A stretch of 64,000 nucleotides of DNA from Collimonas fungivorans Ter331 (lineage in GTDB: Bacteria; Pseudomonadota; Gammaproteobacteria; Burkholderiales; Burkholderiaceae_D). The stretch's first letter is position 1, and every line of letters starts with the position of its first letter. The position numbers were made by a program, and so were the translations under genes. The notes below the pieces were generated by a model, which was given only the letters and a program-made list of their open reading frames with translations, was not told where the DNA came from and did not search any database. Shown in pieces: positions 1-64,000 of this stretch. Location: positions 930,001 to 994,000 of the forward strand of contig NC_015856.1 of NCBI RefSeq assembly GCF_000221045.1. The letters are read 5' to 3'.

Positions 1-1791
1 CACGATATCGGCACCCCTACCGCCACCATGGATTCCAAGCTGGCCGATGTCAGCAAGGTCTGGTCGAATACCGACAAGGCTGCGGACACCATCCTCAAGC
101 TGCAAAAGGAATTGACCAGCTTCGGCGTGACGCTGCAAAAACTGAACGGCATCTCGCCTAACCTGCTCGACTTGTCGGAACAGATCGCGACGCTGAAAAC
201 ACAGACTGGCGCTACCCCGCGCGAAATCGCTGCTTCCTCGCAGCTGGTCATGCTGACCCAGCGCCTGGGCCGTAGCGCGAATGAATTCCTGACCTCGGAA
301 GGTGTGAACCCGGAAACCGCGTTCTTGCTGGGCAAGGACACCAATACTTTCCGCGACATCGTCAGCGGCTTCCTGAACGGCAGCGATGTATTGCGCCTGC
401 CGGCCAGCAAGAGCGAAGAAGAGCGCAGCAAGCTGACCGAACTGGAAAAGAGCTTTGCCGAATACCAGGAATCGGTGGCATCGATCCTGGGCAACATGCA
501 GAACTTCGTTTCGGCGAAACAATCGGAACAGCTGATCTTTACCGAGAACGAAAACCTCAAGCAACGCCTGGGCGCCTTGCAAGACACCTATCGCGACGCA
601 CAAGACTCGCAAAGCATCTGGTTCTGGCTGATGCTGCTGGCCGCCCTGACTACGCTGCTGGCAGCCGCCGGCATTGCATGGGTCCAGGTGCAGGATGGAC
701 GTCACCGTACCCACGAAGCCGACGTGCGCCGGATGGAAGCGGAAGCACAGCGCCTGCAGGCGATCAAGCAGGAAGAAGATGCAAGTAACGCCAACGACCA
801 GAACCAGGCTGCGATTTTGCGTCTGATGAATGAATTGCAGGAAGTGGCGGACGGTGACTTGACGGTGCAGGCGACGGTGTCGGAAGACATTACCGGCGCG
901 ATCGCCGACTCGGTCAACTACACGGTGGAAGAGTTGCGCGGGCTGGTCGGCCGGGTTACCGCCACCGCCCAGCAGGTGACGGTTGCGTCGGACCAGGCGC
1001 AAAGCATTTCGATCGAACTGCTGGCGGCATCGCAACGGCAGTCGCGCGATATTCAGGAAACCACGCAAGCGGTCCTGGACATGGCGACCCAGATTACCGA
1101 CGTTTCCAAATCGGCCAGCGAGTCGGCCGAAGTGGCGCGGCAGTCGGTTAGCGCGGCGGAAGAAGGTTCCAAGGCGGTGGAAAACGCGATCTCAGGCATG
1201 AATGAAATCCGCGAACACATCCAGGAAACTTCCAAGCGCATCAAGCGGCTGGGTGAATCGTCGCAGGAAATTGGTGAAATCACCGAACTGATTTCCGACA
1301 TTACCGAACAGACCAACGTGCTGGCGCTGAATGCGGCGATCCAGGCGGCATCCGCCGGCGAAGCCGGACGCGGATTCTCGGTGGTGGCGGAAGAAGTTCA
1401 GCGCCTGGCGGAACGTTCCGGCGCGGCGACCAAGCAGATCGGCGCGCTGGTGCGTACGATTCAGACCGACACCCACGATGCGGTGGTGGCGATGGAGCGT
1501 TCGACGCAAGGGGTGGTCGAAGGGGCCAAGCTGTCAGATGCTGCCGGCGCGGCCTTGTCGGACATCCGGCGCGTTTCTAACCGGCTGGCGGAACTGATTC
1601 AAAGCATTTCTTCCACTACCGAGCAGCAGGCCAACTCGGCAAACGGCGTGGCTACCAACATTCAAAACATTCTTTCAGTGACTGAAAAAACACGGGAAGG
1701 TACACGACAGACAGCCTTGTCGATTCGTGAACTGTCCAAGCTGGCAGAAGATTTGAAGAGCTCGGTATCGCGCTTCCGCGTGACCAATTAA
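1..1791 (+). CDS. pilJ: Type IV pilus methyl-accepting chemoreceptor PilJ (5' truncated)
   Basis: This is the receptor of the Pil-Chp chemosensory system that controls type IV pilus twitching. The frame is open to base 1, so the true start lies outside the window and about 596 codons are visible. A membrane segment rich in Leu/Ala (about nt 613-690) separates a periplasmic sensor part from a HAMP-like and coiled-coil cytoplasmic part. The conserved signalling hairpin tip is present ([20 protein letters not shown], about nt 1315-1374). The QAAS variant where ordinary receptors have EAAR, and the chpA-type kinase gene directly downstream, identify it as PilJ and not a flagellar receptor. The pilG, pilH and pilI genes expected upstream are not visible. 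Identification is strong; only the N-terminus is missing. Confidence 0.93.
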
Positions 1792-1947
1792 TGTGTAGCA
1801 CCGCGCTTGCTGTCCGGCCCGTTGTCATTGAGCCGGGACCGGCAGGCGCGGCGTCCTTGCCCGGGTTTGCGCTGCTGTCGCATGCCTGGGCGATGGATAT
1901 GCATCGTGGTCGATTCTTTGACCACTCCCTGAATCCATGAGGCAGTC

Positions 1948-4900
1948 ATGACCACCGATTTTTCCAGCACCGCTGCTCAGATACAAGATTCAGCGCGGAC
2001 GCGCCTTGATACCGGACCGTTGTCATGGGTGATGAGCGAAATCCGCGAGGCGCTGAACCAGTCCGGCGCCGCCCTGGCGCAAGCCGGCGACGTTGCCAGT
2101 GACGATTATCTGACAGCTATCCGCCACGCCAAGACTTACCTGCACCAGGCGCACGGCGCGTTGCAGATGGTCGATATCGATGGCGTCACAATCATCACCG
2201 AAACGGTTGAAGACATACTCGAACGCGCAGAATCCGGCCATGCCGAGCTGAGCGCGCAACATGTGCAGATTATCGGTAATGCCTACCAGGCGCTGATCGA
2301 ATACCTGGACGAAGTGCTGGCCGGCGGCAGCCACCAGCCGGTTCGGCTGTTTCCTTATTACCAGGCGCTGCTGGAGATCCGCGGCGCTGAACGCATCCAT
2401 CCGGCCGACCTGTTTTTCCCTGACCTGACGATTCGTCCCCATTTTCCGGCGGCAGAGCTGGCCGCAGCGGTTGAGGCGGACGTTTACCTGCCATTGCGCA
2501 AGCGCTTCGAACGCGCGCTGTTGCCTTTCCTGAAAAGCGCCGACAAGGCGATCGAACTGGAAAACGCCAGCGCCATGCAAGGCGTGGTGACGGAAGTCGA
2601 GCAGATGCAGCGCAACCAGCAATCGCGCGCGTTCTGGTGGGTGATGCATGGTTTTGCCGAGGCAGTCGCCAGCGCGCAGATCTCGAACGAGCTTTACGTC
2701 AAGCAGCTGTTCGCTCGCATCAACCTGCAGCTGCGGCGCTTGAGCCAGGGTTCGTCGAGCATTTCGGAACGGTTGCTGCGCGATGCCTTGTTTTTTATCG
2801 CCGGCATCGAGCAGACATCAAAACTGGCGACACAGATCCGCGTCGCTTACCGCCTCAACGGCCTGGTGCCGGCCGACTACAGCACGCGCCACTACGGCCA
2901 GATCAGCCTGGACGCCTTGAGCACCGCCAAGGACCGCCTGGCGCAGGCCAAGAACATGTGGGACCGGCTGGCCAGCGGCGACGCCAGCCCGGCGTCCGCC
3001 TTCGAACAGGAAATGCATGGCTTGAGCGAAGCCGGCAGCCGGCTGAATGCGCCGTCGCTGTCCAAGCTGCTGCGTGAACTCAACGGCATTGCCCGCCATG
3101 CTGCACATTCGCGGCCGGGCGATGCGATCTGCATGGAGATCGCCACCAGCCTGCTGTTTATTGAAAACACGCTGAACCATATCAGCCGCCTGCCGGAGAA
3201 TTTTTCCGAGCGCGCCGATGCGATGACGGCGCGCCTGCTGTCGGTCGTGTCCGGCGAGACGCTGGGCAAGCCGGCGCAATGGATCGACGATATCTACCGC
3301 GAAGCGCAGCAGCGCCAGACGGTCAAGATGCTGGCTTCCGAAATGCTGTCCAGCCTGCGCCAGGTCGAAAAGATGCTGGATGAATTTTTCAACGATCCGG
3401 ACCGGCGCGAAGTGCTGGCCCAGATCGAGCAGGTATTGCACCAGATCCAGGGTGCGCTGGCGATCCAGGAGCAGAGCGACGCCATGCGCGTGGTCGAGCA
3501 TACCCGCAGCACCCTGCAGCGTTTTGCCGCCGAAGGCAGCGACGTGGTGCCGGAGCAGAAAGAGTTCGAACGGATTGCGCAAAACATTGGCGCACTGAGC
3601 TTCTTTATTGAAACCCTGCAGCACCAGTCGGATACGCAGAACAACCACTTTACGTTCGATGAAGAAGCTGGGGTGTTCCGCATCAACTTGCTGGAACGGC
3701 GCGCCGTGGTTGCCGCTCCTCTGCCTGATCCGGTAGTGCCGTCGTCCGCCGCCGACAGCCATGCGCTTGCCGCCGCCGGCACAGTAACCAGCGACAGCTT
3801 GCCGTCCTTGCCTGAACTGGCGACAGTGGAAGAGGAGCTGTTGCAGCACCAGCAGGAATCGGCGGAACTGGCGCTGTCGTTGACCGCGCAGCCGCATGAT
3901 CCGGAATTGCAGGAAAGGCTGAAAGAGTCGCTGGTGCAGATGCGGGTCGATGCCGCTTTGAGCGACAATCCCGAAGCGACGGACCGGGCCCAGGCCGCCA
4001 TCGATATTCTCGATCATCCGGATTTCTCGGCACAATCGCTGGCGGGCATTGTCACCGCTATCGTGCCGTTGCACACGGCAGAAGCCGCAGCGCCGCTAGC
4101 GCCGGCTGCGGTAAGCGACGAGGAGGCTGATGCCGAACTGCGTGAGATTTTTTTGTCCGAAGCGGACGAGGTCCTGACGAACGCCAGGCTGACCTTGCCG
4201 CAATTGCAGCAGCACGACGCCCCGCATAAACAGGAACCCCTGACAGTACTGCGCCGTGCCTTTCATACGCTCAAGGGCAGCGGCCGCATGATCGGCCTGA
4301 ACGCTTTCGGCGAAGCAGCCTGGAGCGTTGAGCAAGTGTTGAACCTGTGGCTGTCGGAATCGCGCGCAGTGAGCGCCGACCTGAACGCCTTGCTGGATCA
4401 CGCCGTGACCCAGCTGGATGGCTGGGTCAAAGAGATACAGCAGCACGGCCATTCGCAACAGACGCCTGACGCCCTGGCTGAAATTGCGGCAAGAGTCCGT
4501 GAAGGCGGACCGTTTGCCGATCCGGCGGCGCTTGCCTTGGCCGAGACGGAGGAAACGCTGGAATTCGGCGACCTGCCGGAACTGCCGGCGCAGGCCGAAG
4601 AAATCCAGCTGACTGACGATGCCCTGGCTTTGTTTGCAGCGGCTTCACACCCTTCGGCTGTCGAAGAAACAAAGTTGCCAGAGATTCAGTTTGAGGAGCC
4701 GGCGCCAGCAGTTGCGGAACCCGCAGTTGCCAAGACGGAGCCAGTGGAGGCGCTGGCCAGTGCTGAAGTGATCGCTTTTCCCGGCATGCAGGAAATCCGC
4801 CATGACGACAGCACCAAGCAGATCGGCGACCTGACGATCAGCCTGCCGCTTTACAATATTTACCTGGCCGAGACCGACCAGCTGGTACGTCACCTGTCGC

Positions 4901-7824
4901 ACGATTTTGCCGAATGGCGGCATGAGCCTGAACGGCCGGTAATGACGCAGTCGGTTCATGCTGCGCATTCGCTGGCCGGCAGTTCCGCCACGGTCGGTTT
5001 CAAGCCTTTGCAGGAAGTGGCGCATGCGCTGGAGATGGCTTTGCAGCGGATGGCGCTGCAGCCAGGCCCTCTGCACGGTGCAGACTACGATACGCTCCAG
5101 CTTAGCGTCGAACGGGTCAAATGGATGCTGCAACAGTTCTCGCAAGGCGACATGCCGTATTACGAACCGGCCCTGGTCAGCAGCCTGGATAGTATGTGGC
5201 AAGGCCAGGAATCGCGCGCCGCCGAAGTGGAAGAGGTGGCGGAAGCTGTCGACGAGACCATAGCTGTTGCCGATGTGGCGGAGGCGCCGCAACACGTGGC
5301 AGACGTCGTGGAACCAGTTGTCGAAAGCCATCTCCATGTGGTCCCGACTATTGCGGAAGAGATAAGTGCGAGCATCCCGGCCGAGGCAAGCGATATACAG
5401 CCGATAGCGGCCGTGCCGCAATTGTTCGATTCAGCCAAGGAAGAAATCGATCCTGCGCTGGTGGTGCGGGATGAGCTGGATGCCGACCTGTTACCGGTGT
5501 TCCTGGAAGAGGGCAGCGACATGCTGCCGCAAATCGGCAGCGCCTTGCGCAGCTGGCAGCAGCACCCGTCCGACGTCAAGCCGTCGCAAGCCATCCTGCG
5601 CCATTTGCATACCATCAAGGGCAGCGCCCGCATGGCCGGCGCGATGGTGCTGGGCCAGCACATGCATGAGATGGAAAGCCATATCGAAGTGATCCTGCAA
5701 TCGGGCAGCTCTTCGCGGCAGACGATCGACGAGTTGCTGGCGCATTATGACCGCGGCGTGCACATGTTCGAGAACCTGCGCAATCCGCAGGCGCCGCAGC
5801 CGGTCGCAGCCGCTGTCGTTGCGCCGGCTCCGGAGGCGCACGACCCGGTCAACCTGCCGAGCGTGATGCCGTCGCTGGCGGCCGGCGTGGCGCCGGTGCC
5901 GGCGGTTGCCGCCACCACCGGCCTGGTGTCGCAGGTGCGTGTCAACGCCGAAGTGCTGGACCGGCTGGTGAACCAGGCCGGTGAAGTATCGATTACACGT
6001 TCGCGGCTGGAATCCGGCATCGGCACCTTGCAGATATCCTTGTCGGAACTGACCGAGAACGTCGACCGCCTGCGCGGCCAGTTGCGGGAAATCGAAATCC
6101 AGGCGGAAGCGCAGATCAGCTCACGCATGACGCTGGCCGGCGAACGCGAATTCGATCCGCTTGAATTCGACCGTTTTACCCGGCTGCAGGAACTGACGCG
6201 AATGATGGCGGAGAGCGTCAACGACGTCGCCTCGCTGCAAAAGAACCTGACCAATACAGTAGACGGCGCCAACGCCGACTTGCTGACCCAGCGCCGTTTG
6301 ACGCGTGACCTGCAACAGGATCTGATGCACGTGCGCATGGTGCAGTTTGCCAGTATCGCCGAGCGCCTGTACCGGCTCACGCGCCAGGTCGCCAAGGAAC
6401 TGGACAAGCGCGTCAACCTGGACATCCGCGGCGGCAACGTCGAAATCGACCGCAGCGTGCTGGAAAAAATGATTGCGCCGTTCGAGCATCTGCTGCGTAA
6501 CGCCATCGTGCACGGCATCGAGTCGCGTGAAGCGCGGCGCGCCGCCGGCAAGAACGAAACCGGCGAACTGAAGATTGAAATCCGGCAGGACGGCAATGAA
6601 ATCCTGATCCAGCTGTCGGATGACGGCCAGGGCTTGAACCTGCAGCGCATCCGCGACAAGGCGCGCACGATCGGCTTGCTGGAAAACGACGAACAGATAT
6701 CCGACCTGGAAACCACGGACCTGATTTTCCGTCCCGGCTTTTCCACCGCGGCCGATATCACTGAACTGGCCGGCCGCGGCGTCGGCATGGATGTGGTGCG
6801 CTCCGAAGCGGCATCGCTGGGCGGCCGTGTCGCCGTCAGCAGCGATTCTGGCCAAGGCACGCATTTCACGATCCACCTGCCGCTGACGCTGGCTGTGACC
6901 CAGGTGGTGCTGTTGACCACCGGCGGCAGCACGTATGCGGTGCCGTCGGCACTGGTCGAGCAGGTGCAGCAATTGAAGGTAAAGGCGCTGGCCGCGGCCT
7001 ACAACGACGGTTCGCTGATCTGGCAGGGGCATAAAGTGCCGCTGCAATATCTGTCGACCTTGCTGGGCGATACCGAGATGGTGCCGGTGGCGCAGCAATA
7101 TTCGCCTATCATCATCCTGCGCAGCGGCAACGACCGGGTAGCGATACACGTCGACGAAATCGTCGGCAACCGAGAAGTCGTGGTCAAGAATATCGGCCCG
7201 CAGCTGTCACGCATGATCGGCATTGCCGGCGCTACCGTGCTGGGTTCGGGCGACATCGTGCTGATCTTGAATCCGGTGCCGGTGGCGATGCGGCAGTTAT
7301 CCAATGCGGCCCACGAATTGCGGGCGCCGCGGCAATCGCACCTGGCTACCCACGAGACCTTGGGCGCGGTAGCGGAAATGAGCGTCAGCGCCGAATCCGA
7401 TTTACCGCAAGCAGCCCAGGCAGTGCAGGGCCTGCGCAGCCAGAACGTGGTGATGGTGGTCGACGATTCGCTGACCGTGCGCCGGGTCACCCAACGCTTG
7501 CTGTCGCGTGAAGGTTACCAGGTAGTGCTGGCGAAAGACGGTGTCGATGCGCTGGAACAGCTACAGGCGATTACACCTGACGTGATGCTGGTGGATATTG
7601 AAATGCCGCGCATGGATGGCTTCGATCTGAGCCGCAACATCCGCAACGACGAACGCACCCGTCATATCCCGATCATCATGATCACCTCGCGTACCGCGGC
7701 CAAGCACCGCAGCTATGCGATGGAGCTGGGCGTCAACGAGTACCTGGGCAAGCCGTATCAGGAAGACGAGCTGATCAGCACCATCAAGTCTTTCATCAAG
7801 AAAGAAGCCAACACCCTGCAATAA
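1948..7824 (+). CDS. chpA: Multi-Hpt hybrid histidine kinase ChpA/PilL (CheA-type) of the pilus chemosensory system
   Basis: A 1958-residue CheA-like kinase that takes signals from PilJ and phosphorylates pilus response regulators. Three canonical Hpt motifs are visible with phosphoacceptor His at about residues 773, 1007 and 1221. Two degenerate Hpt-like motifs (LHQAHGALQMV at His66 and VLHQIQGALA at His498) precede them. After an Ala/Pro/Glu-rich linker come the dimerisation region (about 1330-1400), the HATPase N-box (FEHLLRNAIVHG, about 1512-1523) and G boxes, a CheW-like domain (about 1650-1780) and a C-terminal receiver domain with MVVDD and phosphoacceptor Asp at about 1883. It is shorter than the Pseudomonas protein, which has more Hpt modules. 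The start ATG has a GAGG element just upstream and lies 156 bp after pilJ, so the two are probably co-transcribed. Confidence 0.95.
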   Translation: MTTDFSSTAAQIQDSARTRLDTGPLSWVMSEIREALNQSGAALAQAGDVASDDYLTAIRHAKTYLHQAHGALQMVDIDGVTIITETVEDILERAESGHAELSAQHVQIIGNAYQALIEYLDEVLAGGSHQPVRLFPYYQALLEIRGAERIHPADLFFPDLTIRPHFPAAELAAAVEADVYLPLRKRFERALLPFLKSADKAIELENASAMQGVVTEVEQMQRNQQSRAFWWVMHGFAEAVASAQISNELYVKQLFARINLQLRRLSQGSSSISERLLRDALFFIAGIEQTSKLATQIRVAYRLNGLVPADYSTRHYGQISLDALSTAKDRLAQAKNMWDRLASGDASPASAFEQEMHGLSEAGSRLNAPSLSKLLRELNGIARHAAHSRPGDAICMEIATSLLFIENTLNHISRLPENFSERADAMTARLLSVVSGETLGKPAQWIDDIYREAQQRQTVKMLASEMLSSLRQVEKMLDEFFNDPDRREVLAQIEQVLHQIQGALAIQEQSDAMRVVEHTRSTLQRFAAEGSDVVPEQKEFERIAQNIGALSFFIETLQHQSDTQNNHFTFDEEAGVFRINLLERRAVVAAPLPDPVVPSSAADSHALAAAGTVTSDSLPSLPELATVEEELLQHQQESAELALSLTAQPHDPELQERLKESLVQMRVDAALSDNPEATDRAQAAIDILDHPDFSAQSLAGIVTAIVPLHTAEAAAPLAPAAVSDEEADAELREIFLSEADEVLTNARLTLPQLQQHDAPHKQEPLTVLRRAFHTLKGSGRMIGLNAFGEAAWSVEQVLNLWLSESRAVSADLNALLDHAVTQLDGWVKEIQQHGHSQQTPDALAEIAARVREGGPFADPAALALAETEETLEFGDLPELPAQAEEIQLTDDALALFAAASHPSAVEETKLPEIQFEEPAPAVAEPAVAKTEPVEALASAEVIAFPGMQEIRHDDSTKQIGDLTISLPLYNIYLAETDQLVRHLSHDFAEWRHEPERPVMTQSVHAAHSLAGSSATVGFKPLQEVAHALEMALQRMALQPGPLHGADYDTLQLSVERVKWMLQQFSQGDMPYYEPALVSSLDSMWQGQESRAAEVEEVAEAVDETIAVADVAEAPQHVADVVEPVVESHLHVVPTIAEEISASIPAEASDIQPIAAVPQLFDSAKEEIDPALVVRDELDADLLPVFLEEGSDMLPQIGSALRSWQQHPSDVKPSQAILRHLHTIKGSARMAGAMVLGQHMHEMESHIEVILQSGSSSRQTIDELLAHYDRGVHMFENLRNPQAPQPVAAAVVAPAPEAHDPVNLPSVMPSLAAGVAPVPAVAATTGLVSQVRVNAEVLDRLVNQAGEVSITRSRLESGIGTLQISLSELTENVDRLRGQLREIEIQAEAQISSRMTLAGEREFDPLEFDRFTRLQELTRMMAESVNDVASLQKNLTNTVDGANADLLTQRRLTRDLQQDLMHVRMVQFASIAERLYRLTRQVAKELDKRVNLDIRGGNVEIDRSVLEKMIAPFEHLLRNAIVHGIESREARRAAGKNETGELKIEIRQDGNEILIQLSDDGQGLNLQRIRDKARTIGLLENDEQISDLETTDLIFRPGFSTAADITELAGRGVGMDVVRSEAASLGGRVAVSSDSGQGTHFTIHLPLTLAVTQVVLLTTGGSTYAVPSALVEQVQQLKVKALAAAYNDGSLIWQGHKVPLQYLSTLLGDTEMVPVAQQYSPIIILRSGNDRVAIHVDEIVGNREVVVKNIGPQLSRMIGIAGATVLGSGDIVLILNPVPVAMRQLSNAAHELRAPRQSHLATHETLGAVAEMSVSAESDLPQAAQAVQGLRSQNVVMVVDDSLTVRRVTQRLLSREGYQVVLAKDGVDALEQLQAITPDVMLVDIEMPRMDGFDLSRNIRNDERTRHIPIIMITSRTAAKHRSYAMELGVNEYLGKPYQEDELISTIKSFIKKEANTLQ

Positions 7825-7829
7825 CACTT

Positions 7830-7871
7830 TATGCGCATGCATGGAAGACAGGTCTTCCATGCATGCGCATA
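7830..7871. terminator. Long perfect hairpin between convergent chpA and photolyase genes
   Basis: Two perfect 19-bp inverted arms (7830-7848 and 7853-7871) are separated by only 4 bases, beginning five bases after the chpA stop and ending seven bases before the photolyase stop. The convergent arrangement suggests a bidirectional terminator. There is only a short T-rich stretch beyond either arm, so intrinsic termination is likely but not textbook. The arms also contain the self-complementary ATGCGCAT and ATGCAT. Confidence 0.75.
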
Positions 7872-7878
7872 ATTTCCC

Positions 7879-9369
7879 TTACTCCGCATTCACTGTCTTC
7901 ACCACCGCATAACGCTGCAAGGTTGCCTTGCGTGCCTCATCGTGCTGCACCAGCGGGAGCGGATAGTCCTGTCCCAGCCTGATTCCGGCTCGTTCCAGCT
8001 CTTGCGCGGGCGCCAGCCAAGGCGCGTGGATATGTCTGTCGCCGAGAGCGGACAATTGCGGCAGGTAGCGGCGGATGAACTTGCCGTCGGCATCGAATTT
8101 TTCAGACTGGGTAATGGGATTGAAAATGCGGAAATAGGGTTGCGCATCGCAACCCGACGAAGCAGCCCATTGCCAGCCGCCGTTATTGGCGGCGAGATCG
8201 AAATCGTTGAGGCGCTCGGCAAAGTAGCGTTCGCCCCAGCGCCAATCGATGCCGAGATCCTTGATCAGGAACGACGCCGTCACCATGCGCAGGCGATTGT
8301 GCATATAGCCGCTCTGATTGAGTTGCAGCATGGCGGCATCGACCAGCGGATAGCCGGTGCGGCCATCGCACCAAGCCAGGAACAGGCTGTGTGCTCGCTC
8401 ACCGCTTTCCCATCGGATAGCGTCGTATTCCGGCTTGAAAGCAGCTCCTGCTACATGCGGATGATGATGCAGGATCATGAAGTAAAAGTCGCGCCAGATC
8501 AGTTCCGACAGCCATATTGCGGCGCCGCCGGCCGCCGCGCCCTGGTGTAGCGCCTGGTAAGCCAGGCGGGCCAGCGTACGAATCGAAATAGTGCCGAAGC
8601 GCAGGTGTATTGAAAGATACGATGGTCCCTTGACGGCCGGGAAATCGCGGCTCTGGCCGTATTGTCCTAGACGCGGCATGAAGTCCTCCAGCAGACCGCA
8701 GGCGCCAGACATGCCTGGCGCGATCTTCAGCTCTCTCAGGTTGGTTTTCTTGAAGCCTAGCGCGGCCAGGCTGGGTATCTTTTCGGGTGGCGAGGAAGGC
8801 GGCGGCGCAAGACGCGCCGCATATTTTTCTATCGGGTAGGGTTTCAGGAAAAACGAGCCATCTGCTGCAGCCAGCCTTTTCATCCAGGCATTCTTGTAGG
8901 GCGTGAATACAGAAAACGGCTGGCCGGCCATGGTCAACACTTCCTCGCATTCAAAAATCACCTGGTCCTTGTAACTGTGCCAGGCACGGCCATCGGCGGC
9001 CAGTGTTCTGGCGACGCCGGCATCGCGCTGCCGTGCCTGCGGTTCGTAATCGTGGTTGCTGAACACGGCATTGACGCCAAGCTGCCGTGCTAGCGCAGGG
9101 ATGACATCGTGGGCGGGACCATGGCGCACCAGCAGTCCGCCGCCCAGTTTGCGCAGCTCGAGGTCGAGCTCGGTCACGCTGCCGCGGATGAATTCGACCC
9201 GGCGATCGGCGCCTAGGCCGGCATCCAGCAATGGCTGCAGGATATCGGTGTCGAACACGAATACGCAGAATACCGCCGCGCTGTTTTTTAATGCATGGTG
9301 CAGGGCCGCATGATCGGACATGCGTAAATCGCGACGAAACCAGACCAGGGATTTCTCAAATTGCGGCAT
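7879..9369 (-). CDS. phrB: Deoxyribodipyrimidine photolyase (class I, CPD type)
   Basis: A light-driven flavoprotein that splits cyclobutane pyrimidine dimers. The N-terminal antenna-binding alpha/beta domain begins SLVWFRRDLRMSDH. The FAD/DNA-binding helical domain carries the family signatures GRTGYPLVDAAM, YMHNRLRM and WQWAASSGCDAQPYFRIFNP. The 496-residue length fits class I enzymes. The frame stays open further upstream to a TTG at 9411, but similarity to the family begins at the ATG at 9369, so that start was chosen; no strong ribosome site is visible for either. The gene is monocistronic, convergent with chpA and divergent from yqgE. A cryptochrome is less likely because the photolyase signatures are complete. 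Confidence 0.93.
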   Translation of the reverse strand: MPQFEKSLVWFRRDLRMSDHAALHHALKNSAAVFCVFVFDTDILQPLLDAGLGADRRVEFIRGSVTELDLELRKLGGGLLVRHGPAHDVIPALARQLGVNAVFSNHDYEPQARQRDAGVARTLAADGRAWHSYKDQVIFECEEVLTMAGQPFSVFTPYKNAWMKRLAAADGSFFLKPYPIEKYAARLAPPPSSPPEKIPSLAALGFKKTNLRELKIAPGMSGACGLLEDFMPRLGQYGQSRDFPAVKGPSYLSIHLRFGTISIRTLARLAYQALHQGAAAGGAAIWLSELIWRDFYFMILHHHPHVAGAAFKPEYDAIRWESGERAHSLFLAWCDGRTGYPLVDAAMLQLNQSGYMHNRLRMVTASFLIKDLGIDWRWGERYFAERLNDFDLAANNGGWQWAASSGCDAQPYFRIFNPITQSEKFDADGKFIRRYLPQLSALGDRHIHAPWLAPAQELERAGIRLGQDYPLPLVQHDEARKATLQRYAVVKTVNAE

Positions 9370-9499
9370 GAGGGCAATGATGTATACAAAAAATGAATGA
9401 TTGTGAGGCAACGCCGAGGCGGGCTTGCGAGGACTTTACCCGACAAGCAACACTATGCAAAGCGGCTTTAGCGTATTCAAAACTGATAAAATGCGGTCC

Positions 9500-10159
9500 A
9501 TGGCCAAGCTAGACACAACTCCAGACGATTCTCCCGCGCGCAAGAGCAGCGCGAAGGCCGGCGCGGATTCCCCGCCCCTGAACCTGACAAATCATTTCCT
9601 TATTGCAATGCCTTCCATGCTGGATCCCGTTTTCGGCGGGACCGTGGTGTATTTGTGTGAGCACAATGCCAACGGCGCGCTGGGCGTGGTGATCAATAAG
9701 CCGACCGACATGACCATGCAGGTATTGTTCGACCGCATCGATCTGGAGCTTGAAATCAGCCCCGGATTGGGCAGCCTGGAATTCGGCGATCCGATTGCCG
9801 AACGGCCCGTGATGTTTGGCGGCCCGGTGCAGGTTGAGCGTGGGTTTGTGTTGCACGCGCCCATCAAGAACTATTCGTCGACCTTGAAAGTGACGGACCA
9901 GATTGCCATGACCACCTCCAAAGACGTGCTGGAAGAAGTAGCGCACGGCAGCGGGCCGCAGCGCATCCTGGTCAGCCTGGGCTGTTCGGGGTGGAGCGCC
10001 GGCCAGCTGGAAAGCGAGATTGTCCACAACGGCTGGCTGACTGTCGCCGCCGATCCTGCCATCATTTTCGAATTGCCGATTGCCGAGCGGTTTGCCGCCG
10101 CGGTCAACCTGTTGGGCATTTCGCCGTATATGCTGACTGCGGAATCCGGACGTGCGTGA
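9500..10159 (+). CDS. yqgE: YqgE/AlgH family protein (UPF0301)
   Basis: A member of the YqgE/AlgH family, whose biochemical role is unresolved; AlgH was named as an alginate regulator in Pseudomonas. The family core starts at NLTNHFLIAMPSM and includes VVINKPTDM and FGGPVQ; the 219-residue length from the chosen start includes a Ser/Ala-rich N-terminal extension. Possible starts are ATG at 9500, ATG at 9491 and TTG at 9425, none with a clear ribosome site, so the first 25 residues are uncertain. It is followed 30 bp later by ruvX. The yqgE-ruvX pairing is very common in proteobacteria and supports a shared transcript leading into pyrR-pyrB-pyrC. Confidence 0.88.
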   Translation: MAKLDTTPDDSPARKSSAKAGADSPPLNLTNHFLIAMPSMLDPVFGGTVVYLCEHNANGALGVVINKPTDMTMQVLFDRIDLELEISPGLGSLEFGDPIAERPVMFGGPVQVERGFVLHAPIKNYSSTLKVTDQIAMTTSKDVLEEVAHGSGPQRILVSLGCSGWSAGQLESEIVHNGWLTVAADPAIIFELPIAERFAAAVNLLGISPYMLTAESGRA

Positions 10160-10189
10160 GATGCAGGAAGATCTGTGTGGGAGCGGGGC

Positions 10190-10600
10190 ATGACGGGGTT
10201 AACGGGTACCGTGCTGGCTTTTGATTTCGGCCTGAAGCGCATCGGCGTGGCGGTCGGCAATACCTTGCTGAAGCAGGCGCAGCCGCTGCAGGTCATCAGC
10301 GCTGCCACCAACGACGGCAAGTTTGCTGAAATCTCGGTCCTGATCAAAGAGTGGCAGCCGGTGTTGTGCGTGGTCGGACTGCCCCTGCATCCGGACGGCG
10401 CAACGCACGAGATGAGCGTCCGCTGCCAGCGCTTTGCCAACCAACTGCACGGCCGCTACGATGTCGCCACGGTGCTGGTCGATGAACGCTACTCGTCTGC
10501 GGTGATCAAGCAGCAGCGTGGAGAAGTGATCGACGACCGGGCCGCGGCGATCATTCTGCAGCAGTATTTTGATGACTTATTTGATGACTTAACCGAATGA
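10190..10600 (+). CDS. ruvX: Putative Holliday junction resolvase RuvX (YqgF family)
   Basis: An RNase H-fold protein of the YqgF family, implicated in Holliday junction resolution and in pre-16S rRNA 5' end maturation. Visible motifs are AFDFGLKRIGVAVG near the start (first acidic residue D12), VVGLPLHPDG, and VDERYSS near residue 98. The ATG at 10190 is chosen because a purine-rich GGGAGCGGGG lies directly upstream; an in-frame GTG at 10175 is the alternative. The 136-residue length is normal. It lies between yqgE and pyrR, 24 bp before pyrR, in an apparent operon. Confidence 0.92.
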   Translation: MTGLTGTVLAFDFGLKRIGVAVGNTLLKQAQPLQVISAATNDGKFAEISVLIKEWQPVLCVVGLPLHPDGATHEMSVRCQRFANQLHGRYDVATVLVDERYSSAVIKQQRGEVIDDRAAAIILQQYFDDLFDDLTE

Positions 10601-10624
10601 CTTTGACTTTGCGGTGAAGATGCA

Positions 10625-11155
10625 ATGACTACTATTACTCCCCAATTCGCCCAATTCGATGCCGAAGCGCTGTACCAGGTGCTTGAGGCAAAAGTAAAGG
10701 CCGCCCTGGCGCAAGCCGACAATGTCGCTGTCATCGGTATCTACTCAGGCGGTGCCTGGATCGCCGAGCGGCTGGTCGCGGCCTTGAACCTGAATCCGGC
10801 AGAGCGCCTGGGATTTATCGATGTCTCGTTCTATCGCGACGACTTTTCCGAAAAGGGCCTGCGCGCCGACATCAAGCCGACCCAGATCCCGTTCGACGTC
10901 GACGACGCCACCATCCTGCTGGTGGACGACGTGCTGTACACCGGACGCACCACGCGCGCGGCGATCAACGAACTGTTCGACTACGGCCGTCCCAAGAAAA
11001 TCATGCTGGCGGCGCTGATCGACCGTGGCGAGCGCGACTTGCCGGTGGCCGCCGATTTCATCGCCGATGCAGTCTCGCTGCAGCCGGGCCAGTCCCTGCA
11101 ACTTCAACGCGCCGACGACGGCAGCTTCACTCTAATTATCCAATCCAATGCTTAA
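10625..11155 (+). CDS. pyrR: PyrR bifunctional protein (pyrimidine operon regulator / uracil phosphoribosyltransferase)
   Basis: A type I phosphoribosyltransferase-fold protein of 176 residues. The PRPP-binding loop is clear ([17 protein letters not shown], about residues 97-113), as are [11 protein letters not shown] and a C-terminal GQSLQLQ strand. In Gram-positive bacteria PyrR binds pyr mRNA attenuators and has weak UPRTase activity; in proteobacteria its regulatory role is less certain. No pyr-type attenuator was recognised upstream. The last 8 bases overlap the start of pyrB, indicating translational coupling. Confidence 0.93.
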
Positions 11156-12107
11156 TCCCCAACTCAATAAAAACGGCGAACTGCAACATCTGTTGACTAT
11201 CGAGGGACTGCCGACTTCCGTCGTCACGCATATTCTGGACACCGCTTCTTCTTTTGTCGGCGTCAGCGACCGCGACGTCAAGAAAGTGCCGCTGATGCGC
11301 GGCAAGAGCGTATTCAACCTGTTCTTTGAAAACTCGACCCGCACCAGGACTACCTTCGAGATCGCTTCCAAGCGCCTGTCGGCCGATGTGATCAACCTGA
11401 ATATCTCCGCCTCCAGCGCCAGCAAGGGCGAATCGCTGCTGGACACGATCGACAACCTGTCGGCCATGCACGCCGACATGTTCGTGGTGCGCCACGCCCA
11501 GTCCGGCGCGCCTTACCTGATCGCCAAGCACCTGACCGACACCCGGCAGCACCACGTCCATGTGGTGAACGCCGGCGACGGCCGCCATGCTCACCCGACC
11601 CAGGGGTTGCTGGACATGTACACCATCCGTCACTACAAGAAAGATTTCAGCAACCTGACGGTGGCGATTGTCGGCGACATCCTGCACAGCCGCGTGGCCC
11701 GTTCCGACATCCACGGACTGACTACCCTGGGCGTGCCGGAAGTGCGCGCCATCGGCCCGCGCACCTTGCTGCCCAGCGGCCTGGAGCAGATGGGCGTGCG
11801 CGTCTTCACCGACATGAACGAAGGATTGAAGGGCGTCGACGTGATCATCATGCTGCGCCTGCAGAATGAGCGCATGAGCGGCGCCTTGCTGCCGTCGGCG
11901 CAAGAATTCTTCAAGAGCTACGGCCTGACGCCAGAGCGCCTGGCGCTGGCCAAGCCGGATGCGATCGTGATGCATCCGGGGCCGATGAACCGCGGCGTGG
12001 AAATCGACTCGGCGGTTGCCGACGGCGCGCAGGCGGTGATCTTGCCGCAGGTGACATTCGGCATCGCGGTGCGGATGGCGGTCATGAGTATCCTGGCCGG
12101 GAACTGA
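11148..12107 (+). CDS. pyrB: Aspartate carbamoyltransferase catalytic subunit
   Basis: Catalyses carbamoyl phosphate plus aspartate to N-carbamoylaspartate, the committed step of pyrimidine synthesis. The carbamoyl phosphate loop [10 protein letters not shown] lies at about residues 62-71, the second-domain [11 protein letters not shown] near the C-terminus, and the Lys-containing loop ([13 protein letters not shown]) is present. The 319-residue length is typical. The start ATG lies inside the end of pyrR. No pyrI regulatory chain follows. Instead the next gene is a dihydroorotase homologue lacking its metal ligands, an arrangement known from Pseudomonas where the inactive PyrC' is a structural partner of ATCase. 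Confidence 0.95.
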
Positions 12108-12168
12108 AATTGCGTTGCCCGAACCTGAATCCAGCTAATTATTTATAGAATCGCCACCACATTTACAG

Positions 12169-13458
12169 ATGAAACTTCACATCAAAAACGGCCGCCTGAT
12201 CGACCCCGCAAACAATATCGATGCACAGCAGGATCTGTATATCGCCGCCGGCAAGATCGTCGGCGTCGGCAGCGCGCCGGCTGATTTCTCCGCCAACAAG
12301 ACGATTGACGCCAGCGGCCTGGTGGTGGCGCCGGGCCTGGTCGACTTGAGCGTGCGCCTGCGCGAGCCCGGTTACGAATACAAGGCCACGCTGGAATCGG
12401 AAATGCAGGCAGCCATGCAAGGCGGCGTCACCAGCCTGGTGTGTCCGCCCGATACCGATCCGGTGCTGGACGAACCGGGCCTGGTGGAAATGCTGAAACA
12501 TCGCGCCAAGAGCCTGAACCAGGCGCATGTCTATCCACTGGGGGCCTTGACGGTCGGCCTCAAGGGCAAGGAGCTGACGGAGATGGCCGAACTGACCGAC
12601 GCCGGCTGCATCGGCTTCGCCCAGGCGGAAGAGCCGATCCTGGACACCACCGTGCTGCTGCGCGCCATGCAGTACGCCCGCACCTTCGACTACACGGTCT
12701 GGCTGCGCCCGCAAGACCCTTACCTCGGCCATGGCGGCATTGCCCACAGCGGCGCGGTTGCTTCGCGGCTCGGCCTGTCGGGTGTGCCGACCATGGCGGA
12801 AACAATCCGCCTGCAAACCATTTTCGAACTGGTGCGTGCGACCGGCGCCCGGGTGCATTTGTGCCGCATTTCGTCGGCCCCGGGACTGGAACTGATCCGG
12901 GCTGCCAAGAAAGAGGGTTTGCCGATCACTTGCGACGTCGGCGCCCATCATATCCACATGACGGATGTCGATATCGGCTTTTTCGATTCCAACGCCAGGA
13001 TGACGCCGCCGTTCCGCTCGCAACGCGACCGCGATGCGATCCGGCAGGCGCTGCTGGATGGCACCGTCGACGCCATCTGCTCGGACCACACGCCAGTCGA
13101 CGACGATGAGAAATTGCTGCCGTTCGGCGAAGCGACGCCCGGCGCCACCGGCCTCGAGCTGCTATTGTCGCTGGCCTTGAAATGGGCCGACGAGTGTGTC
13201 GCTCCGGAGCAGCAAGGCCTTAGCCGTGCGCTGGCGAAAATCACCACCGATGCTGCGCGCGTGGCAGGCCTGCCAGCTGGCCAGCTGACCATCGGCAGCG
13301 TCGCCGACATTTGCCTGTTCGATCCGGCCGTGCGCTGGAAAGTGGAAGCCAAGGAATTGGCAAGCCAGGGCAAGCACACGCCGTTCCTCGGATACGAACT
13401 GTGCGGCAGGGTCAAGACCACGATTGTGGCCGGTCATATAGCATTCGAACGCGCATGA
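12169..13458 (+). CDS. pyrC: Dihydroorotase-like protein, probably non-catalytic PyrC' (PyrX) partner of ATCase
   Basis: A 429-residue amidohydrolase-family protein at the third position of the pyrRBC operon. The family motif that normally reads D-x-H-x-H-x-R-x-P-G is here DLSVRLREPG (residues 59-68): both metal-binding histidines are replaced (Ser61, Arg63). Later elements such as SDHTP (Asp306) remain. This matches the known class of inactive dihydroorotase homologues that pair with aspartate carbamoyltransferase in pseudomonads. The function is therefore more likely structural than catalytic, and a separate active dihydroorotase would be needed elsewhere in the genome. It starts 61 bp after pyrB and overlaps the next gene by 4 bases. 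Confidence 0.88.
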   Translation: MKLHIKNGRLIDPANNIDAQQDLYIAAGKIVGVGSAPADFSANKTIDASGLVVAPGLVDLSVRLREPGYEYKATLESEMQAAMQGGVTSLVCPPDTDPVLDEPGLVEMLKHRAKSLNQAHVYPLGALTVGLKGKELTEMAELTDAGCIGFAQAEEPILDTTVLLRAMQYARTFDYTVWLRPQDPYLGHGGIAHSGAVASRLGLSGVPTMAETIRLQTIFELVRATGARVHLCRISSAPGLELIRAAKKEGLPITCDVGAHHIHMTDVDIGFFDSNARMTPPFRSQRDRDAIRQALLDGTVDAICSDHTPVDDDEKLLPFGEATPGATGLELLLSLALKWADECVAPEQQGLSRALAKITTDAARVAGLPAGQLTIGSVADICLFDPAVRWKVEAKELASQGKHTPFLGYELCGRVKTTIVAGHIAFERA

Positions 13459-14219
13459 GGCAGCTGCGGTTCGCCGCGCGCCTGGTGCGGGTGCTGCTGC
13501 ACCTGCTGGTCGGCCTGTGGACTTGCGCCGTGGTGTTTCCGCTGGCCGACAACGCAGGGCGGCAACGGCGCATACGGCTGTGGTCGATCCAGCTGCTGGC
13601 GATCTGCCGGGTCCAGGTCACGCTGCGCAATCCGCACAACAGCGTAGCGGCGGCGCGCGCCCTGATCGTCGCCAACCATGTTTCGTGGCTCGATATCTTC
13701 GTCATTAACTCGATCCAGACCTGCCAGTTCGTGGCCAAGTCGGATATCCGCGACTGGCCCTTGATCGGCTGGCTGTGCGAAAAGGGCGGCACGATTTTCA
13801 TCGCACGCGGCAAGCAGCGCGACGTACGGCGCATATTCCAGGGGCTGGTGACGAGCATCGAAGCAGGTGCGCGGGTCGCCTTTTTCCCCGAAGGCACCAC
13901 GGCGGCGCAGGGTTCCATCCTGCCGTTCCATGCCAACCTGTTCGAGGCCGCGCTCGACGCCAAAGTACCGGTGCAGCCATACGCCTTGCGTTACCTGGAT
14001 GCACAAGGAGCGCTGCATCCGGCCGCGGATTTTATCGGCGACATGACGTTTGCCGAAAGCATGCTGGCGATCCTGAAAGCCCCACCAATGAAAGCGGAAC
14101 TGGTCCAGCTGGCGCCTATCGATACGACCGGATCGCACCGCCGCGACCTGGCTGTCCTCGCACATGCCGCGATTGCCGAGGCGTTGGAGATCACGGAAAA
14201 AGAAGCGACAGATATCTGA
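13455..14219 (+). CDS. 1-acyl-sn-glycerol-3-phosphate acyltransferase (PlsC family)
   Basis: A membrane-associated lysophospholipid acyltransferase of 254 residues. The HX4D catalytic motif is NHVSWLD (His75, Asp80) and the phosphate-binding motif is FFPEGTTA (about 143-150). An N-terminal hydrophobic helix (about residues 8-30) anchors it. The start ATG overlaps the pyrC stop as ATGA, which fixes the start despite an open frame further upstream. Whether it is the main PlsC or an ornithine-lipid type acyltransferase (OlsA-like) cannot be decided from sequence alone. It ends 1 base before the convergent apaH stop. Confidence 0.88.
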   Translation: MRQLRFAARLVRVLLHLLVGLWTCAVVFPLADNAGRQRRIRLWSIQLLAICRVQVTLRNPHNSVAAARALIVANHVSWLDIFVINSIQTCQFVAKSDIRDWPLIGWLCEKGGTIFIARGKQRDVRRIFQGLVTSIEAGARVAFFPEGTTAAQGSILPFHANLFEAALDAKVPVQPYALRYLDAQGALHPAADFIGDMTFAESMLAILKAPPMKAELVQLAPIDTTGSHRRDLAVLAHAAIAEALEITEKEATDI

Positions 14220-14220
14220 T

Positions 14221-15054
14221 TTATCCCGGCCGCTGCGCTTGCGGGCAGCTGACCTGGAGCAGCAAACGATCGGACAGCCGCACCGCGGTGAGTTTGCCGC
14301 CCCATACGCAGCCGGTATCCAGTCCGATCAGGTTCGGCCTGAGCACCAGTCCCAGGGTCGACCAATGGCCGTACACCACCGTCACGTCCTGGGTCTGCCG
14401 CTGCGGCACGTCGAACCAGGGCAAGTAGCCGGGCATGGATATGCCGGTGCTTTCCTTGGCCGCCAGTTCCATGGTTCCGTCCGCAGTGCAAAACCGCAAT
14501 CGCGTCAAGGCGTTGACGATACAACGCAAGCGCTCGTTGCCTTGCAGCGCATCGTCCCAGCGCAATGGCTGGTTGCCATACATTTCACGCAAAAAATCTA
14601 CCCAATGCGGGCCGCGCAGCACAGTTTCGACTTCCTGCGCCAACGCTACCGTTTTGGCGGTGGACCATTGCGGCAATACGCCGGCGTGTAAGAACAGGTG
14701 ATCTTGTTCCAGCAGCGCTAAGGGGCACTGCCTTAGCCAGTCGAGTAGTTCGTCACGATCGGGGGCGTCGAGAATTTCCTGTAGCGTATCGCCGCGGTGG
14801 AGCTTGCGGATGCCGTGTGCGGCGGCCAGCAGGTGTAGGTCGTGGTTGCCGAGTACTGCCTGGGCGCGGTCGCCCAGCGAGCGGACCAGGCGCAGTGTTG
14901 CCAGCGACTGTGGGCCGCGGTTGACCAGGTCGCCGACAAAAACCAGATGTGCATCAGGGGTGGTTGCGTCAATGCGCTTTAGTAAATCGAGCAGGCTTTG
15001 GTGGCAGCCTTGCAAGTCGCCGATGGCAAATAGCGTGGAACTGATAGGTGTCAT
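14221..15054 (-). CDS. apaH: Bis(5'-nucleosyl)-tetraphosphatase, symmetrical (ApaH)
   Basis: Hydrolyses Ap4A to two ADP; a metallophosphoesterase of 277 residues. The three metal-site blocks are IGDLQGC (about 11-17), VGDLVNRG (about 40-47) and GNHD (69-72), followed by HAGVLPQW and, near the end, [15 protein letters not shown]. The ATG at 15054 places the first motif at the position expected for the family; the longer open frame to 15150 adds 32 residues without family resemblance. It is convergent with the acyltransferase gene and divergent from the rfb cluster. Confidence 0.93.
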
Positions 15055-15446
15055 GTTTCGCAGCGATTGCAGCAATTGAGGTTCGATATTGTAGATCGCC
15101 AGCCGGTTTCTTGAGACGCTCATTATGTTTAATGTGCGGGAAGTCGACATCGGAATCAGCTATGAGGGTCGATAGAGGGAAAGTGCGGCACTTCTCGTAT
15201 TAATTACTGTCTGAAGTTGATTAAAAGTTCTGAATTATTGTTTAGTTGTTATTTTGCAACAGTTTGTTACATTGCTTACCAATATGCACGGAGTTAAACA
15301 TCGTTAAATGATATTTAAGTAACTTATATTGGCCGGCAATAGTGGATAATTCAGGGTTACGCACGAATTTGGTGAATTGAAAGAAACGCGCAGTATTTAA
15401 AGCCGGCTGGCCAAATTCTTCAGAACTCAATTTTTAGGACAATTAC
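15055..15446. other. AT-rich intergenic region upstream of the rfb cluster
   Basis: 392 bp between divergent apaH and rfbB hold no convincing gene. The half next to rfbB is strongly AT-rich and probably contains the rfb promoter, but no -35/-10 pair with good spacing stands out. A JUMPstart/ops element, usual upstream of RfaH-controlled O-antigen operons, was looked for and not recognised. Confidence 0.6.
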
Positions 15447-16526
15447 ATGATTTTCATTACTGGCGGGGCTGGTTTTATCGGGTCCAATTTCGTACTCGAC
15501 TGGTTGGCGCAAAATGACGAGCCAGTGATTAACTTCGATAAGCTGACTTACGCCGGCAACATGAATAATCTGGCGAGCGTTCGCCAAGACCCGCGCCATA
15601 TTTTTGTACAGGGCGATATCGGTGATACGGCTCAAGTTGCAGCCTTGTTCGCACAATACAAGCCGCGCGCAGTAGTCCACTTTGCCGCCGAAAGCCATGT
15701 TGACCGTTCGATCCACGGCCCCGCGGCTTTTGTCGAAACCAATGTCAACGGCACCTTCGGCCTGCTGGAAGCTACTCGTGCCTATTGGAGCGCGCTGCCG
15801 GATGCCGAAAAAACAGCATTCCGTTTCCTGCATGTCTCCACCGATGAAGTATATGGCACGCTAGGCCCCGCCGACGCCCCGTTCAGTGAAACTACCCAGT
15901 ACGCGCCCAATAGCCCGTATTCAGCATCGAAAGCGGCTTCGGACCATCTGGTCCGCGCATATCACCATACCTATGGATTGCCGACGCTGACCACCAATTG
16001 CTCCAATAATTACGGCTCTTACCATTTCCCCGAGAAACTGATCCCGTTAATTATCACCAATGCGCGCGCCGGCAAGCCGCTGCCGATATATGGCGACGGG
16101 CAGCAAGTGCGTGACTGGCTTTATGTCAGCGACCACTGCGCCGCGATCCGTCGTGTGCTGGCAGCGGGCAAGCCAGGAGAGGTTTACAACGTTGGCGGCT
16201 GGAATGAGAAAGCCAACCTCGATGTGGTCCATACGCTATGCGACATTCTGGATGAGCTCGATCCGAAGGCAACGGGAAGCTATCGCGACCAGATTACCTA
16301 CGTCACCGACCGTCCAGGCCATGACCGCCGCTATGCCATTGACGCAGGCAAGATTGAACGTGAATTGGGCTGGAAGCCGGTGGAAACTTTTGACACCGGC
16401 ATCCGCAAGACAGTGCAGTGGTACCTGGCTAACCAGGATTGGGTAAAAAATGTCCAGTCTGGCGATTATCTGAAATGGGTTGAAAAAAATTACGAGCAGC
16501 GCCAAAGCTCGGGAGAGGGAGCGTAA
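15447..16526 (+). CDS. rfbB: dTDP-glucose 4,6-dehydratase
   Basis: Second enzyme of dTDP-L-rhamnose synthesis, forming dTDP-4-keto-6-deoxyglucose. An extended short-chain dehydrogenase fold: NAD-binding [10 protein letters not shown] at about residues 5-14, the RmlB signature STDEVYG, and catalytic YSASK (Tyr158, Lys162). The 359-residue length is normal. It is the first gene of the rfbBACD run and overlaps rfbA by one base (TAATG). Confidence 0.96.
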
Positions 16527-17419
16527 TGACTACAGCTCAGAACCGTAAAGGCATCATTCTCGCGGGAGGCTCTGGCACTCGCTTGTATCCGGTCACCATG
16601 GCAGTGTCGAAACAATTGCTGCCAGTGTATGACAAGCCGATGATCTACTATCCGCTGACCACGCTGATGCTGGCCGGGATACGGGAAATCCTGATCATTT
16701 CAACGCCTCAGGATACGCCCAGATTCAAGGAGTTGCTGGGCGACGGCCGGCAATGGGGGATTGAATTGAGCTATGCGGTGCAACCGACCCCTGACGGCTT
16801 GGCTCAGGCATTCATTATCGGCCGCGATTTTGTCGGCGATGCACCGTCGGCCCTGATCCTGGGCGACAACATCTATTACGGCCACGACTTCGAAAGCCAG
16901 TTACGTGCAGCTTCGGCCCGTACCGAAGGCTCCACTGTATTTGCTTATCATGTACACGATCCGGAGCGGTACGGCGTGGTCGAATTCGATGACCAGCGGC
17001 GCGCCGTCAGCATCGAAGAAAAACCTCTGCAACCCAAATCCAATTACGCTGTCACCGGGCTGTATTTTTATGACCGTGAGGTATGCGACATCGCTGCCGG
17101 CATCAAGCCGTCTCCACGCGGAGAATTGGAGATTACCGACGTGAATCGAGTATACCTGGAGCGGCAGCGCCTGAATGTCGAGCTGATGGGGCGCGGAATG
17201 GCATGGCTGGACACCGGTACCCACGAATCGTTGCTGGAAGCCGGGCAATTCATTGCCACCATTGAGAACCGCCAAGGCCTGAAAGTGGCTTGTCCGGAAG
17301 AAATAGCCTTTCGCACGGGATATATCAATGCCGACCAACTGGAGCAATTGGCGCAGCCGCTGAAGAAAAACGGATACGGCCAATATCTGCTGGGCCTATT
17401 AAAAGATAAGGTATTTTAA
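16526..17419 (+). CDS. rfbA: Glucose-1-phosphate thymidylyltransferase
   Basis: Makes dTDP-glucose from dTTP and glucose-1-phosphate. The nucleotidyltransferase signature [16 protein letters not shown] is at residues 9-24, followed by [25 protein letters not shown] marks the metal/sugar site. The 297-residue length is typical of RmlA. The start is coupled to the rfbB stop, and rfbC follows after 2 bases. Confidence 0.96.
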
Positions 17420-17421
17420 AC

Positions 17422-17967
17422 ATGCAAGTACAAACCACGAATATTCCTGAAGTACTGATTTTCGAGCCGAAGGTTTTCGGCGATGATCGCGGCTTTTTTT
17501 ATGAGAGCTTCAACGAACGTCGTTTCAATGAGCTGACCGGCCTTAACGCCAGCTTCGTTCAGGACAATCACTCCAAATCCGCCAAAAATGTCCTACGCGG
17601 ACTGCATTACCAGATTCGCCAGCCGCAAGGCAAACTGGTGCGCGTGGTTGCTGGAGAGGTATTTGACGTTGCCGTCGATGTACGCAAAAGCTCGCCGACT
17701 TTCGGGCATTGGGTGGGTGTAACGCTGTCGGCTGAAAACAAACGCCAATTGTGGATCCCGGAAGGATTTGCGCATGGTTTTGTGGTGACCAGCGAGTCGG
17801 CAGAGTTCTTGTACAAGACCACGGATTACTGGGCGCCGGAGTTCGAGCGCAGCATTCTCTGGAACGACCCCGCCATCGGCATCGACTGGCCGATCACAGG
17901 GGCACCGCTGCTATCTGGAAAAGACCAGGTCGGCAAGCTGCTGGCGGATGCCGAGGTGTTCGCGTGA
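17422..17967 (+). CDS. rfbC: dTDP-4-dehydrorhamnose 3,5-epimerase
   Basis: A cupin-fold epimerase of 181 residues in the dTDP-L-rhamnose pathway. Motifs include FEPKVFGDDRGFFYESFNE, the catalytic-His region LRGLHYQ, and the active-site Tyr context TESAEFLYKTTDYW (here SESAEFLYKTTDYW). It is overlapped by the GTG start of rfbD (GTGA), so translation of the two is coupled. Confidence 0.96.
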   Translation: MQVQTTNIPEVLIFEPKVFGDDRGFFYESFNERRFNELTGLNASFVQDNHSKSAKNVLRGLHYQIRQPQGKLVRVVAGEVFDVAVDVRKSSPTFGHWVGVTLSAENKRQLWIPEGFAHGFVVTSESAEFLYKTTDYWAPEFERSILWNDPAIGIDWPITGAPLLSGKDQVGKLLADAEVFA

Positions 17968-18833
17968 AGATACTTGTTACCGGGAAAAGCGGCCAGGTTG
18001 GCTATGAACTGGAGCGCAGCTTGCAAGGCCTCGGCGAAATTATTGCCCTTGATCGTAGCCAAATGGATTTGTCTGACCTGATTCAGGTCCGGAATGTGAT
18101 TCGTGAAATCAAGCCGGATCTGATCGTCAATCCCGCCGCCTACACGGCGGTGGACAAGGCCGAAACGGAAGTCGAACTTGCCATGCGCGTGAATGGCGAG
18201 GCGCCTGGCCTTATGGCTGAAGAAGCAAAGAAGCTCGGCGCAGCCATCATTCATTATTCTACCGATTACGTTTTTGATGGCAGCAAAACCAGCCCGTATG
18301 TCGAAACCGACCCTACCTGCCCAATCAACGTCTATGGTGCCAGCAAGCTCGCCGGCGAGCAAGCGATCCAGGCAATAGGCGTTCCGCATCTGATTCTGCG
18401 TACCAGCTGGGTGTATGGCATGCGTGGAAAAAATTTCTTGTTGACAGTATTGCGCCTGGCGCAGGATCGCGACGAGTTGCGTATCGTTGGCGACCAGCAT
18501 GGTGCGCCGACCTGGTGCCGGACAATTTCGGATACCACTGCCCACATTGTTGCGCAGGCCGCTTCCGCATCGCATTCTCAGGACTGGTGGCAGGAAAAAA
18601 GAGGTTTATATCATCTAACGGCTCAAGGCCAGACAACTTGGGCTGGCTTTACGGAGGCGATACTTGCCAACGCCGTTTTACCTAAAAAGCCAACTGTAAC
18701 TGCAATAAGCACGCAAGAATATCCGTTACCGGCAAAGCGGCCGGGAAATTCGGTTATATCGTGCGAAAAATTGATAAATGCGTTTTGCGGGTTGCCGACT
18801 TGGGACCAGGCCTTGAAGCTATGCCAAGACTGA
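17964..18833 (+). CDS. rfbD: dTDP-4-dehydrorhamnose reductase
   Basis: Final NAD(P)H-dependent step giving dTDP-L-rhamnose. The Rossmann motif VTGKSGQVGYEL is at about residues 5-16, STDYVFDG is typical of RmlD, and YGASKLAGE carries the catalytic Tyr and Lys. The start is a GTG overlapping the rfbC stop; the same frame extends back to 17751 inside rfbC, but that part has no family similarity. The 289-residue product is normal in length. It ends the GC-balanced rfb run; base composition becomes AT-rich immediately after. Confidence 0.94.
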   Translation: MKILVTGKSGQVGYELERSLQGLGEIIALDRSQMDLSDLIQVRNVIREIKPDLIVNPAAYTAVDKAETEVELAMRVNGEAPGLMAEEAKKLGAAIIHYSTDYVFDGSKTSPYVETDPTCPINVYGASKLAGEQAIQAIGVPHLILRTSWVYGMRGKNFLLTVLRLAQDRDELRIVGDQHGAPTWCRTISDTTAHIVAQAASASHSQDWWQEKRGLYHLTAQGQTTWAGFTEAILANAVLPKKPTVTAISTQEYPLPAKRPGNSVISCEKLINAFCGLPTWDQALKLCQD

Positions 18834-18943
18834 GATGACATAAACGTCTCAGCGTACTCCCCTTCGGTTGATTTGATATCGCAATCATTGACTGCGAGAG
18901 ATCGGGAGTCGAGTACTGAAAAGAGAAAGAATAAGGTGAAAAC

Positions 18944-20284
18944 TTGGATCTAACAAATTCTGAATCCAACAAGAAGTCATATCGAACATTTATTCATAAT
19001 ATTGGATGGAATTTGGTAGGTCAGGTAGCTCCGTTGATTGCGGCGGTAGTATCTATTCCGCTATTGATCAAAGGCCTGGGAGTCGATCGTTTTGGAATAT
19101 TGACCATCGCTTGGATGCTGATCGGTTATTTCAGCCTGTTTGATCTGGGGATAGGGCGCGCATTAACACAAATTATCTCCGAGAAGCTCGCCATAAATGA
19201 TGAGGCCGCAATTCCGCCGTTAATGTGGACAGGGTTAACGGTCATGTTCGTACTCGGCTTGCTTGCCAGCTTGTTCATCGTTGGCCTTAGTGACTGGATT
19301 ATTTACTCAGCTTTAAAAATACCTGTTTATTTACAAGCTGAAACGAAACGCAGTTTGAGCATGCTGGCACCATCCATTCCATTGGTGCTCATAGCTACAG
19401 GCTTGCGAGGAATCTTGGAAGCTAAGCATGAATTTAAATCGGTAAATCTAGTACGTATCCCTCTGGGGGTATTGATGTTTGTAGCGCCACTTTGTGTGCT
19501 GCCGTTTTCCAATAGTCTCGTTGCAATTTTCTTTTCTTTACTATTGGTGCGTGCCGCCACAGCGATAGCTTTCGTGTACCTGTGTCATCGTTCGCTGGAT
19601 AATTTCACGGAATTCACTTTGTCAAAGGCAGTGATACCTGAATTGCTGAAATTTGGCGGATGGATGACGGTCAGCAATATCGTCAGTCCTATCATGGTCC
19701 AAATGGATCGTTTCGTAATTGGGATGATGCTGTCAATGGCGGCGGTAGCATATTACGCTACACCCTATGAAATGGTGACCAAGCTTTTGGTAGTTCCGGC
19801 AGCGATAGCTGGAGTATGTTTTCCACAATTTGCTAAATTAAATGCACAGAAAAATATCAAAGATGCTATGGCTTTATATTGGAAAAGCTGTAAGTACATA
19901 TTTTATCTGACGTTTCCAGCAATAATTTTCCTAGTATTGTTTGCTGGATGGATACTTCACTTGTGGCTTGGAGGGAAGTTTTCGGATGAGAGTACCCGTG
20001 TATTCCAGATATTGGCTATCGGGGTCTTGGTAAATGGTTTAGCGGCTATTCCTTTTGCATTTTTGCAGGGAGCCGGGCGATCAGATGTGACTGCGAAAGT
20101 TCATGTTTGCGAACTACTTGTATATTTGCCTCTGTTATATTTTGCTGTAAGCAAATTTGGTATTGTGGGCGCCGCTACGATTTGGTCGCTGCGGGTGTTC
20201 TGTGACGGGGTGATATTGCACAAAATGGTAAATATAATTATTGCACGGGGTAATGAGCTTGTTCGACCTTCATCATCGTTGTGA
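18944..20284 (+). CDS. Polysaccharide/O-antigen flippase (Wzx-like, MOP superfamily)
   Basis: A 446-residue integral membrane protein with about twelve hydrophobic segments, beginning NIGWNLVGQVAPLIAAVVSI and continuing with the FGILTIAWMLIGYFSLFDLG pattern typical of RfbX/Wzx flippases. Such proteins move undecaprenyl-linked repeat units across the inner membrane. The likely start is TTG, with AAGGTG 7 bases upstream; no ATG gives a complete first helix with a ribosome site. The gene is markedly AT-richer than rfbD before it, suggesting a different origin. Its position after rfbBACD fits an O-antigen unit containing rhamnose or a derivative. Confidence 0.85.
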   Translation: MDLTNSESNKKSYRTFIHNIGWNLVGQVAPLIAAVVSIPLLIKGLGVDRFGILTIAWMLIGYFSLFDLGIGRALTQIISEKLAINDEAAIPPLMWTGLTVMFVLGLLASLFIVGLSDWIIYSALKIPVYLQAETKRSLSMLAPSIPLVLIATGLRGILEAKHEFKSVNLVRIPLGVLMFVAPLCVLPFSNSLVAIFFSLLLVRAATAIAFVYLCHRSLDNFTEFTLSKAVIPELLKFGGWMTVSNIVSPIMVQMDRFVIGMMLSMAAVAYYATPYEMVTKLLVVPAAIAGVCFPQFAKLNAQKNIKDAMALYWKSCKYIFYLTFPAIIFLVLFAGWILHLWLGGKFSDESTRVFQILAIGVLVNGLAAIPFAFLQGAGRSDVTAKVHVCELLVYLPLLYFAVSKFGIVGAATIWSLRVFCDGVILHKMVNIIIARGNELVRPSSSL

Positions 20285-20551
20285 ATTTAGTCGTTTTATT
20301 CAATAGTGATCTGTTTTTTTGCATAGAAAATATTGATAACTGATTGCTACGATGGTTTGGTACCAGGATTATTGAAGATTTTATTGTTTTAGATATTTAT
20401 GAAAGAATGAAAAACATCTGATTGTGGATAAATCCGACGTTCATATCTCAGCGCATTAGAGAATTCAATTTCTTGAGTATCTTATAGCGTAAATGGCAAA
20501 TTCAAAATTGGGTTTAAGTGTGTGTTGATATTAATGATAAGAATTTACTAA
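20285..20551. other. AT-rich spacer inside the O-antigen block
   Basis: 267 bp of very AT-rich sequence without a supportable gene. It separates the flippase from the next glycosyltransferase and could hold an internal promoter; several TATAAT-like hexamers can be found but none with a convincing -35, so none is called. Confidence 0.5.
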
Positions 20552-21475
20552 ATGAATGATTTAAATAAAATCAGTACCGCAGCAATAGTGGTTGGTTATT
20601 TTCCTGAGTACAAAATTGTAGTCAATCTCTTGAAATCTCTTTCTCCACAGGTCGACCATTTGATACTGGTTGATAATGGAGGCAGCAGGGAGGCCTACGA
20701 TTTTGCACAAAAGGAAGGTTTGGCTATTGAATATATCGAATTCAAAAAAAACCTAGGTCTCGGACATGCTTTGAATATGGGGTTCGAGCGTGCTGTCAGC
20801 TTGGGAGTGAAGTATGTGGCCACTTTTGACCAGGATAGCGCCCCTGTTGCTGATTTGATTGCTAATCTAAGGAATGCTCATCAGATGTTCGAGGGGCAGG
20901 GTGTCAATTGCGCTGCCGTTGCTCCGGTTTTCTTTGACCGACGCGAGGCCACCAAGGTTTACTTCCCATTTTATCTGGAACGGGAGGGGCGGATTATTTC
21001 TAGAATGCCGAATAACTGTGCAGACAATTATGTCGAAACCGATGCCCTTATTACTTCAGGGATGCTGGTGCGAACAGACGTCTGGACTGGCGGCGTACAC
21101 TACGACGACGGCCTATTTGTAGATTACACCGATACCGAATGGTGCTTTCGTGCGCGAGCTAAAGGCTACAAACTGTTTGGCTGCCTCAGAATAGAAATGG
21201 GACACGCGCCTTCAGATGCGCCTCCTGCGCGTATTTTTGGTTTGAGCTTCTTTAGATATTCTCCCCTGCGACGTTATTATTATTTCCGTAACACTGTCAG
21301 TTTTTGCCGGGCCGATTACGTTTCCTGGGCATGGAGGCGGCGTTTGACATATGGGCTTACTCTCAGATTCTTTATTAATTGCTTAATTGATAAAAAAAAG
21401 CTGCGTAGTTTGAAAATGATGCTTGCTGGCGTTTACGATGGTTTGCGCCGCAAGTCAGGTGAGTTTATCGGGTGA
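20552..21475 (+). CDS. Family 2 glycosyltransferase, rhamnosyltransferase-like
   Basis: A cytoplasmic GT-A glycosyltransferase of 307 residues. The N-terminal nucleotide-binding strand (TAAIVVGYFPE) and the metal-binding motif ATFDQDSAP (about residues 89-97) resemble RfbF/WbbL-type dTDP-rhamnosyltransferases, as does NLGLGHALNMGFERA. With rfbBACD upstream, transfer of rhamnose or a rhamnose-derived sugar to the O-unit is a reasonable inference, but donor specificity is not proven. It is moderately AT-rich and overlaps by 4 bases an alternative GTG start (21472) of the next gene. Confidence 0.85.
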   Translation: MNDLNKISTAAIVVGYFPEYKIVVNLLKSLSPQVDHLILVDNGGSREAYDFAQKEGLAIEYIEFKKNLGLGHALNMGFERAVSLGVKYVATFDQDSAPVADLIANLRNAHQMFEGQGVNCAAVAPVFFDRREATKVYFPFYLEREGRIISRMPNNCADNYVETDALITSGMLVRTDVWTGGVHYDDGLFVDYTDTEWCFRARAKGYKLFGCLRIEMGHAPSDAPPARIFGLSFFRYSPLRRYYYFRNTVSFCRADYVSWAWRRRLTYGLTLRFFINCLIDKKKLRSLKMMLAGVYDGLRRKSGEFIG

Positions 21476-21483
21476 AGCATATT

Positions 21484-22602
21484 ATGAATATTTTGATTAC
21501 TGGCGGTGCCGGCTTTATTGGGCAGAACTTGGTGTATTCCTTACGCAAGCAGGGGTTTGGGATTCGTATTCTGGACAATTTCAGTCCACAGATCCATGTC
21601 ACGCAGAGCTTGCCTGCCGATCTGGTTGATCAGGTTGAGCTGATCCGCGCCGATGTTCGTGACCGTGACGCACTGGAACAGGCGTTGGCTGGCGTGGACG
21701 GCGTGGTGCATCTGGCGACCGAAACCGGCACTGCGCAATCCATGTATCAGATTGCCCACTACAATAACGTGAATAGCCAGGCTACTGCCCAGTTATTGGA
21801 TGTGCTGGCTAACGCCCCTCATTCGATCAAGAAGATTGTTCTCGCCTCATCTAGGTCAATCTATGGCGAAGGGGCCTATAACTGCGAAACTCATGGGCTT
21901 GTCTATCCTGGCGCTCGCAGCGCCGCGCAACTGAAAAGCCATCAGTGGGATCCCGTTTGTCCGCAATGCGGCGCTTCGATAGTTGCTGTGCCAACGCCGG
22001 AAGCAGCGCGGCCAAGTCCCGCATCTATCTATGCCGCTACAAAGTATGCGCAAGAAGACTTGATTCGCATCGCCGGAGATTCTCTGGGAATCGGAACAGC
22101 CATCCTGCGCTTCCAGAATGTGTACGGCGCAGGGCAGTCGCTGAACAACCCGTATACCGGAATTCTTTCGATTTTCTCCACGCGCATACGCCGTGGCATG
22201 TCGCTCCCGATCTTTGAGGATGGGCAGGAGAGCCGTGATTTTGTACATGTCAGCGATGTCGTCCAGGCAATCGAATTGGCGCTCCAGACAGACGCTGCAA
22301 ATGGCGGCACTTTTAATGTTGGAGCCGGTGAACCTACTTCCGTATTGGAAATTGCCAATATGCTGGTGGATGCATTCGATGGCAAGGTGCGGCCTGAAGT
22401 CACTGGGCAATATCGCCTGGGTGATATCCGTCACTGCTACGCTGACTTGACTCAGATCAGGTCCAAGCTGAGATTCGAACCAAAAATGTCCCTGAAAAGC
22501 GGGATGGAGGAATTCGCCAGCTGGGTGCTGTCTCAACCGCTGCCCGAAGACGGACTGGATAAGGCTAACGAGGAACTAAAAAAACGCAAGATGATGTCAT
22601 GA
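21484..22602 (+). CDS. NAD-dependent nucleotide-sugar epimerase with a Cys/His insert (possibly dTDP-L-rhamnose 4-epimerase)
   Basis: An extended short-chain dehydrogenase: [13 protein letters not shown] binds NAD, and YAATK gives catalytic Tyr183 and Lys187. Between them lies an insert with C134-x2-H137 and C159-x2-C162 (CETH and CPQC), which could form a zinc site; most GalE-like epimerases lack it. A similar insert is recalled from dTDP-L-rhamnose 4-epimerases that make dTDP-6-deoxy-L-talose, and the neighbouring rfbBACD genes would supply the substrate. This is inference; UDP-sugar epimerisation remains possible. The ATG at 21484 starts the family core; a GTG at 21472 overlapping the previous stop is the alternative. 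It overlaps the next gene as ATGA. Confidence 0.8.
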   Translation: MNILITGGAGFIGQNLVYSLRKQGFGIRILDNFSPQIHVTQSLPADLVDQVELIRADVRDRDALEQALAGVDGVVHLATETGTAQSMYQIAHYNNVNSQATAQLLDVLANAPHSIKKIVLASSRSIYGEGAYNCETHGLVYPGARSAAQLKSHQWDPVCPQCGASIVAVPTPEAARPSPASIYAATKYAQEDLIRIAGDSLGIGTAILRFQNVYGAGQSLNNPYTGILSIFSTRIRRGMSLPIFEDGQESRDFVHVSDVVQAIELALQTDAANGGTFNVGAGEPTSVLEIANMLVDAFDGKVRPEVTGQYRLGDIRHCYADLTQIRSKLRFEPKMSLKSGMEEFASWVLSQPLPEDGLDKANEELKKRKMMS

Positions 22603-23141
22603 GCTTGAAAGCAATTTTAATTGCCGATTTAAAGCGGCAGTATCTGATTGCGGGTCAACTGCAGCGGCAAGCCACCCTCTTTGGCGTTCTGAAGAGCTCA
22701 TTGTCGCCGCGATTCATGCCAGTCGTTCTCTTCCGTCTTTCGCACTGGCTTTTTCAGCGTCGGCTGTCGCCGCTTGCCAAGATATTCGGCCTCATGAATT
22801 TCGTCCTGTTTGGCCTTGAGATAGCGGCTCGATGCGAGATTGGTCCTGGACTATATTTCCCCCACACGCAAGGTACAGTCATCGGCGCCAACAAGATTGG
22901 AGAGAACGCGACGATTTATCACAACGTGACTTTTGGCGCGCGCGAAATCGATCTTGATTATTCAGCCTCTTCTCGACCAGATATTGGCGATAACGTGATC
23001 GTTGGCGCCGGTGCGAAAATTCTCGGGCCGGTAATGGTTGGTAATAATGCCCGGGTGGGGGCGAACGCCGTGGTTGTTGAAGATGTCCCCGCCGGTGCCA
23101 CTGTTGTTGGCATTCCAGCGCGTATAGTCAAACAGGTTTAA
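22599..23141 (+). CDS. Serine acetyltransferase-like hexapeptide-repeat acyltransferase
   Basis: A 180-residue left-handed beta-helix acyltransferase of the CysE/WcaB kind. The C-terminal half carries the hexapeptide repeats (IGANKIGENATIYHNVTFGA, then IGDNVIVGAGAKILG and IGNNARVGANAVV-like turns), and the N-terminal half is helical with one or two hydrophobic stretches. CysE-like proteins inside polysaccharide clusters usually O-acetylate a sugar, and that role is inferred here in preference to cysteine synthesis. The start overlaps the epimerase stop by 4 bases. Confidence 0.82.
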   Translation: MSLKAILIADLKRQYLIAGQLQRQATLFGVLKSSLSPRFMPVVLFRLSHWLFQRRLSPLAKIFGLMNFVLFGLEIAARCEIGPGLYFPHTQGTVIGANKIGENATIYHNVTFGAREIDLDYSASSRPDIGDNVIVGAGAKILGPVMVGNNARVGANAVVVEDVPAGATVVGIPARIVKQV

Positions 23142-23146
23142 ATAAT

Positions 23147-24154
23147 ATGATGCAAACGGGCCAGCGCGTATTGTTTATCGCACCGCGTTTTTTTGGTTAT
23201 GAAAAAGAGATTCAGGCTGAATTGGAAGCCGCCGGTTGCGAAGTTGATTGGTATGACGATAGACCTTCATCAACGCCGTTGATGAAAGCGGCGATTCGAT
23301 TTCGTCCCGAACTGGTCAAGAAAATAGTCAATGACTATTTTGACGAGATCGTCAGACGAGCCGCGGTCGCTGCCTATGATGTCGTATTTGTCATCAAGGG
23401 AGAGGCACTTCCTGTCGGGAAAATTCAAGCATTGAAACAGGTTTTGCCACAGGCGAGATTTTTATACTATACCTGGGATTCTTTGAGGAATTTCAAGAAT
23501 AGCCACGAAAAATTGCCTTATTTTGACAAGGTTTACAGTTTCGACCGATTTGATTCGATTGACAATGAGAATATCCGGCACCTGCCTTTATTTTATTCGC
23601 GTGCCTACGAAATCTTGGGGCAATCGGATAAATCAAAAGAGAGGCAGGATATCGATCTTTTATTTTTAGGGTCAATACATTCTGATCGTTACCCGGTTGT
23701 GCGAAAAATATGGGCTGCTGCAAAACAGGTTGCACCTGAAATTTCCGTTTATGCTCATTTTTTCTATCAAAGCAAATGGGTTTTTGCGATACGTAAAATC
23801 ACGGATCGGCAATTCAGGAAGATTCCCTGGAGAGATGTGAAATGGAATTCATTAAATATTAAAAATACGCTGGAGCTGATAGGGCGAAGTAAAATATTGA
23901 TTGATGTGCACCACCCGGGTCAAACTGGATTGACTATGCGGACTATAGAATGTCTTGGCGCTAAGATAAAATTAATCACTACAAATCCTGAGGTAAAGAT
24001 TTATGATTTTTATAATCCAGATAACATTCTTGTAGTTGACCGGGAGAGACCAGTTATTCCTGAAAATTTTATGCATGCTGCATTTCATCCTCAAGCTGAG
24101 AATATCTATGGGAAATATAGTTTGCGAGAGTGGTTGGCTGAGATATTTTACTGA
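23147..24154 (+). CDS. Putative glycosyltransferase (CgeB-like, GT-B fold)
   Basis: A 335-residue protein without a certain family name. The N-terminus (VLFIAPRFFGYEKEIQAELE) and the central YYTWDSLRNF and LFLGSIHSDRYPVV stretches resemble CgeB-like glycosyltransferases. The C-terminal HPGQTGLTMRTIECLGAKIK matches the donor-binding half of that group, where Glu-Cys/Ala-Leu-Gly contacts the nucleotide. It lies 5 bases after the acetyltransferase and 15 bases before the phosphoglycosyl transferase, consistent with a role in assembling the repeat unit. Its AT-rich composition matches the rest of the block. Confidence 0.65.
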   Translation: MMQTGQRVLFIAPRFFGYEKEIQAELEAAGCEVDWYDDRPSSTPLMKAAIRFRPELVKKIVNDYFDEIVRRAAVAAYDVVFVIKGEALPVGKIQALKQVLPQARFLYYTWDSLRNFKNSHEKLPYFDKVYSFDRFDSIDNENIRHLPLFYSRAYEILGQSDKSKERQDIDLLFLGSIHSDRYPVVRKIWAAAKQVAPEISVYAHFFYQSKWVFAIRKITDRQFRKIPWRDVKWNSLNIKNTLELIGRSKILIDVHHPGQTGLTMRTIECLGAKIKLITTNPEVKIYDFYNPDNILVVDRERPVIPENFMHAAFHPQAENIYGKYSLREWLAEIFY

Positions 24155-24169
24155 AGGATAGAAAAACGA

Positions 24170-24730
24170 ATGAAAAGATCTTTTGATTTATTATTGGCGC
24201 TAGTTGCATCGATTGTGCTGATTGTTCCCATAATTCTCGTTTCTTTGTTCGTCAGGCTTACATCGGTGGGGCCGATTATTTATTGGTCCGATCGTGTAGG
24301 ACGTCGTAATAAAATCTTCAAAATGCCAAAATTTCGTACTATGCGCATCGATACCCCGGCGGTTGCGACTCACTTATTGCCAGACCCAAAGAAATTTCTG
24401 ACCCCCATAGGATCTTTTTTGCGTAAATCGAGTCTCGATGAATTACCGCAATTGTGGAGCATAATTACCGGGGATATGAGTTTTGTCGGCCCCCGACCAG
24501 CACTATTCAATCAGGATGACTTGATCGCATTAAGAACAGAGTACGGTGTGGACAGTTTGTTGCCGGGCTTGACCGGATGGGCGCAAATCAATGGCCGGGA
24601 TGAGTTGCCAATAGCCGAGAAGGTGAAACTGGATGTTGACTACCTTCAACGGCAATCATTTTTTCTTGACATACAAATCATATTCCTTACCTTTCTCAAG
24701 GTTATTCGCAGAGATGGTATTACGCATTAA
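24170..24730 (+). CDS. Initiating phosphoglycosyl transferase (bacterial sugar transferase family)
   Basis: Transfers a sugar-1-phosphate to undecaprenyl phosphate to start repeat-unit synthesis. At 186 residues it is the short monotopic form: one N-terminal re-entrant hydrophobic segment (about residues 5-30) and the catalytic domain, without the extra membrane helices of WcaJ/WbaP. The catalytic Asp-Glu pair is in SSLDELPQ (Asp90, Glu91), and KFRTMRI, GDMSFVGPRPAL and GLTGWAQINGR are family blocks. The donor may be the product of the WbpM-like dehydratase encoded next, as in PglC/WbpL-linked pathways. Confidence 0.92.
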   Translation: MKRSFDLLLALVASIVLIVPIILVSLFVRLTSVGPIIYWSDRVGRRNKIFKMPKFRTMRIDTPAVATHLLPDPKKFLTPIGSFLRKSSLDELPQLWSIITGDMSFVGPRPALFNQDDLIALRTEYGVDSLLPGLTGWAQINGRDELPIAEKVKLDVDYLQRQSFFLDIQIIFLTFLKVIRRDGITH

Positions 24731-24804
24731 TTGTCAGCCGAAATTGGAAAGCATCCTGGTTAAGATATGAATCCGATATGCTCTCACTTCACTGAATTGT
24801 CGAC

Positions 24805-26745
24805 ATGATTTCTTTCTTAAATTTATCTCGCCTTCATAAGCAGGTAATCGCCGCAACTGCGGATCTGATTCTGTTGCCTGTCACATTTTGCTTGGCAATA
24901 TGGCTGCGCCACGATGGCCTCAGCAGTTGGTTGTTGCATCAGTATGGCCTGCTGATCGTGGCTGCGCCGTTTATTTCGATCCCTATTTTTATCAGACTGG
25001 GTTTGTATCGCGCCGTCATTCGATTCATCGACCATAAGATTGTCTATGTCGTGGTGCTTGGAGTTACTTTATCGGTAATCACTCTGGGTGCGATCGGGAC
25101 ATTTACGCAGACGGCGGGTTATTCCCGTGCGGTTTTCGGCATATATTGGGTTAGCGCAATTTTATATGTAGCAGCAAGTCGATTTTTGGCACGCGGATAT
25201 CTGCTGCGCGTCAGCGGCATAGTGGGGGTGGTTCCGGTGGCGATTTATGGCGCGGGTCAAGCGGGAACACAATTGGCTAGTGCGCTTCGGGCAGGAAATG
25301 AATATTTGCCTGTGGCATTTATTGATGATAAAAAAGAACTACAAAAAGCAACTATTGCCGGAATCAAAGTCTTTGATGCAGAAGACCTGCCCAATTTAAT
25401 TGCGCGATACAAAGTCAAGGAAATATTACTGGCCATGCCATCCTTGAGCAAATTACAGCAAAAACATATTCTCGATAAACTTGAGCCGCTTAAGGTAAAA
25501 ATTAAAGTAACGCCCCCGATCAAAAGCTTGATTAATGGTGAGTTGAGGGTGCAGGACATTCGCGAAGTGGAAATTGAAGATCTGCTCGGACGTGATCCGG
25601 TGGAGCCTAATCCGGAATTGATTTCTGCCTGTATCGTGGATAAATCTGTAATGGTGACTGGTGCCGGCGGATCCATCGGTTCTGAGCTTTGCCGTCAGAT
25701 CATTCGTCAGCGGCCTTCGCGTTTGATACTGCTTGAAATGTCAGAATACGGGTTGTACGCGATTGAGCAAGAATTGAGTGAATTGCAACGAAATATTGGC
25801 TTCAACATTGAATTGCTGCCATTCCTTGGCTCCGTGTTGGAAACTGAGAAATGTGCCCGTATCATGCGAACATTTTCGGTAGAAACGGTATATCACGCTG
25901 CAGCCTACAAGCACGTCCCATTGGTTGAGCACAATCCGATTGAAGGCATACGGAACAATGTGTTTGGTACGCTAAGTGTGGCGAAAGCCGCCATGGCCTC
26001 CGGCGTCAAATCATTTGTGCTGATTTCGACCGACAAGGCAGTACGGCCAACAAATGTAATGGGTTCTACCAAACGGTTTGCTGAGCTGATATTGCAGGCG
26101 TTTTCTCGAGTGCAAGGGAAAAGTCCATCGAAGACACGATTTTGCATGGTGCGGTTTGGTAATGTACTGGGTTCCTCCGGGTCAGTTGTGCCCTTGTTTC
26201 GCAAGCAAATCATGGCAGGTGGGCCTATAACATTGACGCATCCTGAGATCACTCGTTATTTCATGACGATTCCCGAAGCAGCGCAATTGGTGCTGCAGGC
26301 TGGCGCCATGGGACAGGGAGGGGATGTGTTCGTGCTGGATATGGGAGAACCGGTAAAGATTATCGACCTGGCGAAGCGCATGGTCCATTTGAGCGGACTT
26401 GAAGTATTGTCTGATTTAACACCGGATGGCACCATAGAAATTAATCATGTAGGTTTGCGGCCTGGTGAAAAATTGTACGAAGAATTATTGATTGGCGAGA
26501 ATGTCGAGGGTACCGAACATCCGTTGATCATGCGTGCGCAAGAAGTTGAGATTCCGTGGGCAATCCTGGAAGATCTTCTGGCTAAACTGGAAGATGCATG
26601 TGCCGCATTCGAATATGAGGATATACGTGCTTTGCTATTGAGAACGGTTGCTGAATATTCACCGCAATGCGGGATTGAGGACTTTATCTGGCGAGCCAAG
26701 CATCGTATAACGGGTGCAGATGCTGGTGACGTGATGCTACATTGA
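24805..26745 (+). CDS. Membrane nucleotide-sugar 4,6-dehydratase (WbpM/CapD/FlaA1 family)
   Basis: A 646-residue protein with four N-terminal membrane segments (to about residue 130), a CoA-binding-like Rossmann domain (GAGQAGTQLASALR), and a C-terminal dehydratase domain with NAD motif VTGAGGSIGSE (about 284-294). The active site follows the WbpM pattern: STDKAVRPTNVMGSTKR, with Met419 where short-chain dehydrogenases have Tyr, and Lys423. Such enzymes convert UDP-GlcNAc to the 4-keto-6-deoxy form for QuiNAc, FucNAc or bacillosamine synthesis. It follows the phosphoglycosyl transferase by 74 bp and precedes the H-NS-like gene by 44 bp. Confidence 0.92.
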   Translation: MISFLNLSRLHKQVIAATADLILLPVTFCLAIWLRHDGLSSWLLHQYGLLIVAAPFISIPIFIRLGLYRAVIRFIDHKIVYVVVLGVTLSVITLGAIGTFTQTAGYSRAVFGIYWVSAILYVAASRFLARGYLLRVSGIVGVVPVAIYGAGQAGTQLASALRAGNEYLPVAFIDDKKELQKATIAGIKVFDAEDLPNLIARYKVKEILLAMPSLSKLQQKHILDKLEPLKVKIKVTPPIKSLINGELRVQDIREVEIEDLLGRDPVEPNPELISACIVDKSVMVTGAGGSIGSELCRQIIRQRPSRLILLEMSEYGLYAIEQELSELQRNIGFNIELLPFLGSVLETEKCARIMRTFSVETVYHAAAYKHVPLVEHNPIEGIRNNVFGTLSVAKAAMASGVKSFVLISTDKAVRPTNVMGSTKRFAELILQAFSRVQGKSPSKTRFCMVRFGNVLGSSGSVVPLFRKQIMAGGPITLTHPEITRYFMTIPEAAQLVLQAGAMGQGGDVFVLDMGEPVKIIDLAKRMVHLSGLEVLSDLTPDGTIEINHVGLRPGEKLYEELLIGENVEGTEHPLIMRAQEVEIPWAILEDLLAKLEDACAAFEYEDIRALLLRTVAEYSPQCGIEDFIWRAKHRITGADAGDVMLH

Positions 26746-26789
26746 TTGCGAAAACAATATTTGATTGAATTTTATTGTATGGAGGTAAC

Positions 26790-27110
26790 ATGGATTTGTC
26801 AGGGCTATCAGTTGTCGAGTTGCGTGCATTGCAAGACCAGATCAAACAAGCTTTAAAAGATCGCGAACATCAGGAGTTGGCTAAAGCACGCGAACAAATT
26901 TTGGCTATCGCGCAAAATGCAGGAATCTCGCTGCAGGATCTGCTGGGTGCTCAGCCGCGCAGCAAGAACGCTGTGTCCAAGACAAAAGTAGCGGTCCGTT
27001 ATCGTCATCCGTCGGATCCCTTGCTGCAATGGACAGGTCGTGGTCGCCAACCTAAATGGATTCAGGACTGGGTCGCTTCTGGCCAATCGCTGGATGCCAT
27101 ACGCGTATAA
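26790..27110 (+). CDS. H-NS family nucleoid-associated protein
   Basis: A 106-residue DNA-binding protein. Residues about 5-45 form a coiled-coil oligomerisation region (VELRALQDQIKQALKDREHQ), followed by a linker and the C-terminal H-NS DNA-binding motif WTGRGRQPKWIQDW (about 81-94). The C-terminal WTGRGRxPKW pattern is typical of betaproteobacterial H-NS proteins. The ATG at 26790 is preceded by a perfect GGAGGT. H-NS proteins silence AT-rich acquired DNA; this copy sits at the edge of the AT-rich glycan block, so local regulation is plausible but only inferred. Confidence 0.92.
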   Translation: MDLSGLSVVELRALQDQIKQALKDREHQELAKAREQILAIAQNAGISLQDLLGAQPRSKNAVSKTKVAVRYRHPSDPLLQWTGRGRQPKWIQDWVASGQSLDAIRV

Positions 27111-27130
27111 CAATCGCCGTTTTTGCGAGT

Positions 27131-27154
27131 AGCGCCAATCTGATGATTGGCGCT
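27131..27154 (+). terminator. Hairpin after the H-NS-like gene
   Basis: Perfect 10-bp arms (AGCGCCAATC and its complement) with a TGAT loop, 20 bases after the stop codon. No T-run follows, so termination efficiency is uncertain. Confidence 0.55.
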
Positions 27155-27161
27155 TAAATCG

Positions 27162-27188
27162 TTGACGTGTGCCTGAAGCAGGTCACAC
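27162..27188 (+). promoter_or_regulatory. Imperfect palindrome beside a TTGACG hexamer upstream of the phosphomutase gene
   Basis: A TTGACG hexamer (27163-27168) resembles a -35 element and runs into an imperfect palindrome, GTGTGCCTG / CAGGTCACAC (27167-27188), with one extra base in the right arm. No good -10 hexamer was found at the right distance. It may be an operator or simply a chance hairpin. Confidence 0.3.
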
Positions 27189-27294
27189 ATATCTCCGTTC
27201 GGCTTATTGCATCGGTCACGCCGGTAGTGGTATGCGAATTGTCTAGCGGCTGCGTTTTTTGCGGAATAAACGCCACATTTCATTACACAAAACT

Positions 27295-28683
27295 ATGCTT
27301 CCACTTTCAAAATCCATATTCAAGGCTTACGATATCCGAGGCGTCGTCGGTAAAACTCTGGACATCGGCATCGCGCGCCAGATCGGCCAGGCCTTCGGCA
27401 CCGCCGCCCGGGCCAAAGGTGAAAAGACCGTGATTATCGGCCGCGACGGCCGTTTATCCGGACCTGAACTTGCCACCGCCCTGGCTGCCGGCTTGCGCGA
27501 TGCCGGTGTGGATGTGGTCGACCTGGGAGTAGTGGTGACGCCGATGGTGTATTTCGCGACCCATGTACTGAGCGCACAGTCCGGCATCATGGTCACCGGC
27601 AGCCATAATCCGCCTGATTACAACGGCTTCAAGATGGTGCTGGCGGGCGAGGCGATATATGGCGAGACCATCCAGCAGCTGTACCAGGCCATCGACGACG
27701 GCAGCGTCGAGGCAACCATATCTGTGCCAAGCGGCAGCTACCGCCAGCACGACATCAGGCAAGCTTATCTGCAGCGCATCGTCAGCGACACCAAGCTGGC
27801 GCGGCCGATGAAGATCGTGGTCGATTGCGGCAACGGCGTCGCTGGCGCCTTTGCCGGCGAGCTGTATCGCGCGCTCGGCTGTGAGGTGCAGGAGCTTTTC
27901 TGCGAAGTGGACGGCACTTTCCCCAACCACCATCCCGATCCGGCCCATCCGGAGAACCTGCAGGACGTGATCCGCGCCCTGCAGAATTCGGACGCCGAAA
28001 TCGGCCTGGCCTTCGACGGCGATGGCGACCGCCTCGGCGTGGTCACCAAGGATGGCCAGATCATCTATCCGGACCGGCAGCTGATGCTGTTTGCCGCGGA
28101 CGTGCTGACACGCCATCCGGGCCGCGAGATCCTGTACGACGTCAAATGCACGCGCCACCTGGCGCCGTGGATTACCGCGCATGGCGGCAAGCCGCTGATG
28201 TGGAAGACCGGCCATTCGCTGGTCAAGGCCAAGATGCGTGAAACCGGGGCGCCGCTGGGTGGTGAGATGAGCGGCCATGTGTTCTTCAAGGACCGCTGGT
28301 ACGGTTTCGACGACGGCTTGTACGCTGGCGTGCGCTTGCTGGAACTGCTGAGCCGCGAAAGCGATCCGTCGGCGGTGTTGAACGCGTTGCCGCAATCGTC
28401 CAGCACGCCCGAGCTGCAGCTGAAACTGGAAGAAGGGGAGAACTTCAGCCTGATCGAAAAACTGCAAGGCGAGGCGAAATTCCCCGGCGCCGACGACATC
28501 ATCAAGATCGACGGCCTGCGTGTCGAATATCCGGACGGCTTCGGCCTGGCGCGCTCATCCAATACCACCCCGGTCATTGTGATGCGCTTCGAAGCCGAGT
28601 CGCCATCGGCGCTGCTCCGTATCCAGTCTGAATTCAAGCGTGTGATCCTGGCTGCGAAGCCAGACGCAGCGTTATCCTTCTAA
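27295..28683 (+). CDS. Phosphomannomutase/phosphoglucomutase (AlgC/ManB type)
   Basis: Interconverts hexose 6- and 1-phosphates, feeding nucleotide-sugar and LPS synthesis. The catalytic phosphoserine loop VTGSHNPPDYNGFK places Ser103 as the active residue; the metal loop AFDGDGDRLGV and sugar-specificity GGEMSGH loop are present. From the ATG at 27295 the product is 462 residues, normal for PMM/PGM enzymes; an upstream TTG at 27259 is less likely. Its codon use is GC-rich and marks the return to core-genome composition. waaC follows after 24 bp. Confidence 0.93.
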   Translation: MLPLSKSIFKAYDIRGVVGKTLDIGIARQIGQAFGTAARAKGEKTVIIGRDGRLSGPELATALAAGLRDAGVDVVDLGVVVTPMVYFATHVLSAQSGIMVTGSHNPPDYNGFKMVLAGEAIYGETIQQLYQAIDDGSVEATISVPSGSYRQHDIRQAYLQRIVSDTKLARPMKIVVDCGNGVAGAFAGELYRALGCEVQELFCEVDGTFPNHHPDPAHPENLQDVIRALQNSDAEIGLAFDGDGDRLGVVTKDGQIIYPDRQLMLFAADVLTRHPGREILYDVKCTRHLAPWITAHGGKPLMWKTGHSLVKAKMRETGAPLGGEMSGHVFFKDRWYGFDDGLYAGVRLLELLSRESDPSAVLNALPQSSSTPELQLKLEEGENFSLIEKLQGEAKFPGADDIIKIDGLRVEYPDGFGLARSSNTTPVIVMRFEAESPSALLRIQSEFKRVILAAKPDAALSF

Positions 28684-28707
28684 CCCACTCGACGAATTGG
28701 CCGCGGC

Positions 28708-29694
28708 TTGAACATCTTGATCGTCCGCGTCTCCTCATTAGGCGACGTGGTCCACAACATGCCGATGGTGTCGGATATCCGGCGCCATTATCCCGATGCG
28801 AATATCGACTGGGTAGTCGAAGAGGGCTATGTCGGCCTGGTACGCATGAATCCCGACGTGCGCCGTATCATTCCGATTGCCTTGCGGCGCTGGCGCAAGA
28901 GTTTGTTTTCCGCCGCCACGCGGGCGGAAATCTCCCATTTCAGGCAACAGCTCAAGCTGGATGCCTATGATGTCGTGTTCGATACCCAGGGGCTGCTGAA
29001 AACCAGCGCGGTAATGCGCATGGCGCGGCTCGCTCCGAATGGCCAGCGGGTCGGGTTGGCGAATGCGACCGAGGGATCAGGCTATGAACCTCTGTCGCGC
29101 ATATTTCACACCAGGAGCGTCGAGGTCGGCTTGCATACGCACGCTGTATTGCGTGCCCGCGAAGTCGCGGCAAAGGCGCTTGGCTACAGCGTCGAGGGCA
29201 TCGCCGATTTCAACATGCATCCCCCCGCCATGGCGCCTGCCGACAATCCTGCATGGCTGCCGGATGCACCATATGCAGTTTTTTTTCACGGCACGGCACG
29301 TGCTGCCAAGCAGTGGCCGAACAGTAGCTGGATAAGCATTGCCGCGGTACTTGCCGAGCGCGGGTTGCTGGTGCTGCTGCCTTGGGGCAGCGATGCCGAG
29401 AAGGCCAATGCGGAGCAGTTGGCAAGCCAGATGAGCAATGCGCGGGTGCTGCCTAAATTGCCGCTGATGGAAGCGGTGCTGCTGGCCCAGCGTGCCGCGC
29501 TGGTGATTGGCGTCGATACCGGCCTGACTCATATTGCCGCAGCCTTCAAACGTCCAACCATCGAGCTGTATTGCGATTCGCCCCGCTGGAAAACCGAAGG
29601 CAACTGGTCGCCGCAAATCGTCAACCTGGGAGAACTCGGAGCGCCGCCCTCTGTGGAGCAAGTTGCGCAGGCAATTGGCCAGCTGACGGCATAA
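28708..29694 (+). CDS. waaC: Lipopolysaccharide heptosyltransferase I
   Basis: Adds the first L,D-heptose to the Kdo of the LPS inner core. A GT9 family protein of 328 residues: NILIVRVSSLGDVVHNMPM at the N-terminus and the C-terminal GVDTGLTHIAAAF and YCDSPRWKTEGNW patterns specific to WaaC. The start appears to be TTG at 28708, because the family N-terminus begins exactly there and no ATG is available before residue 14. It ends 6 bases before the 3' end of the convergent tRNA-Sec gene. Confidence 0.94.
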   Translation: MNILIVRVSSLGDVVHNMPMVSDIRRHYPDANIDWVVEEGYVGLVRMNPDVRRIIPIALRRWRKSLFSAATRAEISHFRQQLKLDAYDVVFDTQGLLKTSAVMRMARLAPNGQRVGLANATEGSGYEPLSRIFHTRSVEVGLHTHAVLRAREVAAKALGYSVEGIADFNMHPPAMAPADNPAWLPDAPYAVFFHGTARAAKQWPNSSWISIAAVLAERGLLVLLPWGSDAEKANAEQLASQMSNARVLPKLPLMEAVLLAQRAALVIGVDTGLTHIAAAFKRPTIELYCDSPRWKTEGNWSPQIVNLGELGAPPSVEQVAQAIGQLTA

Positions 29695-29700
29695 GCTGAT

Positions 29701-29796
29701 TGGCGGAAGGCAGCAGGAGTCGAACCTACCCGGGAGCGACTGGCGCCCCCCACCGGGTTTGAAGCCCGGCCGCATCACCGGATACGTGTGCCTTCC
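29701..29796 (-). tRNA. selC: tRNA-Sec (UCA anticodon)
   Basis: A 96-nt tRNA including an encoded CCA end (29703-29701). The acceptor stem is 8 bp (GGAAGGCA with TGCCTTCC), longer than in ordinary tRNAs. The anticodon TCA (complement of 29760-29762) reads UGA, the anticodon stem is CCGGG/CCCGG, and a long GC-rich variable arm precedes the GGTTCGACTCC T-arm. These are the hallmarks of bacterial selenocysteine tRNA. It lies 19 bases downstream of the selB stop on the same strand, so selA, selB and selC form one unit. Confidence 0.96.
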
Positions 29797-29815
29797 TCGG
29801 TTATGGCGCTCTATC

Positions 29816-31779
<1,964 letters not shown>

Positions 31780-31783
<4 letters not shown>

Positions 31784-33237
31784 ATGGACAGGCCTTGCAG
31801 CTGCGTGCTGAACAGGGCTTCGTCCTGCTGTTCCAGGCAGCGGCAGTCCAGCCACAGCGCATCGCTGGCGATCCGTCCTATGACAGGACGCGGCAGCTGG
31901 CGCAGGGCTTTCTCCAGCTTGTCGAGCGCGCGGCCATGGCGCTTGCCGCCGTTGGCGGCATTCCCGGCACGAACCACCAGGCCATGGCTAGGCAATTGAT
32001 CGACGGGCAGGGCGCCGCTGCCGATCTGGCTGAACATGGCTTCGGCGCTGACGGTATAGTGTGTTCCGAGTGCGTTCTGCAGCGTCGGCAGCAGGCGTTC
32101 GGCTTGCGCTTTGATCGCCGGCTGGCTGCGGGTAAGCAGGCGCAGCGTCGTCAGGCGTTCCGCCAGGAATTCCGGCGCCAGGTACAGCCGCAGCACTGGT
32201 TCCAGCGCGGCCAGGGTGAGCTTGCCGACGCGCAGGGCGCGCTTCAGCGGATTTTTCTTGATGCGGCGTATCAGGTCGGCGCGGCCGACGATCAACCCGG
32301 CCTGCGGCCCGCCCAGCAGCTTGTCGCCGCTGAAGGTGACCAGGTCGGCGCCTTGGCGCATGGTTTCCCGCACCGTGGTTTCTCCAGGCAAGCCCCACTG
32401 CGTCAGGTCCACCAGCGTGCCGCTGCCAAGGTCGACGGTCACAGGCAGCCCGTGCGGCCGCGCCAGTTCCGCCAGTGTGCTGACTTCCACGCTGCGGGTG
32501 AAGCCGCTGATGGCGTAATTGCTGCAATGGACTTTCATCAGCATCGCGCTGCGAGGCGTGATGGCGTTAGCGTAATCCGCTGGATGGGTGCGGTTGGTAG
32601 TGCCGATTTCCACCAGCTTTGCCCCTGCTCGCTGCATGATGTCGGGAATGCGGAATGCGCCGCCAATCTCGACCAGCTCGCCGCGCGAGACGATGACTTC
32701 CTTTCTTTGCGCCAGTGCATTGAGCATCAGCAGCACCGCGGCTGCGTTGTTGTTGACTACGGTGGCGGCCTCGGCGCCGGTCAGTTCGCATAGGACATCT
32801 TCAACCAGGCTGTCGCGGTCGCCGCGGCCGCCGGTTTCCAGGTCGAATTCGAGATTGGCGGGAGATGTCAGCGCACTGACTACCGCTTGCACTGCTTCGT
32901 CCGGCAACAGGGCGCGGCCGAGGTTGGTATGCAGCACGGTGCCGGTGAGGTTGAACAGCGCGCGCAGGTGCAGTCGGCTGGCGGCTGTCAGTTGTTTCTC
33001 AAGAATGGCGATCAGCTGCGAGTCATCGACGTCTGCCGGTATCAGTTTGCCAGCCAGCGCATCGGCTCTCAGCTTGTCCAGGTGCTTGCGCAGCGCCGCG
33101 GTCAGCTGCGTACGCCCATACAGCGCCAGCAATGGCTTGATATCTGCCAGGTTCAGGACCCGGTCCACCGAGGGAATATCGCTGGCGGAGGCTGTCGAAG
33201 TGGCGGCTGTCCCGGCCGGCGTGATTGCTGCAGCCAT
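31780..33237 (-). CDS. selA: L-seryl-tRNA(Sec) selenium transferase SelA
   Basis: A PLP enzyme that converts Ser-tRNA(Sec) to Sec-tRNA(Sec) with selenophosphate. Family features include [32 protein letters not shown], and the PLP lysine in [13 protein letters not shown] (Lys306). The 485-residue length fits. A GGAGG ribosome site precedes the ATG, which lies immediately after the fdhE stop. It needs selenophosphate from SelD, whose gene is not in this window. Confidence 0.96.
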
Positions 33238-34173
33238 TCAATCCTCCATGGATTGCCAGAGCAAGGGGTTGCCGCGCCGGCGTGCATAAGCAGTTTCACC
33301 CATCAGCAGGTCCAGGGCTATGCTGGCCAGGTCATCGGCCAGCGGTTCGATATAGGGGTCTTTTTCCTGGTAGAAGATTTTAAGCCAGCTATGGCATTCG
33401 TCGCAGGTTTCCGCCTTGATGGCTGCCGGGCCGTCTTCTATGACCTGGTAAGCAATGCCCTTGGTGGAGTCGCAATGGCTGCACTTGATGCGCACCATAT
33501 GCCATTCGGCGGCGCACATGCTGCATTGTAAATAACGGTGCCCCTGCGACTGCCCATCCATCCGCACCACGCTGGCTACCGGCAGCGAGCCGCAGCACGG
33601 GCACAGGCCGGGCGCATCGAGCAGCGGTACGTCGCGTTCGCTGAAACGGGTTACAAGATCGCAGCACACCACTTGCAAGGCCGCGGCGTAGAACGGCGCC
33701 GTGGCAGGATCGACAATCTCGTTGTTGCCGTGCAGGATGGCTTCGGCCTGGCTGTCGCGCTGGTTGGCGCTGCTTTGCCGGATACGCGCTATCAGTTGCG
33801 TTACGGCTAGCGGGACGCCGCCCGCTATCGCGACGTGCCCCAGCAATTGTTCAAGGACCACTTGCCAGTGTGGACTGCGCACCTGGTCCGTGGCCAGGAT
33901 CAGCGGCATCAAATGCGTGTTTGCGAGATTGATGCGGGCCTGATCCCGGGCATGGTCATTCGGTTCGCCGGCCAGTTTGTCCAGGGCCAGTTGTTGCGCT
34001 CCTGCCAGCACCGCCATCAGGCTCAGGTATTCGCCGATGGCGTTGCCGGCCGCGAGTTGCTTCAGGCGCTGCGCGCGATTGCCGAATACGCTCGCACGCT
34101 CCGGCAGGCGAATACGTGGAATGGCGTTGTGATCGAGCGCTTCAATTTCACCTGGTTCGAGAATGCGTTGCAA
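33238..34173 (-). CDS. fdhE: Formate dehydrogenase accessory protein FdhE
   Basis: A rubredoxin-like cytoplasmic factor needed for assembly or activation of Tat-exported formate dehydrogenases. Its four cysteine pairs are visible: CPCC, CSMC, CSHC and CDEC, followed by the family ending YQEKDPYIEPLADDLASIALD. The frame is open to 34767, but homology begins at QRILEPGEIEAL, and the best start is a TTG at 34173 with AAAGGGA just upstream, giving 311 residues, close to the E. coli protein. The region upstream of this start is a 13-bp tandem duplication. It lies between fdnI and selA on the same strand. Confidence 0.92.
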   Translation of the reverse strand: MQRILEPGEIEALDHNAIPRIRLPERASVFGNRAQRLKQLAAGNAIGEYLSLMAVLAGAQQLALDKLAGEPNDHARDQARINLANTHLMPLILATDQVRSPHWQVVLEQLLGHVAIAGGVPLAVTQLIARIRQSSANQRDSQAEAILHGNNEIVDPATAPFYAAALQVVCCDLVTRFSERDVPLLDAPGLCPCCGSLPVASVVRMDGQSQGHRYLQCSMCAAEWHMVRIKCSHCDSTKGIAYQVIEDGPAAIKAETCDECHSWLKIFYQEKDPYIEPLADDLASIALDLLMGETAYARRRGNPLLWQSMED

Positions 34174-34175
34174 AG

Positions 34176-34201
34176 TAATCCCTTTATTTAATCCCTTTAT
34201 T
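34176..34201. repeat. Perfect 13-bp tandem duplication at the fdnI/fdhE junction
   Basis: TAATCCCTTTATT occurs twice back to back (34176-34188 and 34189-34201). Read on the minus strand each copy contains AATAAAGGGATTA, so the duplication covers the fdnI stop codon and provides two copies of a ribosome-site-like AAAGGGA ahead of the fdhE TTG. Confidence 0.9.
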
Positions 34202-34838
34202 CGCCAGTCATCTTCCGGTACCACGCCGGGTGGTGCTTGCGCGCCCAGGCGCGGCTGACCGTTCCGCGCGTCATGGCGCCTATCGTGCCCTTGATCCACA
34301 GCGCGGCATAGATATGCACGACGATGCCGACGATAAGCAGGAAACTGCACAACGCATGCAGCACGACTGCCGCCCGGATGACGAATATCGGGAATATCCA
34401 TGAGAACCAGGCGCGCCAGATGACGATGCCGGACAGCAGCAATCCGATCATGCAAGCAATCATCATCCAGAATAACAGCTTCTGGCCGCCGTTGTAGCGG
34501 CCTACCGGCGGCAGGTTTTCTTCGCGGTTGTTGACTACGTCGCGTATGCTTTTCAGCCAGGCGATGTCGTTTTTTTCGATCAGGTTGTGCCGCCAGAAGC
34601 CCAGCGCCAATATCGCAAAGCAAAGGAACATCACCAGCCCGATGAACGGATGCAGGATCCGCGTCCATGGTCCGCCGCCCAACACGAAGCTGAGCCAGAA
34701 CATGGCTGGATGAAACAGCGCCAGCCCGGATAGCGCCAGTATGACAAACGTGATGGCAACGATCCAATGGTTGATGCGTTCCTTGGCGTTATAGCGCTGG
34801 ATGCTGTCTTTTTTTATATCGCGTTCGGAATTGTTCAT
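34197..34838 (-). CDS. fdnI: Formate dehydrogenase-N cytochrome b556 subunit (gamma)
   Basis: An inner-membrane dihaem cytochrome b that passes electrons from the iron-sulfur subunit to the quinone pool. The 213-residue product has four hydrophobic helices, and likely haem or quinone-site His lie in [28 protein letters not shown] and [12 protein letters not shown]. The start ATG overlaps the fdnH stop (ATGA); the open frame continues upstream but only inside fdnH. Length and order match fdnGHI/fdoGHI operons. Confidence 0.95.
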
Positions 34839-35809
34839 GGTGGCGAATCCTGCGAGTTGACGTCGGGATTGTTCGCGTTGGCTTCGGGCGGAGCGAGCAG
34901 AGCGGCAGGTTTTGCCGCACTGGTTTCGTCCCGTTCCGCAGCCTCGTCTTCTTCCGTGACTTCGCTTGGTCCGACCTTGATATAGTGGAAAAATCCTGCC
35001 AGCGCGGTCAGGGCGATGCCCGCCAGCGCCAGCGGCTTGGCGGCGCCTTTCCACAAACCGACCAGCGGACTGATGCGCGGATTGTCCGGCAGGCCGTGAT
35101 ACAGCGACGGCCGGTCGGCGTGGTGCAGCACATACATGACATGGGTGCCGCCCACGCCTGGTGGGTCGTACAGCCCGGCCTTGTCGAACCCGCGTTCCTT
35201 GAGGTCGAGGATACGCTCTGCAGCATGCTCCTTCATGTCCTCCTTGGTGCCGAAGACGATGGCGCCGGTAGGGCAGGTCTTGACGCAGGCCGGTTCCTGG
35301 CCGACTGCCACGCGGTCCGAGCACAGCGTGCATTTATAGGCCTTGTTATCCTTCTTCGAAATGCGCGGCACGTCGAACGGGCAGCCGGTTACGCAATAGC
35401 CGCAGCCGATGCAGTTTTCTTCATGAAAATCGACAATACCGTTGTTGTACTGGACGATGGCGCCAGGCGAAGGACAAGCCTTGAGGCAACCCGGGTCTTC
35501 GCAGTGCATGCAGCCGTCCTTGCGGATCAGCCATTCGAGATTGCCGTCCGGGTTTTCATATTCCGAGAAACGCATGACGGTCCATGAATGCTCCGTCATG
35601 TCGGGCGGATTATCCAGTACACCGACATTGACGCCGACCTCGTCGCGCAGATCGTTCCATTCCATGCAAGCAGTCTGGCAGGCCTTGCAGCCTATGCATT
35701 TGGTGACGTCGATCAGCTTGGCCACAGTGCCCGTCACCGGCTCGCGCACGCCGGGCGGCGGCGTGGTGGTGGCGGACACCCGCTTTATATCTAATGATTG
35801 CAGCGCCAT
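34835..35809 (-). CDS. fdnH: Formate dehydrogenase-N iron-sulfur subunit (beta)
   Basis: A periplasm-facing ferredoxin-like subunit with four [4Fe-4S] clusters that carries electrons from FdnG to FdnI. Cysteine clusters are [11 protein letters not shown] (Cys38, 41, 44, 48), [24 protein letters not shown] and [10 protein letters not shown]-terminal hydrophobic helix ([20 protein letters not shown]) anchors it, and a Glu/Ala-rich tail follows. The 324-residue length is typical. AGGAG precedes the ATG. It begins 8 bases after fdnG ends. Confidence 0.96.
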
Positions 35810-35817
35810 GGCTTCTC

Positions 35818-38800
35818 CTATGCTTTCTCGACCTTGACCAGGAACGACTTGAATTCCGGTGTTTGCGAATTGCCGTCCCCCACGCCAGGCGTCAGCGTGT
35901 TGGCAAGGTAGCCCGGTTTCGCCACGCCCTTGAAACCCCAGTGGATCGGGATGCCGACGTGGTGCACAGGTTTACCTTCAATCATCATTTTCTTGATGCG
36001 TTTCGTCACCACCGCGACGGCGACGATATAACCGCGCTTGGAGCTGACCCTGACGCGCTCGCCGGCGACCACGCCGACTTCCTTCGCCAGCTCTTCGCCG
36101 ATTTCCACAAACTGCTCAGGCTGCAGGATGGCGTTGAGGCGTGCGTGTTTGGTCCAGTAATGGAAATGCTCGGTGAGCCGGTAGGTGGTGCCGACATGCG
36201 GGAAGGCATCGGCCTTGCCGAACATGGCGCGGTCGTCAGGGAATACCCGTGCGCCCGGGTTGCTGGTCGCCGCCGGATTTTTGGGAAACAGCGGGTTATA
36301 GCCGACCGGCGTTTCGAACGGTTCGTAATGCACCGGGAACGGTCCTTCGGCCATGCCGGCGCGGGCAAAGAAACGCGCCACGCCTTCCGGGTTCATGATG
36401 AATGGACCCATGCCGCCGGCGGGCGCTTCGTCGACCTTGAAATCGGGCACGTCGACGCCGCCCCATTTCTGGCCGTTCCAGCCGATCAGCTTGCGTTTCG
36501 CATCGAACGGCTTGCCGCTGATATCGCATGAGGCGCGGTTATACAGGATGCGGCGGTTGGCAGGCCACGCCCACGACCAGTTCAGGGTCTGGCCGATGCC
36601 GGTCGGATCGGAGTTGTCGCGGCGCGCCATCTGGTTGCCGGCCTCGGTCCAGCAGCCGGCGAAAATCCAGCAGCCGCAGGCCGTACTGCCATCGTCGCGC
36701 AGTTCGGCAAAACCGGCCACCTGCTCGTTTTTCTTGCGCACGATCTTGCTCGCATCCTTGGGATCGGCCAGGTCGCTCAGTGCACGGCCGTTGTATTCCT
36801 TGGCCAGCTCGTCCGCGGTCGGGCTTTCCGGATTGGCGTAGGGCCAGGCCAGGTTGACGATTGGATCCGGATATTTGCCGCCGTCCTTGACATACATCTT
36901 GCGGATCTTCAGGAACAGCTCCGACATGATCTCCAGGTCGCTGCGCGCTTCGCCCGGGGGCTCTGCGCCTTTCCAGTGCCATTGCAGCCAGCGGCCGGAA
37001 TTGACCAGTGATCCGTCTTCTTCGGCAAAGCAGGTGGTCGGCAGGCGGAACACCTCGGTCTGGATCTGGCCCGGGTCGACGTTGTTGAACTCGCCGTGGT
37101 TTTGCCAGAACTCGGAAGTCTCGGTGGCCAGCGGATCCATGATGACCAGGAACTTCAGCTTGGCCAGGCTGGCGCCGATCTTGCCCTTGTCCGGCGCCGC
37201 CGCCAGCGGATTGAAACCCTGCGCGATATAGCCGTTGACCTTGCCTTGTTTCATCAGCTCGAACACCTGCAGCATGTCGTACGGCTTGTCCAGCTTGGGC
37301 AGGTAATCAAAGGCCCAGTTGTTGTCTGCCGTGGCGGCATCGCCCCACCATGATTTCATCAGGCTGACATGGAATTTGCCATAGTTCTGCCAGTAGCTCA
37401 GCTGGTTCGGACGCAGCGGTTTGCTGGCGCGCGCGGCGATGTACTTGCCGTAATCCTGTTCGGATTCAGAGGGCAGCGTCATGTAGCCAGGCAACAGGTT
37501 CGTCATCAGCCCCAAATCGGTCAGGCCCTGGATGTTCGAGTGGCCGCGCAGCGCATTCATGCCGCCGCCGGCAATGCCGATATTCCCGAGCAGCAGCTGC
37601 ACCATGGCGCCGGTGCGGATGATTTGCGAACCGATCGAATGCTGGGTCCAGCCGAGTGCGTACAAGACAGTGCCGGCGCGCGTCGGCGACGCGGTCGATG
37701 CCAGCATTTCGCATACCTTCAGGAATTTCTCCTTGGGCGTGCCGCAGACGCTTTCCACCATTTCCGGCGTATAGCGCTCGTAATGCTTTTTCATCAGGTT
37801 GAAGACGCAGCGCGGATGGGCCAGGGTCGGGTCGGTCTTGACAAAACCGTCGTCGCCCAGCTCGTAGTCCCAGGTGGTCTTGCTGTAGTTGTGCTTCTCT
37901 GCGTTGTAGCCCGAGAAAATGCCGTCTTCGAACGTAAAATCTTCGCGCACGATGAACGTGAAATCGGTGTAGTTCTTGACGTATTCGTGCTGGATCTGGT
38001 CCTTTTCCAGCAGGTAGCGGATCACCCCGCCGAGGAAAATGATATCCGTGCCGGTACGGATAGGCGCGTAGAAATCCGCCACCGAGGCCGAACGCGTAAA
38101 GCGCGGATCAACCACGATCAGCTTCGCCTTGTTATGCGCCTTGGCTTCCGTCACCCATTTAAAACCGCAGGGATGGGCTTCGGCGGCATTGCCGCCCATG
38201 ATAAGTATTACATCCGCATTCTTGATGTCGACCCAATGATTCGTCATCGCTCCACGGCCAAACGTCGGGGCAAGACCTGCCACCGTCGGACCGTGTCAGA
38301 CACGCGCCTGGTTATCGAACGCCAGCAGCCCGAGGCTGCGCATGGTTTTATGCGTCAGGTAGCCGACTTCGTTGCTGCTGGCCGATGCCGCCAGCATGCC
38401 TGTAGTCAGCCAGCGGTTGACGGTCAGGCCCTGCGGCGTCTTTTCGACAAAATTGGCGTCGCGGTCCTGTTTCATCAGCGTTGCAATGCGGTTCAAGGCG
38501 TCATCCCAGGACATCCGTTTCCATTCCTTGGAGCCGGGCGCCCGGTATTCGGGATATTGCAGGCGGTTGGGGCTGTGGATGAAATCGAGCAGCGCCGCCC
38601 CTTTGGGACAGAGCGTGCCGCGATTGACCGGATGGTCGGGATCGCCTTCAATGTGGATGATGCTGGCCTTGGCATTTTTTGCGCCGTCGCCGAGGCTGTA
38701 CATCAGGACGCCGCAGCTGACCGAGCAGTAGGGGCAGGTGTTGCGGGTTTCGGTAGTACGCGCCAGTTTATAGCTGCGTACCTCCGCCAATGCCGGCGCC

Positions 38801-38886
38801 GGCGAAAATCCCATCAGCGCCAGGCTCGAACCTGCCAGGGTAGCGCCAGTCGTTTTAAGGAACTGGCGTCTTGACATGTGAACCAT
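35818..38886 (-). CDS. fdnG: Formate dehydrogenase-N selenocysteine-containing major subunit (alpha)
   Basis: A molybdopterin (bis-MGD) selenoenzyme that oxidises formate in the periplasm. The frame is interrupted by a UGA at 38298-38296 (codon 197), read as selenocysteine: the context NQARV-U-HGPTV matches the active site of E. coli FdnG, and a SECIS hairpin follows. Read through, the protein is 1022 residues, the normal family length. A Tat signal (SRRQFLK, residues 5-11) is followed by the [4Fe-4S] ligands Cys51, 54, 58 and 93. The ATG at 38886 has GAGAGG upstream. A conceptual translation without Sec would wrongly give two ORFs (38886-38296 and 38283-35818). Confidence 0.96.
38266..38298 (-). 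promoter_or_regulatory. SECIS element with the recoded UGA of fdnG
   Basis: The UGA is at 38298-38296. Ten bases later a hairpin forms from 38285 to 38266: 5' arm CGGUGGCA, loop GGUCU, 3' arm UGCCCCG. Seven base pairs form if the U at 38282 is bulged. The bulged U on the 5' side and the GGUCU apical loop are the features SelB recognises in E. coli fdhF and fdnG, and the loop GGU falls at the seventh codon after UGA as in fdhF as I recall it. Confidence 0.93.
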
Positions 38887-38940
38887 GGGTAGACCTCTCT
38901 TTGTGCATTAATGCCAAATCGCGTCGGAGCATGCGGTTTT

Positions 38941-38967
38941 ATTATAGGATGGATTATTGTTTGCCAA
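38941..38967 (-). promoter_or_regulatory. Candidate promoter of the fdn operon
   Basis: On the minus strand a perfect TATAAT (38946-38941) lies about 55 bases before the fdnG ATG, with TTGGCA (38967-38962) 15 bases upstream of it. The spacer is shorter than the ideal 17, so the pairing is tentative. No clear FNR or NarL box was recognised nearby. Confidence 0.45.
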
Positions 38968-39088
38968 CAGAGGGAAATATGTTTGTCCGGTTGGCATGGT
39001 GAATCGACCCGATCCAATTTGGCAAGGTGTCCGATTTATTGCTAATTTGGTAATTATAAGAGGATTTCAGGATTCCATCTGGAAGAGC

Positions 39089-39889
39089 TTATTTCCGAAC
39101 TACGGCCACCAGATTTAGAGATGGCTGCACATTTGGCGCAATTGTGATGTGCGATTCATCAAAACTGAATTGTTGCGACGGGCCAGATGACTGGTGCTTA
39201 CTTCTTAACGCATGAAGCACGTTCAACAGCTTCACTCTCAAGAACCTTGGTATGAAAGGCAGTGTGAAAGGGAGTGTTATCCATTTCACTTTTGCACAGC
39301 GCCGCAGTTCTATTCCAATCACATCCTGGCGGCCGCTCATGTGCTGTATCTGGACGTCCGTAAAAGTTCTGCTTAATGTTCTTCGGAGCGAGTTTGTGCT
39401 GTACTCCCGAATGTGCCAGCGATTCCACGGGGACTGGAAGGGCAGCAGACGGGTGCTGCGGTCCGGGGTTACCAGCAGCAGGTGTCCGCCGGGAGCCAGG
39501 ACGCGGTGAATTTCCGACAGATAATGCGCGGTTTCTTGAATGTGTTCAAAAACCTGGAACGAAAGCACCGTATCAAATGACTGGTCCGGAAACGGCAGGC
39601 GGCTATCCGGCGGGCAGCAATGGAAGTCAAGGTTATCCGCTGCGTAGTGCTGGCTGGCGTACGCAATGGCGTCATCTGCCACATCGACAGCATGCACATG
39701 AGCAGCAGTTTTTGAAATGCGGGCCGAGCCATAACCGCTGCCGCAGCCATAGTCGAGAACACGTTTTCCCGTTGTGAACTGCTCGGCAAAATTGTAAGTG
39801 GCGATATGCATTACATAGATGACGTAGTCCTCGAGCGAAGAGTGGTAATGCTCAACGATCATTCTTTCGCCGGTAGGTTCGAGATTCAT
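39089..39889 (-). CDS. SAM-dependent methyltransferase (class I)
   Basis: A 266-residue Rossmann-fold methyltransferase. The SAM-binding motif is VLDYGCGSGYGSARI (about residues 44-58), with an acidic second motif (HAVDVADDAI) and a FDTVLSFQVFEHI motif. The ATG at 39889 starts MNLEPTGERM, the usual N-terminus of this group; the longer open frame is not supported. Its substrate is unknown; as the last gene of a seven-gene glycan operon it may methylate a sugar. It starts 14 bases after the preceding membrane-protein gene. Confidence 0.85.
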   Translation of the reverse strand: MNLEPTGERMIVEHYHSSLEDYVIYVMHIATYNFAEQFTTGKRVLDYGCGSGYGSARISKTAAHVHAVDVADDAIAYASQHYAADNLDFHCCPPDSRLPFPDQSFDTVLSFQVFEHIQETAHYLSEIHRVLAPGGHLLLVTPDRSTRLLPFQSPWNRWHIREYSTNSLRRTLSRTFTDVQIQHMSGRQDVIGIELRRCAKVKWITLPFTLPFIPRFLRVKLLNVLHALRSKHQSSGPSQQFSFDESHITIAPNVQPSLNLVAVVRK

Positions 39890-39903
39890 GGTGTGGATAG
39901 AGA

Positions 39904-40854
39904 TTAAGAAGAATGCGCTGCGCGCCGTGAAAAAATCAGCATGGCATAACCGGCCAGGAAGCAAAGGCTGTCACCCAATATGGTTGCCAACCTGAAGGCG
40001 ACAATGATGAGAAGAGCGCTTGGTCCTGGATAGCTGGCGCTGAGCATGCCTAGCATGATTACTTCGCGGACACCCAAGCCGGCGGGTGCGCCCGGTGTGA
40101 AAAAACCGGCGACCCAGGCGAGGGAAAAGCTGGCCAGCAGCAGCATGAAATCATGTTTTGTTGCTGGCAGCAATACTGTCGCCATCAGAAAAATCCCAAT
40201 GCCGATCATGACGTAGTTCAAGCAGTAGGCCGCCAGGGCTTTCAGTAGTGTATTCGAATGGGGCAGCAATCCCGCCAGCGATGAATTGCCGTAGGCCGGG
40301 GCAAACCGTTTGAGTAAGCGTGGCATCAGGGGGCGATAAAGCAATAGCGCAGCGATTAACACCCCAACCAGCACCGGAATGAAAATGGCCTGGTTTGCGG
40401 ATGTAAAGCTGGCGAGGCCGGTTTGTGAAAAAAAAGCGCCAGCCATCCCAATGATTAAGGCAGCGAGCAGGGCGAGCAATGTTTCTGAAAATACGGTCAA
40501 CAAAAACGGCTGAATGGCGATACCGCGCGTCATCGACATCGCAGCTCGGCCAATATGCTGTCCGACGTTCCCTGGAAGATATTTCGCCATCTGGGTGACA
40601 CCCATGATCATCGATAGCTCGTGCCATGAATGAGGGCAGCCGATATCCGCAAGCATGTTTTTCCAGGCCCATGCACTTACCGGGATAATGGTGGCGTAGA
40701 GCAGTGCGGCCATGAGTATGCCTCCCAGCGCCGGCGCCGTGAGGTAATGCGATATGTCGGCAATGGTCAAGGTCTTGACCGTATATCCCATGAAAGCAAT
40801 CACGGCGGCCAAGCCAATCATCAAGCCCAACAGACGGTAGATCCGTTTCAGCAT
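39904..40854 (-). CDS. UPF0104/LPG-synthase-TM-like integral membrane protein (putative flippase-type)
   Basis: A 316-residue membrane protein with about eight hydrophobic helices of the lysylphosphatidylglycerol-synthase membrane-domain family. Family elements include MAKYLPGNVGQHIGRAAM and the C-terminal GFFTPGAPAGLGVREVIML. Members have been tied to lipid or lipid-linked sugar handling, but the function here is unknown. The start ATG overlaps the previous methyltransferase stop by 7 bases (ATGCTGA), indicating coupling. The open frame upstream of 40854 has no family similarity. Confidence 0.83.
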   Translation of the reverse strand: MLKRIYRLLGLMIGLAAVIAFMGYTVKTLTIADISHYLTAPALGGILMAALLYATIIPVSAWAWKNMLADIGCPHSWHELSMIMGVTQMAKYLPGNVGQHIGRAAMSMTRGIAIQPFLLTVFSETLLALLAALIIGMAGAFFSQTGLASFTSANQAIFIPVLVGVLIAALLLYRPLMPRLLKRFAPAYGNSSLAGLLPHSNTLLKALAAYCLNYVMIGIGIFLMATVLLPATKHDFMLLLASFSLAWVAGFFTPGAPAGLGVREVIMLGMLSASYPGPSALLIIVAFRLATILGDSLCFLAGYAMLIFSRRAAHSS

Positions 40855-41648
40855 CGGCGTCTGGCCTTGAGGACATAGCCGCTGCCTAGATCGCGGTTGA
40901 TGAAAATATTCTGTATCGCCGAGAATATTTGCAGCGTCCACTTTCCCGGAACTGAGCTTAACAATGGATAGAGCTTCATGTGAGGCTTGCGGTCGGTGCC
41001 GCTCCTGTCATTGTTTTGCTTACGGTTCGCACTGTCGTTCTGGGCATTGTCATATATGCGACGGGCATAGATAGGGGCGCTGATCCATTCGCTCAGATTC
41101 GTGAGTGGAAATCCATAGCACTCGAATATTTCCACTTCCAGTCCGGCATCCTGCAGCAGTGCTATCAAGGATTCGCGTTCATAACGTCGGAAATGTCCGG
41201 CCCATTTGTCGCCCGCGCGCCATAATTTCATGTGAGCCGGCACGGACAGCAACAGTTGTCCGCCTGGCTTGATCCACGATACCCACTGTGCCAATGCCTG
41301 CTGGTCGTCCTCGATGTGTTCCAGCACGTCAAAAGCGCATAACACATCAAAACGGTTCTGCCATTGCGTGCCGGGCAGCGCATGAAGCGGAATGTCCTGG
41401 CCGAATTTGTCGATTACCGATTGCGATAACTTGCGTGCTTCGACGGAAAGCTCTAGCGCTTCACACTGGAATCCATTGCTGGACAACTCAACCAGCAATG
41501 CCGCGGCGCCTGAACCGATCTCCAGCAGCCGTCCGGGCGCCATCTTGCGCATCAACTGCCGAATTCTCGCTCGCCGCATCAGATAACGTGGCGCGGGAAC
41601 CCAGCCTAGTTCCGGTACTGCTGGTCCAAGTATGGGGTCAATTTTCAT
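40848..41648 (-). CDS. SAM-dependent methyltransferase (class I)
   Basis: A 266-residue methyltransferase with SAM motif LLEIGSGAAALLVELSSNG (about residues 40-58) and DVLCAFDVLEHIEDDQQAL, followed by GGQLLLSVPAH, the pattern of O-methyltransferases found in polysaccharide clusters. It is a different subfamily from the methyltransferase encoded at 39089. The ATG at 41648 overlaps the end of the upstream glycosyltransferase gene by 11 bases. The substrate is not predictable. Confidence 0.85.
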   Translation of the reverse strand: MKIDPILGPAVPELGWVPAPRYLMRRARIRQLMRKMAPGRLLEIGSGAAALLVELSSNGFQCEALELSVEARKLSQSVIDKFGQDIPLHALPGTQWQNRFDVLCAFDVLEHIEDDQQALAQWVSWIKPGGQLLLSVPAHMKLWRAGDKWAGHFRRYERESLIALLQDAGLEVEIFECYGFPLTNLSEWISAPIYARRIYDNAQNDSANRKQNNDRSGTDRKPHMKLYPLLSSVPGKWTLQIFSAIQNIFINRDLGSGYVLKARRRC

Positions 41649-42786
41649 TGTTGATCTTGAAATTTTCTTTTGTGAGCAGCCATTTACGGAACTGGGCTCC
41701 GACAGCTGTGGCATCAATCCTGTCTGCAAGATTGATGTGACAACCAATCTTGCCGTCATTTGCCGGCATATTACCCGCATACGATTTCACTGCATGCGCC
41801 AGCGCAACTGCGTTGGCGGCAGGGATCAGAGAGACACATGGGGGACTGTGCTGCAGGAGTTCCCGGATAGCCTGAGAGTCTCGTGTAATCAATGGCTTTT
41901 GTGCTGCAATAATCTGGTAAACCTTGTTCGGTATGACATTGGCAGCCTTTTCCGAGTTGCCAAAAATGCCGAGGCAGATATCTGCTTGCTGAATCCAGGT
42001 GATTAGGTCCGGGTAATCAACCCAATCAAGCCAGCGCAGGCGAGGCAAGGGCGCTTTTGCAAGCATCTCACGAATGCGCAGCGTTTCTTGTCCCTTCCCG
42101 ATCAATATCCAGTCTATTTCTTCATCGCACAGCAAACCGGCGGCTTCTACAATGTATTCGATCCCATGCAAGGGAATAAATTGGCCGTAGAACAGTACCT
42201 GCAAAGGTTTTTCTGGTTGGGGAGGAGCTGCCGGGAAGACTGGAAATTTTTCTGTTTCCGCGCCTACCCAGACCGTGCCGCATTCGCCGTCAGGTAAACG
42301 AAAGAGTCGTTCCAGGCGTCTGGCATGTGCTTCTGTATCCATGAAGATCCCGTCGGCGGCCCTGACGGCGAGCCACTCGAAGCCCCATAATATGCGGGAA
42401 ACCGGGTGCCGGACACTGAACAGTCGGCGGTCATCAACCACCGTATCGTAGGCCGAGATAAATACATCCCATGCTACCGGCACGCGCCTCAGCCAGGCAA
42501 AACAGCGGATGACCAAGACATCGAACAAGCCTGGGTAGCTGACAAGGACAAGATCATGAGCCGGCAATTGCAGATATCGCCAGATCAGGGAGGGATAGCA
42601 GGAAAAAAGGCGGAGCATCAAGGCAAGCTTGCCGAAAATGCTGCTTACCTGGCTTTTGTCTTCAACCCCGCTCCAGATATCTGCATGGCATTCGATCAAT
42701 TCAAAGCCGTTTTTCCTCATGCCATCGAGCAGTAGCCTCACCCGCGGCTTGCCGGTGTCATAGGTACCCCACAAGACGATTTTCAT
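41638..42786 (-). CDS. Glycosyltransferase, GT-B fold (GT1/GT4 type)
   Basis: A 382-residue cytoplasmic glycosyltransferase. The C-terminal donor domain carries LQVLFYGQFIPLHGIEYIVEAA and, further on, LGIFGNSEKAANVIPNKVYQ, where the acidic residue and the Asn-Lys-Val-Tyr segment correspond to the E-x7-E region of GT4 enzymes. The N-terminal domain begins MKIVLWGTYDTGKPRVRLLL. Sugar donor and acceptor are unknown. The ATG lies 9 bases after the GT2 stop on the same strand. Confidence 0.82.
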   Translation of the reverse strand: MKIVLWGTYDTGKPRVRLLLDGMRKNGFELIECHADIWSGVEDKSQVSSIFGKLALMLRLFSCYPSLIWRYLQLPAHDLVLVSYPGLFDVLVIRCFAWLRRVPVAWDVFISAYDTVVDDRRLFSVRHPVSRILWGFEWLAVRAADGIFMDTEAHARRLERLFRLPDGECGTVWVGAETEKFPVFPAAPPQPEKPLQVLFYGQFIPLHGIEYIVEAAGLLCDEEIDWILIGKGQETLRIREMLAKAPLPRLRWLDWVDYPDLITWIQQADICLGIFGNSEKAANVIPNKVYQIIAAQKPLITRDSQAIRELLQHSPPCVSLIPAANAVALAHAVKSYAGNMPANDGKIGCHINLADRIDATAVGAQFRKWLLTKENFKINNEN

Positions 42787-42795
42787 CGAATCTGC

Positions 42796-43803
42796 TTAAG
42801 CCGCGATGTCATCGGACGGCGGCACTGATTGCATATCATGATCAATCGAATGATCCAGTACTGCGTTCACGCCTTTGTCATCCCGTAGCCGAAAACGCAC
42901 ATCTTCTATCAGTTTGCGGTTAGCCGCCAGCAGATCTGCCAAAAAAGCTACCAGCAAGGTTTGAAATCCCATTACCAGCAAGACAGCGGCAAGGATCAGC
43001 GATTGTATGTGGCCGCCGCCTTCGCCGCCGACGTATTTCCACATGAAGCGCAAACCGATCAGCAGGCCAGCGCCGAATAATATGGCGCCAATTGTCCCGA
43101 AGAAGCGAAACGGACGATAGATGATGAAAATCCGTACGATGGTGACCACGCTCCGTGTTACATACGATGAGATGCTTTTGACCAGGCGCGATGGCCGCAA
43201 GTCTCCATTTACCCGAATCGGCACCGAAGTGATGCTCATGTTCTTCTGGCCGGCCTGGATGATGGTTTCCAGCGTGTAGGTGTAGCTGCTGAAAACGGTC
43301 AGGTTCTGGGCGGCAGTGCGGCTGATGGCGCGGAAGCCGCTGGTGGCGTCCGGTATGTCCGTCTTGCTGGCGACACGAACCACCCAGCTGCCTAATTTCT
43401 GCAGCATTTTTTTTACCGGCGAAAAGTGTTCGATTGCCTCAATCGGGCGTGCGCCGACGACGATATCGGCTTGATTGGCGACAATAGGCGCGGTAAGCGC
43501 AGGAATATCATTCGCATTGTATTGGTTGTCAGCGTCGGTATTGACGATGACGTCCGCTCTCAAATGCAGGCAGGCTTCCAGTCCGGTCATGAACGCACGT
43601 GCCAAGCCCTGATTGCGGGTATGGCGGACCACGTGGTCGACACCGTTTTCTCTTGCGACCTTGACAGTGTCGTCGCTGCTGCCGTCGTCAACGATCAACC
43701 ATTCCACACTATCAAACCCTGAGACTTTTCTGGGTAATGCGGCAAGTGCAATGGCGAGGGTTCCTGCTTCGTTATAACAGGGGATTTGAATAATCAGTTT
43801 CAC
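42796..43803 (-). CDS. Family 2 glycosyltransferase with two C-terminal membrane helices (GtrB/DPM1-like)
   Basis: A 335-residue polyprenyl-phosphate-type glycosyltransferase. The GT-A domain begins LIIQIPCYNEAGTLAIAL and contains WLIVDDGSSDDTV and the metal motif VNTDADNQY; two hydrophobic helices follow near residues 235-300. This architecture is that of enzymes that load a sugar onto undecaprenyl phosphate for periplasmic use. The start is a GTG with GGAG upstream (AATGGAGCAAAGTG). In context it could make the lipid-linked donor for the DUF2142 protein. Confidence 0.85.
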   Translation of the reverse strand: MKLIIQIPCYNEAGTLAIALAALPRKVSGFDSVEWLIVDDGSSDDTVKVARENGVDHVVRHTRNQGLARAFMTGLEACLHLRADVIVNTDADNQYNANDIPALTAPIVANQADIVVGARPIEAIEHFSPVKKMLQKLGSWVVRVASKTDIPDATSGFRAISRTAAQNLTVFSSYTYTLETIIQAGQKNMSITSVPIRVNGDLRPSRLVKSISSYVTRSVVTIVRIFIIYRPFRFFGTIGAILFGAGLLIGLRFMWKYVGGEGGGHIQSLILAAVLLVMGFQTLLVAFLADLLAANRKLIEDVRFRLRDDKGVNAVLDHSIDHDMQSVPPSDDIAA

Positions 43804-43863
43804 TTTGCTCCATTACTTCTATATTGATATCCGTAGGATAGGGCGAATTTATATCATCTGACT

Positions 43864-44520
43864 TCAACGCAATCCTGATCTTGTTGGCCAAAACAGTACT
43901 GAAATGCTTAAGCCACACAGTACCGTTAGCACGATTGCCCATATGGGTTTCTTGTTTGACTCTGTCATCACACTGATAGAAAACACCAGGCTCTTGTCCA
44001 GTTCCTGATTGCCACGGCGCGCGTGCCCTCGTGTGATATCCGATGTCATCCAGGCAGTAATGGCCTTACCCGGCGGGCTGTCGACTCCCTTAAGGGTCAG
44101 GGTGGTGGACTTATGTGCAATATCTCTCAGAGGAAGGGCGTTAAAACAAAAGCGCTGATAGTCGTTATCATGCACTGCGTTTGCATTAAGCAATATCTCT
44201 TGCGACATATGCCCTGCGCGCAAATCCATCGAAAAAGTACCGCTATTTTTTCGATCATTATAATTCGCCAGTATAAGATCAATACAAAGCGTACCTTTCT
44301 GATTCAATTTTGAATCGCTTATCAAATTCCAATCGACGGGTTGTTCAAGTTGAAAACCAGTTGTGATTTCACCTGCTGGGGTTGGCTTCAGAATTTCTGG
44401 CGGGGCGAGAATAATATATTCATATTTCTCTGAATATGCGTCTCCCAGAAAAAAGAAAATAAATATGCTAAAGCCAGTGATCCACAGAAAAAAAATGGAA
44501 AACGAATTTAAAAATTTCAT
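43864..44520 (-). CDS. Unknown membrane-anchored protein between the GT2 and DUF2142 genes
   Basis: A 218-residue protein that I do not recognise. It has one N-terminal hydrophobic helix (about residues 6-26) and one near the C-terminus (about 192-210, IWAIVLTVLCGLSISVLFW), with a roughly 165-residue beta-rich polar domain between them that probably faces the periplasm. The central part (GTLCIDLILANYNDRKNSGT) is suggestive of a beta-sandwich. Its start overlaps the DUF2142 stop by 4 bases, so the two are translationally coupled and may form a complex. It is AT-rich. Confidence 0.75.
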   Translation of the reverse strand: MKFLNSFSIFFLWITGFSIFIFFFLGDAYSEKYEYIILAPPEILKPTPAGEITTGFQLEQPVDWNLISDSKLNQKGTLCIDLILANYNDRKNSGTFSMDLRAGHMSQEILLNANAVHDNDYQRFCFNALPLRDIAHKSTTLTLKGVDSPPGKAITAWMTSDITRGHARRGNQELDKSLVFSISVMTESNKKPIWAIVLTVLCGLSISVLFWPTRSGLR

Positions 44521-46148
44521 GAGTAATATTTAAGATAAAACGGTAAGGCCTGTTTAACATAAACTGAAAGTTCTGCGCATGCTAACAGTGTAATTCCAAT
44601 ATTGATAACAATTTTTGGGATATGCAGGCGCAGCAATATAATGGAGGCAGATAAAATTACTAACGGAATGGCCGGGTAGAAATATCTGCCTTGGGCAGCT
44701 CTCAAGACCCCTTCTGTGAGGTAGGCATCATAAATATGATGTAGGAAAACAGAGCCAAAAAATAATGTCACAGCAAGACCATACAGAGCCAGTCTGTCAA
44801 CTCTATCTTTGATGTAAAAAATCAAAGGAATCGATATAATTCCTAGGAATATTGATATTGGAATGCAGGAAAATAATATAAATGTAGAGTCCGTGAAACT
44901 CGTAATGTTAATGAAAATCGCAGCAGCGGATGCCATGAAATAAGCAGCCATCAGCGGTACGGATCGATATCGATAATTTTTTAAATGGAAGTTTGCCAGC
45001 GCTATGAAAGAATTGTCATTTAATGGAGCAGGGTTCTCCCTGGATACGTGCAAAAGAAGCATCCAGATATAAATTAAGCCGATGCACGACAAGGCGAACA
45101 GAATACCCAAAAATATATCATAGGGGACACCGCTTGCCGTAATGCTAATAAATTTTAGGGGGCGTGGCAGTACATCGTATTCAAGAAATATTTTTTCAGA
45201 AGATGGCGTTATATGTCCAAACATGCCATAAAATAAATGAGCTATTGAATCGAAGACAGGCTGCGACCTTATATAATCAGAAAAACTTTGCTGCAAGGGG
45301 ATTTCTAGTCCCGGTTTTCTATGAGTTCCAGATGTATATAGAGGGAATTGAAAATACACAAAATTGCGTATCATCCATGCGGCAGGTATTGAGAAAGCAA
45401 TGATAAGTATTTTTATTGCATGCTTCAGCCGATTTTCTCTTGGGAGTTCCAGTATCAGAATAAGTACCATTGGAACAAGCAAAACCAGAGGAGTCATCAT
45501 TTTGGTTCCACCAGCAATGGCTAACCATATTGCGCAGCGATATGCATCTTTGATTTTTCGATTAATTATGTAATACGAAAAAAAAAGGGTCGCTAAAGCG
45601 CAAAACAGAAAAAGCGACATGTCATGATTGGTGCCTGAAGACAAATGCGAGACCATCGGGATGAAACCGATTGCTGCTGCGAGGGCGGTGGAGCGCGGTG
45701 GATCCAACCCGATTGCTGTGAAAGTACGGAACAGAACCAACAAAAGTAAAGCCCCAGACAATGCGGACGATATGCGTGGCAGGCGGACTAGAACATCCAT
45801 ATCAGTGCTTACCCAGCGTCCTATCTTCAGCGGTATAGCAGAAATAGCATAATACACAGGGGGATGTTGCGCAATCCAGTTATACGCTGGCTGGGAATCT
45901 GGAGTTCTTTCAAGGTACCCCATAACATCAGTACCTATTACCGATTTTCCGATTGCAGGAACACTCAGTACGGGTATCCCTTTTCCGTAGGCAATATCCT
46001 GAGTATATGCAAAATGTCCAATTTCATCCGGGACTGCTGAAAATGGCGTTATGAAGAAAGATAAAAATAACGCCTTTATCAGAAAAATTAGAGAAATTAA
46101 GAGTATAGGCAAGGGGTAATTCTTAAGGATATTTTTCATATTTGGCAT
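44517..46148 (-). CDS. DUF2142 family polytopic membrane protein, probable GT-C glycosyltransferase
   Basis: A 543-residue protein with about a dozen hydrophobic segments. The first periplasmic loop carries the DUF2142 hallmark FSAVPDEIGHFAYTQDIAYG, whose Asp-Glu-x-x-His resembles the catalytic loop of GT-C enzymes using lipid-linked donors; AQHPPVYYAI further on is also typical. The role inferred is transfer of a sugar from a polyprenyl phosphate carrier to a glycan on the periplasmic side. It is the first gene of the seven-gene minus-strand unit and is very AT-rich. Confidence 0.85.
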   Translation of the reverse strand: MPNMKNILKNYPLPILLISLIFLIKALFLSFFITPFSAVPDEIGHFAYTQDIAYGKGIPVLSVPAIGKSVIGTDVMGYLERTPDSQPAYNWIAQHPPVYYAISAIPLKIGRWVSTDMDVLVRLPRISSALSGALLLLVLFRTFTAIGLDPPRSTALAAAIGFIPMVSHLSSGTNHDMSLFLFCALATLFFSYYIINRKIKDAYRCAIWLAIAGGTKMMTPLVLLVPMVLILILELPRENRLKHAIKILIIAFSIPAAWMIRNFVYFQFPLYTSGTHRKPGLEIPLQQSFSDYIRSQPVFDSIAHLFYGMFGHITPSSEKIFLEYDVLPRPLKFISITASGVPYDIFLGILFALSCIGLIYIWMLLLHVSRENPAPLNDNSFIALANFHLKNYRYRSVPLMAAYFMASAAAIFINITSFTDSTFILFSCIPISIFLGIISIPLIFYIKDRVDRLALYGLAVTLFFGSVFLHHIYDAYLTEGVLRAAQGRYFYPAIPLVILSASIILLRLHIPKIVINIGITLLACAELSVYVKQALPFYLKYYS

Positions 46149-46655
46149 GTATTGCCTACCTTTAAGAATATTAAAATCGTAGTTAAAAAAATGCTATTGA
46201 TGGTTTTTTATCAACATGTAATTCGAAGGCCTTGCTAAGATGTAATTTTCAGGGAAGTAGCTGGAAGAAATATGACTTAACGTATCAATTTGTATTGTTT
46301 TATATTTTTTTGTATCTTTATGTATGTCGATGGATTGAGTATTTTTTAAATTTCTGAACGCTTAAACCGTGCGATTATCGCTCAAGACCAGTCGGGAAAA
46401 TGTTAATTTGATATCGATGAAATGATCGCATGGGAGTAACTCAATCGTTCCGCCTGCAACGAATTGAATACTGGCCTCCGGCAGCGTTACGTGAGGGCTT
46501 CGGAGGTAATTATGGCAATGCAATTATGACAATGTCAGCGGCAGCGCCTGATACTTCATCACTCCGAACAAGCATTTCTCTCAATGAAATCTTTATTGCT
46601 GCTGATAATACGGTTTTTCTTCAGGTGATGACTTGTCGGGAGAGTTCACGTCATC
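46149..46655. other. Intergenic region between divergent glycan operon and Kdo-hydroxylase gene
   Basis: 507 bp with no supportable gene. The half next to the DUF2142 gene is extremely AT-rich with several T-runs and probably contains that operon's promoter. The other half is balanced in composition; an 80-codon frame (46430-46672) has no recognisable sequence, ribosome site or codon bias and is not called. Confidence 0.55.
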
Positions 46656-47561
46656 ATGGCAACGCGGCATAATACGGCCATGGAACAACAAATTCTCGAA
46701 ATTGACATTACCGACTGGCAGATCAGCACGCCCAACTCGGCGTGGATTTCCGCGCTCGAAGCTGGAAAAGTGCTGTATTTTCCGCATCTCAGCTTTATCT
46801 TTACTGCCGACGAGCAGCGTTTCCTGACGCCGGCGATCCGCGACCCCAAAAGCCGCAATATCAGCCTGGACGCCAACGGCAAGCTGAAAGGCGCATTGGG
46901 CGATGCCGCCGACCACGCTGCATTGGCGAACATGATCGGACGCTTTCGAGCGCAAGCGCAGCAGCTGATCCACTCTTTGCTGCCGGCCTATGCGGACAGC
47001 CGCAGCGAATTGCGCATGGCGCCTACCAGCTACCGGCCGATGCAGGTGGAAACTCGGTCACAGTCCTGGCGCGCCGACGATCGCCGCCTGCACGTTGACG
47101 CCTTCCCGTCGCGCCCTAATTACGGTGAGCGCATCTTGCGCGTATTCGCCAACGTCAATCCGGACGGCGTGCCGCGCGTATGGCGGGTCGGCGAGCCTTT
47201 TGAAGATGTGGCGCAACGTTTCCTGCCGAGGGTGAAAGCCTATTCGCGCTGGCAGGCGCAGGTACTGCAGGCGTTGCATGTCACCAAGTCGCTGCGCAGC
47301 GAATACGATCACCTGATGCTGCAACTGCATGACGCCATGAAATCGGACCCGGAATATCAAAAGGATGGTCCCCAGGTGACCCAGCCGTTTGCCGCCGGCT
47401 CGGTATGGGTATGTTTTTCCGACCAGACGCCGCATGCGGTGATGGCTGGCCAGTACATGCTGGAGCAGACCCTGCACCTGCCGGCCGCCAAGCAGTACGA
47501 TCCCGGCGCCAGCCCGCTGGCGATCTTGCGTCGCCTGACCGGCCGTGCGCTGACCGAATGA
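46656..47561 (+). CDS. Kdo hydroxylase (KdoO-type Fe(II)/2-oxoglutarate dioxygenase)
   Basis: Resembles the dioxygenases that hydroxylate the outer Kdo of LPS to Ko at carbon 3, as known from Burkholderia and Yersinia. The 301-residue sequence carries an HxD metal motif in RRLHVDAFPSRP (His146, Asp148) and a distal His260 in SDQTPHAVMAGQ. The gene overlaps waaA (Kdo transferase) by 4 bases, which strongly supports a role on LPS Kdo. Starts at 46656 and 46680 are both possible; neither has a strong ribosome site. Confidence 0.88.
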   Translation: MATRHNTAMEQQILEIDITDWQISTPNSAWISALEAGKVLYFPHLSFIFTADEQRFLTPAIRDPKSRNISLDANGKLKGALGDAADHAALANMIGRFRAQAQQLIHSLLPAYADSRSELRMAPTSYRPMQVETRSQSWRADDRRLHVDAFPSRPNYGERILRVFANVNPDGVPRVWRVGEPFEDVAQRFLPRVKAYSRWQAQVLQALHVTKSLRSEYDHLMLQLHDAMKSDPEYQKDGPQVTQPFAAGSVWVCFSDQTPHAVMAGQYMLEQTLHLPAAKQYDPGASPLAILRRLTGRALTE

Positions 47562-48880
47562 AGGCTGCACCCGGTTTTGATGCAGGACGAGCCTGGCGTA
47601 TCCGCTTGCTGTATTCAGCAGTCTGGTGGCTGGCGATGCCATTGGTTTTGCTGCGTTTGTGGCGTCGGGGCAGCAAGGAACCGGGCTATCGCCAGCATGT
47701 GGCGGAGCGCATTGGCTTTTATCCGCCGATAGCCCCGTCGCTGGCGTCGCGCAGATTCCTTTGGGTGCATGCGGTTTCGGTGGGCGAGACGCGCGCTGCG
47801 GAGCCCTTGATCGCGGCCATGCTCGAGGCTTATCCGGAACATGCGATTTTGCTGACGCACATGACTGCGACCGGCCGCGCTACCGGGCAAGCTTTGTTTG
47901 GCAAGTCGCCGCGCGTGCTGCAGTGTTTTCTACCCTACGATACCGGCTGGATGGCCGGCCGCTTCCTGCGACATTTTTCGCCCCTCTTGTGTGTGCTGAT
48001 GGAAACCGAAGTGTGGCCGAACCTGATTGCCCAGTGCGGGCATTATAAGGTGCCGGTGGCGCTGGTCAATGCCCGCTTGTCGGAGCGTTCCCTGCGTCGC
48101 GGCAAACGCTTTTCCACCTTGATGACCGAAGCGGCCGGCGGCATGTCTTGTGTCGGTGCGCAGACCGAAGCGGACGCCGGACGCTTGCGGCAGCTCGGCG
48201 GTGACAACGTGCAGGTGACCGGTAATCTTAAATTCGACGTTACGCCGGCGCCGGCCTTGCTGGCTATCGGCGCGGTAATGCGGGGCCAGATCGGCAGCCG
48301 TCCGGTGCTGCTGTGCGCCAGCACTCGCGATGGCGAAGAAGAACTGATTCTTGAGGCCTTGTCCAAGCGAAGCCAGGACACTGCCTATGCCGATCTTCTG
48401 ACAATTATCGTGCCGCGCCATCCGCAACGTTTCGATGAAGTGGCCGAGATGGCGGCAGCAAAAGGATTGCTGCCATTGCGTCGCTCTGCCTTGGGCGATC
48501 AGGTTGTGCCGCAGAACGTGAAGGTGCTGCTCGGCGATTCGATGGGGGAAATGTTCGCCTACTACATGGCTTGCGATGTGGCGTTTATCGGCGGCAGTCT
48601 GCTGCCGATGGGCGGCCAAAACCTGATCGAGGCGTTTGCGGTCGGCAAACCGGTATTGATTGGTCCTCATACTTTCAATTTTTCAGATATCACCGAGCAA
48701 GCCATTGCCGCCGGCGCAGCGCAGCGCGTGAATGATGTCGGCATGATGCTGGATACGGCCCAGCACTTGTTGCGGACCGATCAGCAACGCCAGGAAATGG
48801 GTAAGCAAGCGCTCCATTTTGCGCAACAGCACCGCGGCGCCAGTGCGCGCACCATGGCCATGTTGGCACCCTTTATTTGA
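47558..48880 (+). CDS. waaA: 3-deoxy-D-manno-octulosonic acid (Kdo) transferase
   Basis: Adds Kdo residues to lipid A precursor at the inner membrane. A GT30 protein of 440 residues with an N-terminal membrane anchor (about 14-32), the family segments LWVHAVSVGETRAAEPLI and METEVWPNLI, and the C-terminal IGGSLLPMGGQNLIEAFAVG donor-site loop. The ATG overlaps the previous stop (ATGA), which fixes the start although the frame is open further upstream. Whether it is mono- or bifunctional cannot be read from sequence. Confidence 0.95.
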   Translation: MKAAPGFDAGRAWRIRLLYSAVWWLAMPLVLLRLWRRGSKEPGYRQHVAERIGFYPPIAPSLASRRFLWVHAVSVGETRAAEPLIAAMLEAYPEHAILLTHMTATGRATGQALFGKSPRVLQCFLPYDTGWMAGRFLRHFSPLLCVLMETEVWPNLIAQCGHYKVPVALVNARLSERSLRRGKRFSTLMTEAAGGMSCVGAQTEADAGRLRQLGGDNVQVTGNLKFDVTPAPALLAIGAVMRGQIGSRPVLLCASTRDGEEELILEALSKRSQDTAYADLLTIIVPRHPQRFDEVAEMAAAKGLLPLRRSALGDQVVPQNVKVLLGDSMGEMFAYYMACDVAFIGGSLLPMGGQNLIEAFAVGKPVLIGPHTFNFSDITEQAIAAGAAQRVNDVGMMLDTAQHLLRTDQQRQEMGKQALHFAQQHRGASARTMAMLAPFI

Positions 48881-48890
48881 TCGGGTCGCC

Positions 48891-49637
48891 ATGCACGCAA
48901 CTGTGATCGTCACCAAAGTACTGAGCACGCTGCTGCTTCTACCAACTAACCTGATCCTGACGTGTATTACCGGTTTGCTGCTGCGACGGGCTTATCCACG
49001 CACCGGCATGGCCATCAGCATGTCGTCGTTGCTGTTGCTGGCAATACTTAGCACCAAGGCGGGAGCCTTGCTGTTGGTGATGCCGATGGAGCAGCGTTCG
49101 CCGCCGCTGGCAGTAAGCGAGGTGGACGGCGCGCAGGCGATTGTCATATTGGGTGGCGGGCGGCAGGCAAACGCGCCGGAATATGGCGGCGACGACAGTC
49201 CGAATTACTGGACCCTGGCACGCTTGCGTTACGGCGCCAAACTGCAGCGCCAGACCGGGCTGCCGATATTGGTCTCAGGCGGCACGCCCGACGGCTCGAG
49301 GATATCGGAAGCGGCCATAATGGAAAACAGCTTGCGGGACGATTTTGCGACACCCGTAAGGTGGCTGGAAGGGGCATCCGACGATACCAAACAAAATGCG
49401 AGCTTCTCCGCTGAAATTTTAAGGCAGGCGCGGATACGAAAAATCATTCTGGTGACAGATGCAGTGCATATGCATCGCGCTCGACTGCTGTTCGCTCAGG
49501 CCGGGCTGACGGTGATCTCTGCTCCAACCGTGTTTTTTAGCCGGGAGCGGCTCACCTTGCTGAGTTTCCTGCCGTCTGGCGAGGGTTTGCGCCGTAGCGA
49601 ATATGCGTTGCACGAATGGGTGGGTTTATTCTGGTAG
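48891..49637 (+). CDS. DUF218/YdcF-ElyC family envelope protein
   Basis: A 248-residue inner-membrane protein with two N-terminal hydrophobic helices (about residues 5-60) and a DUF218 domain. Typical blocks are AQAIVILGGGRQ, YGAKLQRQTGLPILVSGG, ASDDTKQNASFS and ILVTDAVHMHRARLLFAQ. The family includes ElyC, linked to peptidoglycan and undecaprenyl-carrier metabolism; the exact activity is unknown. It follows waaA by 10 bases, so it is probably in the same operon. Confidence 0.88.
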   Translation: MHATVIVTKVLSTLLLLPTNLILTCITGLLLRRAYPRTGMAISMSSLLLLAILSTKAGALLLVMPMEQRSPPLAVSEVDGAQAIVILGGGRQANAPEYGGDDSPNYWTLARLRYGAKLQRQTGLPILVSGGTPDGSRISEAAIMENSLRDDFATPVRWLEGASDDTKQNASFSAEILRQARIRKIILVTDAVHMHRARLLFAQAGLTVISAPTVFFSRERLTLLSFLPSGEGLRRSEYALHEWVGLFW

Positions 49638-49903
49638 CGGGCCGGAAGTGATTCGGAGCTGCATGGCTACAAGGCGGTTTTGATTTTGGCAAAGAGCCTA
49701 GTCAGACAATTTTGTAATTAATTGCTACATACAGAGCGTTTTTATGACATGGAGAACCCAAGTTTGTTATCCTTCGCTATTTCAAAAAAAGCTGTCTCAA
49801 CGAGTCGTATTTCAGAATGTATGTTTTTACAAACTTCGATTGACTCAGTTTTTTATCCGTGAAGTCCGAGGACTCATACAATATAAGTTAGTAAGGATTA
49901 CAA
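49638..49903. other. AT-rich spacer before the GT8 gene
   Basis: 266 bp without a supportable gene; a 60-codon frame inside it lacks any family features. Composition becomes AT-rich here and remains so through the GT8 and ligase genes. Confidence 0.5.
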
Positions 49904-50908
49904 TTGGGCGCAATATCATCTTGTAACTCTGCTTCAGATAATGTTCTCAACCCCAGCGCGGTGCACGTGGCTTTTGGTGTTGATACGAATTATTTTCGCG
50001 GCATGGGCGTCAATATAGTCTCTATTGTAAGAAATAATCCTGACATGGTGTTTATTTTTCATGTCTTTGCATTTTCAATCACAGATGATAGTCGCCATCG
50101 TTTAGAGCAGCTGGAAAGCAACTGCGGTACTTCCATAGTAATTCATATCCTGAACCCGGATATGTTGTCTGAGTTTTCTCAATTCCCTTGTTTTTCACAA
50201 CATCCACTTGGTACTTTTGTTCGGATATTAATTCCTAATTTATTGCATGGAATAGCTGACAAAGTCTTGTATCTTGATGCCGATATCTTGTGCATGGGGA
50301 AAATCCAGGAATTATTGTCTGTCGACATGGGTAATTGTATCGCTGCGGTTGTTCATGATGAACTTGAAACTACGGTAAAAACCCAGGTCTCCGCATTAAA
50401 TCTGCAGCATCATGAATATTTCAATGCCGGTGTGATGTACATCGATGTGAATAATTGGATAGCAAACGATACTCAAAATAAGGCACTCATTATTCTTTCA
50501 ACGCAAGAATTGAGGTTTGCAGATCAAGATGCATTAAATGCCGTGCTCAATGGGCATACAAAATACATTGAAGATAAATGGAATTATCGTTACCACCTGG
50601 TGGATTTCCTCAGCAATGGTAGTACACAGCTAGATATTCCGGAGCCGTTCGTATTTATTCACTTTACAGGACCGGTAAAGCCTTGGCACGCATGGTGCCT
50701 GCATGAGGCAAAATCTATATTTTTTGACTATCAATCCATGTCATCTTGGGCTGACATGCCATTAGATAAGCCGAAAAATGCCAGAGAATTGAAATTGTTC
50801 TCAAAGTTCCTGATTAAACAGAATCGGATCACTGAAGGAGTCGGATGGCATATAAAATATTTATGGGTGAGATTTATTCACGGTATAAAAAAATATACCA
50901 AGTCATAA
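49904..50908 (+). CDS. Family 8 glycosyltransferase (LPS core galactosyl/glucosyltransferase-like)
   Basis: A 334-residue GT8 enzyme like WaaI/WaaJ/RfaI that extends the LPS core. The donor-site blocks are VHVAFGVDTNYFRGMGVNI, the metal motif VLYLDADILC (Asp125, Asp127), FNAGVMYIDVNNW, FADQDALN and the C-terminal HFTGPVKPWH. The start appears to be TTG with TAAGGA 8 bases upstream; the first ATG-type Met is at residue 34, inside the conserved domain. Its AT-rich composition differs from waaA. Confidence 0.9.
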   Translation: MGAISSCNSASDNVLNPSAVHVAFGVDTNYFRGMGVNIVSIVRNNPDMVFIFHVFAFSITDDSRHRLEQLESNCGTSIVIHILNPDMLSEFSQFPCFSQHPLGTFVRILIPNLLHGIADKVLYLDADILCMGKIQELLSVDMGNCIAAVVHDELETTVKTQVSALNLQHHEYFNAGVMYIDVNNWIANDTQNKALIILSTQELRFADQDALNAVLNGHTKYIEDKWNYRYHLVDFLSNGSTQLDIPEPFVFIHFTGPVKPWHAWCLHEAKSIFFDYQSMSSWADMPLDKPKNARELKLFSKFLIKQNRITEGVGWHIKYLWVRFIHGIKKYTKS

Positions 50909-51051
50909 ATATTCTATTTGCATTTTATTGATTTTATTTAAAAATTGAAAATAACATCAAGCATCAGATTGAATTCCGATGCTAGTTATTAGAAATAACA
51001 GAACCATATTTTTTATTCGAGTATTGGAATATTCGTAATTCGGAGAAACAC

Positions 51052-52305
51052 TTGCGTTATACGAAATTTTTGATTACTGCCATAGTTGCAGCCTTTTATA
51101 TATTGGCATTGGTTGTGGATCGTGCTGCCGGAGTGCTCTATGCTTTATTGTTGCTAATTAGCTTGATTTTACTTGTTGGCAGGAAATATCCAGCTGACAA
51201 TTCATTCGCGCAGCTGGTGAAAGACTACTGGCCGCTTGGCCTGGCAATGTGCGCTCCTTTAATAGCCGTATTTGCGAATCAGGCTGCATCTGGCAATTTT
51301 CTCGGTAGGACATACGATCCGCCATTTCGGCTTGCGATGTTTGTCTTGGTTTTTTGGATCGTCTCGTTCTTGCCGATCAGATATATGAAGCATGTGCAAT
51401 GGGCGATTGTCATAGGTGCATTTCTGTCGGCTATCAAAATCTATATTCTTACGGATGGCGGAGCTTCGCGCTATGGAACGGATTTTATTCCCATTATAAT
51501 TTTTGCGGAAATGGCCTTGCTGTTGGGACTATTTTCGGTATTTTCGATCGCATGGAATAAGCCGGGAAATAAGCTAGCCATATTTATCAAGTTTGCGGCG
51601 CTATGCGCTGGTTTGTATGTAGCGTACTTGTCGCAATCTCGGGGTGTCTGGCTGACGATACCAGTTTTCATTATTCTTGCTTTTTTAATAACTAAAAATA
51701 TACCTACCAGCTACAAGCTGTCCGTAATCGTTTTTTTTGTAATATTAATTGGAGGCGTCTCCCATTATGGCCAGATTGTAAAGGAGCGGGTATCTGTTGC
51801 TGAAAGCGACATGACTCAATATTCCGGAGGCGAAAATGTCGATACTTCTCTCGGAATCCGCCTTCAATTATGGCGAGGATCATGGGTGTTGTTCACTGAA
51901 CATCCAGTTTTCGGGGTCGGTGTAGAAGGTTTTCCGAAGGCACTAGAGGGGTTGGCAGAGAGAAATATTATTACTCCGGTTGCGGCAACTTATCCACATT
52001 CACATAACGAAGTATTATTCATGATGTCCAGGCTGGGCCTGTTTGGCCTGTTTGCATTGTTGGCATTGTATTTCGTTCCGGCATATTATTTTTTACGTGA
52101 TATACAAAATAGAGACCATGAGATTCGATATACAGCTGGAATGGGAGTAGCGCTCTGCCTTGGTTTTGTCGTCCTGGGGTTAGTGGACGTTGTATTTTTA
52201 TGGTGGGAAATTTATCCGTATTATGTTCTAAGCATTGCGTTTTTCCTTACATATATCATGAAGAGCAAAAAGCTCCTGAAAGAGGACCCGCCACTTCATT
52301 CTTGA
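51052..52305 (+). CDS. waaL: O-antigen ligase/polymerase family protein (WaaL-like)
   Basis: A 417-residue membrane protein with about ten to twelve hydrophobic helices. The Wzy_C region is recognisable by LSQSRGVWLTIPVFII before the large periplasmic loop and TYPHSHNEVLFMMSRLGLFG after it, with Arg and His residues typical of O-antigen ligases. A ligase is favoured because it lies beside LPS core genes, but a Wzy polymerase has the same fold and cannot be excluded, especially as no other Wzy was recognised. The start is TTG with GGAGA just upstream. Confidence 0.82.
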   Translation: MRYTKFLITAIVAAFYILALVVDRAAGVLYALLLLISLILLVGRKYPADNSFAQLVKDYWPLGLAMCAPLIAVFANQAASGNFLGRTYDPPFRLAMFVLVFWIVSFLPIRYMKHVQWAIVIGAFLSAIKIYILTDGGASRYGTDFIPIIIFAEMALLLGLFSVFSIAWNKPGNKLAIFIKFAALCAGLYVAYLSQSRGVWLTIPVFIILAFLITKNIPTSYKLSVIVFFVILIGGVSHYGQIVKERVSVAESDMTQYSGGENVDTSLGIRLQLWRGSWVLFTEHPVFGVGVEGFPKALEGLAERNIITPVAATYPHSHNEVLFMMSRLGLFGLFALLALYFVPAYYFLRDIQNRDHEIRYTAGMGVALCLGFVVLGLVDVVFLWWEIYPYYVLSIAFFLTYIMKSKKLLKEDPPLHS

Positions 52306-52342
52306 TCCGTACCTAGAACATGGAACAGGGAGCCTTCCGGAT

Positions 52343-53365
52343 TTATATGCCGTTGGGATTCATATTTTGCCAGCGCCATGAATCGCGGCAAATGATATCG
52401 AGTCCTCGGGTGGCTCGCCAATCAAGGATTTCAGCTGCAAGGGCAGGATCTGCGTAGTAGGCGGCAACGTCACCTAGGCGCCTTGCCACAATTTCATAGG
52501 GAATCGGGCGCCCGCATGCTTTCTCATAAGCGTGAATCACCTCAAGAACGCTGATGCCGCGTCCAGCGCCAAGATTGATTGTGAACGATGCATTATCGGG
52601 GCCCTCATCGAGCAAATGCGACAATGCTGACACGTGGCCTTCTGCCAAATCCATTACATGTATGTAGTCTCGTATGCCGGTCCCGTCCGGGGTAGGGTAG
52701 TCACCGCCGTATATGCGTAATTTGTCCAGTTTGCCGACGGCAACTTGCGCCACATAAGGCATCAGATTATTGGGCACCCCTCGCGGATTTTCCCCGATTA
52801 ATCCACTCTCATGTGCGCCAACCGGGTTGAAGTAGCGCAAATAGCCTATTTTCCAGTCACGGTCTGAATATTCGAGATCACGCAAGATTTGCTCGCTCAT
52901 CAATTTTGTTTGACCGTATGGACTGGTGGTGCGCAGAGCAGAATCCTCTTTAATTGGAACTGATTCGGGGTCGCCATAAACCGTTGCTGACGAGCTGAAT
53001 ACCAGGGTTTTTACGCTATGTTGTGCCATGGCCATGCACAAGTTCAACAAACCGTTCAAATTGGCATCGTAATAGGTCAAAGGCTTTTCTACTGATTCCC
53101 CTACTGCTTTCAATGCAGCAAAATGAATGACAGCATCTATTTTGTTCTTCAGGAATATGGAGTCAAGCAGGGATTTATCGCGTACGTCACCTTCGATAAA
53201 AATCAATTTTTCCTGCGTAATTGCAGAAATCCGCCCGATCACTTCGACGCTGCTGTTGCAGAAATTATCCAGGCCAATAACGTTGTATCCTGCTTCTATC
53301 AAAGCGCACCAGGTATGGGAGCCGATATATCCGGTGGCTCCGGTCAGGACAATGGTTTTCTTCAT
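52343..53365 (-). CDS. galE: UDP-glucose 4-epimerase
   Basis: Interconverts UDP-glucose and UDP-galactose for LPS and exopolysaccharide. The NAD-binding TGATGYIGSH is at residues 8-17, with catalytic Ser in FSSSATVYG (about 123-131) and YGQTK (Tyr150, Lys154). The 340-residue length is typical of GalE. It is encoded on the minus strand, convergent with the ligase gene, and would supply galactose to the GT8 enzyme. Confidence 0.94.
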   Translation of the reverse strand: MKKTIVLTGATGYIGSHTWCALIEAGYNVIGLDNFCNSSVEVIGRISAITQEKLIFIEGDVRDKSLLDSIFLKNKIDAVIHFAALKAVGESVEKPLTYYDANLNGLLNLCMAMAQHSVKTLVFSSSATVYGDPESVPIKEDSALRTTSPYGQTKLMSEQILRDLEYSDRDWKIGYLRYFNPVGAHESGLIGENPRGVPNNLMPYVAQVAVGKLDKLRIYGGDYPTPDGTGIRDYIHVMDLAEGHVSALSHLLDEGPDNASFTINLGAGRGISVLEVIHAYEKACGRPIPYEIVARRLGDVAAYYADPALAAEILDWRATRGLDIICRDSWRWQNMNPNGI

Positions 53366-53410
53366 GGGGGATGTGATTCAATCCATATTGATGGCAGATA
53401 CAAACTGTAA

Positions 53411-53444
53411 TGGTAAAAAAAACGCCGCACAAGTGCGGCGTTTT
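53411..53444 (-). terminator. Rho-independent terminator of the RND efflux operon
   Basis: A 12-bp inverted repeat (53419-53430 with 53433-53444; core AACGCCGCAC/GTGCGGCGTT) lies about 35 bases after the outer membrane factor stop. On the minus strand it ends in a run of eight T, the form of a strong intrinsic terminator. Confidence 0.9.
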
Positions 53445-53478
53445 GCTTGGTTCAAACATTCATGCTCAAGCGTAATGA

Positions 53479-54906
53479 CTATTTCGCCGCCACAGCAGTA
53501 TTTTCATTCAAGCCGCCACCGAGGGAACGGTACAAGTCAATCGCATTGTTCAGACGCAGCTGCCGTGTCTGGATCAAGGATTGCTGCGCCGAGAACAGGT
53601 CGCGCTGGGCATTCAGGCGGTCGGTCGAACTGGCGATGCCGTTCTTGTAGCGCAGTTCGGTCAGTTTCACCCGTTGTTCCTGCGCCTTGAGGAAGGCGTC
53701 CTGTGCTGCCAGTTGTTCCTCCAGTGTGCCACGCGCCACCAGTGCATCGGCAACTTCCCTGAATGCGCTCTGAATGGTTTTCTCGTAGCTGGCAATCGCC
53801 AGGTTCTTGCGGATTTCGCTCAGCGACAGGTTGGCGCGGTTGCGGCCGCCTTCAAAGATCGGCAGCGTCAGCTGTGGTACAAACGACCAGGTACGGCTGC
53901 CTGCCGAGAACAAGCTGCCCAGCGACGTGCTCGCATTGCCGATTCCCGCCGTCAGTGAGATAGTAGGGAAGAAGGCCGCGCGCGCTGCGCCGATATTGGC
54001 GTTGGCGGAACGCAGCTGCTGCTCCGCTTCACGGATATCGGGACGGCGGTTCAGCAGGTCGGAAGGCAGGCCGGCCGGGATGTCGGTAACGATCTGTTCA
54101 TCCGACAGCGATTGCGGCGCCGGCAGGTCGCCTAACGGCTTGCCGACCAGCAGCACCAAGGCATTGGTGGCCTGGCCGCGCTGGCGCACCAGCGTCGTCA
54201 GCGAGACGCGGGCCGATTGCACCAGCGTTTCCGAATTGCGCAGGTCGAGTTCCGACGATGCGCCGACTTCAAAGCGCATCTTGTCCAGCTTGTAGTCGTC
54301 CAGGCGGCTGTCCAGGGTTTGCCGCGCCAGTCTTTCCTGCTCGGCATACGACTGTTCGGTCAGGTAAGCCTGGGCCACTTGCGAGATCAGACTGATCTGC
54401 GCCGATTGCCGCGCCTCTTCGGTCGCCAGGTAGCTCGCCAGTGCGGCATCTTTCAAGCTGCGCACGCGGCCGAAGAAATCCAGCTCGAACGAGGTCATGT
54501 TCAAACCGACCTGGTAAACATTGTTCACCGCGTTCTGGCCTGGCACTAGCTGGTACGTGGCTGTACGGCCGCGAGTGCGGCTGAAATTGCCGTCGAAGTT
54601 GGGCAAGGCATCGGCCGCCGTGATGTCGTACTGCGCGCGCGCCTGTTCTATGTTCAAGGCGGCGGTGCGCAGATCGCGGTTGTTTTCAAGCGCAGAGGCG
54701 ATCAGCGCTTGCAGCCGCTGGTCCGGGAAAAACTGGCGCCAGCCGAGCGCCGCCGCATCCAGCTGCGCCTGGCCGTCGGCGGCGGCTGGATAGCTGCCGG
54801 CGACCGGCGCTTCCGGCCGCACGTAGGTCGGCGCCATGGTGCAACCCGAGAGGACGCCGGCCAGCAGCAGGGCGCCGGTCAGTTGCTTGGGTAATAAATT
54901 AAACAT
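53479..54906 (-). CDS. RND efflux outer membrane factor, OprM-type lipoprotein
   Basis: Outer membrane channel of a tripartite drug efflux pump. The 475-residue product has a lipoprotein signal ending LSGC (Cys22) and the twofold TolC-like repeat: YDITAADALPNF and the second half NIGAARAAFFPTISLTAGIG are standard OprM/NodT segments. The ATG at 54906 has GGAG upstream and overlaps the end of the pump gene by 8 bases; the frame start at 54921 is less likely. It is the last gene of the operon and is followed by a strong terminator. Confidence 0.94.
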   Translation of the reverse strand: MFNLLPKQLTGALLLAGVLSGCTMAPTYVRPEAPVAGSYPAAADGQAQLDAAALGWRQFFPDQRLQALIASALENNRDLRTAALNIEQARAQYDITAADALPNFDGNFSRTRGRTATYQLVPGQNAVNNVYQVGLNMTSFELDFFGRVRSLKDAALASYLATEEARQSAQISLISQVAQAYLTEQSYAEQERLARQTLDSRLDDYKLDKMRFEVGASSELDLRNSETLVQSARVSLTTLVRQRGQATNALVLLVGKPLGDLPAPQSLSDEQIVTDIPAGLPSDLLNRRPDIREAEQQLRSANANIGAARAAFFPTISLTAGIGNASTSLGSLFSAGSRTWSFVPQLTLPIFEGGRNRANLSLSEIRKNLAIASYEKTIQSAFREVADALVARGTLEEQLAAQDAFLKAQEQRVKLTELRYKNGIASSTDRLNAQRDLFSAQQSLIQTRQLRLNNAIDLYRSLGGGLNENTAVAAK

Positions 54907-57900
54907 GCTGATTCTCCACATCTATTTTCTTGTTGGCCGCATGCAGCTTGCGTTGGCGCTCACTGCCCTTGAACAGCTTGCGCACCACCACGAAGAACAC
55001 CGGTACCAGGAATACCGCCAAGGCTGTCGCGGTGATCATGCCGCCCATGACGCCGGTACCGATTGCGCGTTGGCTGCCAGAACCGGCGCCAGTCTTGATT
55101 GCCAGCGGCAGCACACCCAGGATGAACGCGAATGAAGTCATCAGGATCGGACGGAACCGCAAGTGCACCGCTTCCAGCGTCGCTTCGATCAAGCCCTTGC
55201 CCTCAGCCTGCAGGTCTTTGGCGAACTCGATAATCAGAATCGCGTTCTTCGCCGACAAGCCAACCACGGTAATCATCCCGACCTTGAAGTAGACGTCGTT
55301 AGGCATGCCGCGCAATGTTACGCCCAGCAATGCGCCGAGAATCCCCAACGGCACCACCAACATCACTGCCAGCGGGATGGAAGTACTTTCGTACAATGCT
55401 GCCAACACCAGGAACACCGCCAGCAGCGACAATGCATAAAGCATTGGCGCTTGCGAGCCTGAGGTCTTTTCTTCCAGCGACTGGCCAGTCCATTCAAAGC
55501 CGAAGCCGGGAGGGAGTTTCGCAGTCAATGCTTCCATCTCATCCATCGCTTCGCCAGTGCTGTGGCCAGGTGATGCACCACCGGAGATTTTCATCGCCGG
55601 ATAGCCGTTATAGCGCGTCAGTTGTACCGGACCGTTAGTCCAGTGCGAGCTGGTGAATGACGAGAACGGCACCATGGTTCCTTGGGTGTTCTTGACATAC
55701 AGCCTGGCCAGGTCTTCCGGTTGCAGCCGTTGAGGCGCATCGGCTTGCACGATTACACGTTGTTGACGGCCCTGGTTGGGGAAGTCATTTACATAGGAAG
55801 AGCCAAGTGCTGTCGACAGCACGCTGTTGATGGCGTTGAACGATACGCCCAAGGCATTGGCCTTGTCGCGGTCAATATCGAGTTGCAGCTGTGGCGCATC
55901 TTCCAGACCTTCAGGACGAACTCCAGCCAGGATTTTGCTTTGCGATGCCATGCCCAGCATTTGGTTGCGCGCTGCATTCAGTGCTGCATGTCCCTGTCCA
56001 GAGCGGTCCTGCAGACGGAAGGTAAAGCCGGTGGCGTTGCCCAGTTCCGGAATCGGTGGCGGATTCAACGGGTAGACAATGGCGTCCTTGATTTGCGAGA
56101 ACACGCCAAATGCCTTGCCTGCGATCGCGTCGGCGGACTGATCCGGACCACGTTCACTCCAGTCCTTGAGCGGCGTGAATACCAGACCGGCATTCTGACC
56201 GTTGCCCGAGAAACTGAAGCCGGTAATAGCAACCACATGGGCGACACCAGGCAATTTCGAATAGTAGTCTTCAATCGTCTTGATGACTTCCAATGTGCGA
56301 TTGCTGCTGGCGCCGGAAGGCAATTGCACGTTGGTGATGATGTAACCTTGATCTTCGGCCGGCAGGAACGACGCCGGCAAGCGTGCGTACAACAAGCCGA
56401 CGCCGATCAGGATTGCGCCATATATCAGCAGGTAACGGCCAGTCTTGGTCAGCATCTTAGCGATCACACCCTGATAGCCGGTGGTGGTCGCGTTGAATTT
56501 GCGGTTGAACCAGCCGAAGAAGCCCTTCTTCTCATGGTGATGTCCTGCTTCCACCGGTTTCAGGATGGTGGCGCACAACGCCGGCGTGAGCGTAAATGCC
56601 ATCAATACCGAGAACACCATCGAAGCCACCATCGACAGCGAGAATTGGCGATAGATGGCGCCAACCGCGCCGCTGAAGAACGCCATTGGGATGAACACCG
56701 CGATCAGCACCAGGGTGATACCGATCAGTGCGCCGGTAATCTGGCCCATCGCCTTGCGGGTTGCGTCGCGCGGCGACAAACCTTCTTCGCTCATGATGCG
56801 TTCGACGTTTTCCACCACCACGATCGCATCGTCGATCAGGATCCCGATCGCCAGCACCATGCCGAACATGGTCAGCACGTTGATCGAAAAACCAAACAGC
56901 AGCAAGGTGGCAAAAGTACCCATCAGCGCGACCGGTACGACCAATGTCGGAATCAAGGTGTAGCGGATGTTTTGCAGGAACAGATACATCACCAGGAACA
57001 CCAGGATGATCGCCTCTACCAAGGTCTTGACCACTTCTTCAATCGAAATCTTGACGAATTTCGAGGTGTCGTAAGGAATAGTGTATGTGACGCCGGCTGG
57101 GAAATACTTCGACAGCTCCGCCATCTTGGCATGGACCGCAGTGGCGGTGCCCAGCGCATTGGCGGTTGGCGACAATTGCACGCCGACGAAGGAAGTCGGC
57201 TTGCCGTCCAGGCGGCCGGCGGTCGCATAAGACTGGCCACCGATTTCAATACGCGCAACGTCGCGCAAACGTACCATCGATCCATCCGCATTGGCGCGCA
57301 ACTGGATATTGCCGAACTGTTCAACCGTATTCAGCTGGCCGGTGACAACCACGGTGGCGGAGATCTGCTGAGTGCCCGGGCTAGGCAAATCACCGATGGT
57401 GCCGCCTGCGACCAAAGCATTTTGCGCAGTGATTGCAGCCGTTACGTCGGCTGGCGTCAGGTTGAGCCCAACCAGTTTGGCTGGATCAATCCAAATCCGC
57501 ATGGCGCGTTCAGTACCGAACAACTGGGCTTGGCCAACGCCTGGCACGCGCTTGATTTCGTTCAGCACGTTGCGCGACAGGTAATCGCCGAGCGCAATCG
57601 GGTCGAGCTTGCCGTCACTCGAAGATAGACCGATAAACATCAGGAAGTTACTGCGCGATTTGGTGACTTGTACGCCCTGTTGCGTGACTGCCGCCGGCAG
57701 GCGAGCTTCCACCCGCTTCAAGCGGTTTTGTACGTCCACTGCGGCCAGGTCTGCATTGGTTTCAGGCGAAAACGTCACGGTGATCGCTACCGTACCATTA
57801 GCCTGGCTTTGCGACTCGATATATTGCAAACCGTCGGCGCCATTCATTTCCTGTTCAATCAGGCTGGTAACGCTATCGTCGAGAGTCTGTGCTGTTGCGC

Positions 57901-58051
57901 CAGGATAGGTAGCGTTAACTACAATAGTCGGCGGTGCAATCGAAGGATACTGCGCCACCGGTAATTGCGTGATCGCCAAAGCACCCCCGAGCAGGATGAA
58001 GATGGCGAGCACCCACGCAAATACGGGGCGGTCGATGAAAAACTTGCCCAT
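54899..58051 (-). CDS. RND multidrug efflux transporter, AcrB/MexB (HAE1) family
   Basis: An inner-membrane proton/drug antiporter of 1050 residues with the 12-helix, two-large-loop plan. Proton-relay residues are visible: Asp407-Asp408 in GILIDDAIVVVEN and Lys935 in GLSAKNAILIIEF. The N-terminus MGKFFIDRPVFAWVLAI and FLPAEDQGYIITNVQLP are classic AcrB-like segments. It lies 11 bases after the membrane fusion protein gene. Substrates cannot be predicted beyond a broad drug/solvent/biocide range. Confidence 0.96.
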   Translation of the reverse strand: MGKFFIDRPVFAWVLAIFILLGGALAITQLPVAQYPSIAPPTIVVNATYPGATAQTLDDSVTSLIEQEMNGADGLQYIESQSQANGTVAITVTFSPETNADLAAVDVQNRLKRVEARLPAAVTQQGVQVTKSRSNFLMFIGLSSSDGKLDPIALGDYLSRNVLNEIKRVPGVGQAQLFGTERAMRIWIDPAKLVGLNLTPADVTAAITAQNALVAGGTIGDLPSPGTQQISATVVVTGQLNTVEQFGNIQLRANADGSMVRLRDVARIEIGGQSYATAGRLDGKPTSFVGVQLSPTANALGTATAVHAKMAELSKYFPAGVTYTIPYDTSKFVKISIEEVVKTLVEAIILVFLVMYLFLQNIRYTLIPTLVVPVALMGTFATLLLFGFSINVLTMFGMVLAIGILIDDAIVVVENVERIMSEEGLSPRDATRKAMGQITGALIGITLVLIAVFIPMAFFSGAVGAIYRQFSLSMVASMVFSVLMAFTLTPALCATILKPVEAGHHHEKKGFFGWFNRKFNATTTGYQGVIAKMLTKTGRYLLIYGAILIGVGLLYARLPASFLPAEDQGYIITNVQLPSGASSNRTLEVIKTIEDYYSKLPGVAHVVAITGFSFSGNGQNAGLVFTPLKDWSERGPDQSADAIAGKAFGVFSQIKDAIVYPLNPPPIPELGNATGFTFRLQDRSGQGHAALNAARNQMLGMASQSKILAGVRPEGLEDAPQLQLDIDRDKANALGVSFNAINSVLSTALGSSYVNDFPNQGRQQRVIVQADAPQRLQPEDLARLYVKNTQGTMVPFSSFTSSHWTNGPVQLTRYNGYPAMKISGGASPGHSTGEAMDEMEALTAKLPPGFGFEWTGQSLEEKTSGSQAPMLYALSLLAVFLVLAALYESTSIPLAVMLVVPLGILGALLGVTLRGMPNDVYFKVGMITVVGLSAKNAILIIEFAKDLQAEGKGLIEATLEAVHLRFRPILMTSFAFILGVLPLAIKTGAGSGSQRAIGTGVMGGMITATALAVFLVPVFFVVVRKLFKGSERQRKLHAANKKIDVENQHV

Positions 58052-58062
58052 TAATAGGCTCC

Positions 58063-59295
58063 TTATTTAGCGGTAGATGTGGCAGCTGACGCAGCTGCGG
58101 CACTGGCGCTGGCGCCGGCTGCAGCAGGTGCGGCTGTAGCTGCCGGGGCAGCATTAGGCTTCCATGGCGACGGATTGACCGGCGCGCCTGGTTTTACCTT
58201 TTGCAAGCCATCAACGATTACCTTGTCGCCGGCTTTCAGGCCTTCTGTGACGATCCATTTATCGCCTTGTGCGACGTCGGCGGTCACCGATCGTACGGCC
58301 ACTTTATTGTCAGCGCCGATCACGAACACCGAAGAGCCGTTGAGGTCGCGCTGGACCGCCTGTTGCGGCACGGTCAGGGCGGAAGCATTGACTGCCTGTT
58401 CGAGTTTGGCGCGCACATACATGCCAGGCAGCAAGTTGCGATCCGGATTAGGGAATTCAGCGCGCAGGGTGACCGAACCGGTGTTGGCATCGACCGTCAA
58501 GTCGGAAAACAACAGCTTGCCGCTTTGCGGATAGGTGCGGCCGTCTTCAGTCACCAGGGTGACCTTGGCCTGGCCCGGGCCGGCGCTTTCCAGCTGGCCG
58601 CTCTTCATCGCCTGCTGCAATTTGAGGATGTCGGTGCTGGACTGGGTCAGGTTGACGTAGATCGGATCGATCTGCTGCACTACTGCCAGTTGCGTTACTT
58701 CGCCCTGTCCGACCAGCGCGCCCTCGGTCACCAGCGCCTTGCCGATGCGGCCGGAAATCGGCGAGGTTACGGTGGCGTAGCCGAGATTGAGGCTAGCGGT
58801 CTGGCGCGCGGCCTTGGCGGATGCCACATCTGCCGCCGCTTGCTTCTGGGTGGCGACGGTGTCGTCGTAATCCTGCTTGCTGACCGCATTGACGTCCACC
58901 AGCGGCTTGTAGCGCTGTGCTTTCAGGGTCGCTGTAGTCAGGTTTGCTTCAGCCTTGGCCAAGGTTGCTTGCGCACTGTCGTAAGCGGCTTGCAGCGGCG
59001 CCGGGTCGATCTGGTACAAGGTTTGGCCAGCTTTTACGTCGCTGCCTTCACGGAAATTCCGCTTGAGCACGATGCCGGCTGCCCGGGCGCCGATCTGGGC
59101 GATACGGGTAGCTTCCAGCCGACCTGGCAATTCCGTGGTGAGGGCCAGGCGCTCCGGGGCGATAGTGATGAAGGAAACACCGGCTGGCGGCTGCGCTTGG
59201 GCTTCCGGCTTCTTGCCGCAGGCGGCAACTGCGGACAGGAGCGCGATAGCCAGGGTGATACGCGTGAGACGACTGATAGAGCTAACTGAATTCAT
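58063..59295 (-). CDS. RND efflux periplasmic adaptor (membrane fusion) lipoprotein, AcrA/MexA family
   Basis: Links the RND pump to the outer membrane channel. The 410-residue lipoprotein has a signal ending SAVAACG (Cys26), the lipoyl half-motifs (EATRIAQIGARAAGIVLKR and LNLGYATVTSPISGRIGKAL), a coiled-coil hairpin between them, and the C-terminal barrel and membrane-proximal domains. An unusually Ala-rich tail of about 35 residues (AAPAATAAPAAAGASASA) closes the protein. The ATG at 59295 gives a correct signal peptide; the longer frame to 59469 runs through the operator and is not coding. Confidence 0.94.
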   Translation of the reverse strand: MNSVSSISRLTRITLAIALLSAVAACGKKPEAQAQPPAGVSFITIAPERLALTTELPGRLEATRIAQIGARAAGIVLKRNFREGSDVKAGQTLYQIDPAPLQAAYDSAQATLAKAEANLTTATLKAQRYKPLVDVNAVSKQDYDDTVATQKQAAADVASAKAARQTASLNLGYATVTSPISGRIGKALVTEGALVGQGEVTQLAVVQQIDPIYVNLTQSSTDILKLQQAMKSGQLESAGPGQAKVTLVTEDGRTYPQSGKLLFSDLTVDANTGSVTLRAEFPNPDRNLLPGMYVRAKLEQAVNASALTVPQQAVQRDLNGSSVFVIGADNKVAVRSVTADVAQGDKWIVTEGLKAGDKVIVDGLQKVKPGAPVNPSPWKPNAAPAATAAPAAAGASASAAAASAATSTAK

Positions 59296-59437
59296 AAAAT
59301 TCTCGCACGGTAATTGAGGAAAGACTGCAAATCTGACAGGTGACTCTGTTTCTGGAATTGACATAGGATATATAAGTAATTGCTTTGTTGCACCGGATGC
59401 CTTGCCAGAAAGCGGGTGGAGCAGCCGGAATGCTGCT

Positions 59438-59477
59438 ATTATACATACATGCACGAATGTATGTGGCATGTATGTAT
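59438..59477. promoter_or_regulatory. AcrR-like operator and overlapping efflux promoter
   Basis: Three related half-sites lie in the divergent region. The left and middle ones (TACATACAT at 59442-59450, AATGTATGT at 59456-59464) form an imperfect palindrome that agrees with the E. coli acrR operator in all 18 half-site bases, as I recall that operator. The left and right ones (ATACATACATGC at 59441-59452, GCATGTATGTAT at 59466-59477) form a perfect 12-bp inverted repeat. A TATAAT on the minus strand (59443-59438) overlaps the left half, so repressor binding would block transcription of the efflux operon. Confidence 0.85.
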
Positions 59478-59538
59478 TGTCAATTAATTATTTGCTGCGA
59501 GCGCACAAAGTATCGTAACAGTTTGGAGGTCGGTTTAA

Positions 59539-60180
59539 ATGGCTAGAAGTACAAAAGAAGAAGCACTGGAAACGCGGAGCCGCATCCTTGATGCGGCAGC
59601 GGAGGTGTTTCACCAGCACGGCGTGGCGCGCACCACGCTGGCCGACGTCGCCAGCGCCGCTGACGTGACGCGCGGAGCTATCTATTGGCACTTCAAGAAC
59701 AAGAGCGACTTGTTCGATGCAATGTGCGAGCGGGTGCGCCTGCCGATGGAGGCGATGATAGAAAGAACCGCCGACGAAAATGCGCATGATCCTTTGAACC
59801 AGTTCCGCAACAGATGTTTGTTTACCCTGCAGGAGGCGACGCTGAATCCGGAGTCGCGCAAGATTTTTGAAATCGTCCTGCATAAATGTGAGCTGGTCGA
59901 TCCGGAAGACCCGATCTATATCCGCCAGCACGAATGTTTTTTGCAAGGCCGCACCGATATAGAACGCTTGTTGCGATTTGCGATTGCGAAAGGGCAGTTG
60001 CCGCGCGAGCTCGATCCTATACTGGCTGCGGTCATGGTGCAAGGCTTGCTGTTCGGCATCCTGCACAACTGGACCTTCAGTCCGCAGAGTTTTGATCTGG
60101 CGGAAAACGTTTCGAAAGTGGTCGACAACTGCATCCACATGTTCAAGACTTCGCCGTTCATCCTGAAAAACAATGTGTAG
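59539..60180 (+). CDS. TetR/AcrR-family repressor of the RND efflux operon
   Basis: A 213-residue regulator. The helix-turn-helix occupies about residues 12-58 (RSRILDAAAEVFHQHGVART then LADVASAADVTRGAIYWHFK), closely resembling AcrR, TtgR and SmeT; the C-terminal ligand domain belongs to the TetR_C_2/AcrR group. It is divergent from acrA-acrB-oprM with an AcrR-like operator between them, so it most likely represses the pump and itself and is released by pump substrates. GGAGG lies 14 bases before the ATG. Confidence 0.94.
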   Translation: MARSTKEEALETRSRILDAAAEVFHQHGVARTTLADVASAADVTRGAIYWHFKNKSDLFDAMCERVRLPMEAMIERTADENAHDPLNQFRNRCLFTLQEATLNPESRKIFEIVLHKCELVDPEDPIYIRQHECFLQGRTDIERLLRFAIAKGQLPRELDPILAAVMVQGLLFGILHNWTFSPQSFDLAENVSKVVDNCIHMFKTSPFILKNNV

Positions 60181-60222
60181 TGTGAGAACCTGTGCCCACG
60201 CATGACCGCGATAACCGGAGGC

Positions 60223-61530
60223 TTAATACGCTGCCGGCGTCAGCAAGGCATTGATTTGCTGCAGGTCTTCTTCCTTCAGGGCGCCTACCGCTGACTTCAG
60301 CTTCAGGCTATTCATCAGCGTATCGTAACGCGCCTTGGCCAAATCCCTGCGGGTCGAGTACAGCTGCTGCTGCGCGTTCAGCACATCGATATTGATGCGC
60401 ACGCCAACCTGATAACCGAGCCGGTTCGAGTCCAGCGACGACTGGCTGGAAATCTCCGCCGCTTCATACGCCTTGATCTGGGCCAGGCCGCTGTTGACCC
60501 CCAGATACGCCTGGCGCGCATTCAGCGCTGCATTCCTGCGCGCGCTCTCCAGGTCGGAGCGTGCCTTGTCTTCCAATGCCACCGCCTGCCGCACGCCGCT
60601 GTTGACGGCGCCGCCGGCGTATAGCGGGATCGTCCATTGCACGCCGATCGAGTTGCCCGTCTGCGAAATATTATAAAAAGGAATAGGGCTGCCGCTGACA
60701 TCCGAATGCGCGCGGCTGGCTACCAGGTCGACCGTCGGCAGATGGCCGGCGCGGTTCCTCTTGATCTCGTATTTTGCGCTATTGAGCGCAATCTCCTGGC
60801 CCACCACGCCGAAATTCTGCTGTTCGGCGCTGCTGACCCAGTTCTCGATCGCAGCCGGCTGCGGCGCGCTCAGCTGGACGCCGGCGCGCAGAGTCGCCAG
60901 CGGCGCCGGGGGCTTGCCGATAATCTGCTGCAGCACATTGCGAGCGACTTCGAGGTTATTGCCGGCGGCGATTTCCTGCGCGATCACCAGGTCGTAGCTG
61001 GCCTGCGCCTCGTTGCTGTCGGTGATGGTGGCGGTGCCGACTTCGAAATTGCGCTTGGCCGAAGCCAGCTGCTCGGCAATCGCGCTTTTCTGAGCTTGCA
61101 GCGTCGCCAGCACGTCTTGCGCCGTCAGCGTGTCGAAATAAGCCTGGCTGACGCGCAGCATCAGGTCTTGTTCAGCCTGGGCAAACTTGACCTCGCCGGC
61201 GGCGACCGACAGCTTGCTTTCCTGGTACTGCTGCCAGTACGCCGGGCGGAACAGCGGCTGGGTCAGCTGCAGGCTGTAATTGTTGGTGATGGTTTTCCAG
61301 GATTCCCCGGCACGGCTGTAGTTGCCGCCGAAGCCGACTACCGGCAGCAGGGCGGCGCGTCCCTGGACGCTGGCTTCGTTGCTGGCGCTGAGCGCATAAC
61401 GTGCGCTGGTGTATACCGGATCGTTGGCCAGCGCTTGCTGATAGGTCTGGACCAGGTCGACTGCATGCGCATTCACAGCCATAGTCAGCAATACGCTTGC
61501 GATCAACGAGGCCATCAGGGTATTGCGCAT
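60223..61530 (-). CDS. tolC: TolC-family outer membrane protein
   Basis: An outer membrane channel for type I secretion and efflux. The 435-residue protein has a cleavable signal peptide (ending AHA, about residue 23) and not a lipobox, so it differs from the OprM-type lipoprotein encoded nearby. TolC segments are DLVQTYQQALANDPVY, LLPVVGFGGNYS, AYFDTLTAQDVLATLQAQK and the C-terminal GVRINIDVLNAQQQLYSTRRD. GGAG precedes the ATG. It is followed by its own strand neighbour order rhodanese-pcm upstream, consistent with the common pcm-rhodanese-tolC arrangement of betaproteobacteria. Confidence 0.94.
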   Translation of the reverse strand: MRNTLMASLIASVLLTMAVNAHAVDLVQTYQQALANDPVYTSARYALSASNEASVQGRAALLPVVGFGGNYSRAGESWKTITNNYSLQLTQPLFRPAYWQQYQESKLSVAAGEVKFAQAEQDLMLRVSQAYFDTLTAQDVLATLQAQKSAIAEQLASAKRNFEVGTATITDSNEAQASYDLVIAQEIAAGNNLEVARNVLQQIIGKPPAPLATLRAGVQLSAPQPAAIENWVSSAEQQNFGVVGQEIALNSAKYEIKRNRAGHLPTVDLVASRAHSDVSGSPIPFYNISQTGNSIGVQWTIPLYAGGAVNSGVRQAVALEDKARSDLESARRNAALNARQAYLGVNSGLAQIKAYEAAEISSQSSLDSNRLGYQVGVRINIDVLNAQQQLYSTRRDLAKARYDTLMNSLKLKSAVGALKEEDLQQINALLTPAAY

Positions 61531-61582
61531 TACACTCTCCGGAACAGTGGCGGCAGGTGGGTATGGTCTGGCTCAATAAGGC

Positions 61583-61906
61583 CTAGTAGGTCGGCATGGC
61601 CGGATCCACCTGCTGCGCCCAGGCGTGGACGCCGCCGGTCAGGTTGCTGACCGCGGAGAATCCTTGACGCTCGAGAAACGCGGCGACCTGCATGCTGCGC
61701 GCGCCATGGTGGCAGATGCAGACGATCGCCTGGTCCTCTTCCAGGTCATTCAGGCGGGCCGGCACCGTTTGCATCGGCATCAGCTGAGCGGCGGCGATGT
61801 GGCAGGTCTCGTATTCCCACGGTTCGCGCACGTCCAGCAGCAACGGCGTCGGACGCTGCGGATCGGCGATCCAGGAGGCCAGTTCTGAGGCGGTGAGATG
61901 TTGCAT
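61583..61906 (-). CDS. Rhodanese-like domain protein
   Basis: A single-domain 107-residue sulfurtransferase-like protein. LLLDVREPWEYETCHIAAA is the rhodanese N-terminal signature and the active-site loop is CHHGARS with catalytic Cys65. It resembles GlpE-type small rhodaneses; the physiological sulfur acceptor is unknown. It lies 8 bases after the Pcm-like gene and 52 bases before tolC on the same strand. Confidence 0.92.
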   Translation of the reverse strand: MQHLTASELASWIADPQRPTPLLLDVREPWEYETCHIAAAQLMPMQTVPARLNDLEEDQAIVCICHHGARSMQVAAFLERQGFSAVSNLTGGVHAWAQQVDPAMPTY

Positions 61907-61914
61907 GGGCAGGC

Positions 61915-62580
61915 TTAGAATTTGAATTGGGAGTGAACGGCAGCTTCGCGCAGCGGTTTGACGTTGGTTTCAAACAGGTGGACCGTGCTGTAGTTGCTGT
62001 CCGAAGTACGGGTAATGATCTGCGCCGACATCACCGGCGCTTCACCCAGGATGGCGACAATCCGGCCGCCGACATTGAGCTGCTTGAGGAAGGCGTCAGG
62101 CAGCGTCGACAGCGAGCCGGAAATCACGATCACGTCGTAGGTCTTGCTTGCGCCTTGGTCCCAGCCCTGGGCGCCGTTGCCAAGCACTACCTCGACATTG
62201 GTGATGCCGTAGGCCGCCAGATTCTTTTCGGCCAGCGCTTTCAGCTCGGGATCGATTTCTACCGTTGTCACATGCCTTGCCTTGTAGCACAACAAAGCCG
62301 CCATGTAGCCGGAACCGGCGCCGATTTCCAGCACCTGCTCATGTTTTTTCACGGCAGCTTGCTGCAGCAGGCGCGCTTCGACCTTGGGCGCCAGCATGCT
62401 TTCGCCGTTCGGGCCAGGCAGCGGGATTTCGGTATCGGAAAACGCCAGGCTCTTGTAAGCGGCAGGGACGAATTCCTCGCGCCGTACTACCGTCAGCAAT
62501 TCCAGCACGTCCAGTTCCAGCACGTTCCAAGGGCGAATTTGCTGTTCGATCATGTTGAAGCGGGCTTGTTCGATATTCAT
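61915..62580 (-). CDS. Protein-L-isoaspartate O-methyltransferase-like protein
   Basis: A 221-residue SAM methyltransferase of the Pcm family. The N-terminal ARFNMIEQQIRPW, the substrate-loop-like PKVEARLLQQ and SAM motif VLEIGAGSGYMAAL (about 83-96) are present. The region that in classical Pcm reads QTIS/QP is replaced here by SMLAPKVEA, as in the betaproteobacterial group found before tolC, so repair of isoaspartate is probable but not certain. Confidence 0.85.
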   Translation of the reverse strand: MNIEQARFNMIEQQIRPWNVLELDVLELLTVVRREEFVPAAYKSLAFSDTEIPLPGPNGESMLAPKVEARLLQQAAVKKHEQVLEIGAGSGYMAALLCYKARHVTTVEIDPELKALAEKNLAAYGITNVEVVLGNGAQGWDQGASKTYDVIVISGSLSTLPDAFLKQLNVGGRIVAILGEAPVMSAQIITRTSDSNYSTVHLFETNVKPLREAAVHSQFKF

Positions 62581-62648
62581 GGTTAAGGCTCGGTAGTGAA
62601 AATAAAGGGCTCATTCTATCAAAGGCCACCCTCAAAACCTATTGCACG

Positions 62649-63287
62649 CTACGCTTTGCTGAGCAGGCCGTGCAGGCAAAGATCGATAAAACTGTCCAGG
62701 TAACTGCCGGCATCCACCGGCTCCACATGGCAGGGGTTGAGCGGCTGTTGCCACATCATCAGCATGATCACCGGCGCGATCAGCACGTTGGCGGTCTGCC
62801 GCACGTCGATCGCGCGAAACTCGCCGCGCTCTATGCCACGCTGCAGCAGGCGCACGATCATGGCTTCGCTGCGTTCGCTGACTTCTTCGCGATGAAAGGC
62901 CGCCAGCTCCGGGAAATTGCCCGACTCGGCCATCAGCAGCTTGGTGATGCCGGACAGCTTGGTGGCGCCGATCTGCTCCCACCAGCCCAGCAGGATTTCG
63001 CGGAACAGGTCGGCGCTAGGGCCCTGGTAGCCGTCGATGATATCTTCCGCTTCAGCCAGCGCCGGCAGTATGTTTTCGCGCACCACCGCCTTGAACAAAT
63101 CTTCCTTGCTCTCGAAATACAGGTACAAGGTGCCCTTGGAGACGCCGGCCAGGGCTGCGACGTCGCCCAGCCTGGTGGCGGCAAATCCGCGTTCGACGAA
63201 CAGGTCCAGCGCAGCCGCCAGCAGTTCCTGCGGGCGCGCTTCCTTGCGTCTTGCCCAGCGGGGTTTGGAGCTGAAAGGGCAGTTCAT
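62649..63287 (-). CDS. TetR-family transcriptional regulator
   Basis: A 212-residue regulator. The helix-turn-helix is in residues about 18-62 (LLAAALDLFVERGFAATRLG, then VAALAGVSKGTLYLYFESKE). The C-terminal domain resembles TetR_C_11/AcrR-like domains, and its ligand is unknown. A palindrome centred 30 bases upstream is a likely autoregulatory site. The gene is transcribed toward pcm-rhodanese-tolC, 68 bp away, so it may affect tolC expression, and it is divergent from the ykgJ-like gene. Confidence 0.9.
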   Translation of the reverse strand: MNCPFSSKPRWARRKEARPQELLAAALDLFVERGFAATRLGDVAALAGVSKGTLYLYFESKEDLFKAVVRENILPALAEAEDIIDGYQGPSADLFREILLGWWEQIGATKLSGITKLLMAESGNFPELAAFHREEVSERSEAMIVRLLQRGIERGEFRAIDVRQTANVLIAPVIMLMMWQQPLNPCHVEPVDAGSYLDSFIDLCLHGLLSKA

Positions 63288-63305
63288 GAATACTGAGCAT
63301 CTTTA

Positions 63306-63329
63306 ATTAATGACTTGAGAGTCAGTAAT
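63306..63329. promoter_or_regulatory. Candidate TetR-family operator
   Basis: ATTAATGACT and AGTCAGTAAT are inverted 10-bp arms with one mismatch around a TGAG centre. The TGACT-N4-AGTCA core is typical in size for TetR-family operators. It starts 19 bases upstream of the regulator ATG. Confidence 0.65.
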
Positions 63330-63488
63330 GTAAGCGGCAACCGCGGGAGTGTCAAGAAAGGTTGGCGTGCGCGCTGGAACTTTGGGGTAGGCGCGGCGAT
63401 TGCCGGTAGAATCTGGCCTTCGTTTAAACCGGTGTTGTCACAGGCTGCAGATGTTTTCAAAAAAACCATTAATTGGCGGGGGCTTGGC

Positions 63489-63758
63489 ATGAGCGCGCAG
63501 GGCGTCGCTTGCCGCCCGGATTGCGGCGCCTGCTGCACGGCGCCGTCGATCTCGTCGCCTATCCCTGGCATGCCTGACGGTAAGCCGGCGGGTGTGCGCT
63601 GCATCCAGCTGGACCAGGCCAACCTCTGCCGGATTTTCGGCAGTCCCGACCGTCCCGCGGTATGCGCCAGCCTGCAGCCGGCGCCGGACATGTGCGGCAA
63701 TTCCCGCGCACATGCCATGCATTATCTGGCGACGCTGGAACGATTGACTGCCATGTAA
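63489..63758 (+). CDS. YkgJ-family cysteine-cluster protein
   Basis: A small 89-residue protein with the cysteine pattern CRPDCGACC near the N-terminus, then CIQL, CRIF and C-terminal VCASL and MCGNS, matching the UPF0153/YkgJ group of putative zinc or iron-sulfur chelating proteins of unknown function. The ATG at 63489 has GGCGGGGGC upstream; the frame opens at 63315 but the extra part has no family features. It precedes the DUF1439 lipoprotein gene by 33 bases. Confidence 0.85.
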
Positions 63759-63791
63759 GGTCTGTCTGCAGACAGAATAAGGAAAATCCGA

Positions 63792-64000
63792 ATGCAAATG
63801 AAAAATTACGTGCCTGTTACGAAAACGCCGGTGCTGCTGGTTTTGCTGGCGACGCTGCTGCTATCTTCCTGTGCGGCCCTGATCGGACCGCGCGATGTTG
63901 AATTCCCATTGACCAAGCTGCAGCAATCGGTAGACAAGCGCTTGCCGTTTTCCCAGCGTTATCTGGGCCTGTTTGAAATAACTGCGAACAAGGCTCAGCT
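63792..64000 (+). CDS. DUF1439 family lipoprotein (3' truncated by window end)
   Basis: The first 69 codons of a lipoprotein gene that runs off the window. A signal peptide MQMKNYVPVTKTP-LLVLLATLLLSSC ends in a lipobox (Cys27), and the mature start RDVEFPLTKLQQSVDKRLPF followed by FEITANKAQ matches the DUF1439/YceB group of small envelope lipoproteins of unknown role. An alternative ATG lies two codons later at 63798. Confidence 0.8.
   Translation, partial: MQMKNYVPVTKTPVLLVLLATLLLSSCAALIGPRDVEFPLTKLQQSVDKRLPFSQRYLGLFEITANKAQ

Follow-up and report, generated by a model that had tools for sequence, protein, structure and literature searches.

A probable selenocysteine codon in fdnG of Collimonas fungivorans Ter331 and the selenocysteine-decoding genes that adjoin it

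The fdnG gene of Collimonas fungivorans Ter331, as read from its sequence, very probably encodes the selenocysteine-containing catalytic subunit of the respiratory formate dehydrogenase-N, with selenocysteine (Sec) at codon 197, where an in-frame UGA is found. This reading, put forward in the initial annotation, is upheld by the agreement of several lines of evidence: the protein family, the equivalent position in the E. coli structure 1kqf, the match to a SECIS model, the conservation of wobble bases, a counter-example with cysteine, and the presence of adjacent sel genes and a tRNA-Sec. No finding speaks directly against it. FdnG selenoproteins, their SECIS elements and selABC clusters are known biology, and the case is an ordinary one. 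The features involved are collected in Table 1; the window is the whole stretch of DNA that was analysed (64,000 nucleotides), and positions are counted from its first letter.

Table 1. Features of the fdnG-sel region in the window, with the evidence for each
Feature	Position	Strand	Evidence and remarks
fdnG, formate dehydrogenase-N alpha subunit, 1022 residues, N-terminal Tat signal	35818..38886	-	TIGR01553; Pfam domains; 1kqf E 0
Probable Sec codon UGA, codon 197 of fdnG	38296..38298	-	aligns with X of 1kqf chain A; TGA in 109/110 loci
Bacterial SECIS, Rfam RF01989 SECIS_3	38243..38301	-	paired part 38253-38295, bulged U 38282, loop GGUCU 38277-38273
fdnH, beta (Fe-S) subunit	34835..35809	-	TIGR01582, 461.3 bits, cut-off 334.7
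fdnI, gamma (cytochrome b) subunit	34197..34838	-	TIGR01583, 199.8 bits, cut-off 115.85; ATG 34838 overlaps fdnH stop
fdhE, formate dehydrogenase accessory protein, putative TTG start	33238..34173	-	TIGR01562, 280.9 bits, cut-off 187.65
selA, L-seryl-tRNA(Sec) selenium transferase	31780..33237	-	TIGR00474, 599 bits, cut-off 267.9; Pfam SelA
selB, Sec-specific elongation factor	29816..31783	-	TIGR00475, 461.1 bits, cut-off 242.25; ATG overlaps selA stop
selC, tRNA-Sec, anticodon UCA	29701..29796	-	ARAGORN; RF01852, 77.1 bits, cut-off 47; 19 nt after selB

The fdnG reading frame and its product

Starting from the ATG at 38886, the frame contains a single internal UGA (38298-38296, minus strand) and no other stop, and when read through it gives 1022 residues and ends at 35818. 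The position of the UGA and the residues that flank it (NQARV-U-HGPTV) are those first described, and the mechanical list of open reading frames, made with translation table 11, holds the two fragments of 196 residues (38296-38886) and 821 residues (35818-38283) whose lengths had been given. For the further claim, that the gene would be divided by automatic annotation, there is evidence on both sides. The two RefSeq records examined both annotate the gene whole, one of 3051 nt in E. coli, which is probably the FdoG copy despite being annotated as fdnG because it lies beside fdhD and fdoH, and one of 3069 nt on a Caballeronia plasmid. Seven of eight plasmid rows list no feature, though the gene table in question describes itself as incomplete; on the side of the claim, the portion of PMC5330540 (2017) consulted here states that selenoprotein genes are usually mispredicted.

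The read-through product matches TIGR01553 (formate-DH-alph) over residues 4-1021 with 1503.4 bits (cut-off 814.2), and Pfam recognizes in it the Tat signal and the Fe4S4, molybdopterin and dinucleotide-binding domains. The alignment to E. coli FdnG (1kqf, E 0), which had been proposed as a check, covers the product from its residue 4 through to its last residue and places residue 197 on the X of that chain, the selenocysteine of the E. coli enzyme; the two proteins are thus alike in belonging to the same family over their full length and in having the Sec codon at the equivalent residue. At its active-site position TIGR01553 calls for Sec or Cys, and what is found there is the UGA, on the X of 1kqf, and in one relative TGT. 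This family, with the motif UHxP, appears among the experimentally verified selenoprotein families in the tabulated part of PMC13188914. The genome of C. fungivorans holds 15 matches to the formate dehydrogenase-N family, and FdnG is the only one with an in-frame UGA. Antisense to fdnG there is also an open frame of 501 residues (37369-38874), without a match in NCBIfam, which is probably a by-product of codon bias.

The hairpin that follows the UGA

The whole of the SECIS_3 covariance model is covered by its match to positions 38243-38301, which scores 83.3 bits against a cut-off of 63 (E 2.9e-18 for a search of the window), and this is the sole match at E <= 0.001 in the C. fungivorans genome under stricter filters. 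A match to RF01989 was likewise obtained in the E. coli control genome, so that both genomes share the same SECIS family; a study by Berg et al. from 1991 reportedly deals with fdnGHI and its stem-loop. The hairpin with a bulged U and a GGUCU loop described in the initial annotation is indeed present in the predicted fold, where U 38282 is unpaired and the loop (38277-38273) lies 18 nt after the UGA, with a folding energy of -9.9 kcal/mol for the 23-nt apical piece, and it fits the bSECIS rules in the form in which the consulted part of PMC13188914 quotes them. The interval originally assigned to it (38266-38298) is too short, since the paired part spans 38295 to 38253 and that interval covers only the UGA and the apical part of the hairpin.

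Folding energy is a poor guide to this element. Compared with shuffled sequences, the hairpin has a z of -1.5 and 19 of 200 shuffles are as stable, which is insignificant alone, and 768 of 5000 synonymous recodings are as stable as the native sequence; 104 of these 5000 recodings (about 2%) keep the apical pairs, the bulged U and GUCU by chance. Over the same 59 bases, the one relative with a cysteine codon (L030) folds at -28.1 kcal/mol versus -24.7 for the window, that is, lower, and stability is therefore no mark of a SECIS element. The hairpin is beyond chance by the covariance model, not by folding energy alone.

Conservation of the codon, the hairpin and the decoding genes

The position of codon 197 was compared in 110 loci, 30 of them fetched by their match to SECIS_3 (including the window's own, L009), which are biased towards TGA by this selection, and 80 chosen by protein match, which are near relatives because they are the best 80 of at least 594. 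TGA occupies this position in 109 of the 110 loci, the window included, and TGT in the remaining one; among the protein-chosen loci the count is 80/80. In these 80 loci, the fraction of identical codons reaches 0.965 in the 15 codons 201-215, which correspond to the hairpin, against a gene mean of 0.588, and this is the highest value of 990 windows of codons along the gene. Another way of looking at this constraint is to consider residues conserved in at least 97% of the loci: the same-codon fraction is 0.89 for the 16 of them within codons 198-214 and 0.59 for the 416 outside.

All 109 TGA loci, which represent 37 distinct sequences, keep the bulged U, the loop bases GUCU at model positions 26-29 and every one of the four apical pairs. 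Across these 37 sequences, 94.1% of cells can pair; displacing one arm by 1 to 3 bases lowers this to between 27 and 52%. Both partners have changed in 5 cells, which belong to two of the 16 pairs, and a displaced arm gives at most one such pair, with no more than 3 cells (a shift of +1 gives one pair and 3 cells). Such compensatory changes are few because the SECIS element is nearly invariant. In the TGT relative, L030, G26 and U27 of GUCU are changed, but not the C and U after them, and the bulged U is kept as well. Only two of its four apical pairs can still form, its score against SECIS_3 is 45.5 bits, below the cut-off of 63, and a search of its genome (G085) for selB at E <= 1e-80 found nothing.

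These patterns bear on the possibility that a near-cognate tRNA, for Trp or another amino acid, decodes the UGA, so that no Sec is inserted. Some read-through of UGA occurs in bacteria generally, which counts in its favour, but we consider it very improbable: the SECIS wobble bases are kept across the 80 protein-chosen relatives, although this kind of read-through has no need of them, the relative with cysteine loses loop bases, and genes for SelA, SelB, tRNA-Sec and SelD are present. One could also take fdnG for a pseudogene cut in two, with the UGA put down to a sequencing error or a nonsense mutation. This proposal agrees with the split of the frame into 196 and 821 residues under table 11, but it is more improbable still, given that 109 of 110 loci, the window's among them, have TGA at this codon, that the 1022-residue frame lacks any further stop and that the SECIS element and the sel genes are present, and the conservation of the UGA together with the hairpin rules it out.

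The proposed selenocysteine at codon 197 also finds its expected company in the genome. The mark of Sec decoding is a UGA at a Cys position together with a SECIS element and selABCD, according to the part of PMC1273633 consulted, and selA, selB, selC and selD are all present in C. fungivorans. The selD gene (L119) lies at 1988522-1989451 of the genome, about 1 Mb from the cluster, and encodes the Cys form (GGGCGCK); a rhodanese-type open frame beside it presumably resembles selU/ybbB. By analogy with the families to which these products belong, Sec would be made on tRNASec by SelA with selenophosphate from SelD, SelB-GTP with Sec-tRNASec would bind the SECIS hairpin just after the UGA, and SelB would deliver Sec at codon 197 in place of termination.

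A survey of 100 genomes, that of C. fungivorans included, allows the co-occurrence of these elements to be followed. SECIS_3 matches at E <= 0.001 in 33 genomes and above the cut-off in 29, and an FdnG match at E <= 1e-150 was found in 31, of which 28 have one internal TGA and three have none. selB is present (E <= 1e-80) in all 28 genomes with a UGA in fdnG, including that of C. fungivorans; a tRNA-Sec above 60 bits is present in 27 of them, the exception being G003, a draft of 420 contigs. The 29th genome with a SECIS element (G088) carries it on a short contig and has both selB and tRNA-Sec. As for the three FdnG without TGA, two lie in genomes without selB at E <= 1e-80 (G085, the only one of the three in which the codon at the Sec position was determined, and G077) and the other in a genome with selB (G064). 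The tRNA-Sec model gives 48.7 bits in G085, barely above the cut-off of 47 and without selB, which was counted against the Sec reading; every one of the 100 genomes, however, gives some match to this model at E <= 0.001 (54 of them above the cut-off), so weak matches of this kind are no evidence; they presumably stem from other tRNAs with long arms.

Some genomes depart from this association. selB was found in 39 genomes, 11 of which have no UGA-FdnG match; these are G088 and another ten (G094, G070, G030, G061, G035, G029, G047, G084, G044 and G064), which may use Sec in other proteins. G068 has a tRNA-Sec match of 71.4 bits but lacks selB at E <= 1e-80. In three genomes (G025, G038 and G058) the SECIS_3 scores of 29 to 33 bits are below the cut-off, and neither FdnG nor selB is matched at the limits used. 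A genome placed in the same genus as the window, of 1.7 Mb (G001), has no match to SECIS_3, FdnG or selB at these limits and is perhaps that of a reduced symbiont.

Organization of the fdnG-sel cluster

The selA, selB and tRNA-Sec genes that were said to share an operon with fdnG are indeed found near it by the family models and by ARAGORN, and the product of selB has the C-terminal SelB winged-helix domains (Pfam). The genes fdnG-fdnH-fdnI-fdhE-selA-selB-tRNASec (29701-38886) are co-directional, with gaps of 8, -4, 23, 0, -4 and 19 nt, the starts of fdnI, fdhE and selB having been chosen with family matches. Spacing and conserved order point to one operon, and from their families FdnH and FdnI would form a membrane complex with FdnG, while FdhE would be a maturation factor; formate dehydrogenase activity and co-transcription are likewise suggested by the families. 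The promoter scan gave 3 sites versus 3.1 in shuffles, and the terminator scan 14 versus 9.4 (sd 3.1). Two overlapping terminator candidates on the minus strand (29614-29599), about 90 nt after the tRNA-Sec, could end the cluster, as matches to a consensus only. Upstream of fdnG and on the same strand, the block 39089-46148 encodes membrane proteins (LPG_synthase_TM, PMT_2) along with methyltransferases and glycosyltransferases, and may be concerned with surface polysaccharides or lipids.

The whole order is found on one strand in 67 of the 80 related loci. Of the 13 others, five (L044, L058, L088, L108 and L110) reach the end of their sequence at or near the cluster, and eight lack a member for which there is room: in four (L063, L104, L106 and L107) selB follows fdhE with no selA match at E <= 1e-5 in the locus, and selA may be elsewhere or lost; and in L043, L081, L098 and L101 the tRNA-Sec or more is missing. 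A tRNA-Sec was detected in 69 of the 80 loci. In 61 of these no more than 300 nt separate it from the selB match, and in the other eight (L039, L056, L062, L063, L064, L066, L069 and L070) it follows at a distance of about 2.8 kb.

In E. coli, the genes for the beta and gamma subunits lie downstream of fdnG, and selA, selB and selC are not known to adjoin fdnGHI, whereas in the window fdhE, selA, selB and the tRNA-Sec follow fdnGHI in the same direction. The UGA-fdnG clusters of other Burkholderiales (Collimonas, Achromobacter, Paraburkholderia, Burkholderia and others) have the same order in those 67 loci, from which the window's cluster is no different in kind, and its nearest named locus is that of Collimonas sp. 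OK242, with 95% protein identity. The consulted part of PMC5330540 describes tRNA-Sec and selenoproteins in two Burkholderia genomes, as well as selABC clusters in genomes with unusual tRNA-Sec.

It has been tempting to go further and propose that the cluster is one transcription unit from which the tRNASec is cut, that Sec decoding is on only with formate respiration, and that the block moves between genomes, a picture to which we would give somewhat less than an even chance. The genome has what Sec decoding needs and its formate dehydrogenase is best read as one intact gene; a selenoprotein so tightly linked with its decoding genes offers a tidy case for the study of co-regulation.
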